A stretch of 36,742 nucleotides of DNA from a candidate division FCPU426 bacterium (lineage in GTDB: Bacteria > Oederibacteriota > Muellerivitia > Muellerivitales > Muellerivitaceae). Below the pieces are notes generated by a model, which saw only the letters and a program-made list of their open reading frames with translations, ran no database searches and had not been told where the DNA came from. The stretch covers positions 1-36,742 of the forward strand of contig JASHNQ010000088.1 of NCBI GenBank assembly GCA_030041545.1. The letters run 5' to 3'. The translations under genes were made by a program, and so were the position numbers. Below, piece by piece: positions 1 through 36,742 of this stretch (positions are counted from its first letter, which is position 1; each line of letters starts with the position of its first letter).

Positions 1-103
1 TCACCGCCGCGTAAATACTGCGCTTGTGGACGTCCAAACCAACGTACACAAGGTCTTTCTTTCCAATTCCAACCTTCCTGTTTTTCGTGCTACGCTTTTC
101 CAT
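1..103 (-). CDS. IS110-family transposase, N-terminal fragment (partial, runs off the window)
   Basis: Thirty-four codons are visible, starting at ATG 103-101 after an AGGAGG-like ribosome binding site (106-115). The motif VYVGLDVHKRSIYAAV is the hallmark N-terminal strand of IS110/IS1111 transposases, in which the Asp of GLDVH is the first acidic residue of the RuvC-like DEDD active site. The rest of the protein lies outside the window, so whether the copy is intact is unknown. Confidence 0.85.
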   Translation of the reverse strand, partial: MEKRSTKNRKVGIGKKDLVYVGLDVHKRSIYAAV

Positions 104-177
104 ACCGTTCCTCCTGTGAGTGGGCTACTCACGCCGGGGCTTACTTTACCCCGGCGGAGGAACGGCCTGCATACTAC
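1..177 (-). mobile_element. 5' end of an IS110-family insertion sequence (cut by window edge)
   Basis: The transposase start lies here, preceded on its coding strand by a short non-coding end. That end carries two nested inverted repeats: GTGAG/CTCAC (116-120 with 128-132) and CGCCGGGG/CCCCGGCG (132-139 with 149-156). The outer boundary near 177 is inferred: from about 178 the sequence (CTAACAAAAACC, then CACNAAGNN nonamers) matches a second copy of the same genomic repeat at about 3006-3066, so 178 onward is host DNA. The IS110 family has DEDD-type transposases and no long terminal inverted repeats, and some members carry a structured guide RNA in a non-coding end. The roughly 74 nt seen here looks short for a complete one. 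Confidence 0.65.
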
Positions 178-416
178 CTAACAAAAACCCAAACTCTCAC
201 CACAAAGTTCACGAAGGACACAAAGTGAGGCATGAAAACCCTTTAAAAAACAACATGGTTTAACTTTGTGTCCTTTGTGCCGATTCACCTTAAAGAAGTT
301 AATGAAATCGGTACTATACCGACCTTTTTAACAGCTTTATGGAAGGTCGGCATGTGTATTTCGTGGTGAGAGATTTTGGTTAGAGCCTCTTAGTGGCTTC
401 GTGTTGGATGTTGGTT
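178..416. repeat. Nonamer-type intergenic repeat between IS110 end and mutS2
   Basis: No gene is visible. Three degenerate 9-bp units (CACAAAGTT, CACGAAGGA, CACAAAGTG) run at 201-227, with inverted partners such as ACTTTGTGTCCTTTGTG near 266-282 and TTAGTGGCTTCGTG near 390-403. A related copy lies at 3006-3112, so mutS2 is flanked by two members of this family. Confidence 0.7.
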
Positions 417-2903
417 TTATTTCTTGAATTTTATCACCGTCACGCCGGCGCCGCCCTGGGCGGGTTCGGCCATGGAAAACTCGACTTGGGGATGGGCCGT
501 CGGCAGGTGCTGGTGGATGGCTTCCTTCAATGCCCCCGTGCCTTTCCCATGAATAATACGCACAAAAGGCAGGTTGACCAGGAGGGCGTCGTCCAGGAAC
601 TTGTCCAGCATCGGCAGGGCCTGGTCCACCATTTTGCCGCGCAAATCCAGCTCCAGCTTGCCTTTTTCGTCCAGGGCTTGGGGGCTTAAAACACGGGTGG
701 TTGGGGGCGGGGCAACCGGCTTAGGAACGGCAGTGACGCGTCCCAGATCGGACCATTTGCAGGAAAGCTTCATGCCGTTTTCCATGAGGATGACCGCTTC
801 TCCTTTTTCCTCGTCGGCGGAGATGATTTTCACGTCGCATTGGCCGGGCTTGAAGAGTACCGAATCCCCTTCCTTCAGGTCCTGGACTTCCACGACCACC
901 TTGGCGGGGGCCGGCTTGATGTTCTTGAGCTTCTGGTTCACTTCCCGTTTGGCCGCGTTGATCCTTTCCGGATGGATCACCTTGCCGCTGGGGGTCTCCA
1001 CCCCCTGGATCAGGTGCTCCATTTTGCGCCGGGTGTTCTTGAGCAGGCCCTCCGCCTCGACCTGGGCGTCTTTCTTGATCCGCCGGGCCTCATCTTTCAT
1101 CTGGCGCCGGGCGGTCAAAAGCTCCTGCTCCAGCTTCTTGGCGTTCTCGCGCATTTTTTCCGCTTCCTGCCGGGCCGCCTGGGCCGCTTGTTTTTCCTGC
1201 CCCAGCTTGGCGAGCATTTCCGAAAGGTCCGCTTCGCCCTGCGGCAGGTGGGACTTCGCCTTTTCGAGGATCTCCTCGGGAAAGCCGAATTGCCGGGCCA
1301 GGGTGAGGGCGTAGGATTGGCCGGGAATGCCGGAAACGAGGCGGAAGGTGGGCTTTCCCGTCGCCTCGTCGAAAAGCATGGCCGCGTTGGCCATTCCCTT
1401 TTCCTCCTGGGTGAGGAGCTTCAACAGGGGCTGGTGGGTGTTGGCCATCACCGTGGCGCCCTTTTCCCGGAAGGTTTCCAAACAGGCGATCCCCAAGGCG
1501 CCGCCTTCGCGGGGGTCCGTGCCCGCGCCCAGCTCATCCAAAAGGAAAAGCGTGTCCGGCCCGCCGTGGTCCATCATGCGCTTCAAGGCTTTCAGCTTGG
1601 CGGCATAGGTGCTTAAGTGGTCCAAGAGGCTTTGGCCGTCCTCCAAGTCCGAGTCGAAATGGGAAAACCAGGGCAGGGCGCTTTCGCCCCGGGCCAAAAC
1701 CGGAAGGCCCGATTGGGCCATCACGCAGGCCAAGCCCAATGTCTTCAGGGCCACGGTTTTCCCGCCCGCGTTGGGGCCCGAGACCAGGATGACTTTCGCG
1801 CCGTCGTTGAACTCGATATCCAGGGGGATCACCCTTTCCCTGAACTGCTCCCGGTTTTCCAGGGCAAGGAGGGGATGCCGGGAGCCCCTCAAGGACAGGC
1901 CGGACCCCGCTTGGGGAATAAGGAACTGGCCGTCGTAACGGGAGGTGAAGATGGCCAGCACCCCATGGGCGTCCACCTCGGCGCAGGCGATCACGGCGGC
2001 CTCCAGGGGGTCGCCCGAGGCCAGCACCGCCTGGGTGGTTTCCCGGAGGATCCTGCGGATTTCCTCGTCCTCCCTCAGCAGGGCCTCCTTGACCCGGTTG
2101 TTGCTCTCCACGATCTCGCGGGGCTCCACGAAAAGGGTGGCCCCGGAGGAGGACATGCCGTGGACGAAACCCGGCACCTGGCTTTGCCGGTCCCGCTTGA
2201 TGGGAACGACCAGCCGGCCCTCCCTTTCGGTCACGATTTTCTCCTGCAGCGCCTCGGCCGTCTCGTTCTTCTGGAGGAAGGATTGGTAGAAGTTCTGGAC
2301 CTCGGCCCTCAGGGACTTCAATTGATCCCTCACGCTTTTCAATTCGGGGGAAGCGGTGTCCAGGATCTCCCCCTTGTTGGAAACGGTGGACCGCAGCTTT
2401 TCCTGGAGTTCGGGCAGGGCATGGAGCCGCGAGAGCCATTCCTGGAAGACCGCCGGGACTTCCCCCTCGGGTGACCGGACTGTTTCATCCCCGGCTTCAG
2501 CCGGGGATGGGCCGTGGACTTGGTCGGCGGTTTTCCCGGCCAAGTGGCGACCCAACGGGTCTGCCCCCGCGAGGTATTGCCGTAAACGCACGAGGGCGGA
2601 AAGGAACTCCGAAAGGGAGGCCAGTTCCCCGGCGGAAAAGGCCTCGCCCTGGGAGTGGGCCTTCTCAAAGGCGTCGATGAAAAATTGGGAATCGGGAATC
2701 GCCGGGTTTCCGTCTTTCAAAAAGTGCTTTTCCAGCTCCCGGGTCTTGGACAGGCGGTTTTCAATGAGGCCGGATTCGGCCAGGGGGCGGAGGGCCCTCA
2801 GGTAATCCCGCCCCGCGGGCGTTTGGCAGTGGCCGGCCAACTCGCCCAGGAGCCTGGGAAACTCGATGGCCCGGAGGAAGTTTTCGACGATTTCGTTTTT
2901 CAC
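417..2903 (-). CDS. mutS2: Endonuclease MutS2 (MutS-family ATPase with Smr domain)
   Basis: The 828-aa product is a MutS2-type protein. The family suppresses homologous recombination or senses collided ribosomes, depending on the species. Visible in order: N-terminal MutS-like core and lever; Walker A GPNAGGKT near residue 376; Walker B LFLLDELGAGTD near 450-460; a long charged coiled coil rich in E, K, A and R (about 560-650); and a C-terminal Smr nuclease domain with LDLRG and HGKGTG (last 80 residues). The start is taken as GTG 2903, which has AAGGA five bases upstream. A GTG at 2930 would add nine residues encoded partly by an intergenic repeat. It is longer than the usual 780 aa, mainly through an insertion around residues 115-150 that contains a perfect DNA palindrome (2486-2509). 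Confidence 0.95.
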   Translation of the reverse strand: MKNEIVENFLRAIEFPRLLGELAGHCQTPAGRDYLRALRPLAESGLIENRLSKTRELEKHFLKDGNPAIPDSQFFIDAFEKAHSQGEAFSAGELASLSEFLSALVRLRQYLAGADPLGRHLAGKTADQVHGPSPAEAGDETVRSPEGEVPAVFQEWLSRLHALPELQEKLRSTVSNKGEILDTASPELKSVRDQLKSLRAEVQNFYQSFLQKNETAEALQEKIVTEREGRLVVPIKRDRQSQVPGFVHGMSSSGATLFVEPREIVESNNRVKEALLREDEEIRRILRETTQAVLASGDPLEAAVIACAEVDAHGVLAIFTSRYDGQFLIPQAGSGLSLRGSRHPLLALENREQFRERVIPLDIEFNDGAKVILVSGPNAGGKTVALKTLGLACVMAQSGLPVLARGESALPWFSHFDSDLEDGQSLLDHLSTYAAKLKALKRMMDHGGPDTLFLLDELGAGTDPREGGALGIACLETFREKGATVMANTHQPLLKLLTQEEKGMANAAMLFDEATGKPTFRLVSGIPGQSYALTLARQFGFPEEILEKAKSHLPQGEADLSEMLAKLGQEKQAAQAARQEAEKMRENAKKLEQELLTARRQMKDEARRIKKDAQVEAEGLLKNTRRKMEHLIQGVETPSGKVIHPERINAAKREVNQKLKNIKPAPAKVVVEVQDLKEGDSVLFKPGQCDVKIISADEEKGEAVILMENGMKLSCKWSDLGRVTAVPKPVAPPPTTRVLSPQALDEKGKLELDLRGKMVDQALPMLDKFLDDALLVNLPFVRIIHGKGTGALKEAIHQHLPTAHPQVEFSMAEPAQGGAGVTVIKFKK
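2486..2509. repeat. Perfect short palindrome inside the mutS2 reading frame
   Basis: The arms CATCCCCGGCT (2486-2496) and AGCCGGGGATG (2499-2509) pair perfectly around a 2-nt centre. It resembles the short palindromes found between genes elsewhere in the window (4855, 12808, 23586, 23610, 25290, 30210). It keeps the mutS2 frame open and encodes roughly PSPAEAGDE within a linker absent from typical MutS2. Confidence 0.8.
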
Positions 2904-2929
2904 GGTTGTCCTTGAACCAACTTCCAACA

Positions 2930-3112
2930 CAAAGCCTCAAAGCCACAAAGAAATTCAAGGTTTTTCAAAATCATTTTGAAAGGCCTCCTTCGTGTCTTAG
3001 GGCCCCTAACAAAAACCGTCTCTCTTACCACGAAGGCCACAAAGTACACAAAGTAAGGCATGAAACATGGTAAAAATCCCTGGTTTTACTTCGTGTCCTT
3101 TAGAGGCTTCGT
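2930..3112. repeat. Nonamer-type inverted repeat between mutS2 and the glycosylase gene
   Basis: Units CACGAAGGC, CACAAAGTA, CACAAAGTA (3029-3055) are followed by an inverted partner containing ACTTCGTGTCC and GGCTTCGTG (about 3088-3112). A second, weaker block (CACAAAGCC, CACAAAGAA) lies at 2930-2955. The repeat overlaps the 3' end of the glycosylase gene and provides its last codons and stop. Confidence 0.7.
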
Positions 3113-3735
3113 GGGGGCCGTAGTTTTTTCCTTTTCCCAGGCGAAGGGCGGTCCGCGCCGGGCTTCACCGAAAGATAAGGGTTCCCCTCCAGGTAGAACC
3201 TCAAAGGGAGTTCCGAGCCCTCCGTAATGCCGATGCGGGTGGTGACCCCGATGTTTTCTTCCCGGCGGGCCTTTTGCAAATAAACCGGCTTTTTCCAAAG
3301 CCGGGCGCCGTTGTGCTCCTTGACGATGCCAAGGGCCTGCGCTAATTTCCCAGGACCGTTGGTGAGCCCCCGGTCGCCGGTATCCGGACGGCCCCGGCGT
3401 TGGGCCATGAGGCCGGAGCCTTCCACCGGTTCCAGGGCCCGGATCAAGACCGCCCCTGGGACCCCTTCCTTCTCAGTGACCACATTGAACAAATAATGGT
3501 TCCCGTAACAGAAATAGACGTAGGCGCGGCCCGCTTGGCCGAACATCACGCGGTTTCGCGGCGTCATTCCCCGGGAGGCATGGCAACCGGGATCGTTCTT
3601 GGGAAGATAAGCTTCGACTTCCACGATGCGGCCGGCGGCCTTGCCATGGGGGGTTTCATGAACCAGGATTTGGCCCAGGAGGTCCTGGGCGACTTGGCGG
3701 GTGGGACGGGAATAAAAAGTTTGCGATAGGATCAT
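3100..3735 (-). CDS. mpg: DNA-3-methyladenine glycosylase (Mpg/AAG family)
   Basis: The 211-aa base-excision repair enzyme would remove alkylated and deaminated purines. Family signatures are clear: FYSRPTRQVAQDLLGQ at the N terminus; GRIVEVEAYLP, in which the Glu before AY is the catalytic residue of this family; CHASRGMTPRN; MFGQAGRAYVYFCYGNHYLFNVV; and LTNGPGKLAQALGI near the C terminus. The ATG at 3735 starts right at the conserved N terminus (MILSQTFYSRP); the frame stays open upstream to a TTG at 3771. The last residues (PPRSL) and the stop lie in a dispersed nonamer repeat, so the natural C terminus may have been replaced. Confidence 0.9.
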   Translation of the reverse strand: MILSQTFYSRPTRQVAQDLLGQILVHETPHGKAAGRIVEVEAYLPKNDPGCHASRGMTPRNRVMFGQAGRAYVYFCYGNHYLFNVVTEKEGVPGAVLIRALEPVEGSGLMAQRRGRPDTGDRGLTNGPGKLAQALGIVKEHNGARLWKKPVYLQKARREENIGVTTRIGITEGSELPLRFYLEGNPYLSVKPGADRPSPGKRKKLRPPRSL

Positions 3736-3798
3736 CAAAGCTCTCAAAGGGACGGTCTTATCCAGAACCAACCCGGTGTTTAACCTCGGGTAATATCC

Positions 3799-3846
3799 AC
3801 CCTCGGAATTTTTAGTTTTGAATTCTTAATTTAACATTCAAAATTT
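3799..3846. repeat. AT-rich degenerate repeat between the glycosylase gene and yqeY
   Basis: Short units around TTTTGAATT, TTAATTTAA and CATTCAAAATT partly pair with each other. The sequence resembles the TGAATTT heptamer arm at 7299-7326 and the stretch around 4320-4337. No gene is visible in 3736-3850. Confidence 0.45.
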
Positions 3847-3850
3847 GGTT

Positions 3851-4303
3851 TCAGCCCAATTTAGATTTTACGAGGGCTGAAACCTTAGACATGTCGGCCC
3901 GGCCCTTGATCTTGGGGGTCAAGGCGCCCATGACCTTGCCCATGTCCTTGGGCCCGGCCGCGCCGGTGGACTTGACGGCTTCTTCCACCAGTTTGGCCAG
4001 TTCCTCATCACCCAAGCCGGCGGGAAGGTATTTCTCGATCAAGGCCAGTTCGGCTTTTTCCTTGGCCGCCATGTCCGCCCTTCCGCCTTTCTCGAACCCC
4101 TCGATGGATTCCTTGCGTTGCTTGGCCTGCTTGGAAAGCACCTCAACGACCTCCTCGTCCTTGATCTCGCGTTTCAGGTCCACTTCCTTGTATTGGATGG
4201 CGGACTTCAACATGCGAAGGGCCGAAGTGGCGGCTTCGTCCTTGGCTTTCATGGCCGCGATCATGTCGGCGTTGATCTTGTCGAAAAGGGGTGACGCGCT
4301 CAT
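3851..4303 (-). CDS. yqeY: YqeY family protein (GatB/YqeY domain)
   Basis: The 150-aa protein has the YqeY layout: helical N-terminal half (LRMLKSAIQYKEVDL, EEVVEVLSKQAKQRKESIEGFEKGGR, ALIEKYLPAGL) and a C-terminal tRNA-binding-like half ending GKVMGALTPKIKGRADMSKVSALVK. This half is homologous to the tail domain of GatB; the exact cellular role is unsettled. ATG 4303 is chosen because GGAGG lies five bases upstream; the upstream in-frame extension is repeat-derived. The gene is directly downstream of rpsU, a common pairing in bacteria. Confidence 0.9.
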   Translation of the reverse strand: MSASPLFDKINADMIAAMKAKDEAATSALRMLKSAIQYKEVDLKREIKDEEVVEVLSKQAKQRKESIEGFEKGGRADMAAKEKAELALIEKYLPAGLGDEELAKLVEEAVKSTGAAGPKDMGKVMGALTPKIKGRADMSKVSALVKSKLG

Positions 4304-4368
4304 GCAACCTCCAACCATCATTTTAAATTCAAAATTCCGGGGCAAAGTGAGTCAACGGCGAGCGGGCA

Positions 4369-4402
4369 TAAAAACGGGGGCCCGTTGGGGACCGGGCCCC
4401 GG
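4369..4402 (-). terminator. Rho-independent terminator after rpsU
   Basis: Read on the minus strand, a GC-rich stem (CCGGGGCCC pairing with GGGCCCCCG, one imperfect position, 10-nt loop) is followed by TTTTTA. It lies four bases beyond the rpsU stop codon, so yqeY would need read-through or its own promoter. Confidence 0.75.
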
Positions 4403-4405
4403 TGA

Positions 4406-4615
4406 TTATTCGCGGCTGAACTTCATCTGGCGGCGGCGCGCCTTCTTGCGGGCGGCCGCTTCGCGCTTCTTGCGGCGCTCGCTGGGCTTCTCGTAGAACT
4501 CGCGCTTCTTCATTTCCGAGATCAGCCCCGAGTTCTGGACGACCTTCTTGAAACGCTTGAGGGCGTTCTCAATGGGCTCGTTTTCTTCCAATCGGACTTC
4601 GACCACTGTGGTCAC
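4406..4615 (-). CDS. rpsU: 30S ribosomal protein S21
   Basis: The 69-aa basic protein matches S21: [21 protein letters not shown] followed by [27 protein letters not shown]. The start is GTG 4615, giving (M)TTVVEV as in typical S21, with a GAGGGGAG-type ribosome binding site just upstream. A second GTG at 4606 is possible. A strong terminator follows immediately. Confidence 0.93.
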
Positions 4616-4720
4616 TCTCCCCTCTGTGGGTGGAATTCGAAGGCCCTTTTTTATAAGGGGATTCGAGGAAGGCGAGTTTAATGCTTGGGATAGGCGGCCG
4701 TCAAGCAATGAACCCGCTCA

Positions 4721-4870
4721 TAGTCGGCAGTCGGCGGTCGGCAGAAAATCAAAGAAATCGTCAAAAAACACTTTATACGGTAGGACCGATGTTATTTACC
4801 TCAAGGACCAAGGTGTCCTCCACGGTCGGCTGCCGACTGTGGACTGCCAGCCGTGGGCTGATTTCAGCCC
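4721..4870. repeat. Heptamer-arm inverted repeat plus short palindrome between rpsU and the HIT gene
   Basis: The left arm is tandem heptamers TAGTCGG, CAGTCGG, CGGTCGG, CAG (4721-4744). The right arm (about 4823-4848) carries the inverted words (CGGCTGCCGACTG, GGACTGCC). Next to it is a perfect palindrome GGGCTGA-TT-TCAGCCC (4855-4870), which overlaps the end of the HIT gene and contains its stop codon. Confidence 0.7.
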
Positions 4871-5205
4871 GGGGGCCACGCCATGAACCGGCCGCCCAAA
4901 AGGTGCAGGTGCAGGTGGTAGACGGTTTGCCCGCCGTTGTCGCCGTGGTTAATGACCAGCCGGTAGCCTTCCCGGAGGTTCAATTGCTTGGCTACCCGTA
5001 CGGCCCGTTCGGCCAGGAGCGAGACCATGGGATTGCCGGAAGGGATGTCCTCGACGGTTTCCACATGTTCCTTGGGGATCACCAGCACGTGGGTGGGGGC
5101 GGCGGGATGGATGTCGGTGAAGGCCAGGAATTTTTCGTCCTCGTAAACCTTGTTGGAAGGCACCTCTCCCCTTGTGATCTTGCAGAAAACACAGTGGTCG
5201 CCCAT
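4864..5205 (-). CDS. HIT family nucleotide-binding hydrolase (Hint-like)
   Basis: The 113-aa protein carries the histidine-triad motif H97-L-H99-L-H101-L with the upstream conserved NHGDNGGQTVYH segment, an N-terminal CVFC pair (residues 5 and 8) as in zinc-binding Hint proteins, and the nucleotide-binding DIHPAAPTHVLVIPKEH region. Such proteins hydrolyse purine nucleoside phosphoramidates. ATG 5205 has AAGGAGG eight bases upstream. The C terminus (FMAWPPG, stop) lies at the palindrome 4855-4870, so the last residues may be repeat-derived. Confidence 0.93.
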   Translation of the reverse strand: MGDHCVFCKITRGEVPSNKVYEDEKFLAFTDIHPAAPTHVLVIPKEHVETVEDIPSGNPMVSLLAERAVRVAKQLNLREGYRLVINHGDNGGQTVYHLHLHLLGGRFMAWPPG

Positions 5206-5223
5206 ACCGACCCTCCTTGTTTT

Positions 5224-5321
5224 AAATTCCGCGCTGGAAACGGCGCGGAAAATGGAGTTCGGCATAGGTCCGATTTCGATATTTCCCTTTTTGGATCGAA
5301 AATCGGCGCATGAGCCGCTCC
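5224..5321. other. Intergenic stretch with two stem-loops upstream of the HIT gene
   Basis: CCGCGC/GCGCGG (about 5229-5248) and a longer CCGATTTCGAT / ATCGAAAATCGG pair (5270-5280 with 5295-5306, one bulge) could form hairpins on the minus-strand transcript leaving the methyltransferase gene. Neither is followed by a T-run in the minus direction, so termination is not assured. Confidence 0.4.
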
Positions 5322-5948
5322 TCAATGATGGAGATAAGCCGCCATATCCTCCGGCAGGTAGCCCGTCACTATTTTATATTTTCCGCCCGACCACAACCTT
5401 ACTTTTCGCTCAAAATCCCCAAAATCGGCGTAAAAAAGGTCGGGGTCCATCCATCCGGTCTCCCGCCGGAGCAGGGTAAAAGCCATTCCCTTCCGGGCCA
5501 AAGCAAAAGCCCTTCCCACCATGCTTTCAAGCCAACCCCAGTTATCCTTGACCTTGTGGTTAAAGACGCCGTTCACGAAAACATAGTCCCATTTTTCCCG
5601 CGGCGGGTCCCGGAGGATGTCGCCTTCCTCGAACCGCGCTTCGGGGAAACGGGCGCGCGCGCGCCGGACCATGAAGTCCAGGATGTCGATGCCCGTGTAC
5701 TCCCCCTGCCACCCCTGCCCCTTTAAATAGCCGTAAAAACAGCCAAGGCCGCAGCCCAAGTCGAGGAGGCTTTGGTTCTGAAGGTCGCCGATCCCCGTCA
5801 AAACCTGGAACCTTAATTCCTGGTTCCGCCTCGACCTCCAGCCCGCCTTGTTTTCCGGAAGGTCGTATTTCCAGGAACGCAGCAGGTAGAAGAGCCGGAT
5901 GTAAAGTTTGTCGCAGGGGGTGAGGGGGCCCGCCAAGGTTAAACCCAC
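5322..5948 (-). CDS. Class I SAM-dependent methyltransferase
   Basis: The roughly 208-aa protein has a Rossmann methyltransferase core: motif I LLDLGCGLGCFYGYL, then YTGIDI ending in the acidic residue expected to bind the SAM ribose, EEGDILRD, and WDYVFVNGVFNH. The substrate cannot be deduced. The proposed start is GTG 5948, which overlaps the last codons of mtaB by 10 bp, implying translational coupling; a TTG at 5936 is an alternative. The frame stays open further upstream inside mtaB, so the N terminus is uncertain. Confidence 0.8.
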   Translation of the reverse strand: MGLTLAGPLTPCDKLYIRLFYLLRSWKYDLPENKAGWRSRRNQELRFQVLTGIGDLQNQSLLDLGCGLGCFYGYLKGQGWQGEYTGIDILDFMVRRARARFPEARFEEGDILRDPPREKWDYVFVNGVFNHKVKDNWGWLESMVGRAFALARKGMAFTLLRRETGWMDPDLFYADFGDFERKVRLWSGGKYKIVTGYLPEDMAAYLHH

Positions 5949-7279
5949 TCGGCCCAAGCCGCGCTGTCGCGGGTGCCGATGACCTTCACGCGGGTTTCTT
6001 TGCCGAGCCAACCCTCCCTTTCCGGAAAGACCAGGCGCAAACCCTCGTCGCTCAAGCCGGCCTGAAGGCCCTTTCCGTTCCGTTCCACAATGACGCGGTA
6101 TTCCTTCCCCAGGGCCTTTTGGGCCGAGCGGACGAGGCATTCCCCCTTCAAATCCAACAGCCGGTTCATGCGTTCCCGGACCACGGCGGGAGGAATCTTG
6201 GGGGCCATCTTTTCCCCCGGCGTGCCGGGACGGTCGGAATAGGGGAAGGGATGGAAATCCACGAAGCCGAACTCGCGGATGCGCTGGAGCGTGTTCCCGA
6301 ATGCCTCGTCGGTTTCACCCGGGAATCCCGCGATGATGTCCGAGGTGAGGCCTACGCCGGGCGCCGCTTCCCGGACTTTCTCCACCGTGGCGCGGTAGTG
6401 GTCCAGGGTGTAGGGCCGCCGCATGGCCCTCAGGACCCCCTCATCCCCGCTTTGAAGGGGCAAGTGGAGATGGGGGCAAAGGCCCGATTTCGACTCCCAA
6501 AGGGGAAGGAGGGATTCCTCGAAATCCGCCACCGCGTAGGAGGACAACCGCACGCGCCGGATGCCGGGGATGCCCAGCAGTTTCTCAACCACCGGGGCCA
6601 GGCGGGGTTCGCCGGCCTTGAGAGCCCAATCCCGGCCGTAGGAGGAAAGCTGGATCCCGGCCAAAACCAGCTCCTTCACGTCGTTTTGGGCCAGCCGCCT
6701 GGCCTCTTCCACGATCTCCAACCCCGGCCGCGAAACCATTTCGCCCCGCACCCGCGGGATCAGGCAGAAGGAACAGCCGAAATGGCAGCCGTCCTGCGCC
6801 TTGACCGTGGCCCTCTGGTGGCCGTCGAATCGGGAGATGCCGTCAAGCCAAGGAGATAGGGGAAAGGCGACAGGGGAAAGGTGATCATGGTCCAAACCTC
6901 GGGGGTTGGGATGGGCCTGGAGAATTTTTGCCAAAAGCCGGGATTTTCCCGCATTACCCACCACCAAATCCACGCCCGGAAGGGCCGCCATTTCCTCCGG
7001 CCGGTCCTGGGCCAGGCAGCCCGTGACCACGACGAAGGAATCGGGGTTCTTCGCCTTGGCCCGGCGCACCAGCATCCGGCCCTCGGCGTCGGCGGCGGCG
7101 GTCACGGTGCAGGTGTTGATGACATAGATGTCCGCGGGCTCCCCAAAGGGGACGGTTTGGAAGGAAGCCCTTTCGGCTTGTTCCTTCAGGGCCTGGCCGT
7201 CGTACTGGTTGACCCGGCAGCCGAGCGTCGTGAAAGCAATGCGCGGCGCGTTTGGGGATTTGGCTTCTTGGAGGATCAG
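5939..7279 (-). CDS. mtaB: tRNA t6A37 methylthiotransferase MtaB (radical SAM), non-canonical start
   Basis: The product converts t6A to ms2t6A at tRNA position 37. The N-terminal UPF0004 domain has AFTTLGCRVNQYD and INTCTVT and VTGC (Cys 21, 57 and 88 from the proposed start, for one 4Fe-4S cluster). The radical-SAM motif is C-x3-C-x2-C in DGCHFGCSFC (165, 169, 172). A reduced TRAM-like tail follows. No ATG, GTG or TTG is in frame upstream of residue 59 (GTG 7105), which would remove conserved cysteines. The frame opens after a TGA just beyond 7285. A CTG at 7279 with GGAG seven bases upstream is the best candidate; an ATT further in, or a one-base frameshift from ATG 7292, are the alternatives. 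Confidence 0.85.
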   Translation of the reverse strand: MILQEAKSPNAPRIAFTTLGCRVNQYDGQALKEQAERASFQTVPFGEPADIYVINTCTVTAAADAEGRMLVRRAKAKNPDSFVVVTGCLAQDRPEEMAALPGVDLVVGNAGKSRLLAKILQAHPNPRGLDHDHLSPVAFPLSPWLDGISRFDGHQRATVKAQDGCHFGCSFCLIPRVRGEMVSRPGLEIVEEARRLAQNDVKELVLAGIQLSSYGRDWALKAGEPRLAPVVEKLLGIPGIRRVRLSSYAVADFEESLLPLWESKSGLCPHLHLPLQSGDEGVLRAMRRPYTLDHYRATVEKVREAAPGVGLTSDIIAGFPGETDEAFGNTLQRIREFGFVDFHPFPYSDRPGTPGEKMAPKIPPAVVRERMNRLLDLKGECLVRSAQKALGKEYRVIVERNGKGLQAGLSDEGLRLVFPEREGWLGKETRVKVIGTRDSAAWAEWV

Positions 7280-7298
7280 ATTGGCACTCCATCAATTA

Positions 7299-7395
7299 TG
7301 AATTTTGAATGTTGAATTTTAAATTTAGGTAACCTTTCGGTTTTTATTTCAAACCGAAAGGTTGTCTTAAACCCAGAACTCAAAACTCAGAACTC
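7299..7395. repeat. Hairpin repeat with heptamer arms upstream of mtaB
   Basis: The centre is a perfect 13-bp stem: AACCTTTCGGTTT (7331-7343) and AAACCGAAAGGTT (7351-7363), loop 7 nt. It is flanked on one side by heptamers TGAATTT, TGAATGT, TGAATTT, TAAATTT (7299-7326) and on the other by AACTCAA, AACTCAG, AACTCGA (7377-7397), which are inverted relatives. It may act as a terminator for the minus-strand gene ending at 7380, but no T-run follows. A 17-nt piece (7378-7394) recurs exactly at 20394-20410. The last codons of the 7380 gene lie inside it. Confidence 0.75.
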
Positions 7396-8510
7396 GAAAT
7401 TTTTTTTTGAACGGCAATTCCGATGTCGAAGGGCACGAAGGCCTCCAGGCGGAAGGAGTTGGCCCAATAGGAGTCAATCCAGTGGGAACGCATCTCGAAA
7501 TCGAAGGTCACGCCGTTCTCGATCTCCACGAACCGGCGGACTCCCAGTTCCTCGTAGGTCCGGAAGGCTTCGTAATAAACCCCGTTCGCGCCCAGGGAAT
7601 TATAGTTCGAGTCCCCTTCCTCCGACATGTAGTTCCAGCCGAACCACGAAATGCCGAAAAGTTGCCACCCGTCAAAGGGCGAGACCACGGCCTTGGTGTA
7701 GATGCCCTCGCCGTAAGTGGGTCCCGGATAGTCGGGGCGGTTGGTATCCTTGCTGCCCAGGCCCAACACCTCCAGGGAACTGGGGCCCAGGACCGGCAAG
7801 GAAGGCTTGAAGGCCAGCCCCAGGCCCGCGGCCAGGTTGTTGCGCACGATACCGGGGTATTGGGCGCCGCCCACGTGGTAACCGTGGCATTGGCCCTCCA
7901 CGAGGAGGTCGGAAACCAGCGGCAGTTGGCCGGACCCGCCGTAGTCGAAAATTTCCCGGTCCGCGGCCGTCAAAAGCTGCTGCCAGTTGAGGAACGAGTC
8001 CAGGTGGAGGAAGTCGTCCTTTTGGACCCACTCCAGGCCGTACTCGATGGGGCGGGTGAGTTCCAGGGTGGTGACTTCCATGGGCTCGATGAGTCCGTGT
8101 CGGTAGGCCGGTTGGAGCGTCCCGAAAATGAACTGGGAGCCGCCCGAATGGTACGCGAAGGAAAGGATCGGCTCCACGTCCACGGTCACCGGTTGGGCGC
8201 TGGGGTGGTTCAGGTAGACCCCCGTCCAGAGGTCCGTGTGGCCCCCGGCCGAGGCGTCCAGGTAGCTCTCGAACTGCTGCCCCAGGATGGTTTCCCGCAC
8301 GCGGAAGGGCTCGTAGAATTCCGTGTTGTCGCCGTAAAAGGTGAACTGGTTCTTCCACACCGTTTCACCCGTGCCTGCCGTGGGCGCCAGGGCTGTCTGG
8401 CACATCCAATCCGGGTCCTCGGCCCAGGCCGCCGTCCCAACGGCCAAGATCACTAAAATCATCTTGTGGTCAAAACAGGTTTTGTTGGAACTTCTTTGTT
8501 TATTGCGCAC
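7380..8510 (-). CDS. Secreted or outer-membrane protein of unknown family, paralogue 2
   Basis: I do not recognise the family. The 376-aa product has a signal peptide (basic, polar N-terminal stretch, then MILVILAVGTAAWA with cleavage before EDPD). The rest alternates aromatic and polar residues as in beta-barrels. It is a paralogue of its upstream neighbour, sharing NQ-TFYGD, LGQQF-S-L-AS-G, HPSA, FIFG-L, RHG, FLNWQQL, EIFDYGG, EGD-NYNS and RTY-E-G-R. The start is taken as GTG 8510, which overlaps the neighbour's stop and follows AAAGG, implying coupling; ATG 8462 is the alternative but lacks a ribosome binding site. The last residues (SSEF and stop) are encoded by an intergenic repeat. Confidence 0.7.
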   Translation of the reverse strand: MRNKQRSSNKTCFDHKMILVILAVGTAAWAEDPDWMCQTALAPTAGTGETVWKNQFTFYGDNTEFYEPFRVRETILGQQFESYLDASAGGHTDLWTGVYLNHPSAQPVTVDVEPILSFAYHSGGSQFIFGTLQPAYRHGLIEPMEVTTLELTRPIEYGLEWVQKDDFLHLDSFLNWQQLLTAADREIFDYGGSGQLPLVSDLLVEGQCHGYHVGGAQYPGIVRNNLAAGLGLAFKPSLPVLGPSSLEVLGLGSKDTNRPDYPGPTYGEGIYTKAVVSPFDGWQLFGISWFGWNYMSEEGDSNYNSLGANGVYYEAFRTYEELGVRRFVEIENGVTFDFEMRSHWIDSYWANSFRLEAFVPFDIGIAVQKKISSSEF

Positions 8511-9561
8511 TGGAAACCTTTCTTTGGACCGGAACCCCGGAGTCGAAGGAAACCTTGGCGATGAGCCTTCCCGAATAGGCCCACTCTCCGTCGATGCAAC
8601 TGGCCCGGAATTCCCCTTCCAGGTCCCCATCGTCCCCGCCCGCGATTTCTTTCCGCAGTCCTATTTCCCCGTAAGTCCGGTTGGATTGGTAATAGCCGTT
8701 CAACCCCTGGGAATTATAATTGGCGTCCCCTTCCCAGGAAAAAAAGTCCTTGGCCACCCAAACAATCCCGTACAACTCCGCCACGTTCCAGGGTGAAACC
8801 GAACCCCTCATATAAAGCCCCTGGCCCCACTGGGATTGGGTGAATTGGAGGAAAGGCCCCTGGAGGTTCCCGCTCACGAGCCCGAAGGCCGAAAGTCCCG
8901 CCCCCCCCAGGAAGCCCAGCGGGGCGTGGAGCCTGAATCCCAAGGCCGGGACATAGTTGTTCACGACGCCCACGTAGTAAAGCGCCCCGCCCTGGTGGTA
9001 GCCGTGGAACTGGAATTCCGCGTCCAGGGCCTGGGAGAGGGGGAAGCGGGAGACTCCCCCATAGTCGAAGATTTCCGGGATGCCCGGCGTGTTGAGCTGC
9101 TGCCAGTTGAGGAACCAGTCCGAGTGGAACCAGCCGTCCGCTTCTTTCCACTGCAGGCCGTATTCCACCGCCCGGGTGATTTCCAGGGTTTCCACCTCCA
9201 GGGGCTCCAAGAAACCGTGGCGGCCCTCGGTTTCCAAGGCCCCGAAAATAAACCGCGTGGTGGGGGTGAAATATTTGAAGGAAAGCAGCGGCAGGAAATT
9301 CACCGCGCTTTCCACCGCGCTGGGATGGTCCAAAAAGACGCCCGCCTCAAGGCTGGTGCGCTCCCCGGTGGAGGCCTCCAAGTCGCTTTGAAACTGCTGC
9401 CCCAAGAGGGTCTGTTCCTGGCGGAAGGGGCCGTCGAAACCCTCCTCGTCGCCGTAGAAGGTCAGTTGGTTTTGAAGCATGACGGCTTGGGCCGGGACTG
9501 AAGCCGCAAGCATCCAGCCCGCCGCCGTTAAAAAAAGAAATCGAGTGGGATAAAAACGCAT
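8500..9561 (-). CDS. Secreted or outer-membrane protein of unknown family, paralogue 1
   Basis: I do not recognise the family. The 353-aa product starts with a clear Sec signal peptide (FLFLTAAGWMLAASVPAQA, cleavage before VMLQNQ). It is followed by an aromatic-rich, glycine-rich body with alternating hydrophobic residues, consistent with an outer-membrane barrel. It ends ..KVSSAQ, without the terminal aromatic residue typical of BAM substrates. It is the first gene of a tandem pair with 7380-8510 and was probably produced by local duplication. ATG 9561 has only a weak GAG upstream. Confidence 0.75.
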   Translation of the reverse strand: MRFYPTRFLFLTAAGWMLAASVPAQAVMLQNQLTFYGDEEGFDGPFRQEQTLLGQQFQSDLEASTGERTSLEAGVFLDHPSAVESAVNFLPLLSFKYFTPTTRFIFGALETEGRHGFLEPLEVETLEITRAVEYGLQWKEADGWFHSDWFLNWQQLNTPGIPEIFDYGGVSRFPLSQALDAEFQFHGYHQGGALYYVGVVNNYVPALGFRLHAPLGFLGGAGLSAFGLVSGNLQGPFLQFTQSQWGQGLYMRGSVSPWNVAELYGIVWVAKDFFSWEGDANYNSQGLNGYYQSNRTYGEIGLRKEIAGGDDGDLEGEFRASCIDGEWAYSGRLIAKVSFDSGVPVQRKVSSAQ

Positions 9562-9606
9562 GGTTGACTCGGATGAATGGAATCAAACAGCACCGAAACT
9601 TGAGAC

Positions 9607-9642
9607 TGTTGAAAAATCCCATCGCAGATGGGTTTTTCAACA
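9607..9642. repeat. Hairpin repeat upstream of the tandem envelope genes
   Basis: TGTTGAAAAATCCCATC (9607-9623) pairs with GATGGGTTTTTCAACA (9627-9642) with one bulged base and a GCA loop. Sequences of the form TGTTGAAAAA...TTTTTCAACA occur between genes in many bacteria. Its function is unknown. The rest of 9562-9760 shows no gene. Confidence 0.7.
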
Positions 9643-9761
9643 CTCCCGCTTTTGCCGCAAGGTTTGCCCGGGAAACAAAGCTAAAACATAAGGACTTTAA
9701 CAATCAAAGGTTTGATTTTTTGAGCTTGTGGGATACGGAACGGGCGATAGGTTCGAGTCCT

Positions 9762-9791
9762 TAAAACAAAACGGGCCCGGAGGGGCCCGTT
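9762..9791 (-). terminator. Rho-independent terminator after the TPR outer-membrane gene
   Basis: On the minus strand AACGGGCCC pairs with GGGCCCGTT (9783-9791 with 9770-9778, loop of 4), followed by TTGTTTTAAGG. It lies 28 bases beyond the stop codon of the gene at 9819. Confidence 0.75.
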
Positions 9792-9818
9792 GAAGGAAAG
9801 CCTGGTTTACGGTTTGGA

Positions 9819-11282
9819 CTAGAACGAGAAGGTCAGGTTCAATCCGCCCTCGAGCCCGCTGAAATCCAGGTTGAGGGGCTTGTAAGGGTCCGAGGCCGGG
9901 GTATTGGAGCTGCCCGAGGGAGTCGCGGAACCCGGGATGCCGACAGCGCCCGTATTGGTGTCGATCTGCAAGGTATTCCCGCTGTTCTGGAAATTGGAGG
10001 CGTCCAAATAACGGTAGCCGATATAGGGCCCCAGGGCGATCCCCTTGCCCAAGGAAAAATCCACCCCCAAGATGGCCTGGCCGTTGAAGGCCAAAGCGCT
10101 GTAATTCCCGCTGCTGGCATCCTGGCCGAGGGGGCTGGTCCCCGTGGGATCATATTCCTCCTTGGTGAAGGATACGCTGATGGGTGAAATTCCCCCGGCC
10201 AGTCCGAGGTAACCCTTGACCTTCGAGTCCCCAAAGAGGAGTTTGAAGCCCAGGTCGGTCGTGACGATGGTGGTGTTAAAGGTGTATTTCCAAACATCAG
10301 GGTTTTCCCCGTTGGGGTTGGTTCCGGAATAATCCAGCGTGGTGTAAGAGAGGCTGCCCACGGGGAAGTAACCGATGGCCAGGTTGATCTCGAAGTTCGG
10401 GCTCAATTGGATAAAGGGCTCCAGCTCCGGCAGGGCGACCATGTTGGGGGTGACGCCGCTGAGGGAGACGCTTCCCTGGTTCGAGGTTCCCGAATAAGCG
10501 CTGGCCACGTACTGCTTGATCTGGCTGGGATCGGCGAAGATGTATTCCATGCCGCCCAACAAGTGGAAGCCGAAAGACGATCCGCCGCCCTTGCCGGCGG
10601 CTCCCCCACCCGCCATGGCCGTGCCGGTATACTTCGCCACTTGGTCGTCCACCCATTGCTGGTCCTCGGGCGAAAGGGAGGCCTTGATGCGCTCCGCGTA
10701 GGCCTGGATGGAGGCGTTGGGCTGTTTGGCGTTGGCGATGGCGAAATAAAGGGCCGCGTCCTTGGGATCCTGGTTCATGTAATACGCGTATCCGGCGTAA
10801 TAATAAGGCCGGTAGTCGTTCGGGTTCTGTTGGATGGCTTGTTGGAAATAGGGTATGGAAGCGGCGTATTGGCGTTGTTGGAACAAGGCGTAACCCTGGG
10901 AAAGGGGGTTGGCCGCCGCCATGCCCCCGCCCGCCCCGGCGTTCACCTGGGCCTGAAGGCCCTGGACAAACTGGGCCAGCTGGGTGTTGTTGGGCTGCAG
11001 GGCGGAAGCGCGCTGGTAATAGGCCAGGGCGTATGGCTTGTTGCCCATGGCGTAATAGCAGTTGCCGGCGGCTTGGTAGGCCGTGGCATTGCCGGGGTTG
11101 AGCTTGATGGAATAGTTGAAATACTGGAGGGCCTGGTTGTAATTTTGTGCGTTATAGAGTTGGAGGCCATAGGCGTAATACTGGTCGGCGGAAGCGCCTT
11201 GGGCCTTTGCGGAAGGAGGGGTCGTTAAAGCCAGGACTGCCAGCGAAGCCAAAAACAACCCGCCCATTTTCCATCCGCGCAT
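9819..11282 (-). CDS. TPR-repeat protein fused to a C-terminal outer-membrane beta-barrel
   Basis: The 487-aa protein has a signal peptide (GGLFLASLAVLALTTPPSAKA), about four tetratricopeptide units (YYAYGLQLYNAQNYNQALQYF, YQAAGNCYYAMGNKPYALAYY, LSQGYALFQQRQYAASIPYF, YYYAGYAYYMNQDPKDAALYF; roughly residues 30-195), a Gly/Ala-rich linker, and a barrel of about 230 residues ending LNLTFSF, whose terminal Phe is the usual BAM recognition residue. ATG 11282 has GGAGG five bases upstream. Periplasmic TPRs on a barrel suggest a scaffold or partner-binding role; the substrate is unknown. Confidence 0.8.
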   Translation of the reverse strand: MRGWKMGGLFLASLAVLALTTPPSAKAQGASADQYYAYGLQLYNAQNYNQALQYFNYSIKLNPGNATAYQAAGNCYYAMGNKPYALAYYQRASALQPNNTQLAQFVQGLQAQVNAGAGGGMAAANPLSQGYALFQQRQYAASIPYFQQAIQQNPNDYRPYYYAGYAYYMNQDPKDAALYFAIANAKQPNASIQAYAERIKASLSPEDQQWVDDQVAKYTGTAMAGGGAAGKGGGSSFGFHLLGGMEYIFADPSQIKQYVASAYSGTSNQGSVSLSGVTPNMVALPELEPFIQLSPNFEINLAIGYFPVGSLSYTTLDYSGTNPNGENPDVWKYTFNTTIVTTDLGFKLLFGDSKVKGYLGLAGGISPISVSFTKEEYDPTGTSPLGQDASSGNYSALAFNGQAILGVDFSLGKGIALGPYIGYRYLDASNFQNSGNTLQIDTNTGAVGIPGSATPSGSSNTPASDPYKPLNLDFSGLEGGLNLTFSF

Positions 11283-11347
11283 TGCCGCCTCCGAGAGAAG
11301 GGTTTGGTCTCGTTCGAAACGTTTTAAATCCCCGTTAAGCAACAGAC

Positions 11348-11375
11348 ATTATAAAGTTTAATGAAAACCCGTCTA
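11348..11375 (-). promoter_or_regulatory. Vegetative promoter for the TPR outer-membrane gene
   Basis: On the minus strand there is a perfect -10 TATAAT (11353-11348) with TAGACG as -35 (11375-11370, four of six matches to TTGACA), spacer 16. Transcription would start about 60 nt before the ATG at 11282. Confidence 0.6.
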
Positions 11376-11457
11376 GGAAAATGATTGGGTTTTAAACCGG
11401 TTTTTAAGGAAGTTTCTGTTTTCTCCCGGACGGTTCCACAAAGCGGGACGCGAAAGA

Positions 11458-12666
11458 TCAGGAAGGAGCCAATGTGGAGACGACCGCCTCCACTTCCCGG
11501 GCCCCTTCCTGGGGTTCGTTGACATAGATTTGGGGGGAAATATTGACTTGTTTTTTGTACTCCCCCCTCACGCGGTCCACGAAAGCCGGGGTTTCCGCGG
11601 CCCTCACCAGGCAAACCAGGGAGCCGCCCCAGCCCACGCCCATCATGCGCGAGCCCAGGCACCCCGGCTGGCCGCGCGCCACGCGCGTGAGGATATCCAC
11701 CTCCTGGCATGTCACCTTCAGCTTGTCGGCCAGCGAATCATGGGACTCGCTTAAAAGTTTCCCAAAACCCTCGTAATCCCCCTTGGCCAGCAGGTCCTTG
11801 GCCCTTTTCACGCGCTGGTTCTCGTACACGACATGGTCCAGGCGCTTGCGCTGGATGATATCGATGTTCTTGCGGGCCGTCTCATAGGCTTCACCGCCCA
11901 CATCCCTCAGCGATACGACCTTGGGCACGTATTTGCGGATTTCCGTCAGGAGTTGGGCGAAAAGGTCCAGCCGCTTCTTGAACTCCTCCTCGCGTTCCTT
12001 CTTGCGCACCCCACTGTCCACGGTCACCAGCTTGTAATTTTGGGAGTCGAAGGACACGTACTCGGGCTTGAAGGTCCGGGCGTCGAAAAGCACCAAATGG
12101 TCCTTTTTGGCGAACTTCACGGCATAGGGGGAAAAATGGTCCCCCTTGAGGGATAGGAACTGGCTTTCCACCCGCTGGCAAAGCTTGACCAGGGTGGCGT
12201 CGTCCAGGGGATGGGTGCCTAGGATGTTGCAGGCCGCGGCGGTGGCCACGGTGATGGCCGCCGAGGTCCCCAGCCCCACGCCTTCGGGCATGTCGCTGGC
12301 CACGACCATCTGCACCCCCTCCAGCTTCCGGCCGGTGCGCTCGTAGAAATAAATGACGCCTTTGGGGTAGTTGGCCCAGCCGTCGGCGCGGTCGAACCTC
12401 AACGTGGCCAGGGACGCCTTGATCTTCTCGTCGTAGGTCAGGGAATGGATGAAGGCCGCCTTATCGCCGCGGCGCTGGGCCGCCACCACCACCGAGTGGT
12501 TGCCGGCCGCCAAAAGGCTGAAGCCGTCCACGGCCTCGGTGTATTCCCCCCCCAGGAGGGTCAAGCGGCTGGGCGCCGCCACCAGTGTGACTTTCCGGCC
12601 CGGATCCCCCCCGTACTGGTGCAGAAAGGTGGCCTGGGCTTTTTTGACGAGGTCTTCGAGCGGCAT
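11458..12666 (-). CDS. GHMP-family sugar kinase, galactokinase-like with altered sugar site
   Basis: The 402-aa protein has the three GHMP motifs in order: APSRLTLLGGEYTEAVDGF (31-49), PEGVGLGTSAAITVA (about 129-143, the ATP phosphate loop) and GSRMMGVGWGGSLVCLV (about 345-361). The layout and length are those of GalK. In GalK the first motif is GEHTDYN; here it is GEYTEAV with one extra Gly before it, so the His and Asp that contact galactose are Tyr and Glu. A likely catalytic Asp persists in KGDHFSPYAVKF. The enzyme probably phosphorylates a sugar at the anomeric carbon, but galactose cannot be assumed. ATG 12666 has GGAGG upstream. Confidence 0.85.
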   Translation of the reverse strand: MPLEDLVKKAQATFLHQYGGDPGRKVTLVAAPSRLTLLGGEYTEAVDGFSLLAAGNHSVVVAAQRRGDKAAFIHSLTYDEKIKASLATLRFDRADGWANYPKGVIYFYERTGRKLEGVQMVVASDMPEGVGLGTSAAITVATAAACNILGTHPLDDATLVKLCQRVESQFLSLKGDHFSPYAVKFAKKDHLVLFDARTFKPEYVSFDSQNYKLVTVDSGVRKKEREEEFKKRLDLFAQLLTEIRKYVPKVVSLRDVGGEAYETARKNIDIIQRKRLDHVVYENQRVKRAKDLLAKGDYEGFGKLLSESHDSLADKLKVTCQEVDILTRVARGQPGCLGSRMMGVGWGGSLVCLVRAAETPAFVDRVRGEYKKQVNISPQIYVNEPQEGAREVEAVVSTLAPS

Positions 12667-12759
12667 AAATCCTCCGTTTTCAGTTCAAACCAATTTCCAA
12701 ATAAGGACTTATTCCTTGGAAAAATCATCGGTTTAACCCTTCGATTTGACTCAGGGCCA

Positions 12760-12830
12760 TGAGGCTCTCGAATGGCTTCGTGTCTTTGTGGCTCGCGTCT
12801 TTTACCGCCATTGGCCGCGGGCCAATGGAT
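12760..12830. repeat. Nonamer fragment and perfect short palindrome between the kinase gene and cdsA
   Basis: GGCTTCGTGTCTTTGTGGC (about 12775-12793) belongs to the CACNAAGNN family. Just beyond it CCATTGGCC (12808-12816) and GGCCAATGG (12820-12828) form a perfect 9-bp palindrome with a 3-nt centre. Its core TTGGCC-N3-GGCCAA recurs at 23590-23604. No gene is visible in 12667-12847. Confidence 0.65.
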
Positions 12831-12847
12831 CGGGTCGGATTTTGGTT

Positions 12848-13669
12848 TCATTTCTTAAAAAGTATCAAGTAGTAAAACAAGATGGGTGCGTTGAAAAGCA
12901 GGCTGTCAATGCGGTCGAAAACGCCGCCGTGCCCCGGGAAAAAGGTTCCGGAATCCTTGGCGCAGAGGCTTCGCTTGATGATGGATTCTACCAGATCGCC
13001 CAGCTGTCCGAACACCGAAAGCAGCGCCGAAAGGGCCAGCACGTCCACCAGGGAATATTCCCGGGCGTAAAACGGCGCGTTCTTCCAAAAGAGGAAAAGA
13101 ACGGCGACAACCATGGCAAAACCGCCGACGCAACCTTCAATCGATTTTTTCGGGGAAGCCAGGGGCGCGAAGTGGCGGTTCCCCCACCAACGGCCCGCGA
13201 AATATCCCCCGGTGTCATAGGCCCAAGTGGCCGCGAAAAGCCAAAGCAACTGCCAGGCGCCCTGGGGCAGGTCCCTCAGGCGGAAGAAATACTGGCCCAA
13301 TACTCCGAAATAGGCCACCCCGAAAAAGGTCACGCTGACGGAAGTGACCATCTCCTTCAAGGGGCGGCTGGACCAGAGGAAGGAAAGGGTGAGGATAAAA
13401 AGCCCCAAGAGAAAGGCATCCCGTCCTCCCCAGGCCTCCAGGGAAGGAACCAGCCAGGGCAGCAGAACCAACCCCAGGGAAACCAGGCCTTCGGTCCTTA
13501 GTGGTTTTAACCCGTTGCCCCCCGCCAAGCGGAGGTATTCCAAAAGGGCTATCCCCAACCCCATCACCGCCGTGATTTTAAAAGGCAGGGTTTGGGGCCA
13601 AAACGTCAGGAACAAGAGAAGGGGGATGGCGGCGGCCGCCACGAGGATCCTTTTCGTCAGCGCGCCCAC
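12848..13669 (-). CDS. cdsA: Phosphatidate cytidylyltransferase
   Basis: The 273-aa integral membrane enzyme makes CDP-diacylglycerol from phosphatidate and CTP. There are six or more hydrophobic helices, and the C-terminal CdsA signature is present as QLGDLVESIIKR..CAKDSG..FPGHGGVFDRIDS. The start is GTG 13669, overlapping the uppS stop by 13 bp, with GGGGAG about nine bases upstream; the open frame continues upstream within uppS. It is the last gene of the rpsB-to-cdsA cluster. Confidence 0.93.
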   Translation of the reverse strand: MGALTKRILVAAAAIPLLLFLTFWPQTLPFKITAVMGLGIALLEYLRLAGGNGLKPLRTEGLVSLGLVLLPWLVPSLEAWGGRDAFLLGLFILTLSFLWSSRPLKEMVTSVSVTFFGVAYFGVLGQYFFRLRDLPQGAWQLLWLFAATWAYDTGGYFAGRWWGNRHFAPLASPKKSIEGCVGGFAMVVAVLFLFWKNAPFYAREYSLVDVLALSALLSVFGQLGDLVESIIKRSLCAKDSGTFFPGHGGVFDRIDSLLFNAPILFYYLILFKK

Positions 13670-14430
13670 GACATCACGCTCCCCACGATGCTTTCCACGC
13701 CGCCAAAGCGCCTTTGCCGGCCCTGAAAGTCCCTCAAGGCCCGGATGAAATGGGGTGTCCGGAAATCGGGCCAAAGGGTTTTCGTGATATGGAATTCGGA
13801 ATAGGCCAATTCCCAAAGGAGGAAATTAGAGACCCGGAATTCCCCGCTGGTGCGGATCAAGAGGTCCACCTCGGGAAAATCGGCGGTCGAAAGGGCTTGG
13901 GCGATGGTTTTTTCCGTGATGTCCGCCGGATCGAGCTTGCCAGCCTTGGCTTCCTTGGCGATTTCCCTGGCCGCGCGGGCCAGGTCGGCGCGGCCGCTAT
14001 AGGACAAGGCCAGCACCAGCCTCAGGCCCGCGCAATGGGCCGTGGCGTGGATGGCCTTTTCCAGCTCGCGTTGGATTTCGGCGGGCAAATCCTCCGTGTT
14101 GCCGATGGTCCTCAGCTGCACGTTGTTGCGCAAAAGTTCCTCCACCTCGCTGCGGAGGTATTGTTTCAAGAGCTGCATCAAAAGGCCCACCTCGGTCTTG
14201 GGGCGTTTCCAGTTTTCGGTGGAGAAGGCGTAAAGAGTGAGGGCCTCGATACCCAGCTCCCCGGACAGCCTCACGATCTCGCGGATGGAATGGGCTCCGG
14301 CCCGGTGGCCGGCGATGCGGGGCAAACGGCGCTTCTTCGCCCAGCGGCCGTTGCCGTCCATGATGATGGCGACGTGGCGGGGCAGGTGGGGTTTAAGCCG
14401 ATAGCGCTTTAAAAGGGCGGCGTTGTTCAT
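13657..14430 (-). CDS. uppS: Isoprenyl transferase (undecaprenyl diphosphate synthase)
   Basis: The 257-aa cis-prenyltransferase has the catalytic IIMDGNGRWA (Asp25), GHRAGAHSIREIV, LTLYAFSTENWKRP and the C-terminal RTSGEFRVSNFLLWELAYSE. It supplies the lipid carrier for peptidoglycan and envelope polysaccharide. ATG 14430 lacks a purine-rich ribosome binding site (upstream is pyrimidine-rich), but no better start precedes the conserved block. It overlaps cdsA. Confidence 0.95.
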   Translation of the reverse strand: MNNAALLKRYRLKPHLPRHVAIIMDGNGRWAKKRRLPRIAGHRAGAHSIREIVRLSGELGIEALTLYAFSTENWKRPKTEVGLLMQLLKQYLRSEVEELLRNNVQLRTIGNTEDLPAEIQRELEKAIHATAHCAGLRLVLALSYSGRADLARAAREIAKEAKAGKLDPADITEKTIAQALSTADFPEVDLLIRTSGEFRVSNFLLWELAYSEFHITKTLWPDFRTPHFIRALRDFQGRQRRFGGVESIVGSVMSWAR

Positions 14431-14454
14431 GCGGGGGAGGCCATTTCGCTGGTT

Positions 14455-14522
14455 TAAAGTTTTAAGTTAATGAAGTTTTTGGATTCATTCACGAATCCAA
14501 AAACAACCATAACTAAAAACTT
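14455..14522. repeat. Hairpin repeat with AAGTTTT-type arms between uppS and frr
   Basis: The centre is a perfect 12-bp stem GTTTTTGGATTC (14475-14486) with GAATCCAAAAAC (14493-14504). Outer arms (AAAGTTTTAAGTTAATG versus CCATAACTAAAAACTT) are imperfectly complementary and built from AAGTTTT-like words. It may attenuate between frr and uppS; no T-run follows the stem. Confidence 0.7.
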
Positions 14523-14548
14523 AGATCTCAAAATCCAAGACTGCCTTA

Positions 14549-15106
14549 TTAGATCTCCATGATTTCTTTTTCTTTGTGCTCGCTGAGCTTGCCGATTTCC
14601 TGGGTGTAGAGGTCCGTCATTTTTTGGATGCGGTCGTGGTGTTTCTTGAACTCGTCCTCGGCGATTTCCTTTTTCATGTGGTCCAAGGCTTTGTTGGCGT
14701 CCTGCCGGATGCTGCGGATGGCCACCCGGCCCCCCTCGGCGTATTTATGGACCAATTTCACGAATTCCTTCCGCCTTTCCTCCGTCAGGGGCGGCATGGA
14801 AAGGCGGACCACCTTGCCGTCGTTGTTGGGGGCGATGCCTAAGTCGCTTTTTTGGAGGGCCTTTTCGATTTCCACCAGCGCCTGCGGGTCCCAAGGCTTC
14901 ATCTCAAGGGTGCGGGAGTCGGGCACGGAGATATTGGCCACCTGGTTGATGGGCACCAGGGACCCGTAATACTCGACCTTGATGTGTTCCACCAGGGCGG
15001 CCGAGGCGCGCCCAGTGCGCACCGAGGCGAATTCCCTCTTGGTGGACTCCACGGCCTTCTTCATCTTGGTTTCGGCTTCGTTTAAGATCGCGTTCGCGTC
15101 GGCCAC
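14549..15106 (-). CDS. frr: Ribosome recycling factor
   Basis: The 185-aa protein matches RRF along its whole length: MKKAVESTKREFASVRTGRASAALVEHIKVEYYGS, LEMKPWDPQALVEIEKAL, GKVVRLSMPPLTEERRKEFVKLVHK, and a C-terminal DLYTQEIGKLSEHKEKEIMEI. It splits post-termination ribosomes together with EF-G. GTG 15106 is preferred (AGAGG eight bases upstream) over GTG 15115 and TTG 15112. Confidence 0.96.
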   Translation of the reverse strand: MADANAILNEAETKMKKAVESTKREFASVRTGRASAALVEHIKVEYYGSLVPINQVANISVPDSRTLEMKPWDPQALVEIEKALQKSDLGIAPNNDGKVVRLSMPPLTEERRKEFVKLVHKYAEGGRVAIRSIRQDANKALDHMKKEIAEDEFKKHHDRIQKMTDLYTQEIGKLSEHKEKEIMEI

Positions 15107-15134
15107 TCTCAACACCTCTCAAGGCAATTTTAAA

Positions 15135-15878
15135 TTAATTCTTTACGACGGTGCCGATCGGTTCGCCCCACACGGCCTTGCGGATATTGCCCGGGGGGTG
15201 CAGCCTGAAGACGACGATCGGCAGTTTGTTGTCCATGCAAAGGGCGAAGGCGTTGGAGTCCATCACCTTCAGGCGCCGGTCGAGGGCTTCCTGGTAGGTG
15301 AGGCTGTTGAACTTCTTGGCCTTGGGCTCCTTCTTGGGATCGGCGCTGTAGATGCCGTCGACATTGGTGGCCTTGAGCATGGCATCGGCATCGATCTCGA
15401 TGGCCCGGAGGGCCGCGGCCGTGTCGGTGGTGAAATAGGGGTTGCCCGTGCCGCCCGCGAAGATCACGATGCGGCCTTTTTCCAGGTGCCTCAGGGCCCG
15501 GCGCCGGATATAGGGCTCGGCGACCTTGGACATTTCAATGGCGGTTTGCACGCGCGTGTGGGCGCCCAGCTTTTCCAGGGCGTTTTGGAGGGCCAGGGCG
15601 TTGATAAGGGTGGCCAACATGCCCATGTAATCGGAGGAGACCCGGTCCATGCCCATGCGCTCGCCGTCAGCCCCGCGGTAAATGTTGCCTCCGCCGATGA
15701 CCAGGGCGATCTCCACGCCGGACTTTTGGACCTCATAAACGGCCTTGGCGATGGCCTGGACGACCTTCTCGTCGATGCGGTGCTCGTTGTCCCCCGCCAG
15801 GGCCTCGCCCGAAAGTTTTAAGAGGACGCGCTTGTAAAGGGGGCCGGGCTTTGAACCTTGGGAGGACGCTGGAGCCAT
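15135..15878 (-). CDS. pyrH: UMP kinase
   Basis: The 247-aa amino-acid-kinase-fold enzyme phosphorylates UMP to UDP. It shows [71 protein letters not shown] and [13 protein letters not shown], all family hallmarks. It lies 28 bp upstream of frr, the standard neighbour. Confidence 0.97.
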
Positions 15879-15904
15879 TTTGTTTTCCGTTCAATAAATG
15901 CTAA

Positions 15905-15985
15905 ACGGCTTGATCAGTGGAACAATGGATCAAGTGACCAGGGGTTCGCCTTTGAAAATCACCTGATCAACTGTTCACATGCTCG
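15905..15985. repeat. Imperfect inverted repeat between tsf and pyrH
   Basis: TTGATCAGTGGAACAATGG followed by ATCAAGTGACC (about 15910-15939) is an imperfect inverted copy of TCACCTGATCAACTGTTCAC (about 15959-15978). The arms again consist of roughly 7-nt words. The function is unknown. Confidence 0.6.
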
Positions 15986-16018
15986 CCTGTTCTGTAAAAT
16001 TTCAGTTCCACCGGAATT

Positions 16019-16609
16019 TTACTCGCCCAATTGCAGCCGGGTGAAGCGGCGGACCACCACGTTTTCCCCCAGCTTGGCGGCCACCTCGGTGACGTACTGC
16101 TTGACATTCTTCTTGGGTTCGCGGATATAGGGCTGGTCCATCAGGCAGACCTGCTTGTAGTAGCTCTCGATTTTGCCCTCGGCGATCTTGGCCTGCACGG
16201 CCTCGGGCTTGCCCGACTGTTTGGCCTCGGCCATGTAGATGGCCCGTTCCTGGTCCAATTCGGCGGCCGGGACCTCCTCCCGGGTGACGTACTTGGGGGC
16301 CGAAGCCGCGACCTGCATGGCCAGTTCCTTGGCCAGGTTCTGGAAATCGTCGGTTTTGGCCACGAAATCCGTTTCGCAGTTGACCTCCACCAGCACGCCC
16401 ACCTTGCCGCTATGGACGTAGCTGCCGATCATGCCTTGGTTGGCGCTGCGGGCCGAGCGTTTGGCCACCTGGGCCACCCCCTTTTCCCGTAGCCAAACCA
16501 CGGCCTTTTCGAAATCGCCCATGGTTTCGGCCAGGGCCTTCTTGCAGTCCATCATGCCCGCGCCGGTCTTCTCACGCAGTTCTTTTACCGCTGTCGCTGA
16601 AATTTCCAT
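16019..16609 (-). CDS. tsf: Elongation factor Ts
   Basis: The 196-aa protein is a short-form EF-Ts: an N-terminal UBA-like domain ([19 protein letters not shown]), the EF-Tu contact motif [12 protein letters not shown], and one core domain with [17 protein letters not shown]. coli EF-Ts is about 283 aa; short forms are known in several phyla. GAGGAG lies about nine bases upstream of ATG 16609. It is adjacent to rpsB as usual. Confidence 0.96.
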
Positions 16610-16656
16610 TTTGAAAACTCCTCAAACCGGGGATCGGGAACCAAAAACAAGGTAAA

Positions 16657-17616
16657 TTAGGGCTTATCATCCCGAACGCGCTTGGTGCGGATGCGCTCGA
16701 CCTTCTCGTTGGCCAACTCGTCGGCCAGGACGGCCACCGTCTTGGCGTCGCCCGCCAGGGTCTCGACGTTGGCCGCCAGGAGTTCCGATTCCTCTTTTTG
16801 CTCCTCGGGTGTTTTGGTTTCTTCGCCGGCCGTTTCGGCCCCTTCCACCGGCGCCTGCTCGGCCGCGGCCAGCATTTCCTCGCCCACTTCGGTGGGGCCG
16901 ACCGCCGCCGCAGGAGACACTTCCTTGCCTTCCATTTCCTTGGAGCGGCCTTCCAGCACGGCGGAGGCCATGACCGAGGTCATGAGTTTGACCGCGCGGA
17001 TGGCGTCGTCATTGCCGGGGACGACCACGTCCACTTCGCTGGGGTCGCAGTTGGTGTCCACCACGGCCACGACCGGGATACCCAGTTTGCGGGCTTCCTG
17101 CACGGCGATGTGCTCTTTCTTGGTGTCGATGACGAAGATGGCGCCGGGCAGCTTGGGCATGTTCTTGATGCCGCCCAGGGACCTCTCCAGCTTCTGTTTG
17201 TCCTTGTTCAATCCGGCCTGTTCCTTCTTGGAACGGTCGTCCATTTCCTGCTCGGAAATGCTTTCCAGTTCCTTCAGGTAGCCGATGGACTTCTTGATGG
17301 TGGCGAAGTTGGTCAGCATGCCGCCCAACCAGCGGTAGTTGACATAAGGCATTCCGCAGCGGTCCGCCTCTTCCTTGATGGCGTCCTGGGCCTGCTTCTT
17401 GGTGCCCACGAAGACGATGGTCTCGCCCGAGGCGGCCAGGTCCTTGACGAACTGGTAGGCTTCCTTGAGCTTCTTAACGGTCTTTTGGAGGTCGATAATG
17501 TGGATCCCGTTGCGCTCCCCGAAAATATAGAGGGCCATTTTGGGATTCCAACGGCGGGTCTGGTGGCCGAAGTGAACGCCGGCTTCCAGCAGCTGCTTCA
17601 TCGAAACGGACATCAT
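16657..17616 (-). CDS. rpsB: 30S ribosomal protein S2 with acidic C-terminal extension
   Basis: Residues 1 to about 230 are canonical S2 ([67 protein letters not shown]-like block, [12 protein letters not shown]). About 90 further residues are rich in Glu and Ala ([24 protein letters not shown]) and end in a short basic tail ([10 protein letters not shown]). Of the tandem ATGs the first (17616) has AAGGAG eight bases upstream. It heads the rpsB-tsf-pyrH-frr-uppS-cdsA cluster. Confidence 0.96.
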
Positions 17617-17714
17617 AGTACGGCTCCTTTAAGTTATTCCACCGCTCTTTCTTTCCACCGAAGTGGGTTCCCTTCCAGCCCTGGCAAAACCAGTGCCACT
17701 CAAGGGAATATCGA

Positions 17715-17817
17715 AAAAGCGTGAGAGATAGGCCGGCGGCGGACCGCCGTGCCCGCTTTCCAAGGCGAGCCTTGTAAAAGCGTGAGAGTTATAACATGAA
17801 TTTGCCGAAAATCACAA
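17715..17817 (-). promoter_or_regulatory. rpsB promoter and leader with a repeated 13-mer
   Basis: On the minus strand -35 TTGTGA (17817-17812) and -10 TATAAC (17793-17788) are 18 bp apart and would start transcription about 165 nt before rpsB. The 13-mer AAAAGCGTGAGAG occurs at 17776-17788 (overlapping the -10) and at 17715-17727, 61 bp apart. Between them lies a GC-rich stem CGGCGG/CCGCCG. The leader is long enough for autogenous control by S2, which is known in other bacteria, but no specific motif is recognised. Confidence 0.55.
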
Positions 17818-17876
17818 GGTTTTATTGGTTTTTATAAGGATTTTGACCTGCTATGGGGGGGCAAAAAAGCGAAATT

Positions 17877-18848
17877 TCAGCCGCCAATGCGGGACATGGC
17901 TTCCCCAGGCGCGGGCGTGGTGAACCAGAAGGCGTGGCCTTCAGGCTTGTGGTAAACCGCGCCCAGGATCCGCTCCTTCAGAACCTCCGGGGGAGCCCCT
18001 TCCTGGAGCAAGGGCTTCAACGCCAACCCATCCGCGTGGGCCATGCACAGTTTCAGGAACCCATCCGCCGACAACCGCAGCCGGTCGCAGCGGGAACAAA
18101 AGGAATCGCTCACCGAGCTGATGAATCCGATCTTTCCGGGAGCCTTGGGAAACCGGTAATCGGTGGAGGGAGCGTGGGCATAACTGGCGACAGGTTCCAA
18201 CGCACCCAGCGCTTCCTCAATGGTCCGCCGGACTTCCCTCGGCGGCACCCCTTCCGAACGTTCCAAACGGACCGAGGCGGTCACCGGCATATACTCGATG
18301 AATCGGATTTCCCAGGGATGTTCGAGGGTCAACCGCGCCAATTCCACCACATCTTCCTGATTTTCCTTCAGGACCACGCAATTAATTTTCAGTGGCGTGA
18401 GACCCGCTTCCTCCGCGGCCATCAACCCCTTCCAGACCTTCTTGAGGCTTCCTCCGCGCGTGATCGCCTTGAATCGCTCCCCGTCCAGGGAATCCACGCT
18501 GACCGTCACCCGCTTCAGCCCTGCTTTCTTCAGGGGCCGGGCTAGGGGTTCGAGCCGGGTTCCATTAGTGGTCAGGCTCAGGTCATTCAAAGAAAGCCGC
18601 GACAACCGTTCCACCAGTTCGGCCAACCGTGGATAAAGGAGGGGTTCCCCGCCGGTGATCTTGACCCGGTCAATTCCCAGTTCCACCAGGGTTTCCACCA
18701 TCCTTATCTTTTCCTCAAGGGTCAACAACTCGCTCTTGCCCAGCCAGGCAACGCCCTCTTCCGGCATGCAATAACGGCATTTCAGGTCGCAGCGGTCCGT
18801 CACCGAAAGCCGCAGGGTTTTCATCTCACGGCCGAATTTGTCCCTCAA
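17877..18848 (-). CDS. moaA: GTP 3',8-cyclase MoaA
   Basis: The 323-aa radical-SAM enzyme performs the first step of molybdopterin synthesis. The N-terminal cluster motif is C20-x3-C24-x2-C27 in SVTDRCDLKCRYCM. It also has TGGEPLLYP, the C-terminal second-cluster cysteines in DSFCSRCDRLRLSADGFLKLCM, and the terminal MSRIGG, whose GG is essential in the family. The TTG start at 18848 (AAGGAAA upstream) gives the expected N terminus. It is transcribed away from the other Moco genes and shares its upstream region with the TSUP gene. Confidence 0.95.
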   Translation of the reverse strand: MRDKFGREMKTLRLSVTDRCDLKCRYCMPEEGVAWLGKSELLTLEEKIRMVETLVELGIDRVKITGGEPLLYPRLAELVERLSRLSLNDLSLTTNGTRLEPLARPLKKAGLKRVTVSVDSLDGERFKAITRGGSLKKVWKGLMAAEEAGLTPLKINCVVLKENQEDVVELARLTLEHPWEIRFIEYMPVTASVRLERSEGVPPREVRRTIEEALGALEPVASYAHAPSTDYRFPKAPGKIGFISSVSDSFCSRCDRLRLSADGFLKLCMAHADGLALKPLLQEGAPPEVLKERILGAVYHKPEGHAFWFTTPAPGEAMSRIGG

Positions 18849-18933
18849 CGTCGTTTCCTTCCAAGACCGAAACTACTTTTTTGTTATGATCCGGACCCAG
18901 ATCAAGCCTAAGCCATTCTTTTTCAGAATAAAA

Positions 18934-18949
18934 AGCATGAAATATACCA
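18934..18949 (-). promoter_or_regulatory. Sigma-54-type promoter candidate for moaA
   Basis: On the minus strand TGGTATATTTCATGCT has GG (18948-18947) and GC (18936-18935) exactly 10 nt apart, against the consensus TGGCAYR-N4-TTGCW. There are two mismatches (C to T, T to A). It would give a leader of about 75 nt before moaA. Confidence 0.45.
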
Positions 18950-18958
18950 AAAACAGTT

Positions 18959-18974
18959 TGGCATGATTCCCGCT
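18959..18974 (+). promoter_or_regulatory. Sigma-54-type promoter candidate for the TSUP operon
   Basis: TGGCATGATTCCCGCT matches the -24 half (TGGCATG) exactly and has GG and GC 10 nt apart. The -12 half is CCGCT rather than TTGCW. It lies about 40 nt before the TTG start and only 9 bp from the divergent moaA candidate. Confidence 0.45.
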
Positions 18975-19013
18975 AAAGGGCAAAGGGACTAATTCAAATT
19001 AGGAGATTCCAGA

Positions 19014-19739
19014 TTGCGCTGGTTTCCCCTCGCCGTGACAATTGTGGCTTTTCTCTATGCCTCCGTGGGCCACGGCGGCGCCTCCGGTTATTACGCGACC
19101 GGCGTGCTTTTGGGTTTAAGCCCTCAAAGCCTGAAGGCCCAAGTCCTCATTTTGAATCTCTTCGTGGCCGGCCTGTCCGCCTATTCCTTTACCCGTAAAG
19201 GCCACCTTCGCCTGGGCCTTTTAGCCCCGTTGGTGATCGCATCCATGCCCTGCGCCTTCCTCGGGGCCAAACTGGCCCTGCCGGTGGATACCGCCAACAA
19301 AATCCTCGGCGCCTGTTTGGGCCTGGCGGCCCTGCGCTTGATCTTCCACGACTGGATTCAAAAAAAGGCCGAAGAATCCGGACCCCATCCACCCCGGCTT
19401 TGGGTACTGGTTTGGGTCGGGGCCTTGTTGGGCCTCATCGCCGGGATCACCGGCGTCGGAGGCGGGATTTACTTAAGCCCGGTGCTTCTTTTAACCGGCT
19501 GGGCCTCGCCGGGCACCACCGCCGCCTCCTCGGCCTGGTTCATTATCCTCAATTCGGCCTCGGCCTTGGTCAGCCTTTCCCATACCCTGGGCGGTCTTCA
19601 ACTGCGATGGTCGTGGATCGCCTGCGGCTGCGCGGGTGGGGCCTTGGGCGGCTGGGTGGGGGCCAACCGTCTTCCGGTGAGGTGGTTCAGGAGGTTGCTG
19701 GGTTTGGTACTGCTGATCGCGGCCGTCAAATTAATTTAA
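19014..19739 (+). CDS. TauE/SafE (TSUP) family membrane permease
   Basis: The 241-aa protein with about seven to eight hydrophobic helices has the two-repeat TSUP layout: YASVGHGGASGYYA in the first half and LLGLIAGITGVGGGIYLSPVL in the second, the typical glycine-rich loops. Family members move sulfite, sulfoacetate or other organosulfur anions, and many substrates are unknown. The TTG start at 19014 follows AGGAG with an 8-nt gap. The position beside moaA and the nitrate genes suggests a nitrogen- or oxyanion-related substrate, but that is inference. Confidence 0.88.
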   Translation: MRWFPLAVTIVAFLYASVGHGGASGYYATGVLLGLSPQSLKAQVLILNLFVAGLSAYSFTRKGHLRLGLLAPLVIASMPCAFLGAKLALPVDTANKILGACLGLAALRLIFHDWIQKKAEESGPHPPRLWVLVWVGALLGLIAGITGVGGGIYLSPVLLLTGWASPGTTAASSAWFIILNSASALVSLSHTLGGLQLRWSWIACGCAGGALGGWVGANRLPVRWFRRLLGLVLLIAAVKLI

Positions 19740-19750
19740 GGAGAACGGAA

Positions 19751-20323
19751 ATGCTGGAAGCTTCAAAGTTTTTAAGGAGTAAGCTTGCTTGTGCCTTTGG
19801 TTGGGGAATCCTTTGCTGGGCGTTTTGCGCTCTACCCTCGGCGGTCCAAGCCGCGGGCCGAGCCGGGGACATTGTCCAAACGGACATGCTGGGAACCAAC
19901 GTTTGGACCGAGAACCTTGATACCGGGAAGGTGAAAACTATCGGCGACAGTTTCGGCCTTTCGGAGTTCGTGGGCCTTCACTACTACTTCATCGATAATG
20001 TCAGGGCGGGCATGGCGTTTCAATTCACCGAAACGGTCGCGCCCCCTCCCCCGGCCGGCGTGAGCGATTTCACGACTTTCGCGCTCCTGCCGCAAATCGG
20101 TTGGAATTTCGCAAAACCCTTTTTCGCCCAATTGACGGTGGCCGTCCCCTTGCGCACGGACGGTGTGAACCAGGTGGACTTCGGCTTGCAGGGCGTTTTC
20201 GGGGCCACCCTTCCCCTCTCCGACCGGCTGTCGGCCAACTTGGCCTTGGAAATCCCGGTGTATCTTAAATTGGAGCATACCATTGGTCTGACCCCATTGG
20301 CCGGGATTGGTTGGAAGCTATAA
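19751..20323 (+). CDS. Small outer-membrane beta-barrel protein
   Basis: The 190-aa protein has a signal peptide (GWGILCWAFCALPSAVQA, cleavage before AGRAG). About 150 residues of alternating hydrophobic strands follow (LHYYFIDNVRAGMAFQFTETV, LLPQIGWNFAKPFFAQLTVAVPL, SANLALEIPVYLKLEHTIGL), fitting an eight-strand barrel. It ends IGWKL rather than in an aromatic residue. AAGGAG precedes ATG 19751 and overlaps the end of the TSUP gene, so the two form an operon. The specific function is not recognisable. Confidence 0.75.
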   Translation: MLEASKFLRSKLACAFGWGILCWAFCALPSAVQAAGRAGDIVQTDMLGTNVWTENLDTGKVKTIGDSFGLSEFVGLHYYFIDNVRAGMAFQFTETVAPPPPAGVSDFTTFALLPQIGWNFAKPFFAQLTVAVPLRTDGVNQVDFGLQGVFGATLPLSDRLSANLALEIPVYLKLEHTIGLTPLAGIGWKL

Positions 20324-20340
20324 TGCTCCAAACATCCGTC

Positions 20341-20412
20341 TTGAGTTCAGAGTTCACGAATGTTTTTGAACCGAAGGTTCAAAAACTACCAACACTCAAA
20401 ACTCAGAACTTC
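20341..20412. repeat. Hairpin repeat with AACTCAG heptamer arms upstream of moaCB
   Basis: The perfect 11-bp stem GTTTTTGAACC (20362-20372) and GGTTCAAAAAC (20376-20386) has a GAA loop. Outside it lie TTGAGTTCAGAGTTC (20341-20355) and its inverted relative ACTCAAAACTCAGAACT (20394-20410). The latter is identical over 17 nt to 7378-7394. Confidence 0.75.
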
Positions 20413-20426
20413 TTTAGGGTTTGTAA

Positions 20427-21335
20427 ATGATTTCTGTCGAACGCAAAACCGAGACCCTGCGCACGGCTAGGGCGCAAGCTATCGTCAAGGCCGCCCCGGC
20501 GACCCTGCGGCGCCTGAAACGCAACGACCTTCCTAAGAAGGATGTCCTTATCGTTGCCCGCACGGCCGGAATGATGGCCGCCAAGCAAACACCGGCGCTT
20601 CTTCCCGACTGCCATCCCTTGAACCTGGAGGCGGTGGAAATGAGCCTGGAAGTTGTTAAAAACGGGATTTTCATTGAGGCCCGCGTGGCCTTGACGGCCA
20701 AGACCGGGGCTGAGATGGAAGCCTTGACCGCCGTGACCGTCGCGGCCCTGACGGTTTATGACATGCTAAAACCTATTGATAAGAAGCTGGAGATCACCGG
20801 TATCAAGCTTTTGGAGAAAACCGGTGGCAAATCCAGCCATTCCTCCCGCTTTCCGCCGAAATTCAAGGCGGCTGTGGTGGTGGTTTCGGATCGGGCCTCC
20901 AAAGGCGTTTATAAGGACGCATCGGGGTTAAAGATCGTGGACCGTTTGAAATCCCTTGGCGTTAAAAAGCCTTCCAATCATTTGGTCCCGGACGAAAAAA
21001 TCCGGCTGGCTTCACTCTTGGGAAACCTCTGCGGCAAAGGAACGGATTTAATCCTCACCACCGGCGGCACCGGACTGTCCCCACGGGATATAACGGTGGA
21101 AGTCGCGCGGGAAATCATGGACCGGGAAATCCCCGGCATCGCCGAGGCCGCCCGCGCCTACGGCCAAAAACGCACGCCCTATGCCATGCTCTCCCGGGGC
21201 ATTGCGGGCCAGCGGGGCAAAAGCCTCATTATCACCCTGCCGGGCTCCCCCAAGGCCGTGGAGGAATGGCTTAACGCGTTATTTCCAGCGTTGTTCCATG
21301 CGTTCGAGGTCATGAGGTCGAAACCGGGACATTGA
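20427..21335 (+). CDS. moaCB: Bifunctional molybdenum cofactor protein, MoaC-MoaB fusion
   Basis: The 302-aa fusion has two parts. Residues 1 to about 140 are MoaC (cyclic pyranopterin monophosphate synthase): IVARTAGMMAAKQTPALLPDCHPLNL, MEALTAVTVAALTVYDMLK and the K-x-GGKS tail. From about residue 145 it is MoaB/MogA-like (molybdopterin adenylyltransferase fold): AAVVVVSDRASKGVYKDASG, LILTTGGTGLSPRDITVE, LIITLPGSPKAVEEW. Such fusions are known as MoaCB. ATG 20427 follows TAGGG. The N terminus lacks about 15 residues of E. coli MoaC, but the conserved KTETLRTARAQA block is present. Confidence 0.93.
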   Translation: MISVERKTETLRTARAQAIVKAAPATLRRLKRNDLPKKDVLIVARTAGMMAAKQTPALLPDCHPLNLEAVEMSLEVVKNGIFIEARVALTAKTGAEMEALTAVTVAALTVYDMLKPIDKKLEITGIKLLEKTGGKSSHSSRFPPKFKAAVVVVSDRASKGVYKDASGLKIVDRLKSLGVKKPSNHLVPDEKIRLASLLGNLCGKGTDLILTTGGTGLSPRDITVEVAREIMDREIPGIAEAARAYGQKRTPYAMLSRGIAGQRGKSLIITLPGSPKAVEEWLNALFPALFHAFEVMRSKPGH

Positions 21336-21351
21336 TGGCCGACTAACCCTA

Positions 21352-21380
21352 TTGCCCACAAAGATGCCATCAGGGATAAT
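21352..21380 (+). promoter_or_regulatory. Vegetative promoter for the ParE-type toxin-antitoxin operon
   Basis: TTGCCC (21352-21357) and GATAAT (21375-21380) are separated by 17 bp and lie about 40 nt upstream of the antitoxin start. Confidence 0.55.
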
Positions 21381-21418
21381 TTAATGGAGGTCGCAAACGA
21401 AATACCGAAGGATTGAAT

Positions 21419-21646
21419 ATGCATAGCGCGAAGGAAATTATTCTGGAAGCTGAATCCCTTCCGGTCGAAGAAAGGGTTAGGGTTGTAGATTCTCTTTTAC
21501 AAACCTTGAACCCCACGAGCCCGGAAATTGACCGGAAATGGGTGGGTGTTGTGAAACGCCGGCTTTCGGAATTGCGGTCAGGCCGGGTAAAGGCCGTTCC
21601 CGGAAGCGAAGTTTTTAAGAAGGCCCGGAAGTTCCTTGAAAAGTGA
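21419..21646 (+). CDS. Putative addiction module antitoxin component
   Basis: The 75-aa protein begins AKEIILEAESLPVEERVRVVDSLLQTLNP and continues EIDRKWVGVVKRRLSELRSGRVKAVPGSEVF. This is the pattern of the addiction-module component family that partners RelE/ParE toxins. ATG 21419 has AAGGA six bases upstream; the in-frame TTG at 21413 is too close to that site. The stop overlaps the toxin start (GTGA), so translation is coupled. Confidence 0.85.
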   Translation: MHSAKEIILEAESLPVEERVRVVDSLLQTLNPTSPEIDRKWVGVVKRRLSELRSGRVKAVPGSEVFKKARKFLEK

Positions 21647-21933
21647 CTTATTCTTTCCATCCGGAGGCGGAAGAAGAGCTATATCGCGCCATTCTTTATT
21701 ACGAAGAATCGGAACCAGGGCTGGGGCACGATTTTCTGCTTGGGATTTATTCCACGATACATAACATCGTTCAATTTCCATCCGCTTGGCCTGTCATGCA
21801 AGGAAAAGTCCGGCGGTGTTTGACGAACAGGTTTCCTTTTGGGATAGTCTATAGTGTTGCAAACGGCGGGATTTTTGTTCTCGCGGTCATGCATTTGCAT
21901 CGAACCCCCGATTATTGGACGCATCGGCATTAA
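21643..21933 (+). CDS. RelE/ParE family toxin
   Basis: The 96-aa basic protein has the RelE/ParE fold pattern: FHPEAEEELYRAILYYEESEPGLGHDFL (two helices), then IVQFPSAWPVM, VRRCLTNRFPFGIVYSV and FVLAVMHLHRTPDYW. The GTG start overlaps the antitoxin stop by 4 bp. Whether it poisons gyrase (ParE) or mRNA (RelE) cannot be read from the sequence. Confidence 0.88.
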   Translation: MTYSFHPEAEEELYRAILYYEESEPGLGHDFLLGIYSTIHNIVQFPSAWPVMQGKVRRCLTNRFPFGIVYSVANGGIFVLAVMHLHRTPDYWTHRH

Positions 21934-21998
21934 GAACCTCCAACGAAAATAAATCGTAAGCCCCGTACTACCTGAATTCCACCCACGCTTGGAGACTC

Positions 21999-23216
21999 AT
22001 GATCTCAGTCGAAAATGCCCGCCAACTCATCCTTAAAAACGCCCTTCCCTTACAACCCATTTTGATGCCACTGGTCCAAAGTTTGGGGCTTGCTTTGGCT
22101 AAGGATGTCCCTTCCCCTTCCGACTATCCCCTCTACGATGTTTCCGCCATGGATGGGTACGCCCTCAAGGCTTCTGACCTTCGTGGCGCTTCCAAGGCCA
22201 AGCCGGTCACCTTAAAGGTCCAGGGCACCCAACACGCGGGCGACTTCCTGAAAACCCGGTTACAAACGGGCGGATGTTTTAAGGTCATGACCGGCGGAGT
22301 TATTCCCTCTGGCGCCGACTCGGTTTTGGAAAGGGAACTGGTGGTTGAGAAGGACGGAAGGGCCGAGTTTTACCAACCGTTGGTAAAAGGCCGGAACATC
22401 CGCTACCGGGGCGAGAGCATCCGGAAGGGGGACTTGGCCTTGAAAGCCGGTTCTTTGCTTCATTCCCGCGCCATCGGCTTCCTGGCGAGCCTGGGCATCG
22501 AAAAAGCCTGGGTCATTCCCGCGCCCCGGGTCGCCCTGCTCGTCACGGGAAACGAACTGGTTCGGCCTGGGCGCAAGCTCAAGCCCGGGCAAATCCATAA
22601 CAGCAACCAATGGATGCTGGAAACCGCCCTTCGGGAACAAGGCTTGAACCCCGCTCGAAGCGTGAGCGTTCCCGATCATCCGGGAAAACTCAAATCCGAG
22701 ACCCGGAAGGCCTTGGATACTTGCGACTTGGTCCTACTGGTTGGCGGCGTTTCCGTCGGCGACTCGGATTTTTCAAAGCCCATCCTGAAATCCCTGGCTG
22801 TCCAAAAAGTCTTCTGGCGGGTGGCCCAAAAACCGGGCTTCCCTCTTTATTTTGGAAAGAAAGGAAAAACTCTCATCTTTGGCTTACCGGGCAACCCGGC
22901 TTCAGCTTGGGTTAATTTTTATGAGTACGTGGTCCCCTGCCTTCGTACCCTCCAAGGGCTTCCTACCGGTCGCGTCCGCCAAACCGCAAGGCTGGTTTCC
23001 GAAGGGCCCCACCGGAGCTTCAAGACCCTTTTCCTGAAAGCCCGGCTCAAGTCCGGGTCCGACCCCCAGGTAGTCCTTCTCAAGGGCCAAGGTTCTCACA
23101 TTCTCCAATCGTTGGCCGGGGGCGATAGCCTAGCCGTGGTTCCCCCAGGCAAAGGCAAGCTGAAGAAAGGTGAAATCCTGGAAGTCCATCCACTGTCCGA
23201 AGGACGGATGCCGTGA
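21999..23216 (+). CDS. moeA: Molybdopterin molybdenumtransferase MoeA
   Basis: The 405-aa enzyme inserts molybdate into adenylated molybdopterin. Visible are YPLYDVSAMDGYAL near the N terminus, KVMTGGVIPSGADSVL, VALLVTGNEL, the MogA-like core LLVGGVSVGDSDF, and GLPGNPASAWVNF, with a C-terminal small domain. GGAGA precedes ATG 21999. Its stop overlaps the moaD start. Confidence 0.95.
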   Translation: MISVENARQLILKNALPLQPILMPLVQSLGLALAKDVPSPSDYPLYDVSAMDGYALKASDLRGASKAKPVTLKVQGTQHAGDFLKTRLQTGGCFKVMTGGVIPSGADSVLERELVVEKDGRAEFYQPLVKGRNIRYRGESIRKGDLALKAGSLLHSRAIGFLASLGIEKAWVIPAPRVALLVTGNELVRPGRKLKPGQIHNSNQWMLETALREQGLNPARSVSVPDHPGKLKSETRKALDTCDLVLLVGGVSVGDSDFSKPILKSLAVQKVFWRVAQKPGFPLYFGKKGKTLIFGLPGNPASAWVNFYEYVVPCLRTLQGLPTGRVRQTARLVSEGPHRSFKTLFLKARLKSGSDPQVVLLKGQGSHILQSLAGGDSLAVVPPGKGKLKKGEILEVHPLSEGRMP

Positions 23217-23446
23217 AGGTGCGGGTTCTTTTCTTCGCGGGCATACGGGAAAAGCTTGGCAAAAGCGAACTCACCCTGGAATTACCCGCTTCCAGCCGGA
23301 TCTCCAGCCTTCAGGAACCCTTGGGCATCGAGAAGTCCCTTTGGTCGTCTTTGGCTTTTGCCGTCAACGAAACTTACGCCCCGGCCAGCACTCAACTCAA
23401 GGACGGGGATGAAGTGGCATTGATACCGCCAGTAGCGGGCGGGTAA
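23213..23446 (+). CDS. moaD: Molybdopterin synthase small subunit MoaD
   Basis: The 77-aa ubiquitin-like sulfur carrier (VRVLFFAGIREKLGK at the start, LKDGDEVALIPPVAGG at the end) has the obligatory C-terminal Gly-Gly that becomes a thiocarboxylate. GTG 23213 overlaps the moeA stop by 4 bp. The partner moaE lies 245 bp downstream, separated by an inserted repeat element. Confidence 0.95.
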   Translation: MKVRVLFFAGIREKLGKSELTLELPASSRISSLQEPLGIEKSLWSSLAFAVNETYAPASTQLKDGDEVALIPPVAGG

Positions 23447-23466
23447 CCGTCCGTTAAATTAATTTG

Positions 23467-23673
23467 CTGTCATTGCGAGGAATGTGCCGCGAATAGGGGC
23501 ACGTTAACGACGAAGCAACCTCAGTTTAAATATGTCGTTGCAACAAATCGGCAACAACGGCTAAAACCACCCATGAACTGGGGTTGTCCTTGGCCTACGG
23601 CCAAGGACGGTTGGCCTGAATTTCAGGCCAACTACTTCAAGCCTGCCTCATAATTCGAGGCTCGCAATGACGG
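23467..23673. repeat. 207-bp element with TCATTGCGAG ends and nested palindromes
   Basis: The ends GTCATTGCGAG (23469-23479) and CTCGCAATGAC (23661-23671) are perfect inverted repeats. The interior carries GACGAAGCAACCTC, a pattern frequent in dispersed CATTGCGAGG elements of other bacteria. It also holds two perfect palindromes: GTCCTTGGCC/GGCCAAGGAC (23586-23608) and GTTGGCCTGA/TCAGGCCAAC (about 23610-23632). There is no open reading frame. It separates moaD from moaE. Confidence 0.75.
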
Positions 23674-23691
23674 ATAGGCAAAACGGAAAAA

Positions 23692-24123
23692 ATGAATAAC
23701 ACCAACGTTCAACTCACCGACCAACCTATCGGCTCGGATGTCCTTCACCAGGAATTGTTAAAAGGTTCCGAATCCATGGGCGGGGTTTGCATTTTCGAGG
23801 GCCGTGTGCGCAACCACAGCCACGGTAAAACAGTTACTTCCCTCTTTTACGAGTGCTACCAACCCATGGCGTTGAAGGTGATAGAAGAAATCCGGCAGGA
23901 AGCCCTATCCAAGTGGAAAGGCGTCAAGGTCATGGCCGTGCACCGCCACGGTTCAATCCCCTTGGGTGAAGCCGCGGTTTGGATCGGCGTGGCGGCCGCC
24001 CACCGCGATGAGGCCTTCGCCGCCTGCCGCTTCATGATCGACGAGATCAAAAGCCGCGTGCCCATCTGGAAGAAAGAGGAATACGCGGACGGCACCCACG
24101 TTTGGGCACATCAAAGCTGTTAA
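23692..24123 (+). CDS. moaE: Molybdopterin synthase catalytic subunit MoaE
   Basis: The 143-aa protein contains GGVCIFEGRVRNHSHGKTVTSLFYECY, VMAVHRHGSIPLGEAAVWIGVAAAHR, FAACRFMIDEIKSRVPIWKKE (with the catalytic lysines) and GTHVWAH. It transfers sulfur from MoaD to cyclic pyranopterin monophosphate. The ribosome binding site is weak (GGAAAAA). Confidence 0.95.
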   Translation: MNNTNVQLTDQPIGSDVLHQELLKGSESMGGVCIFEGRVRNHSHGKTVTSLFYECYQPMALKVIEEIRQEALSKWKGVKVMAVHRHGSIPLGEAAVWIGVAAAHRDEAFAACRFMIDEIKSRVPIWKKEEYADGTHVWAHQSC

Positions 24124-24127
24124 AAGG

Positions 24128-24158
24128 CAGGTCTCAGGTGTCAGGTACCAGGTATCAG
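24128..24158. repeat. Tandem CAGGTNN heptamers
   Basis: CAGGTCT, CAGGTGT, CAGGTAC, CAGGTAT, CAG follow one another without gaps between moaE and mobA. The same words recur at 32372 and 32842, where an inverted second arm is present. No second arm is obvious here. Confidence 0.75.
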
Positions 24159-24174
24159 TTTTTCGGAATAACTC

Positions 24175-24798
24175 ATGAAAGCTAAATTTCCCATCGCTGT
24201 CGCGATCCTGCTCGGGGGCGAAAGCAGCCGGTTCGGCTCGCCTAAGGCTTTCCTGGATTGGAACGGTAAAAGCCTGGCGGCCCACCTAGCCGCGGCCGTG
24301 GCGCCAGTCGTGGAGGAAGTCCTCTTCGTTGGCAAAAACGAGGATCAAATCCCGCCCGATGCCAAGGCCCTTGGCCGGTTCGCGGAGGACAAAACCGGTT
24401 TCCCCGGCCCCTTGGCTGGTTTAGCTGCCGCCCTTACCCAAGCTTCCAAGCCCTGGGTCTTCCTCACCGGTGTGGATATGCCCTATTTAAATGAAACAAC
24501 CCTCAAACAATTCTGGCTCTTTCGGGAAAAGTCCGTTCTGTTGGATGTAGCCGCGCCCTATGTGGAAGGCCGCTGGCAGCCCCTCTGCGCCCTCTGGAAC
24601 CGGCACGCCTTGAAATCCTTGGAGGCTTCCCCGTGGAACAGCTTCCAGCATTTCCTCAACGAAGGCGGCCTCAAGGTGATGAAAATAGGGGAAATCGCTT
24701 TGCGTTCTTTCGATCCGGAGCTGCTATGTTTGAGGAGCTTCAACACCCCCGAAGAATGGCAACGACTAAGAAACTCTGGTAGTGGATCAGTTCAATAA
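24175..24798 (+). CDS. mobA: Molybdenum cofactor guanylyltransferase MobA
   Basis: The 207-aa nucleotidyltransferase attaches GMP to molybdopterin to make the bis-MGD form used by nitrate reductases. Present are AILLGGESSRFGSPKAFLDWNG (the GTP-binding loop, with Glu in place of the more usual Ala/Lys), GFPGPLAGLAAAL, and FLTGVDMPYL with the metal-binding Asp. Having mobA fits a DMSO-reductase-family enzyme such as the nearby narB. Confidence 0.93.
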   Translation: MKAKFPIAVAILLGGESSRFGSPKAFLDWNGKSLAAHLAAAVAPVVEEVLFVGKNEDQIPPDAKALGRFAEDKTGFPGPLAGLAAALTQASKPWVFLTGVDMPYLNETTLKQFWLFREKSVLLDVAAPYVEGRWQPLCALWNRHALKSLEASPWNSFQHFLNEGGLKVMKIGEIALRSFDPELLCLRSFNTPEEWQRLRNSGSGSVQ

Positions 24799-24821
24799 TT
24801 ACCCTCTTTAGGAAACCGGGG

Positions 24822-25052
24822 GGTGTTTACCCGGTAAACACCTAGAACCTAGGGAAGCCGGGGGGCGTTAACCTGGTTAACACCTAGGACCTAATAGGGG
24901 CAGGAGGGTGTCAACCTGCTTAACACCTAGGATCTAGGGGACCAGGGGGGCGTTAACCTGGTTAACACTTAGGGCCAGGGGAGCCAGGGGGTGTTCACCC
25001 GTCGAACACCTAGAACCTAGGGAAGCCAAGGGGTGTTTACCCGGTAAACACT
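24822..25052. repeat. Array of six dyads with about 42-bp period
   Basis: Six dyads of 10 + 1 + 10 bp are centred at 24832, 24874, 24917, 24959, 25000 and 25042 (spacings 42, 43, 42, 41, 42). The first has arms GGTGTTTACC and GGTAAACACC. The others vary as GGCGTTAACC/GGTTAACACC, GGTGTCAACC/GCTTAACACC and GGTGTTCACC/GTCGAACACC. Some changes are paired (T-A to C-G at the sixth position of the fifth dyad). The intervening 21 bp are also related (TAGAACCTAGGGAAGCC and variants). It is not a gene and not CRISPR. Confidence 0.85.
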
Positions 25053-25120
25053 TAGGACCTGGGGCGTGGTGGAAAGGCCTAGCAAGACACAAGGGACTCA
25101 AAGAAAGCCAAAATAGATTA

Positions 25121-25275
25121 AGAACCGGTAACAAAATTAACCCAAACCCTCGCCCCTTGCGGGAGAGGGTAGGGTGAGGGGTGTTTTCGCTAAGTAAAAT
25201 CCACCCTCACCCCGGCCCTCTCCCATCGAGGGAGAGGGGGATAGGCGTTAAAAACGAATTTTGTTACCGGTTCTA
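25121..25275. mobile_element. MITE-like element with 18-bp terminal inverted repeats
   Basis: AGAACCGGTAACAAAATT (25121-25138) and its perfect complement AATTTTGTTACCGGTTCT (25257-25274) enclose a self-complementary interior of GGGAGAGGG and CCCTCACCC words (25148-25240). AGATTA directly precedes the left end (25115-25120) and follows the right end after one base (25276-25281), a possible 6-bp target duplication. There is no coding capacity. Confidence 0.65.
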
Positions 25276-25289
25276 AGATTAGTAGATAC

Positions 25290-25308
25290 CCACGGGCATA
25301 GCCCGTGG
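25290..25308. repeat. Perfect short palindrome
   Basis: CCACGGGC and GCCCGTGG pair perfectly around ATA. It is another member of the short-palindrome class seen at 2486, 4855, 12808, 23586 and 23610. The remaining bases to 25375 hold a TTCTTAGTGCCC fragment of the nonamer family and the GAGG ribosome binding site of the next gene. Confidence 0.7.
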
Positions 25309-25375
25309 AACTCTAACCGGCTCGACTAGAATTCTTTGCCGTTCTTAGTGCCCTTCTTGGTTCAATCGAGGTTTT

Positions 25376-25837
25376 ATGTTCCGTAAATTTAAGTTTGAGC
25401 AGGATTTTTACGACAAACTCCGCTGCATCCCCTTTTCCACCCGCTATAAGCTCGACCTGGCGGGCGTGAAGCTTTCCCTCAAAAGCTGGAACCTCTTCTC
25501 CGAGGAGGAACGGGCCAAACTTTGCGAAATGGATGCCGAAGGCCCGGAATCCGCCCATTACCGGGAACTATTGGTTTCCCTGATTCAAAAGCTCGGCGAA
25601 ACGGCCAAATTCCTAGAGCCAGCCCAACTCGACCAAGAAAAAGCCCAATGGGGAAACCCAGATCATATTCCCGCTGATATATCGTCTAAGATTTCGCAGT
25701 TGGGATTAGAAATCCGGCCGGAAGACTGGAAAAAGTTGGATACTCTGCAGCGTTTCGTATTGTTCAAGCTTTCTCAAGGTAAACACGACCACGTCAACTT
25801 GGGACCCGCATTGAAGGAATTTTTAAAGGATTATTGA
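25376..25837 (+). CDS. Nitrate reductase associated protein, copy 1
   Basis: The 153-aa soluble protein begins FRKFKFEQDFYDKLRCIPFSTRYKLDLAGVKLSLKSW and belongs to the small family named for its association with cyanobacterial nitrate reductase genes. Its biochemical role is unknown. A diverged second copy lies at 32938-33420; both share the FR-FKFE N terminus, P-ST--KL, the ---L---W--- spacing and the late W-KLD--RF-L-K block. Here the gene lies between mobA and the nitrate reductase operon, next to an outer-membrane gene on the other strand. Confidence 0.82.
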   Translation: MFRKFKFEQDFYDKLRCIPFSTRYKLDLAGVKLSLKSWNLFSEEERAKLCEMDAEGPESAHYRELLVSLIQKLGETAKFLEPAQLDQEKAQWGNPDHIPADISSKISQLGLEIRPEDWKKLDTLQRFVLFKLSQGKHDHVNLGPALKEFLKDY

Positions 25838-25989
25838 TAAAGACTTTAATGACGAGTTCTTTTTGGGCTTTCCCTGCCCATTCTAAAACTAACTGTAACT
25901 TTATCTTTGGACCAGTTTTTGGGGGAGGTCAAACACCTCGAGTCACTCTAAAGTGTTGAATGGCGCTCATTGTATCCTTGCGTCGGCTG

Positions 25990-26664
25990 TTAAAGACTTA
26001 TCAGTTTGTATCCAAGGGAAAGCATAAATCCCTGGTTTAATCCCCCGTTGGCCTGGGATTCTTCCGGTGTCGCACCCGGTGGATTCGGCACGGTCGTGTC
26101 GTAAATGCTGTTGTAGCCTATATCGAATCTTCCATCCAAAACAAAACCATACAACTCAAAAGACAAACCAAAATCCAACCCCGTGTCAAAAGCGTCAAAA
26201 TGACCCACGTTCGCCCCGCTCAAAACCGGGCCGGGGTTGGGATAAAGCCCATGGATCATCGTGGCGAAATAGGGGCCGGCCAGGAAATGGGTCGTGAATT
26301 GGCCTATCGTTAAAAACTTCACCTTCAACAGCAAAGGCATTTCCAAATAAGGATATTGGTAAGGTTGCGATCCGTCCCACATATTCCCTTTTAGGACAAA
26401 AAGGGCCTCGGGTTGGAAATGAAGGGAATCGGTCAATGGGCAATCGGCGAAAACCCCTGCGTTAAAACCAGGGAACTGGAACCCGCCGGATTCGTTCCCG
26501 AATATAACGTATGAATTCGGGAAAATGGTGTACCAAGCCGGGCCCCCTTTTATCCCCAATTCAATGGGAGACCCCAAGGCCAATATCGGGTTAAGGAGGA
26601 TCAACAAACAAAGAACTGGAATTTTTAATTTCAGATTCCACCTCTTTCTGGGCCGAGGATACAA
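25990..26664 (-). CDS. Outer-membrane beta-barrel protein (PorT/OmpW-like size)
   Basis: The roughly 224-aa protein has a signal peptide (LKIPVLCLLILLNPILALG, cleavage before SPIELG). Barrel-like strands follow (IELGIKGGPAWY, FNAGVFADCPLTDSLHFQPEALFVLKG, EMPLLLKVKF, THFLAGPYFAT, FDTGLDFGLSFELYGFVLDGRFDIGYN, GFMLSLGYKLISL), as in the OMP_b-brl_2/PorT group. TTG 26664 has AAAGG five bases upstream and is preferred; GTG 26727 would start within a large inverted repeat. It is convergent to the nitrate-associated gene; 25838-25989 between them shows no gene. Confidence 0.72.
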   Translation of the reverse strand: MYPRPRKRWNLKLKIPVLCLLILLNPILALGSPIELGIKGGPAWYTIFPNSYVIFGNESGGFQFPGFNAGVFADCPLTDSLHFQPEALFVLKGNMWDGSQPYQYPYLEMPLLLKVKFLTIGQFTTHFLAGPYFATMIHGLYPNPGPVLSGANVGHFDAFDTGLDFGLSFELYGFVLDGRFDIGYNSIYDTTVPNPPGATPEESQANGGLNQGFMLSLGYKLISL

Positions 26665-26695
26665 AATGACCTTTGACTTGCCCCCGTTATTTGTC

Positions 26696-26786
26696 CACTT
26701 ACTGATGTTTGCATTATTGAGTGACACCGAACGCTTGTCCAGATATAGCGTTTGGTGTCACCGTAATATGTGAACATCAGCAAGTC
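26696..26786. repeat. Large imperfect inverted repeat with a 14-bp core
   Basis: GTGACACCGAACGC (26721-26734) and GCGTTTGGTGTCAC (26748-26761) match in 13 of 14 positions. Outer parts CACTTACTGATGTT and AACATCAGCAAGT extend each arm to about 39 nt. The loop is 13 nt. The rest of 26787-26950 shows no convincing gene. Confidence 0.7.
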
Positions 26787-26952
26787 ACGCTTATAGACCG
26801 TAAACATTCATCCCCTGCTCCCCTAAAAAACCTATCAAGGTTTTGGGCCACGGAAACCGTCAAACTGCTGGGCTCACCGATAGCGGCCACCAGGAGGATT
26901 CCTGCGGCTAGGACCTTTTCTATGATCTCAAAGAAACCCTCCTTGTACTAAC

Positions 26953-26981
26953 TGGAACCCAAATGGTACCATTATGGAACC
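26953..26981 (+). promoter_or_regulatory. Operator-like region of the VapBC-type operon
   Basis: The perfect 12-bp palindrome AATGGTACCATT (26962-26973) is framed by two direct TGGAACC words (26953-26959 and 26975-26981), 22 bp apart, or two helical turns. Ribbon-helix-helix antitoxins normally bind such sites in their own promoter. It lies 16-44 nt before the antitoxin ATG. Confidence 0.6.
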
Positions 26982-26996
26982 AAATCGGAGGTAGCT

Positions 26997-27248
26997 ATGA
27001 GCGCGTTAACAATTAAAAACGTACCGAAAGAAATTCACGAACGGTTAAAAAAGCAGGCGGAAAAAAATCACCGAAGCCTGAATCAAGAAATCCTTCACGT
27101 TCTTGAACAGGCAACGGAAAAAGACAATCTTTATACCACTCCCGAAAAAGAGGCTTTTATTCTTAAGGCCCGGGAAATCCGGGCGAAATTCAAACGTCCC
27201 CTCACGTTGGCGGAAATCAACAAAGCCAAAAAACAAGGGCGCTTGTGA
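26997..27248 (+). CDS. Ribbon-helix-helix antitoxin (FitA/VapB-like)
   Basis: The 83-aa protein has a ribbon-helix-helix N terminus (ALTIKNVPKEIHERLKKQAEKNHRSLNQEILHVLEQA), as in FitA-type antitoxins. A C-terminal tail (about residues 45-83) would wrap the toxin. GGAGG precedes ATG 26997. Its stop overlaps the toxin start by 4 bp. Confidence 0.88.
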   Translation: MSALTIKNVPKEIHERLKKQAEKNHRSLNQEILHVLEQATEKDNLYTTPEKEAFILKAREIRAKFKRPLTLAEINKAKKQGRL

Positions 27249-27652
27249 TCTCAGTCGACACAAATGTCATTTTGGCTTTTTGTTCCATATCAGGCGTCTC
27301 GGAAGTTGCTGAAAACCTCTATATTAAAGACTCGGAATGGCACGCGCCCTTGCTTTGGATTTCCGAGTTTCGGAACATCCTCATGTTTTACCATCGCCAA
27401 CGCCTTATTTCCCTTCAAGTTTGCGAGGAAGCCTTGGAGTTGGCCCACGGAATTATGCCTGCCGGCAGAACCCATCTCGTCGAAGACCGTCACGTAGTGG
27501 ACTTGGCGGTCCGTTCGGGATGTTCGGGTTATGACTGCGAATACGTAGCGATAGCGGAAATACTGGACGTTCGGCTCCTGACATGGGATAAACAGATACT
27601 CCGCCAATTTCCCAAAAAGGCCATTACGCCGGAAGATTTTTTGAAATTGTAA
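27245..27652 (+). CDS. vapC: PIN-domain toxin (VapC family)
   Basis: The 135-aa PIN-domain ribonuclease has acidic active-site residues visible as Asp5 (ISVDTN), Glu41 (WISEFRN), the Asp of SGYDCEYVAIA (about 98) and the Asp of LLTWDKQIL (about 115). Family toxins cleave initiator tRNA or rRNA. GTG 27245 overlaps the antitoxin stop. The pair sits immediately upstream of the nitrate reductase promoter region. Confidence 0.9.
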   Translation: MISVDTNVILAFCSISGVSEVAENLYIKDSEWHAPLLWISEFRNILMFYHRQRLISLQVCEEALELAHGIMPAGRTHLVEDRHVVDLAVRSGCSGYDCEYVAIAEILDVRLLTWDKQILRQFPKKAITPEDFLKL

Positions 27653-27923
27653 GTTTATTTCCCAACCTTTCGTACTTGTTAAGAAATCGTTAAGATCCGC
27701 CCCAATTTGTTGGAACACATCCACAGTTTGGTTCCCACACTCCCTTATTGTTTCTACATTTTTGTACCGCCTTCTTCTCCCCTTAGACCTGACTTTCTCC
27801 CGGTAAAGTTCAAAGTGCCGAGTTTAACAGTCAAAAAGAAAATTTAACCTGCTCGCCTGCCTTGTCGAACCCTTTTCCGCCTCAAAAAGTTGTTTCCCCG
27901 CTCCAACGGCGTTGAAACCACCT

Positions 27924-27939
27924 TGGTACAAGTTTTGCT
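27924..27939 (+). promoter_or_regulatory. Sigma-54 promoter of the nitrate reductase gene
   Basis: TGGTACAAGTTTTGCT matches TGGCAYR-N4-TTGCW with a single C-to-T difference. GG (27925-27926) and GC (27937-27938) are 10 nt apart, and the -12 half TTGCTTT is perfect. Transcription would start near 27950, which requires the ATG at 27970 rather than an upstream TTG. The rest of 27653-27923 holds no gene; no NtrC-type enhancer was recognised. Confidence 0.72.
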
Positions 27940-27969
27940 TTACCATTGCCCGGAAGTTCGAGGTTTACC

Positions 27970-30108
27970 ATGACGCTTTCCATGCAACCGGCCGTCTCGG
28001 GTTGGGAACCGGGGCTCAGCCGTTTCAACACCCACTGCAGTTACTGCGCGCTGCAATGCGCCCTCAAGATGAAGGTGGATACCGCCCAAAACCGGGTCAT
28101 CAAGGTCTGGGGGCGGCGGGACTTCCCCACCAACCGGGGCCTCTCCTGCGTCAAGGGCCAAACCGCCCACCAGCAAATCAACCATGCCGACCGCCTGACC
28201 CAGCCCCTGCTTCGCGAAGGAAAGGAAGGCCCTTTCCACGAGGTTTCCTGGGATGAAGCCCTGGATTTCACGGCCCAACAACTCCAGGAGGTCCAGAAAA
28301 CCCACGGCGCTGATTCAGCGGCGGTCTTCGGCGGCGGTGCCCTAACCAACGAGGCGGTGTACCTGTTGGGCAAATTCGCCCGCGTGGCCCTTAAAACCCG
28401 CAACATCGACTACAACGGCCGCTATTGCATGTCCTCAGCCGCCGCGGCCCAAAACACCTCTTTCGGCGTGGACCGGGGCCTGAATTTCCCCCTCTCCGAC
28501 ATCCTGGAATCCCGTTGCATCCTCCTGGTGGGGGCCAACGTGGCCGAATGCCTTCCACCCATCCAGGTTTTCCTCAAGCGGGCCCAAAAACACGGGGCCC
28601 GGCTGATCGTGGCCGATCCGCGTCACTCCAAAACTTCCGAGATCGCGGATTTGAAGCTCATGCCCCGCCCAGGCACGGACTCGGCCTTGGCCTTGGCCCT
28701 TTTGGCGGAAGTGGTGGCCCAGGGGGGCGTGGACCAGGATTACTTGAACCTTCGGGTCACGGGGTTCGATCCGGTTTTAGCCTTTGCCCGCGGCTTTGAC
28801 GCCAAATGGGGTGAGAAAATAACGGGCGTCCCGGACCTTTTGATCAGCCAGGCCGCGAACTGGCTCATCCGTTTCAAGCCTTCCCTCATCCTCACCGGCC
28901 GGGGCGCGGAGCAGCACAGCAAGGGCGTGGACACGGTCCAGGCCTTCATCAACCTGGCGCTGGCCTTGGGACAAGTGGGAAAGCTGGGCGGGGGCTTCGG
29001 CACATTGACCGGCCAAGGCAACGGCCAGGGCGGCCGGGAACACGGCCAAAAGGCCGACCAGCTCCCAGGCTACCGCCTGATTGAAAACCAAAAGGACCGC
29101 GAAACCGTTGCCAAGGCCTGGGGCATTGAGGAAAAAGACCTTCCCCGTAAGGGGTTGTCCGCACAGGAAATCCTTCAAGCCGCCGATACCGGTGCCATCA
29201 AAGCCATGTGGGTGGTGGGTTCCAACCCGGCAGTGTCCGCGCCCAACGGAAACCGGATGAAAAACGCCCTGTCCAACCTGTCTTTCCTGGCGGTCTCGGA
29301 TTTCTTCTTTTCCGAAACCTGCCAAGCCGCCCAGGTGGTCTTCCCCGCCACCCTCTTCGCGGAAGAAGACGGCACCATGACCAATATCGAGGGCCGTTGT
29401 GTGTTGCGCCGCGCGGGCGTGAAACCGCCCGGCCAGGCCCGCGCGGACTGGAAGGTGATCGTGGGCTTGGCCCAAAGATTGGGCGCGGGCAAATACTTTG
29501 ATTTCCCCAACACCGAAGCCATTTTCAACGAACTGGCGCGGGTGACCGCCGGTTCCCGCGCCGATTACAGCGGCATGAACTACAGCAAACTGGAGCGCAA
29601 CAAGGGGCTTTTTTGGCCCTGCCCCGACGCCAACCATGCCGGGACGCAGCGGCTTTTTGAATATGCCTTCTTCCACCCGGACGGCAAGGCCAAGATGCGG
29701 CTGGTGGAGAACAAAGAAAGCGCCGAGATGCCCGATGAAACTTATCCCTACCGCCTCACCACCGGGCGCGTCCTGGAACATTACCTCTCAGGCAACCAAA
29801 CCCGGCGGATTGCGCCTTTGATGGCCGCCATCTCCGAGCCCTTCGTGGAAGTCAGCGAAAAGTTGTCGCAGAGGCTGGGTCTGAATCCTGGCCGGAAAGT
29901 GACCTTGGAAACCCGCCGGGGCAAGGTCAGCCTGGCTTGGAAGGCCAGCGCCCACCAGGAGGAGTCCACCCTTTTCGTGCCTTTCCATTGGGGTGGGGAG
30001 AAGTCGGTGAACCTCCTGACCCAGGAGGCGCTGGACCCGGTGAGCCGCATGCCGGAGTTCAAGGTTTGCGCGGCCAACTTGACGCAGGACGGGGCCAAGG
30101 AAATATGA
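27970..30108 (+). CDS. narB: Assimilatory nitrate reductase catalytic subunit (NarB/NasA type, Mo-bis-MGD)
   Basis: The 712-aa cytoplasmic enzyme reduces nitrate to nitrite. The N-terminal 4Fe-4S motif is C23-x2-C26-x3-C30...C60 (THCSYCALQC, GLSCVKG). The Mo ligand is Cys153 in NGRYCMSSAAAAQ. Molybdopterin-binding segments include ILLVGANVAECLPP, IVADPRHSKTSEIAD, LTGRGAEQHSKGVDTV, GKLGGGFGTLTGQGNGQGGREHG, VVGSNPAVSAPN and the C-terminal RLTTGRVLEHYLSGNQTRR. There is no extra C-terminal 2Fe-2S domain and no FAD subunit, so ferredoxin is the probable donor. ATG 27970 has GAGG six bases upstream and agrees with the sigma-54 start. Confidence 0.93.
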   Translation: MTLSMQPAVSGWEPGLSRFNTHCSYCALQCALKMKVDTAQNRVIKVWGRRDFPTNRGLSCVKGQTAHQQINHADRLTQPLLREGKEGPFHEVSWDEALDFTAQQLQEVQKTHGADSAAVFGGGALTNEAVYLLGKFARVALKTRNIDYNGRYCMSSAAAAQNTSFGVDRGLNFPLSDILESRCILLVGANVAECLPPIQVFLKRAQKHGARLIVADPRHSKTSEIADLKLMPRPGTDSALALALLAEVVAQGGVDQDYLNLRVTGFDPVLAFARGFDAKWGEKITGVPDLLISQAANWLIRFKPSLILTGRGAEQHSKGVDTVQAFINLALALGQVGKLGGGFGTLTGQGNGQGGREHGQKADQLPGYRLIENQKDRETVAKAWGIEEKDLPRKGLSAQEILQAADTGAIKAMWVVGSNPAVSAPNGNRMKNALSNLSFLAVSDFFFSETCQAAQVVFPATLFAEEDGTMTNIEGRCVLRRAGVKPPGQARADWKVIVGLAQRLGAGKYFDFPNTEAIFNELARVTAGSRADYSGMNYSKLERNKGLFWPCPDANHAGTQRLFEYAFFHPDGKAKMRLVENKESAEMPDETYPYRLTTGRVLEHYLSGNQTRRIAPLMAAISEPFVEVSEKLSQRLGLNPGRKVTLETRRGKVSLAWKASAHQEESTLFVPFHWGGEKSVNLLTQEALDPVSRMPEFKVCAANLTQDGAKEI

Positions 30109-30240
30109 ACCACGAAGACACTAAGGGCACCAAGAACGACAAAAACCAAAATTTGATTTTTGAAGTCTCCCAACATCATTGCTTTTGGGTGTTCTTAGTG
30201 CCCTTTGTGGGATGCGAAGCATCCTTGTGGTTCAAAACAA
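30109..30240. repeat. Nonamer inverted repeat with a nested palindrome between narB and the first P-II gene
   Basis: The left arm is CACGAAGA, CACTAAGGG, CACCAAGAA (30111-30136). The inverted right arm is GTTCTTAGTGCCCTTTGTGG (30191-30210). The right arm is interrupted by GATGCGAAGCATCC (30211-30224), a hairpin, and TTGTGG occurs directly on both sides of it (30205-30210 and 30225-30230). Confidence 0.8.
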
Positions 30241-30257
30241 GATAAAAGGAAACAACC

Positions 30258-30605
30258 ATGATCAAGGAAATCATCGCCGTTATTAGGACCGGAAAATGGG
30301 CCGAGACCCTGATCAAACTTGAGGAAATCGGCATCGTCGGATTCACCCGCCAGCGAGTTTATGGGCGGGGCAAGCAGCGCGGCCTTCGGTACAGCGCGGA
30401 CGGGGAGGAAAGCAAGGGCATCAGTTTCTTGCCCAAGTGGATGGTAACGATCGTGGTGGAGGATTCCAAGGTGGACGCGGTGGTGGCGGCGCTGGTCAAG
30501 GCCAACCGCACCGGGGAAATTGGGGATGGGAAGATCTTCATCTGCCCCGTGGCCGATTCCGTCCGCATCCGCACCAACGAGAGCGAGGAATACGCCCTCA
30601 ACTGA
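30258..30605 (+). CDS. P-II family regulatory protein, NifI2-like
   Basis: The 115-aa protein has the P-II fold: MIKEIIAVIRTGKWAETLIKLEEIGI, then GRGKQRGL opening the T-loop, WMVTIVVEDSKVDAVVAALVKANRTG, the ATP-binding B-loop GEIGDGKIFICPV and the C-loop RIRTNE. The T-loop lacks the uridylylatable Tyr of GlnB/GlnK. The FLPKWMVTIVV and GKIFICPVADSVRIRT segments look like NifI2, the archaeal nitrogenase-operon P-II. It lies 64 bp upstream of nirA. P-II proteins sense 2-oxoglutarate, ATP and ADP; the partner here is likely NirA, NarB or NarK (inference). AAGGA precedes the ATG. Confidence 0.88.
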   Translation: MIKEIIAVIRTGKWAETLIKLEEIGIVGFTRQRVYGRGKQRGLRYSADGEESKGISFLPKWMVTIVVEDSKVDAVVAALVKANRTGEIGDGKIFICPVADSVRIRTNESEEYALN

Positions 30606-30613
30606 TAACAAAG

Positions 30614-30644
30614 TTAGGAATTAGGAGTGAGGAGTTAGAAGTTA
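30614..30644. repeat. Tandem TTAGGAG-type heptamers
   Basis: TTAGGAA, TTAGGAG, TGAGGAG, TTAGAAG, TTA occupy most of the 64-bp gap between the P-II gene and nirA. The nirA ribosome binding site AAGGAGAGG follows. Confidence 0.7.
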
Positions 30645-30669
30645 AAACTCCAAACCCAAGGAGAGGCTT

Positions 30670-32361
30670 ATGGCGGTTGGGATTGACATCGAAAAAGTGA
30701 AACGGGAAGGCCTGATGGTGGACCTGGAGAAGTTCGCCCGGGAGGGTTACAAGTCCATCCCCAAGGACGACCATTACCGCCTCAAGATGCACGGGGTCTG
30801 CGCCCAGCGGCACGAGGGCTTTTTCATGATGCGTTTCCGCGTGACCGCCGGCCGGCTCAACCCGGACCAGATGGAGCGCGTGGCGGACCTGGCCCAAACC
30901 TACGCCAGCGGCTACGTGCACCTTTCCACGCGCCAAAACATCGAGCTGCATTCGGTGAAGATCGAGAATGTCCCTAAAATCCTCAAACAACTCGCCGAGG
31001 TCGGCATCACCACCCGGTCCTCCTGCGGGCACACCTTCCGCAACGTCATCGCCGGCCCCTGCGCCGGCGCCTGCCCCCACGAACTCCTCGATACCCGGCC
31101 CTGGGCGTCGGTGATCGCCAACATGGTGGTGAAACAATCCGATTACTACAACCACCGCCTGCCCAAGCGGCTGAACGTCTCCCTGGCCGGCTGCGCCAGC
31201 TGCGAGGACCCCGCCTTGGTCAATGACATCGGGCTTTCGGCCGTGAAAAACACCGCGGGTGAAACCGGCTTTTCCCTGCACGTGGGCGGGAGCATGGGGG
31301 TGACGCCCCGCCTGGGCTGGCTTTTGGAGGAGTTCCTGCCCCTTTCCGACGGCTTGCCGGCCTTGAAGGCCGTGGCCCATCTTTACATCCTCCACGGCGA
31401 CCGGTCCTCGCCGGCCAAGGGACGGCTTAAGTTTCTGGTGGAAGGCTGGGGCATCGGGAAATTCCGGGAGGAGTTCCGCAAGGCGCTGCCCGAAATGCGC
31501 AAGGCCGACAAGGACCTTCCCAAGGATTTTATCCCCGACCCCTGGCCGGAGTTCGACCCTCCCGGCGGTTCGGCTTTGGCCGTCCTGCCGGAGGGCGTGG
31601 AACCCCAGCGGCAGAAGGGCTTCTACCGCGTCCCCCTTTTCGTGTCCCTGGGGGAGATCCACCACGCCCATTTCAGGCGCCTCGCCCAATGGGCCCGCGC
31701 CCATTGCCATGGGAAGGTGCAGGTCACGAAAGAGCAAAACCTGGAGCTTCAATGGGTTCCGGGGGACCGGGTGACTGAAATTTGCTCCATGGCCGAGAAG
31801 CTCGGCATGCTTTCCTACGGCGTGAAATCCATCCTGGACATTCAATCCTGTCCCGGCACCAGCTTTTGCGCCCTGGCCATCACCAGCTCCCAGGGCGCGG
31901 CCGGGAGCCTGCTGCAATACCTGAGGGACCGGCAGGTGCTGGGCGACCCGGATTTGAAGCCCTTAAGGCTCCATATTTCCGGCTGTCCCAACAGCTGCAC
32001 CCAGCACCAGGGCGCGGATATCGGCTATTCGGGCGGCATGGTCAAGGTGGGCGAGGACCAGCGGTTCGCCTACCAGCTCTGGCTGGGCGGCCGGCTGGGG
32101 GCTGAAGCCCAAATCGGGGTCATGGCAAAAAAGGCCATCGCCGACGAGATGGTGGTACCGGTCACCGACGCGCTTTTCACGGTCTTCAAACGCGACAAGG
32201 AAGCTGTTGAGACTTTTCAAAGTTTCCTGGGACGAATCACGATTCCGGAGGTCGTGAAGCGCCTGGACTCTTTGTTGGTGGAGAAGGGTTTGAGCCCCAC
32301 CACGTACAACCGGGTCAGTGCCTCGCCTATGGAGGGCCTGCGCATGATCCCAGGCGGCTGA
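30670..32361 (+). CDS. nirA: Ferredoxin-dependent nitrite reductase (siroheme, 4Fe-4S)
   Basis: The 563-aa enzyme of the nitrite/sulfite reductase family reduces nitrite to ammonium. There are two pseudo-symmetric halves, each with a ferredoxin-like and a hemoprotein domain. The siroheme/4Fe-4S cysteines are C394 and C400 (CPGTSFC) and C439 and C443 (SGCPNSC). Substrate and siroheme contacts are suggested by HLSTRQNIELHSV and VTKEQNLELQWV. Sulfite reductase activity cannot be excluded by motif alone, but the nitrate context argues for nitrite. AAGGAG precedes ATG 30670. Confidence 0.92.
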   Translation: MAVGIDIEKVKREGLMVDLEKFAREGYKSIPKDDHYRLKMHGVCAQRHEGFFMMRFRVTAGRLNPDQMERVADLAQTYASGYVHLSTRQNIELHSVKIENVPKILKQLAEVGITTRSSCGHTFRNVIAGPCAGACPHELLDTRPWASVIANMVVKQSDYYNHRLPKRLNVSLAGCASCEDPALVNDIGLSAVKNTAGETGFSLHVGGSMGVTPRLGWLLEEFLPLSDGLPALKAVAHLYILHGDRSSPAKGRLKFLVEGWGIGKFREEFRKALPEMRKADKDLPKDFIPDPWPEFDPPGGSALAVLPEGVEPQRQKGFYRVPLFVSLGEIHHAHFRRLAQWARAHCHGKVQVTKEQNLELQWVPGDRVTEICSMAEKLGMLSYGVKSILDIQSCPGTSFCALAITSSQGAAGSLLQYLRDRQVLGDPDLKPLRLHISGCPNSCTQHQGADIGYSGGMVKVGEDQRFAYQLWLGGRLGAEAQIGVMAKKAIADEMVVPVTDALFTVFKRDKEAVETFQSFLGRITIPEVVKRLDSLLVEKGLSPTTYNRVSASPMEGLRMIPGG

Positions 32362-32371
32362 AAGACTGCCG

Positions 32372-32445
32372 CAGGCATCAGGGCTCAGGTTTCAGATGTC
32401 AGTAAAGTCTTGAAAGCCATTGCTGATACCTGACGCCTGATACCT
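32372..32445. repeat. CAGG heptamer inverted repeat after nirA
   Basis: The left arm is CAGGCAT, CAGGGCT, CAGGTTT, CAGATGT, CAG (32372-32402). The right arm (32423-32445) reads, on the opposite strand, as AGGTAT, CAGGCGT, CAGGTAT, CAG. The loop is about 20 nt. The gap up to the next gene at 32520 shows no gene. Confidence 0.8.
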
Positions 32446-32519
32446 ACAAGTAAAGGCTGCAAGTCCTCCCTTCCCTCTTGGGCAAGGTTGGACCAAAATT
32501 TTTGGAAGGAGCTAAATTC

Positions 32520-32837
32520 ATGAAAATGATCCGAGCGATTGTCCGGCCTGAAAAAGAGGCGGACGTGGTGAAAAACCTGGAAAAGTCGGGCTTCACGGCC
32601 CTGACCAAGATGGACGTGCTGGGCCGCGGCAAGCAAAAGGGCATCCAGGTAGGGTCGGCCAAGTACGATGAATTGGCCAAGACCTTGTTTATGCTGGTGG
32701 TGGAGGACGAGGAATTTCCCCGCGCCATGGACGCGCTTAAGACCGGGGCCCGCACGGGCAACCCGGGCGACGGCAAGATCTTCGTCACGGACGTGGACGA
32801 GGCCACGACCATCCGCACCGGCGAGAAAACGCTTTGA
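32520..32837 (+). CDS. P-II family regulatory protein, NifI1-like
   Basis: The 105-aa P-II protein begins MKMIRAIVRPEKEADVVKNLEKSGF and has DVLGRGKQKGIQVGSAKYDELAKTLFMLVVEDEEF, GNPGDGKIFVTDVDEATTIRTGEKTL. The GRGKQKGI, YDELAKT-LMLVVEDE and T-IRTGE pattern is that of NifI1. The T-loop is short and lacks the modified Tyr. ATG 32520 follows GGAAGGAG. Together with the NifI2-like gene it brackets nirA. In methanogens NifI1 and NifI2 act as a complex that inhibits nitrogenase unless 2-oxoglutarate is high. Confidence 0.88.
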   Translation: MKMIRAIVRPEKEADVVKNLEKSGFTALTKMDVLGRGKQKGIQVGSAKYDELAKTLFMLVVEDEEFPRAMDALKTGARTGNPGDGKIFVTDVDEATTIRTGEKTL

Positions 32838-32841
32838 ACGA

Positions 32842-32921
32842 CAGGTGTCAGGCATCAGGTTTCAGGTCTCAGCTGCGACTTAAATGCTTTCCTGATACCT
32901 GAACCCCGACGCCTGATACCT
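32842..32921. repeat. CAGG heptamer inverted repeat after the NifI1-like gene
   Basis: The left arm is CAGGTGT, CAGGCAT, CAGGTTT, CAGGTCT, CAG (32842-32872). The right arm (32892-32921) is its inverted relative. The same words occur at 32372-32445 and 24128-24158. It fills the gap between two operon genes. Confidence 0.8.
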
Positions 32922-32937
32922 CAAAAGGACTTTGGAA

Positions 32938-33420
32938 ATGTTCCGTCAATTCAAATTCGAGGAAAGGCTTTACCAAAAGCTCGACCAAATTCCCATTTCC
33001 ACCCAATTCAAACTGGAAACCTTGGGTCTGGAACTTCCCCTGGAAGTCTGGACCCAGTTGGTTCCGGCGGAGCGTTGGGTTTTCTGCCACCTGCCCATCC
33101 GAAGCAAGGGGGAAAAGGAATGTTACAACGGCTACCTCGCCTATATCCTGCGGCGCCACGGGTTTCCCCTGCCGCCCGAACGCGATACCGCGTCCCCGGA
33201 GAAAAAAGCCTGGGAGGACCTTTCCCGGCTGCCTTCGGAGGTAGCCCTCAAGATGAGGGAGCTCAACTTGCCGCTCTTTTGGCCCGAATGGATCAAGTTG
33301 GACGACATGGAACGGTTCAGCCTTCACAAATTTTGCAGGGAAAATTCCGACGACGCCCTCATCCAGCAGGTCGTCCAGGAATTCCTGGGCCTCGCCAGCG
33401 TTCCCTCCGCCACGCCTTGA
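32938..33420 (+). CDS. Nitrate reductase associated protein, copy 2
   Basis: The 160-aa protein is a paralogue of 25376-25837, with FRQFKFEERLYQKLDQIPISTQFKLETLGLELPLEVW at the N terminus and LFWPEWIKLDDMERFSLHKF near the C terminus. The function is unknown, but the family's known neighbourhood is assimilatory nitrate reductase, as here. The central part (RHGFPLPPERDTASPEKKAWED) differs from copy 1. ATG 32938 has AAAGGA eight bases upstream. It is the last gene before the narK promoter. Confidence 0.82.
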   Translation: MFRQFKFEERLYQKLDQIPISTQFKLETLGLELPLEVWTQLVPAERWVFCHLPIRSKGEKECYNGYLAYILRRHGFPLPPERDTASPEKKAWEDLSRLPSEVALKMRELNLPLFWPEWIKLDDMERFSLHKFCRENSDDALIQQVVQEFLGLASVPSATP

Positions 33421-33423
33421 AGC

Positions 33424-33537
33424 CAGCTCACAGCTGGCAGCTCTCAGCTCACAACCCAAAACAAAAACCCAACCAACGGCGGCTATTTTTTAAATGCCTT
33501 CCGCCTTTGCTGTGACCTGTGAGCTGTCACCTGTTGA
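33424..33537. repeat. CAGCTCA heptamer inverted repeat upstream of narK
   Basis: The left arm is CAGCTCA, CAGCTGG, CAGCTCT, CAGCTCA (33424-33451). The right arm (about 33509-33537) reads on the opposite strand as CAGGTGA, CAGCTCA, CAGGTCA, CAG. The arms are separated by about 57 nt containing a T-run. Confidence 0.75.
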
Positions 33538-33626
33538 CTACCGTTGAAAAAACTGTTTAGTCGAAAACAATCCATCCTGTTTCAACAATTTTGAAGTACG
33601 GAAGCGCCATTCACGCCATAAACGCA

Positions 33627-33642
33627 TGGCACATCTTTTGCT
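33627..33642 (+). promoter_or_regulatory. Sigma-54 promoter of narK
   Basis: TGGCACATCTTTTGCT is a full match to TGGCAYR-N4-TTGCW, with GG (33628-33629) and GC (33640-33641) 10 nt apart. The predicted start near 33653 leaves about 35 nt of leader containing GGAGGAG before ATG 33687. Confidence 0.8.
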
Positions 33643-33686
33643 CTAACGGAAACCGCTTTTGATCCATCGTGCTTCCGGAGGAGCCT

Positions 33687-35138
33687 ATGCCGTCCATGAC
33701 CGAGGAAAAAACGCTGGCGCTTTCCCGTGGCGGCCAGCCGTCCCTTTCCTCGCCCTACACGATCGAACATTGGGAACCCGAAGACGGGGCTTTTTGGGAG
33801 AAGACCGGCAAAAAAATAGCGGCCCGCAACCTGGCCTTTTCCATCTTCGTGGAGTTCCTGGGGTTCTCGGTGTGGCAGGTCTGGAGCGCGGTGGCGGCCC
33901 AGCTGCCCAATGTGGGTTTTAATTTCAGCGTCAACCGGCTCTTCTGGCTGGCGGCCCTTCCCGGCCTCTCGGGGGCCACCCTGCGCATGCCCTATGGCCT
34001 GGCGGTCTCCTGGTTCGGCGGCCGCAACTGGACCCTGGTGAGCGCGGCCCTGCTGTTGATCCCCGCAACGGGCTTGGCCCTGGCGGTCCAGGATCCGGCT
34101 ACCCCTTACTGGGTTTTCATGCTCCTGGCCTTCGTGACCGGCTTCGGAGGGGGCAACTTCGCCTCCAGCATGGCCAATATCCAGTTCTTTTTCCCCCAAA
34201 AGAAAAAAGGCCTGGCCCTGGGCTTGAACGCGGCTGGCGGCAATATCGGGGTCTCCGTGGTGCAGTTCCTGGTGCCCATCGTCATCGCCAGCGCCGTCTT
34301 TGGCGGACTGGGCGGCCCCCCCCAGACCGCGGTCGTGAACGGCGTTACCAAGACCCTCTGGCTACAGAACGCGGCCCTGATTTGGATTCCCCTGATCCTG
34401 CTTTCCCTTTTCACCTCGTGGTTTTTCATGAACAACCTTCATGTCGCCAAATCCTCCCTGGCCGAACAACTCCCCATCCTGGGGAACAAGCACAACTGGA
34501 TCATGAGCTGGCTGTACCTGGGCACCTTCGGCTCCTTCATCGGCTACTCGGCGGGTTTCCCGCTGCTCATCAAGTCCCAGTTCCCCGGCGTGAACCCCCT
34601 GCAATACGCTTTCCTGGGGCCCTTGGTGGGCTCGGTGATCCGGCCCGTGGGCGGCTGGCTGGCGGACAAGGTGGGCGGCGCGGTAGTCACCTTTTGGAAC
34701 TTCCTGGCCATGGCCCTGGCCCTCTCCGGCGTCATTTATTTCGTTTCCCACAAGGCCGACCCCGGCGCCTTCATTGGCTTCTTTGCCATGTTCCTGGTCC
34801 TTTTCTTCTGTTCCGGCATCGGCAACGGATCGACCTTTCGGATGATCCCCGTCATTTTCCGCGCTCAGAAACTGCGTGGCTTGAAGGAGGCCAAGGAAGG
34901 ATCCGCCGCCTTCGCCGAAGCCGTCAAGGAGGCCAACAAGGACTCCTCCGCGATCATCGCCATCGTCTCCTCCATGGCCGCCTACGGCGCCTTCTTCGTG
35001 CCCAAGAGCTACGGCACCTCCATTGCCCTGACCGGAAGCCCGCTCTTGGCCCTGTTCACCTTCCTGGCCTTCTACGCCACTTGCCTGGGCGTGACCTGGT
35101 GGTTTTACGCCCGCAAGGGGGCCGAAGCGCCCTGTTAA
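33687..35138 (+). CDS. narK: Nitrate/nitrite transporter NarK (MFS, NNP family)
   Basis: The 483-aa major facilitator protein has about 12 membrane segments. The nitrate-signature glycine-rich helices are visible as GFGGGNFASSMANIQFFFP and CSGIGNGSTFRMIP, each with the conserved Gly-Asn pattern. The helix-2 region SGATLRMPYGLAV carries the substrate-binding Arg. The cytoplasmic N terminus is about 45 residues. ATG 33687 follows GGAGGAG. Import of nitrate for assimilation is the likely role; nitrite exchange is possible. Confidence 0.94.
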   Translation: MPSMTEEKTLALSRGGQPSLSSPYTIEHWEPEDGAFWEKTGKKIAARNLAFSIFVEFLGFSVWQVWSAVAAQLPNVGFNFSVNRLFWLAALPGLSGATLRMPYGLAVSWFGGRNWTLVSAALLLIPATGLALAVQDPATPYWVFMLLAFVTGFGGGNFASSMANIQFFFPQKKKGLALGLNAAGGNIGVSVVQFLVPIVIASAVFGGLGGPPQTAVVNGVTKTLWLQNAALIWIPLILLSLFTSWFFMNNLHVAKSSLAEQLPILGNKHNWIMSWLYLGTFGSFIGYSAGFPLLIKSQFPGVNPLQYAFLGPLVGSVIRPVGGWLADKVGGAVVTFWNFLAMALALSGVIYFVSHKADPGAFIGFFAMFLVLFFCSGIGNGSTFRMIPVIFRAQKLRGLKEAKEGSAAFAEAVKEANKDSSAIIAIVSSMAAYGAFFVPKSYGTSIALTGSPLLALFTFLAFYATCLGVTWWFYARKGAEAPC

Positions 35139-35186
35139 GAAACCGTGACTTAAGTCGTCCTGGAGGGAATGGGTTTTAAAGGACGA

Positions 35187-35202
35187 TGGGGAAAATTTTG
35201 CC
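35187..35202 (+). promoter_or_regulatory. Weak sigma-54-type element before the porin gene
   Basis: TGGGGAAAATTTTGCC has GG (35188-35189) and GC (35200-35201) 10 nt apart, with a good -12 half (TTGC) but a poor -24 half. It lies about 26 nt before ATG 35228. Read-through from narK is equally possible, as the gap is only 89 bp. Confidence 0.35.
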
Positions 35203-35227
35203 ACTTCACACAAGAAAGGACCGAATC

Positions 35228-36667
35228 ATGAAGAGAAAAGGGATAGCCGTGGGAATCCTGGCCGGTACGGTGGCCTTAGGGGCCGGATTGGGAATGGGAA
35301 CCAAATCTTACGCCGATGACGCGGCGGACTCGGCGGCCGCCGGAACCCCAACCCCCGTCCTTTCCCAGGCGGAAATGGACGCCATCAACAAGGCCGTGGC
35401 CGACAAGCTGGCGGCCGCGCAGGGCGGTATCGGTGGCGTCAAGGTGGATATCCACGGTTTCGCCGAGCTGGACTTGATCGGCGACAGCACCGAATCCTTC
35501 AAGGAAACCATCGGTAACGCGGCCGTCACCAAGCCGGGGACCACGGCCGGGGACAACGGGCAGTTGCTGGCTTCGCCCCGCAACTCCCGGCTTTCCTTCC
35601 TGGCCACCGCGCCGGAAATGGACGGGTGGAAATCCAAGGGCTACCTGGAGTTGGACTTTTTGGGCTATGACCCGGCGCCCAATTACGCCATTGCTTCCAC
35701 CACCGCCGCCCCGGACAATACCGAGGCCGCCTTTTACACCCAACCCGGCATCCGCATCCGCCACGCCTATGTGGACGCCCAGAAAGACGGCTGGGACATC
35801 CTCGCCGGACAGTTCTGGACGCTGTTCGGGTGGCAGGCGGACTACCTTCTTTCCACCATGACCCCGGGCGCCTCGGTCATGGGCGAACTGTTCCAACGCA
35901 CGCCCCAAGTGCGGGTGACCAAAACTTTCGGGGACGACACGAAGTTCCAGGTTTCCGTTGCGGCCGACCGCCCGGAGGAATCCGCCTCGGAAACGCCGAA
36001 TTTCGACGGCGGAGTCCGGTTCCTATTGGGAGATTGGAAGGGAAGCTTCGCCGCGCCCACCGGCGCCGTCAATGCCGTTCCCTTCAGCATCGGCCTTTCG
36101 GGAACTTTAAGAAATTACACGTATGGCGCAGCGGGTACCAACGTGGACTTGAACCAAAACGCGCAAGGCCAGGCGGTGGCGGTGGATGCCCTGGTTCCGG
36201 TAGCGCCGGTGGATGAGGCGGGGGACAGCCCCAGCTTGATCCTGACCGGCGAGTGGACCGCGGGTAAGGGCGACGCGGACCAGATGTTCCTCTGGACCGG
36301 CGGCCTGGCGCCGTTGTCCACCGCCACCAACGGCATCAACTTGGACGCTGGGGTGGCGGGCTTCCAAAACGGCAACTTCACCCTGGTGGATATGCAAAGC
36401 TGGAATGGCCAGATCCAATTGCAGCTGCCCAAAGCCTGGTCCACCTTCCTGACGGCGGGATATGGGGAAATGTTTTCGGATAACGTCCGCAACCTGGGAG
36501 GGACCTACGACGACGACAGCGTCATGTTCGCCAACCTCTTGCACGACTTCAACGCCGAGGTCCGGACCGGTGTGGAGTACGACCGCTTCGACACCCATTA
36601 CACGGCCGGGGCGGGCTCCAACGCCTTGGACCACCGCATCATGGTTTCCTGCTGGTACCGCTTCTAG
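35228..36667 (+). CDS. Outer-membrane porin (DcaP-like), probably for nitrate uptake
   Basis: The 479-aa protein has a signal peptide (VGILAGTVALGAGLGMGTKSYA, cleavage before DDAAD), a short predicted helix with SQAEMDAINKAVADKLAAAQ, then a large barrel. Strands include VDIHGFAELDLIGDS, SRLSFLATAPE, KGYLELDFLGYD, IRIRHAYVDAQ, WDILAGQFWTLFGWQ and QVRVTKTFG. The chain ends SCWYRF with the terminal Phe used by the BAM machinery. The N-terminal helix plus G-x-A-x-x-D barrel start recalls DcaP-type porins. AAAGGA precedes ATG 35228. Its place behind narK suggests nitrate passage. The last 75 bases of the window hold no gene. Confidence 0.82.
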   Translation: MKRKGIAVGILAGTVALGAGLGMGTKSYADDAADSAAAGTPTPVLSQAEMDAINKAVADKLAAAQGGIGGVKVDIHGFAELDLIGDSTESFKETIGNAAVTKPGTTAGDNGQLLASPRNSRLSFLATAPEMDGWKSKGYLELDFLGYDPAPNYAIASTTAAPDNTEAAFYTQPGIRIRHAYVDAQKDGWDILAGQFWTLFGWQADYLLSTMTPGASVMGELFQRTPQVRVTKTFGDDTKFQVSVAADRPEESASETPNFDGGVRFLLGDWKGSFAAPTGAVNAVPFSIGLSGTLRNYTYGAAGTNVDLNQNAQGQAVAVDALVPVAPVDEAGDSPSLILTGEWTAGKGDADQMFLWTGGLAPLSTATNGINLDAGVAGFQNGNFTLVDMQSWNGQIQLQLPKAWSTFLTAGYGEMFSDNVRNLGGTYDDDSVMFANLLHDFNAEVRTGVEYDRFDTHYTAGAGSNALDHRIMVSCWYRF

Positions 36668-36742
36668 TCTTTTTGGAAAACGCCTTCAATTTCCCTTCCC
36701 TCCCGGGGTCGCCGGGTTTGTGACCCGCAAGCCGCGGCGGCC

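Follow-up and report, generated by a model that had tools for sequence, protein, structure and literature searches.

Two genes for different P-II proteins of the NifI type, otherwise known from nitrogenase operons, directly flank the nitrite reductase gene nirA in a candidate division FCPU426 bacterium that carries no nitrogenase. The linkage, its conservation, the phylogeny of the proteins and their residues for binding nucleotide and 2-oxoglutarate are best explained, in our modestly confident view, by a NifI-type hetero-P-II that would bind the adjacent nitrite reductase directly and be released by 2-oxoglutarate. This suggests that the carbon/nitrogen switch of the NifI proteins has also been adopted for the control of nitrite and nitrate use.

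The window, i.e., the whole stretch of DNA analysed here (36,742 nucleotides), represents a complete contig (C19) of genome G000, which comprises 3.8 Mb and is 98.5% complete. Its forward strand carries, in this order, narM, NasC/NarB, the upstream P-II gene, nirA, the downstream P-II gene, a NarM-like gene and a NarK-type gene:

25376–25837, + strand: narM, nitrate reductase maturation protein (TIGR02664, 125 bits, above the cut-off of 110)
27970–30108, + strand: narB/nasC-type assimilatory nitrate reductase (NF047855, E 2.5e-253, below the curated cut-off; PF00384, PF01568, PF04879)
30258–30605, + strand: NifI2-type P-II protein, 115 aa, directly 5' of nirA (PF00543, E 1.5e-22)
30670–32361, + strand: nirA, siroheme nitrite reductase family, 563 aa, the presumed target (PF01077 and PF03460)
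32520–32837, + strand: NifI1-type P-II protein, 105 aa, directly 3' of nirA (PF00543, E 1.9e-25)
32932–33420, + strand: divergent NarM-like gene, the second in the window, flanked by the NifI1-type gene and narK (TIGR02664, E 5e-20, below the cut-off; PF09655, 76.6 bits)
33669–35138, + strand: narK-type nitrate/nitrite MFS transporter (TIGR00886, E 2.8e-92, and NF011608, E 1.2e-139, both below the cut-off; PF07690)

Both P-II genes, which a first, sequence-only reading had placed on either side of nirA, were found as ORFs at these coordinates and match PF00543. The start of narB was set at Met 27970 on the basis of its orthologs, the ORF itself opening at 27946. Shine-Dalgarno-like sequences precede the ATG of both P-II ORFs (aaaaggaaacaaccATG and ggaaggagctaaattcATG), and an imperfect inverted repeat, aaccacgaagacactaagggcac ... 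gtgccctttgtgggatgcgaagcatccttgtggtt, lies in the stretch that separates narB from the upstream P-II gene (30106–30257). A scan for promoters and terminators gave counts equal to or below those of shuffled sequences. The divergent NarM paralog has a counterpart in G027 (L048, 9950–10432). By reading of the ORFs, molybdenum-cofactor genes were assigned on the forward strand (moeA-, moaE- and mobA-like) and on the reverse strand (moaA-like).

For the classification of the two P-II proteins, trees were established with references from nifH-nifI1-nifI2-nifD-nifK clusters (other families of the phylum and other phyla), GlnB and GlnK of E. coli, Amt-linked GlnK from within the phylum and solved P-II chains. 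Among the solved structures the best match of the downstream protein was 9p1x_H (E 5e-31; the next match 1e-19), which is the shorter P-II chain in a complex with NifDK; the P-II chains of this entry can be regarded as NifI1 and NifI2 because it also contains a nitrogenase beta chain. A tree was required for the upstream protein, since its scores to a cyanobacterial P-II and to the longer 9p1x P-II chain were equal. In two trees the upstream protein clustered with nif-linked NifI2 (99/96 and 100/97) and the downstream protein was nested in NifI1 together with nif-linked NifI1 (100/99 and 100/96), so that the earlier naming as NifI2-like and NifI1-like was borne out and neither protein groups with GlnB/GlnK. 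An approximately unbiased (AU) test rejected a placement of the downstream protein among GlnB/GlnK (p=0.0015); for the upstream protein the same placement gave p=0.044 with the larger sequence set, which is borderline, and p=0.147 with the smaller one. Judged from sequence, the downstream protein is thus firmly assigned to the NifI1 type, and the assignment of the upstream protein to the NifI2 type is well supported, if less firm.

The ligand-binding residues, given in E. coli GlnB numbering, are largely retained: Q39, K58 and the GDGK loop (87–90) are present in both window proteins, the upstream protein keeps R101 and R103, and the downstream protein keeps R103 and carries Thr in place of R101, as do all nif-linked NifI1 sampled. 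Tyr51, the site of uridylylation, is a trait of GlnB/GlnK that is missing in some members. Both window proteins, which stand outside the GlnB/GlnK clade, lack it, as already read from the sequence; the alignment column holds K/R/E and A instead. The T-loop, taken as the segment between positions 37 and 58, comprises 18 residues in every nif- and nir-linked NifI1 sampled, including the downstream protein, versus 22 in GlnB/GlnK. The NifI2-type proteins linked to nirA in the family of the window genome do not have the long T-loop of NifI2; theirs comprises 22–24 residues, close to GlnB, versus 29–49 in nif-linked NifI2. A NifI1 T-loop of the nif form combined with a NifI2-type protein without the long loop would fit a different target.

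That both proteins are ordinary GlnB/GlnK that came to lie beside nirA by chance is a reading we reject as scarcely credible. The AU results for the upstream protein and its T-loop near GlnB length would agree with it, but this protein joins NifI2 with bootstrap values of 99–100, and the downstream protein is excluded from GlnB/GlnK both by the AU test and by its shorter T-loop.

Further P-II genes were met in the same genomes. The window genome has nine, including those on C6 (L012, 9649–10867), C18, C46, C97 and C86 (L012–L016); three of the nine form a tandem array close to KdpD-like and response-regulator genes. Ten P-II matches were obtained in G027 and eleven in G028. At L016 (7–1899) a glutamine synthetase gene adjoins the gene for an APC-type permease-like protein that carries a P-II domain at its C-terminus, and several genomes of the phylum contain P-II frames of similar length. 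A NifI1-like P-II gene flanked by urease genes and those of a urea ABC transporter was found in two phyla (L101, 2524–2850, in G015; L193, 6933–7259, in G714); the two proteins form a group of their own (99/86) that branches basally in NifI1.

A survey of nirA neighbourhoods demonstrated that the coupling is wider than the window genome, the case first noticed being one example: the P-II pair recurs in the family, and the same coupling occurs in two further phylum-level groups. Every nirA ortholog of the window's family is bracketed, at five intact loci and one that is split between contigs. The bracket spans six genomes of four genera; in G027, G025, G030 and G024 both P-II genes flank a NirA ortholog of 61–86% identity, and G028 harbors both halves on separate contigs. 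As the arrangement is the same in all five intact loci, with both halves in the sixth genome, it is not due to chance. At the G024 locus one P-II gene precedes nirA and the other follows it after a porin-like gene, with neither narB nor narK adjoining, which indicates that the linkage is to nirA. NirA/SiR paralogs of the phylum that are more distantly related had no adjoining P-II gene.

The nearest solved structure to the window NirA is the plant ferredoxin-nitrite reductase 3b0h (E 1e-58). The protein contains the NIR_SIR and NIR_SIR_ferr repeats of an assimilatory NirA and is encoded in a nitrate-assimilation context; its NCBIfam scores lie under the curated NirA cut-offs, which marks it as a divergent branch. 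Nitrite and not sulfite is assigned as its substrate from context only. The active-site segment of the window NirA reads SSCGHTFRN, and in NirA proteins of the P-II-linked clade (also L182, L179 and L093) SSCGHT or SACGHT replaces the TGMDN of ordinary NirA.

The two other phylum-level groups are a small one represented by G073 and G355 and a third one, the phylum of G304, represented by many genomes; with them, the bacterial phyla in which P-II genes are coupled to nitrite and nitrate genes number at least three. Their operons contain, in this order, genes for a NifI2-type P-II, a NifI1-type P-II, a NarK-type MFS transporter and, in most cases, a nitrite reductase with a further NifI1-type P-II gene behind it. 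This reductase, about 1070 aa long, combines a FAD/BFD front of the NirB type with a siroheme part of the NirA type. At no fewer than ten loci the NifI2-type P-II, as is usual in these groups, is fused to a PF00174 molybdopterin oxidoreductase, which is possibly a regulated nitrate reductase. Such fusions with the sulfite oxidase/MsrP-like domain were seen at L093 (10535–11722), L096 (3706–4533), L182 (11627–12781), L179 (5351–6457), L192 (7503–8633) and others. Oxidoreductase and P-II are encoded by separate genes at L188 and L191, and at L191 NirD adjoins NirB. NarB lies nearby at L177 and L190; L190 has the order NarB-NarK-P-II-P-II without NirA. The NifI2-type/NifI1-type pair occurs without a downstream P-II at L188, L190, L191 and L192.

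Enzyme and sensor apparently diversified together. Across all three groups, the NifI1 proteins linked to nir genes make up a single clade inside NifI1 (31 rows, 99/97). Within it, the two groups that have three P-II genes show separate subclades, 'up' with 100/98 and 'down' with 100/97; the clade of nir-linked NifI2 proteins is weaker (95/52). The nitrite reductases that are followed by a NifI1-type P-II, 15 in number and including the window NirA, all fall into one clade (100/99), apart from 43 other NirA/SiR proteins, which comprise 41 without P-II and two with upstream P-IIs only. The match between the NifI1 and nitrite reductase clades indicates that enzyme and sensor travelled together across phyla. 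As the loci of the third group were picked from P-II hits, this clade result describes the shared ancestry of the coupled genes and not how frequently P-II is missing from the clade. It is stronger evidence than a comparator of 40 NirA/SiR loci, none of which has a P-II gene; these are mostly sulfite reductase-like, only one with NarB, and make a weak control alone. A NirA-family protein of G193 (L137, 5176–6768), with no P-II gene within about 5 kb, is the sister of the P-II-linked clade and may show the state before coupling. Searches of plasmids returned only P-II proteins of less than 50% identity with the NifI1-type query and no match with the NifI2-type query.

The sequence-only reading had noted that the window lacks nitrogenase genes, and this now extends to the genome, in which no NifD/K homolog (PF00148) was found. 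The NifD/K family was likewise not found in any FCPU426 carrier, in the two f45 carriers and in 10 of the 13 carriers of the third group, which leaves 18 of 21 carrier genomes without nitrogenase. Both P-II genes of the window are linked to nirA and not to nifHDK. Their kinship to NifI1/NifI2 and the true nifH-nifI1-nifI2-nifDK clusters in other families of the phylum might suggest that they regulate a nitrogenase or are left over from a nif cluster since lost; we reject this as having next to no likelihood, given the many carriers without NifD/K, the separate clade of nir-linked NifI1 with its conserved ligand residues, and genome G445, one of the three remaining carriers, in which nifW, nifS and nifV are accompanied by a NifI pair distinct from the nir-linked set. 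G508, another of these three, also has both a nif-side and a nir-linked set.

In nif systems the NifI1,2 pair attaches to the MoFe protein, from which 2-oxoglutarate releases it. Structure 9p1x contains six NifK, six NifI2-type and 12 NifI1-type chains, hence two NifI1 per NifI2. By analogy, both window proteins would be NifI-type sensors from a branch that specifically serves nitrate/nitrite assimilation and would assemble together, with two NifI1-type subunits per NifI2-type subunit. At low 2-oxoglutarate, when nitrogen is plentiful, the P-II trimer would bind NirA and switch nitrite reduction off; when nitrogen is short, ATP and 2-oxoglutarate would free NirA from the P-II proteins. In the three-gene operons, two different NifI1-type proteins could fill the two NifI1 places. 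The idea of a hetero-P-II dedicated to nitrate/nitrite assimilation, already put forward from the window, holds up as a sequence-based proposal and is strengthened by the comparison over three phyla. More tentatively, a NifI-type branch in at least three phyla might control siroheme nitrite reductases directly, as NifI1,2 controls nitrogenase, with trimers of three different subunits (NifI2-type, upstream and downstream NifI1-type) in the three-gene operons, one of them tethered by the molybdopterin oxidoreductase fusion; we consider this extended version rather doubtful.

As targets, NirA, NarB or NarK had been suggested from the window. NirA emerges as the best supported of the three, with the bracket in G024 standing apart from narB and narK and the downstream P-II tracking one NirA clade; against NirA as the sole target, the P-II pair of the other two groups precedes NarK and is linked to the molybdenum oxidoreductase. 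The main rival explanation, which we deem unlikely, is that the pair controls nitrate reduction, through NarB or the P-II-fused oxidoreductase, or else the transporter of the NarK type, and that nirA is a mere neighbor. The NifI2-type and first NifI1-type genes directly 5' of the NarK-type gene in those groups, the PF00174 fusion and the operon at L190 would fit such a target, as would the cyanobacterial P-II, which inhibits nitrate uptake via NrtC/NrtD (PMC6603209); the G024 locus and the exact correspondence of the downstream NifI1-type P-II with the NirA clade speak against it. Both kinds of target could also be served, either by an upstream pair acting on transport or nitrate reduction and a downstream NifI1-type protein acting on NirA, or by mixed trimers acting on several operon products. 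We regard this as improbable: the well-supported 'up' and 'down' NifI1 subclades and the oxidoreductase fusion favor it, but the window's lineage has just one NifI1-type and one NifI2-type gene, both adjoining nirA. It is highly improbable, finally, that the P-IIs act indirectly, by titrating out another P-II or a transcription factor, and sense 2-oxoglutarate only for gene expression. P-II proteins commonly work via regulators, but no regulator gene is conserved in the P-II/nir operons, and the closest kin bind enzymes directly.

If NirA is indeed controlled directly, nitrite reductase itself would be subject to a carbon/nitrogen switch that acts post-translationally. With such a pair attached to another nitrogen reductase in organisms that lack nitrogenase, the NifI switch would be a general module for costly ammonium-producing reductases and not a nitrogenase speciality, and the natural P-II/molybdopterin oxidoreductase fusion offers a ready handle for biochemistry. 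In the open-access literature, to which the search extended (subscription literature and preprints being outside its scope), no description of a NifI-type/nirA coupling was found; a recent paper continues to define the nifI group by its linkage to nitrogenase operons (PMC8115048).

Among known systems, the NifI1/NifI2 proteins of nif operons (9p1x) are most similar: they belong to the same sequence clades, form a NifI1-type/NifI2-type gene pair next to a reductase, and share the NifI1 T-loop of exactly 18 residues, the missing Tyr51 and the conserved ATP and 2-oxoglutarate residues. The nir-linked pair differs in going with nitrite reductase instead of nitrogenase, in the shorter NifI2-type T-loop of the window's family, in bracketing nirA, whereas the nif genes follow nifH, and, in the two other groups, in having two NifI1-type genes and the oxidoreductase fusion. 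Cyanobacterial GlnB, which controls nitrate uptake via NrtC/NrtD, and mycobacterial P-II, which affects nitrate/nitrite use (PMC6603209, PMC11001197), share nitrate/nitrite assimilation as the presumed sphere of action; these are canonical homotrimeric GlnB/GlnK proteins, the cyanobacterial target being an ABC transporter, whereas the window proteins are NifI-type, paired and operon-encoded. In Nitrospira, too, a P-II gene lies in the same region as nirA, with glnK/glnB, glnA and amtB nearby; in the parts of the reports considered here, this P-II is called GlnK/GlnB and placed in an amtB-glnA region, with no mention of a NifI-type pair or a P-II fusion (PMC5767232, PMC6311188).
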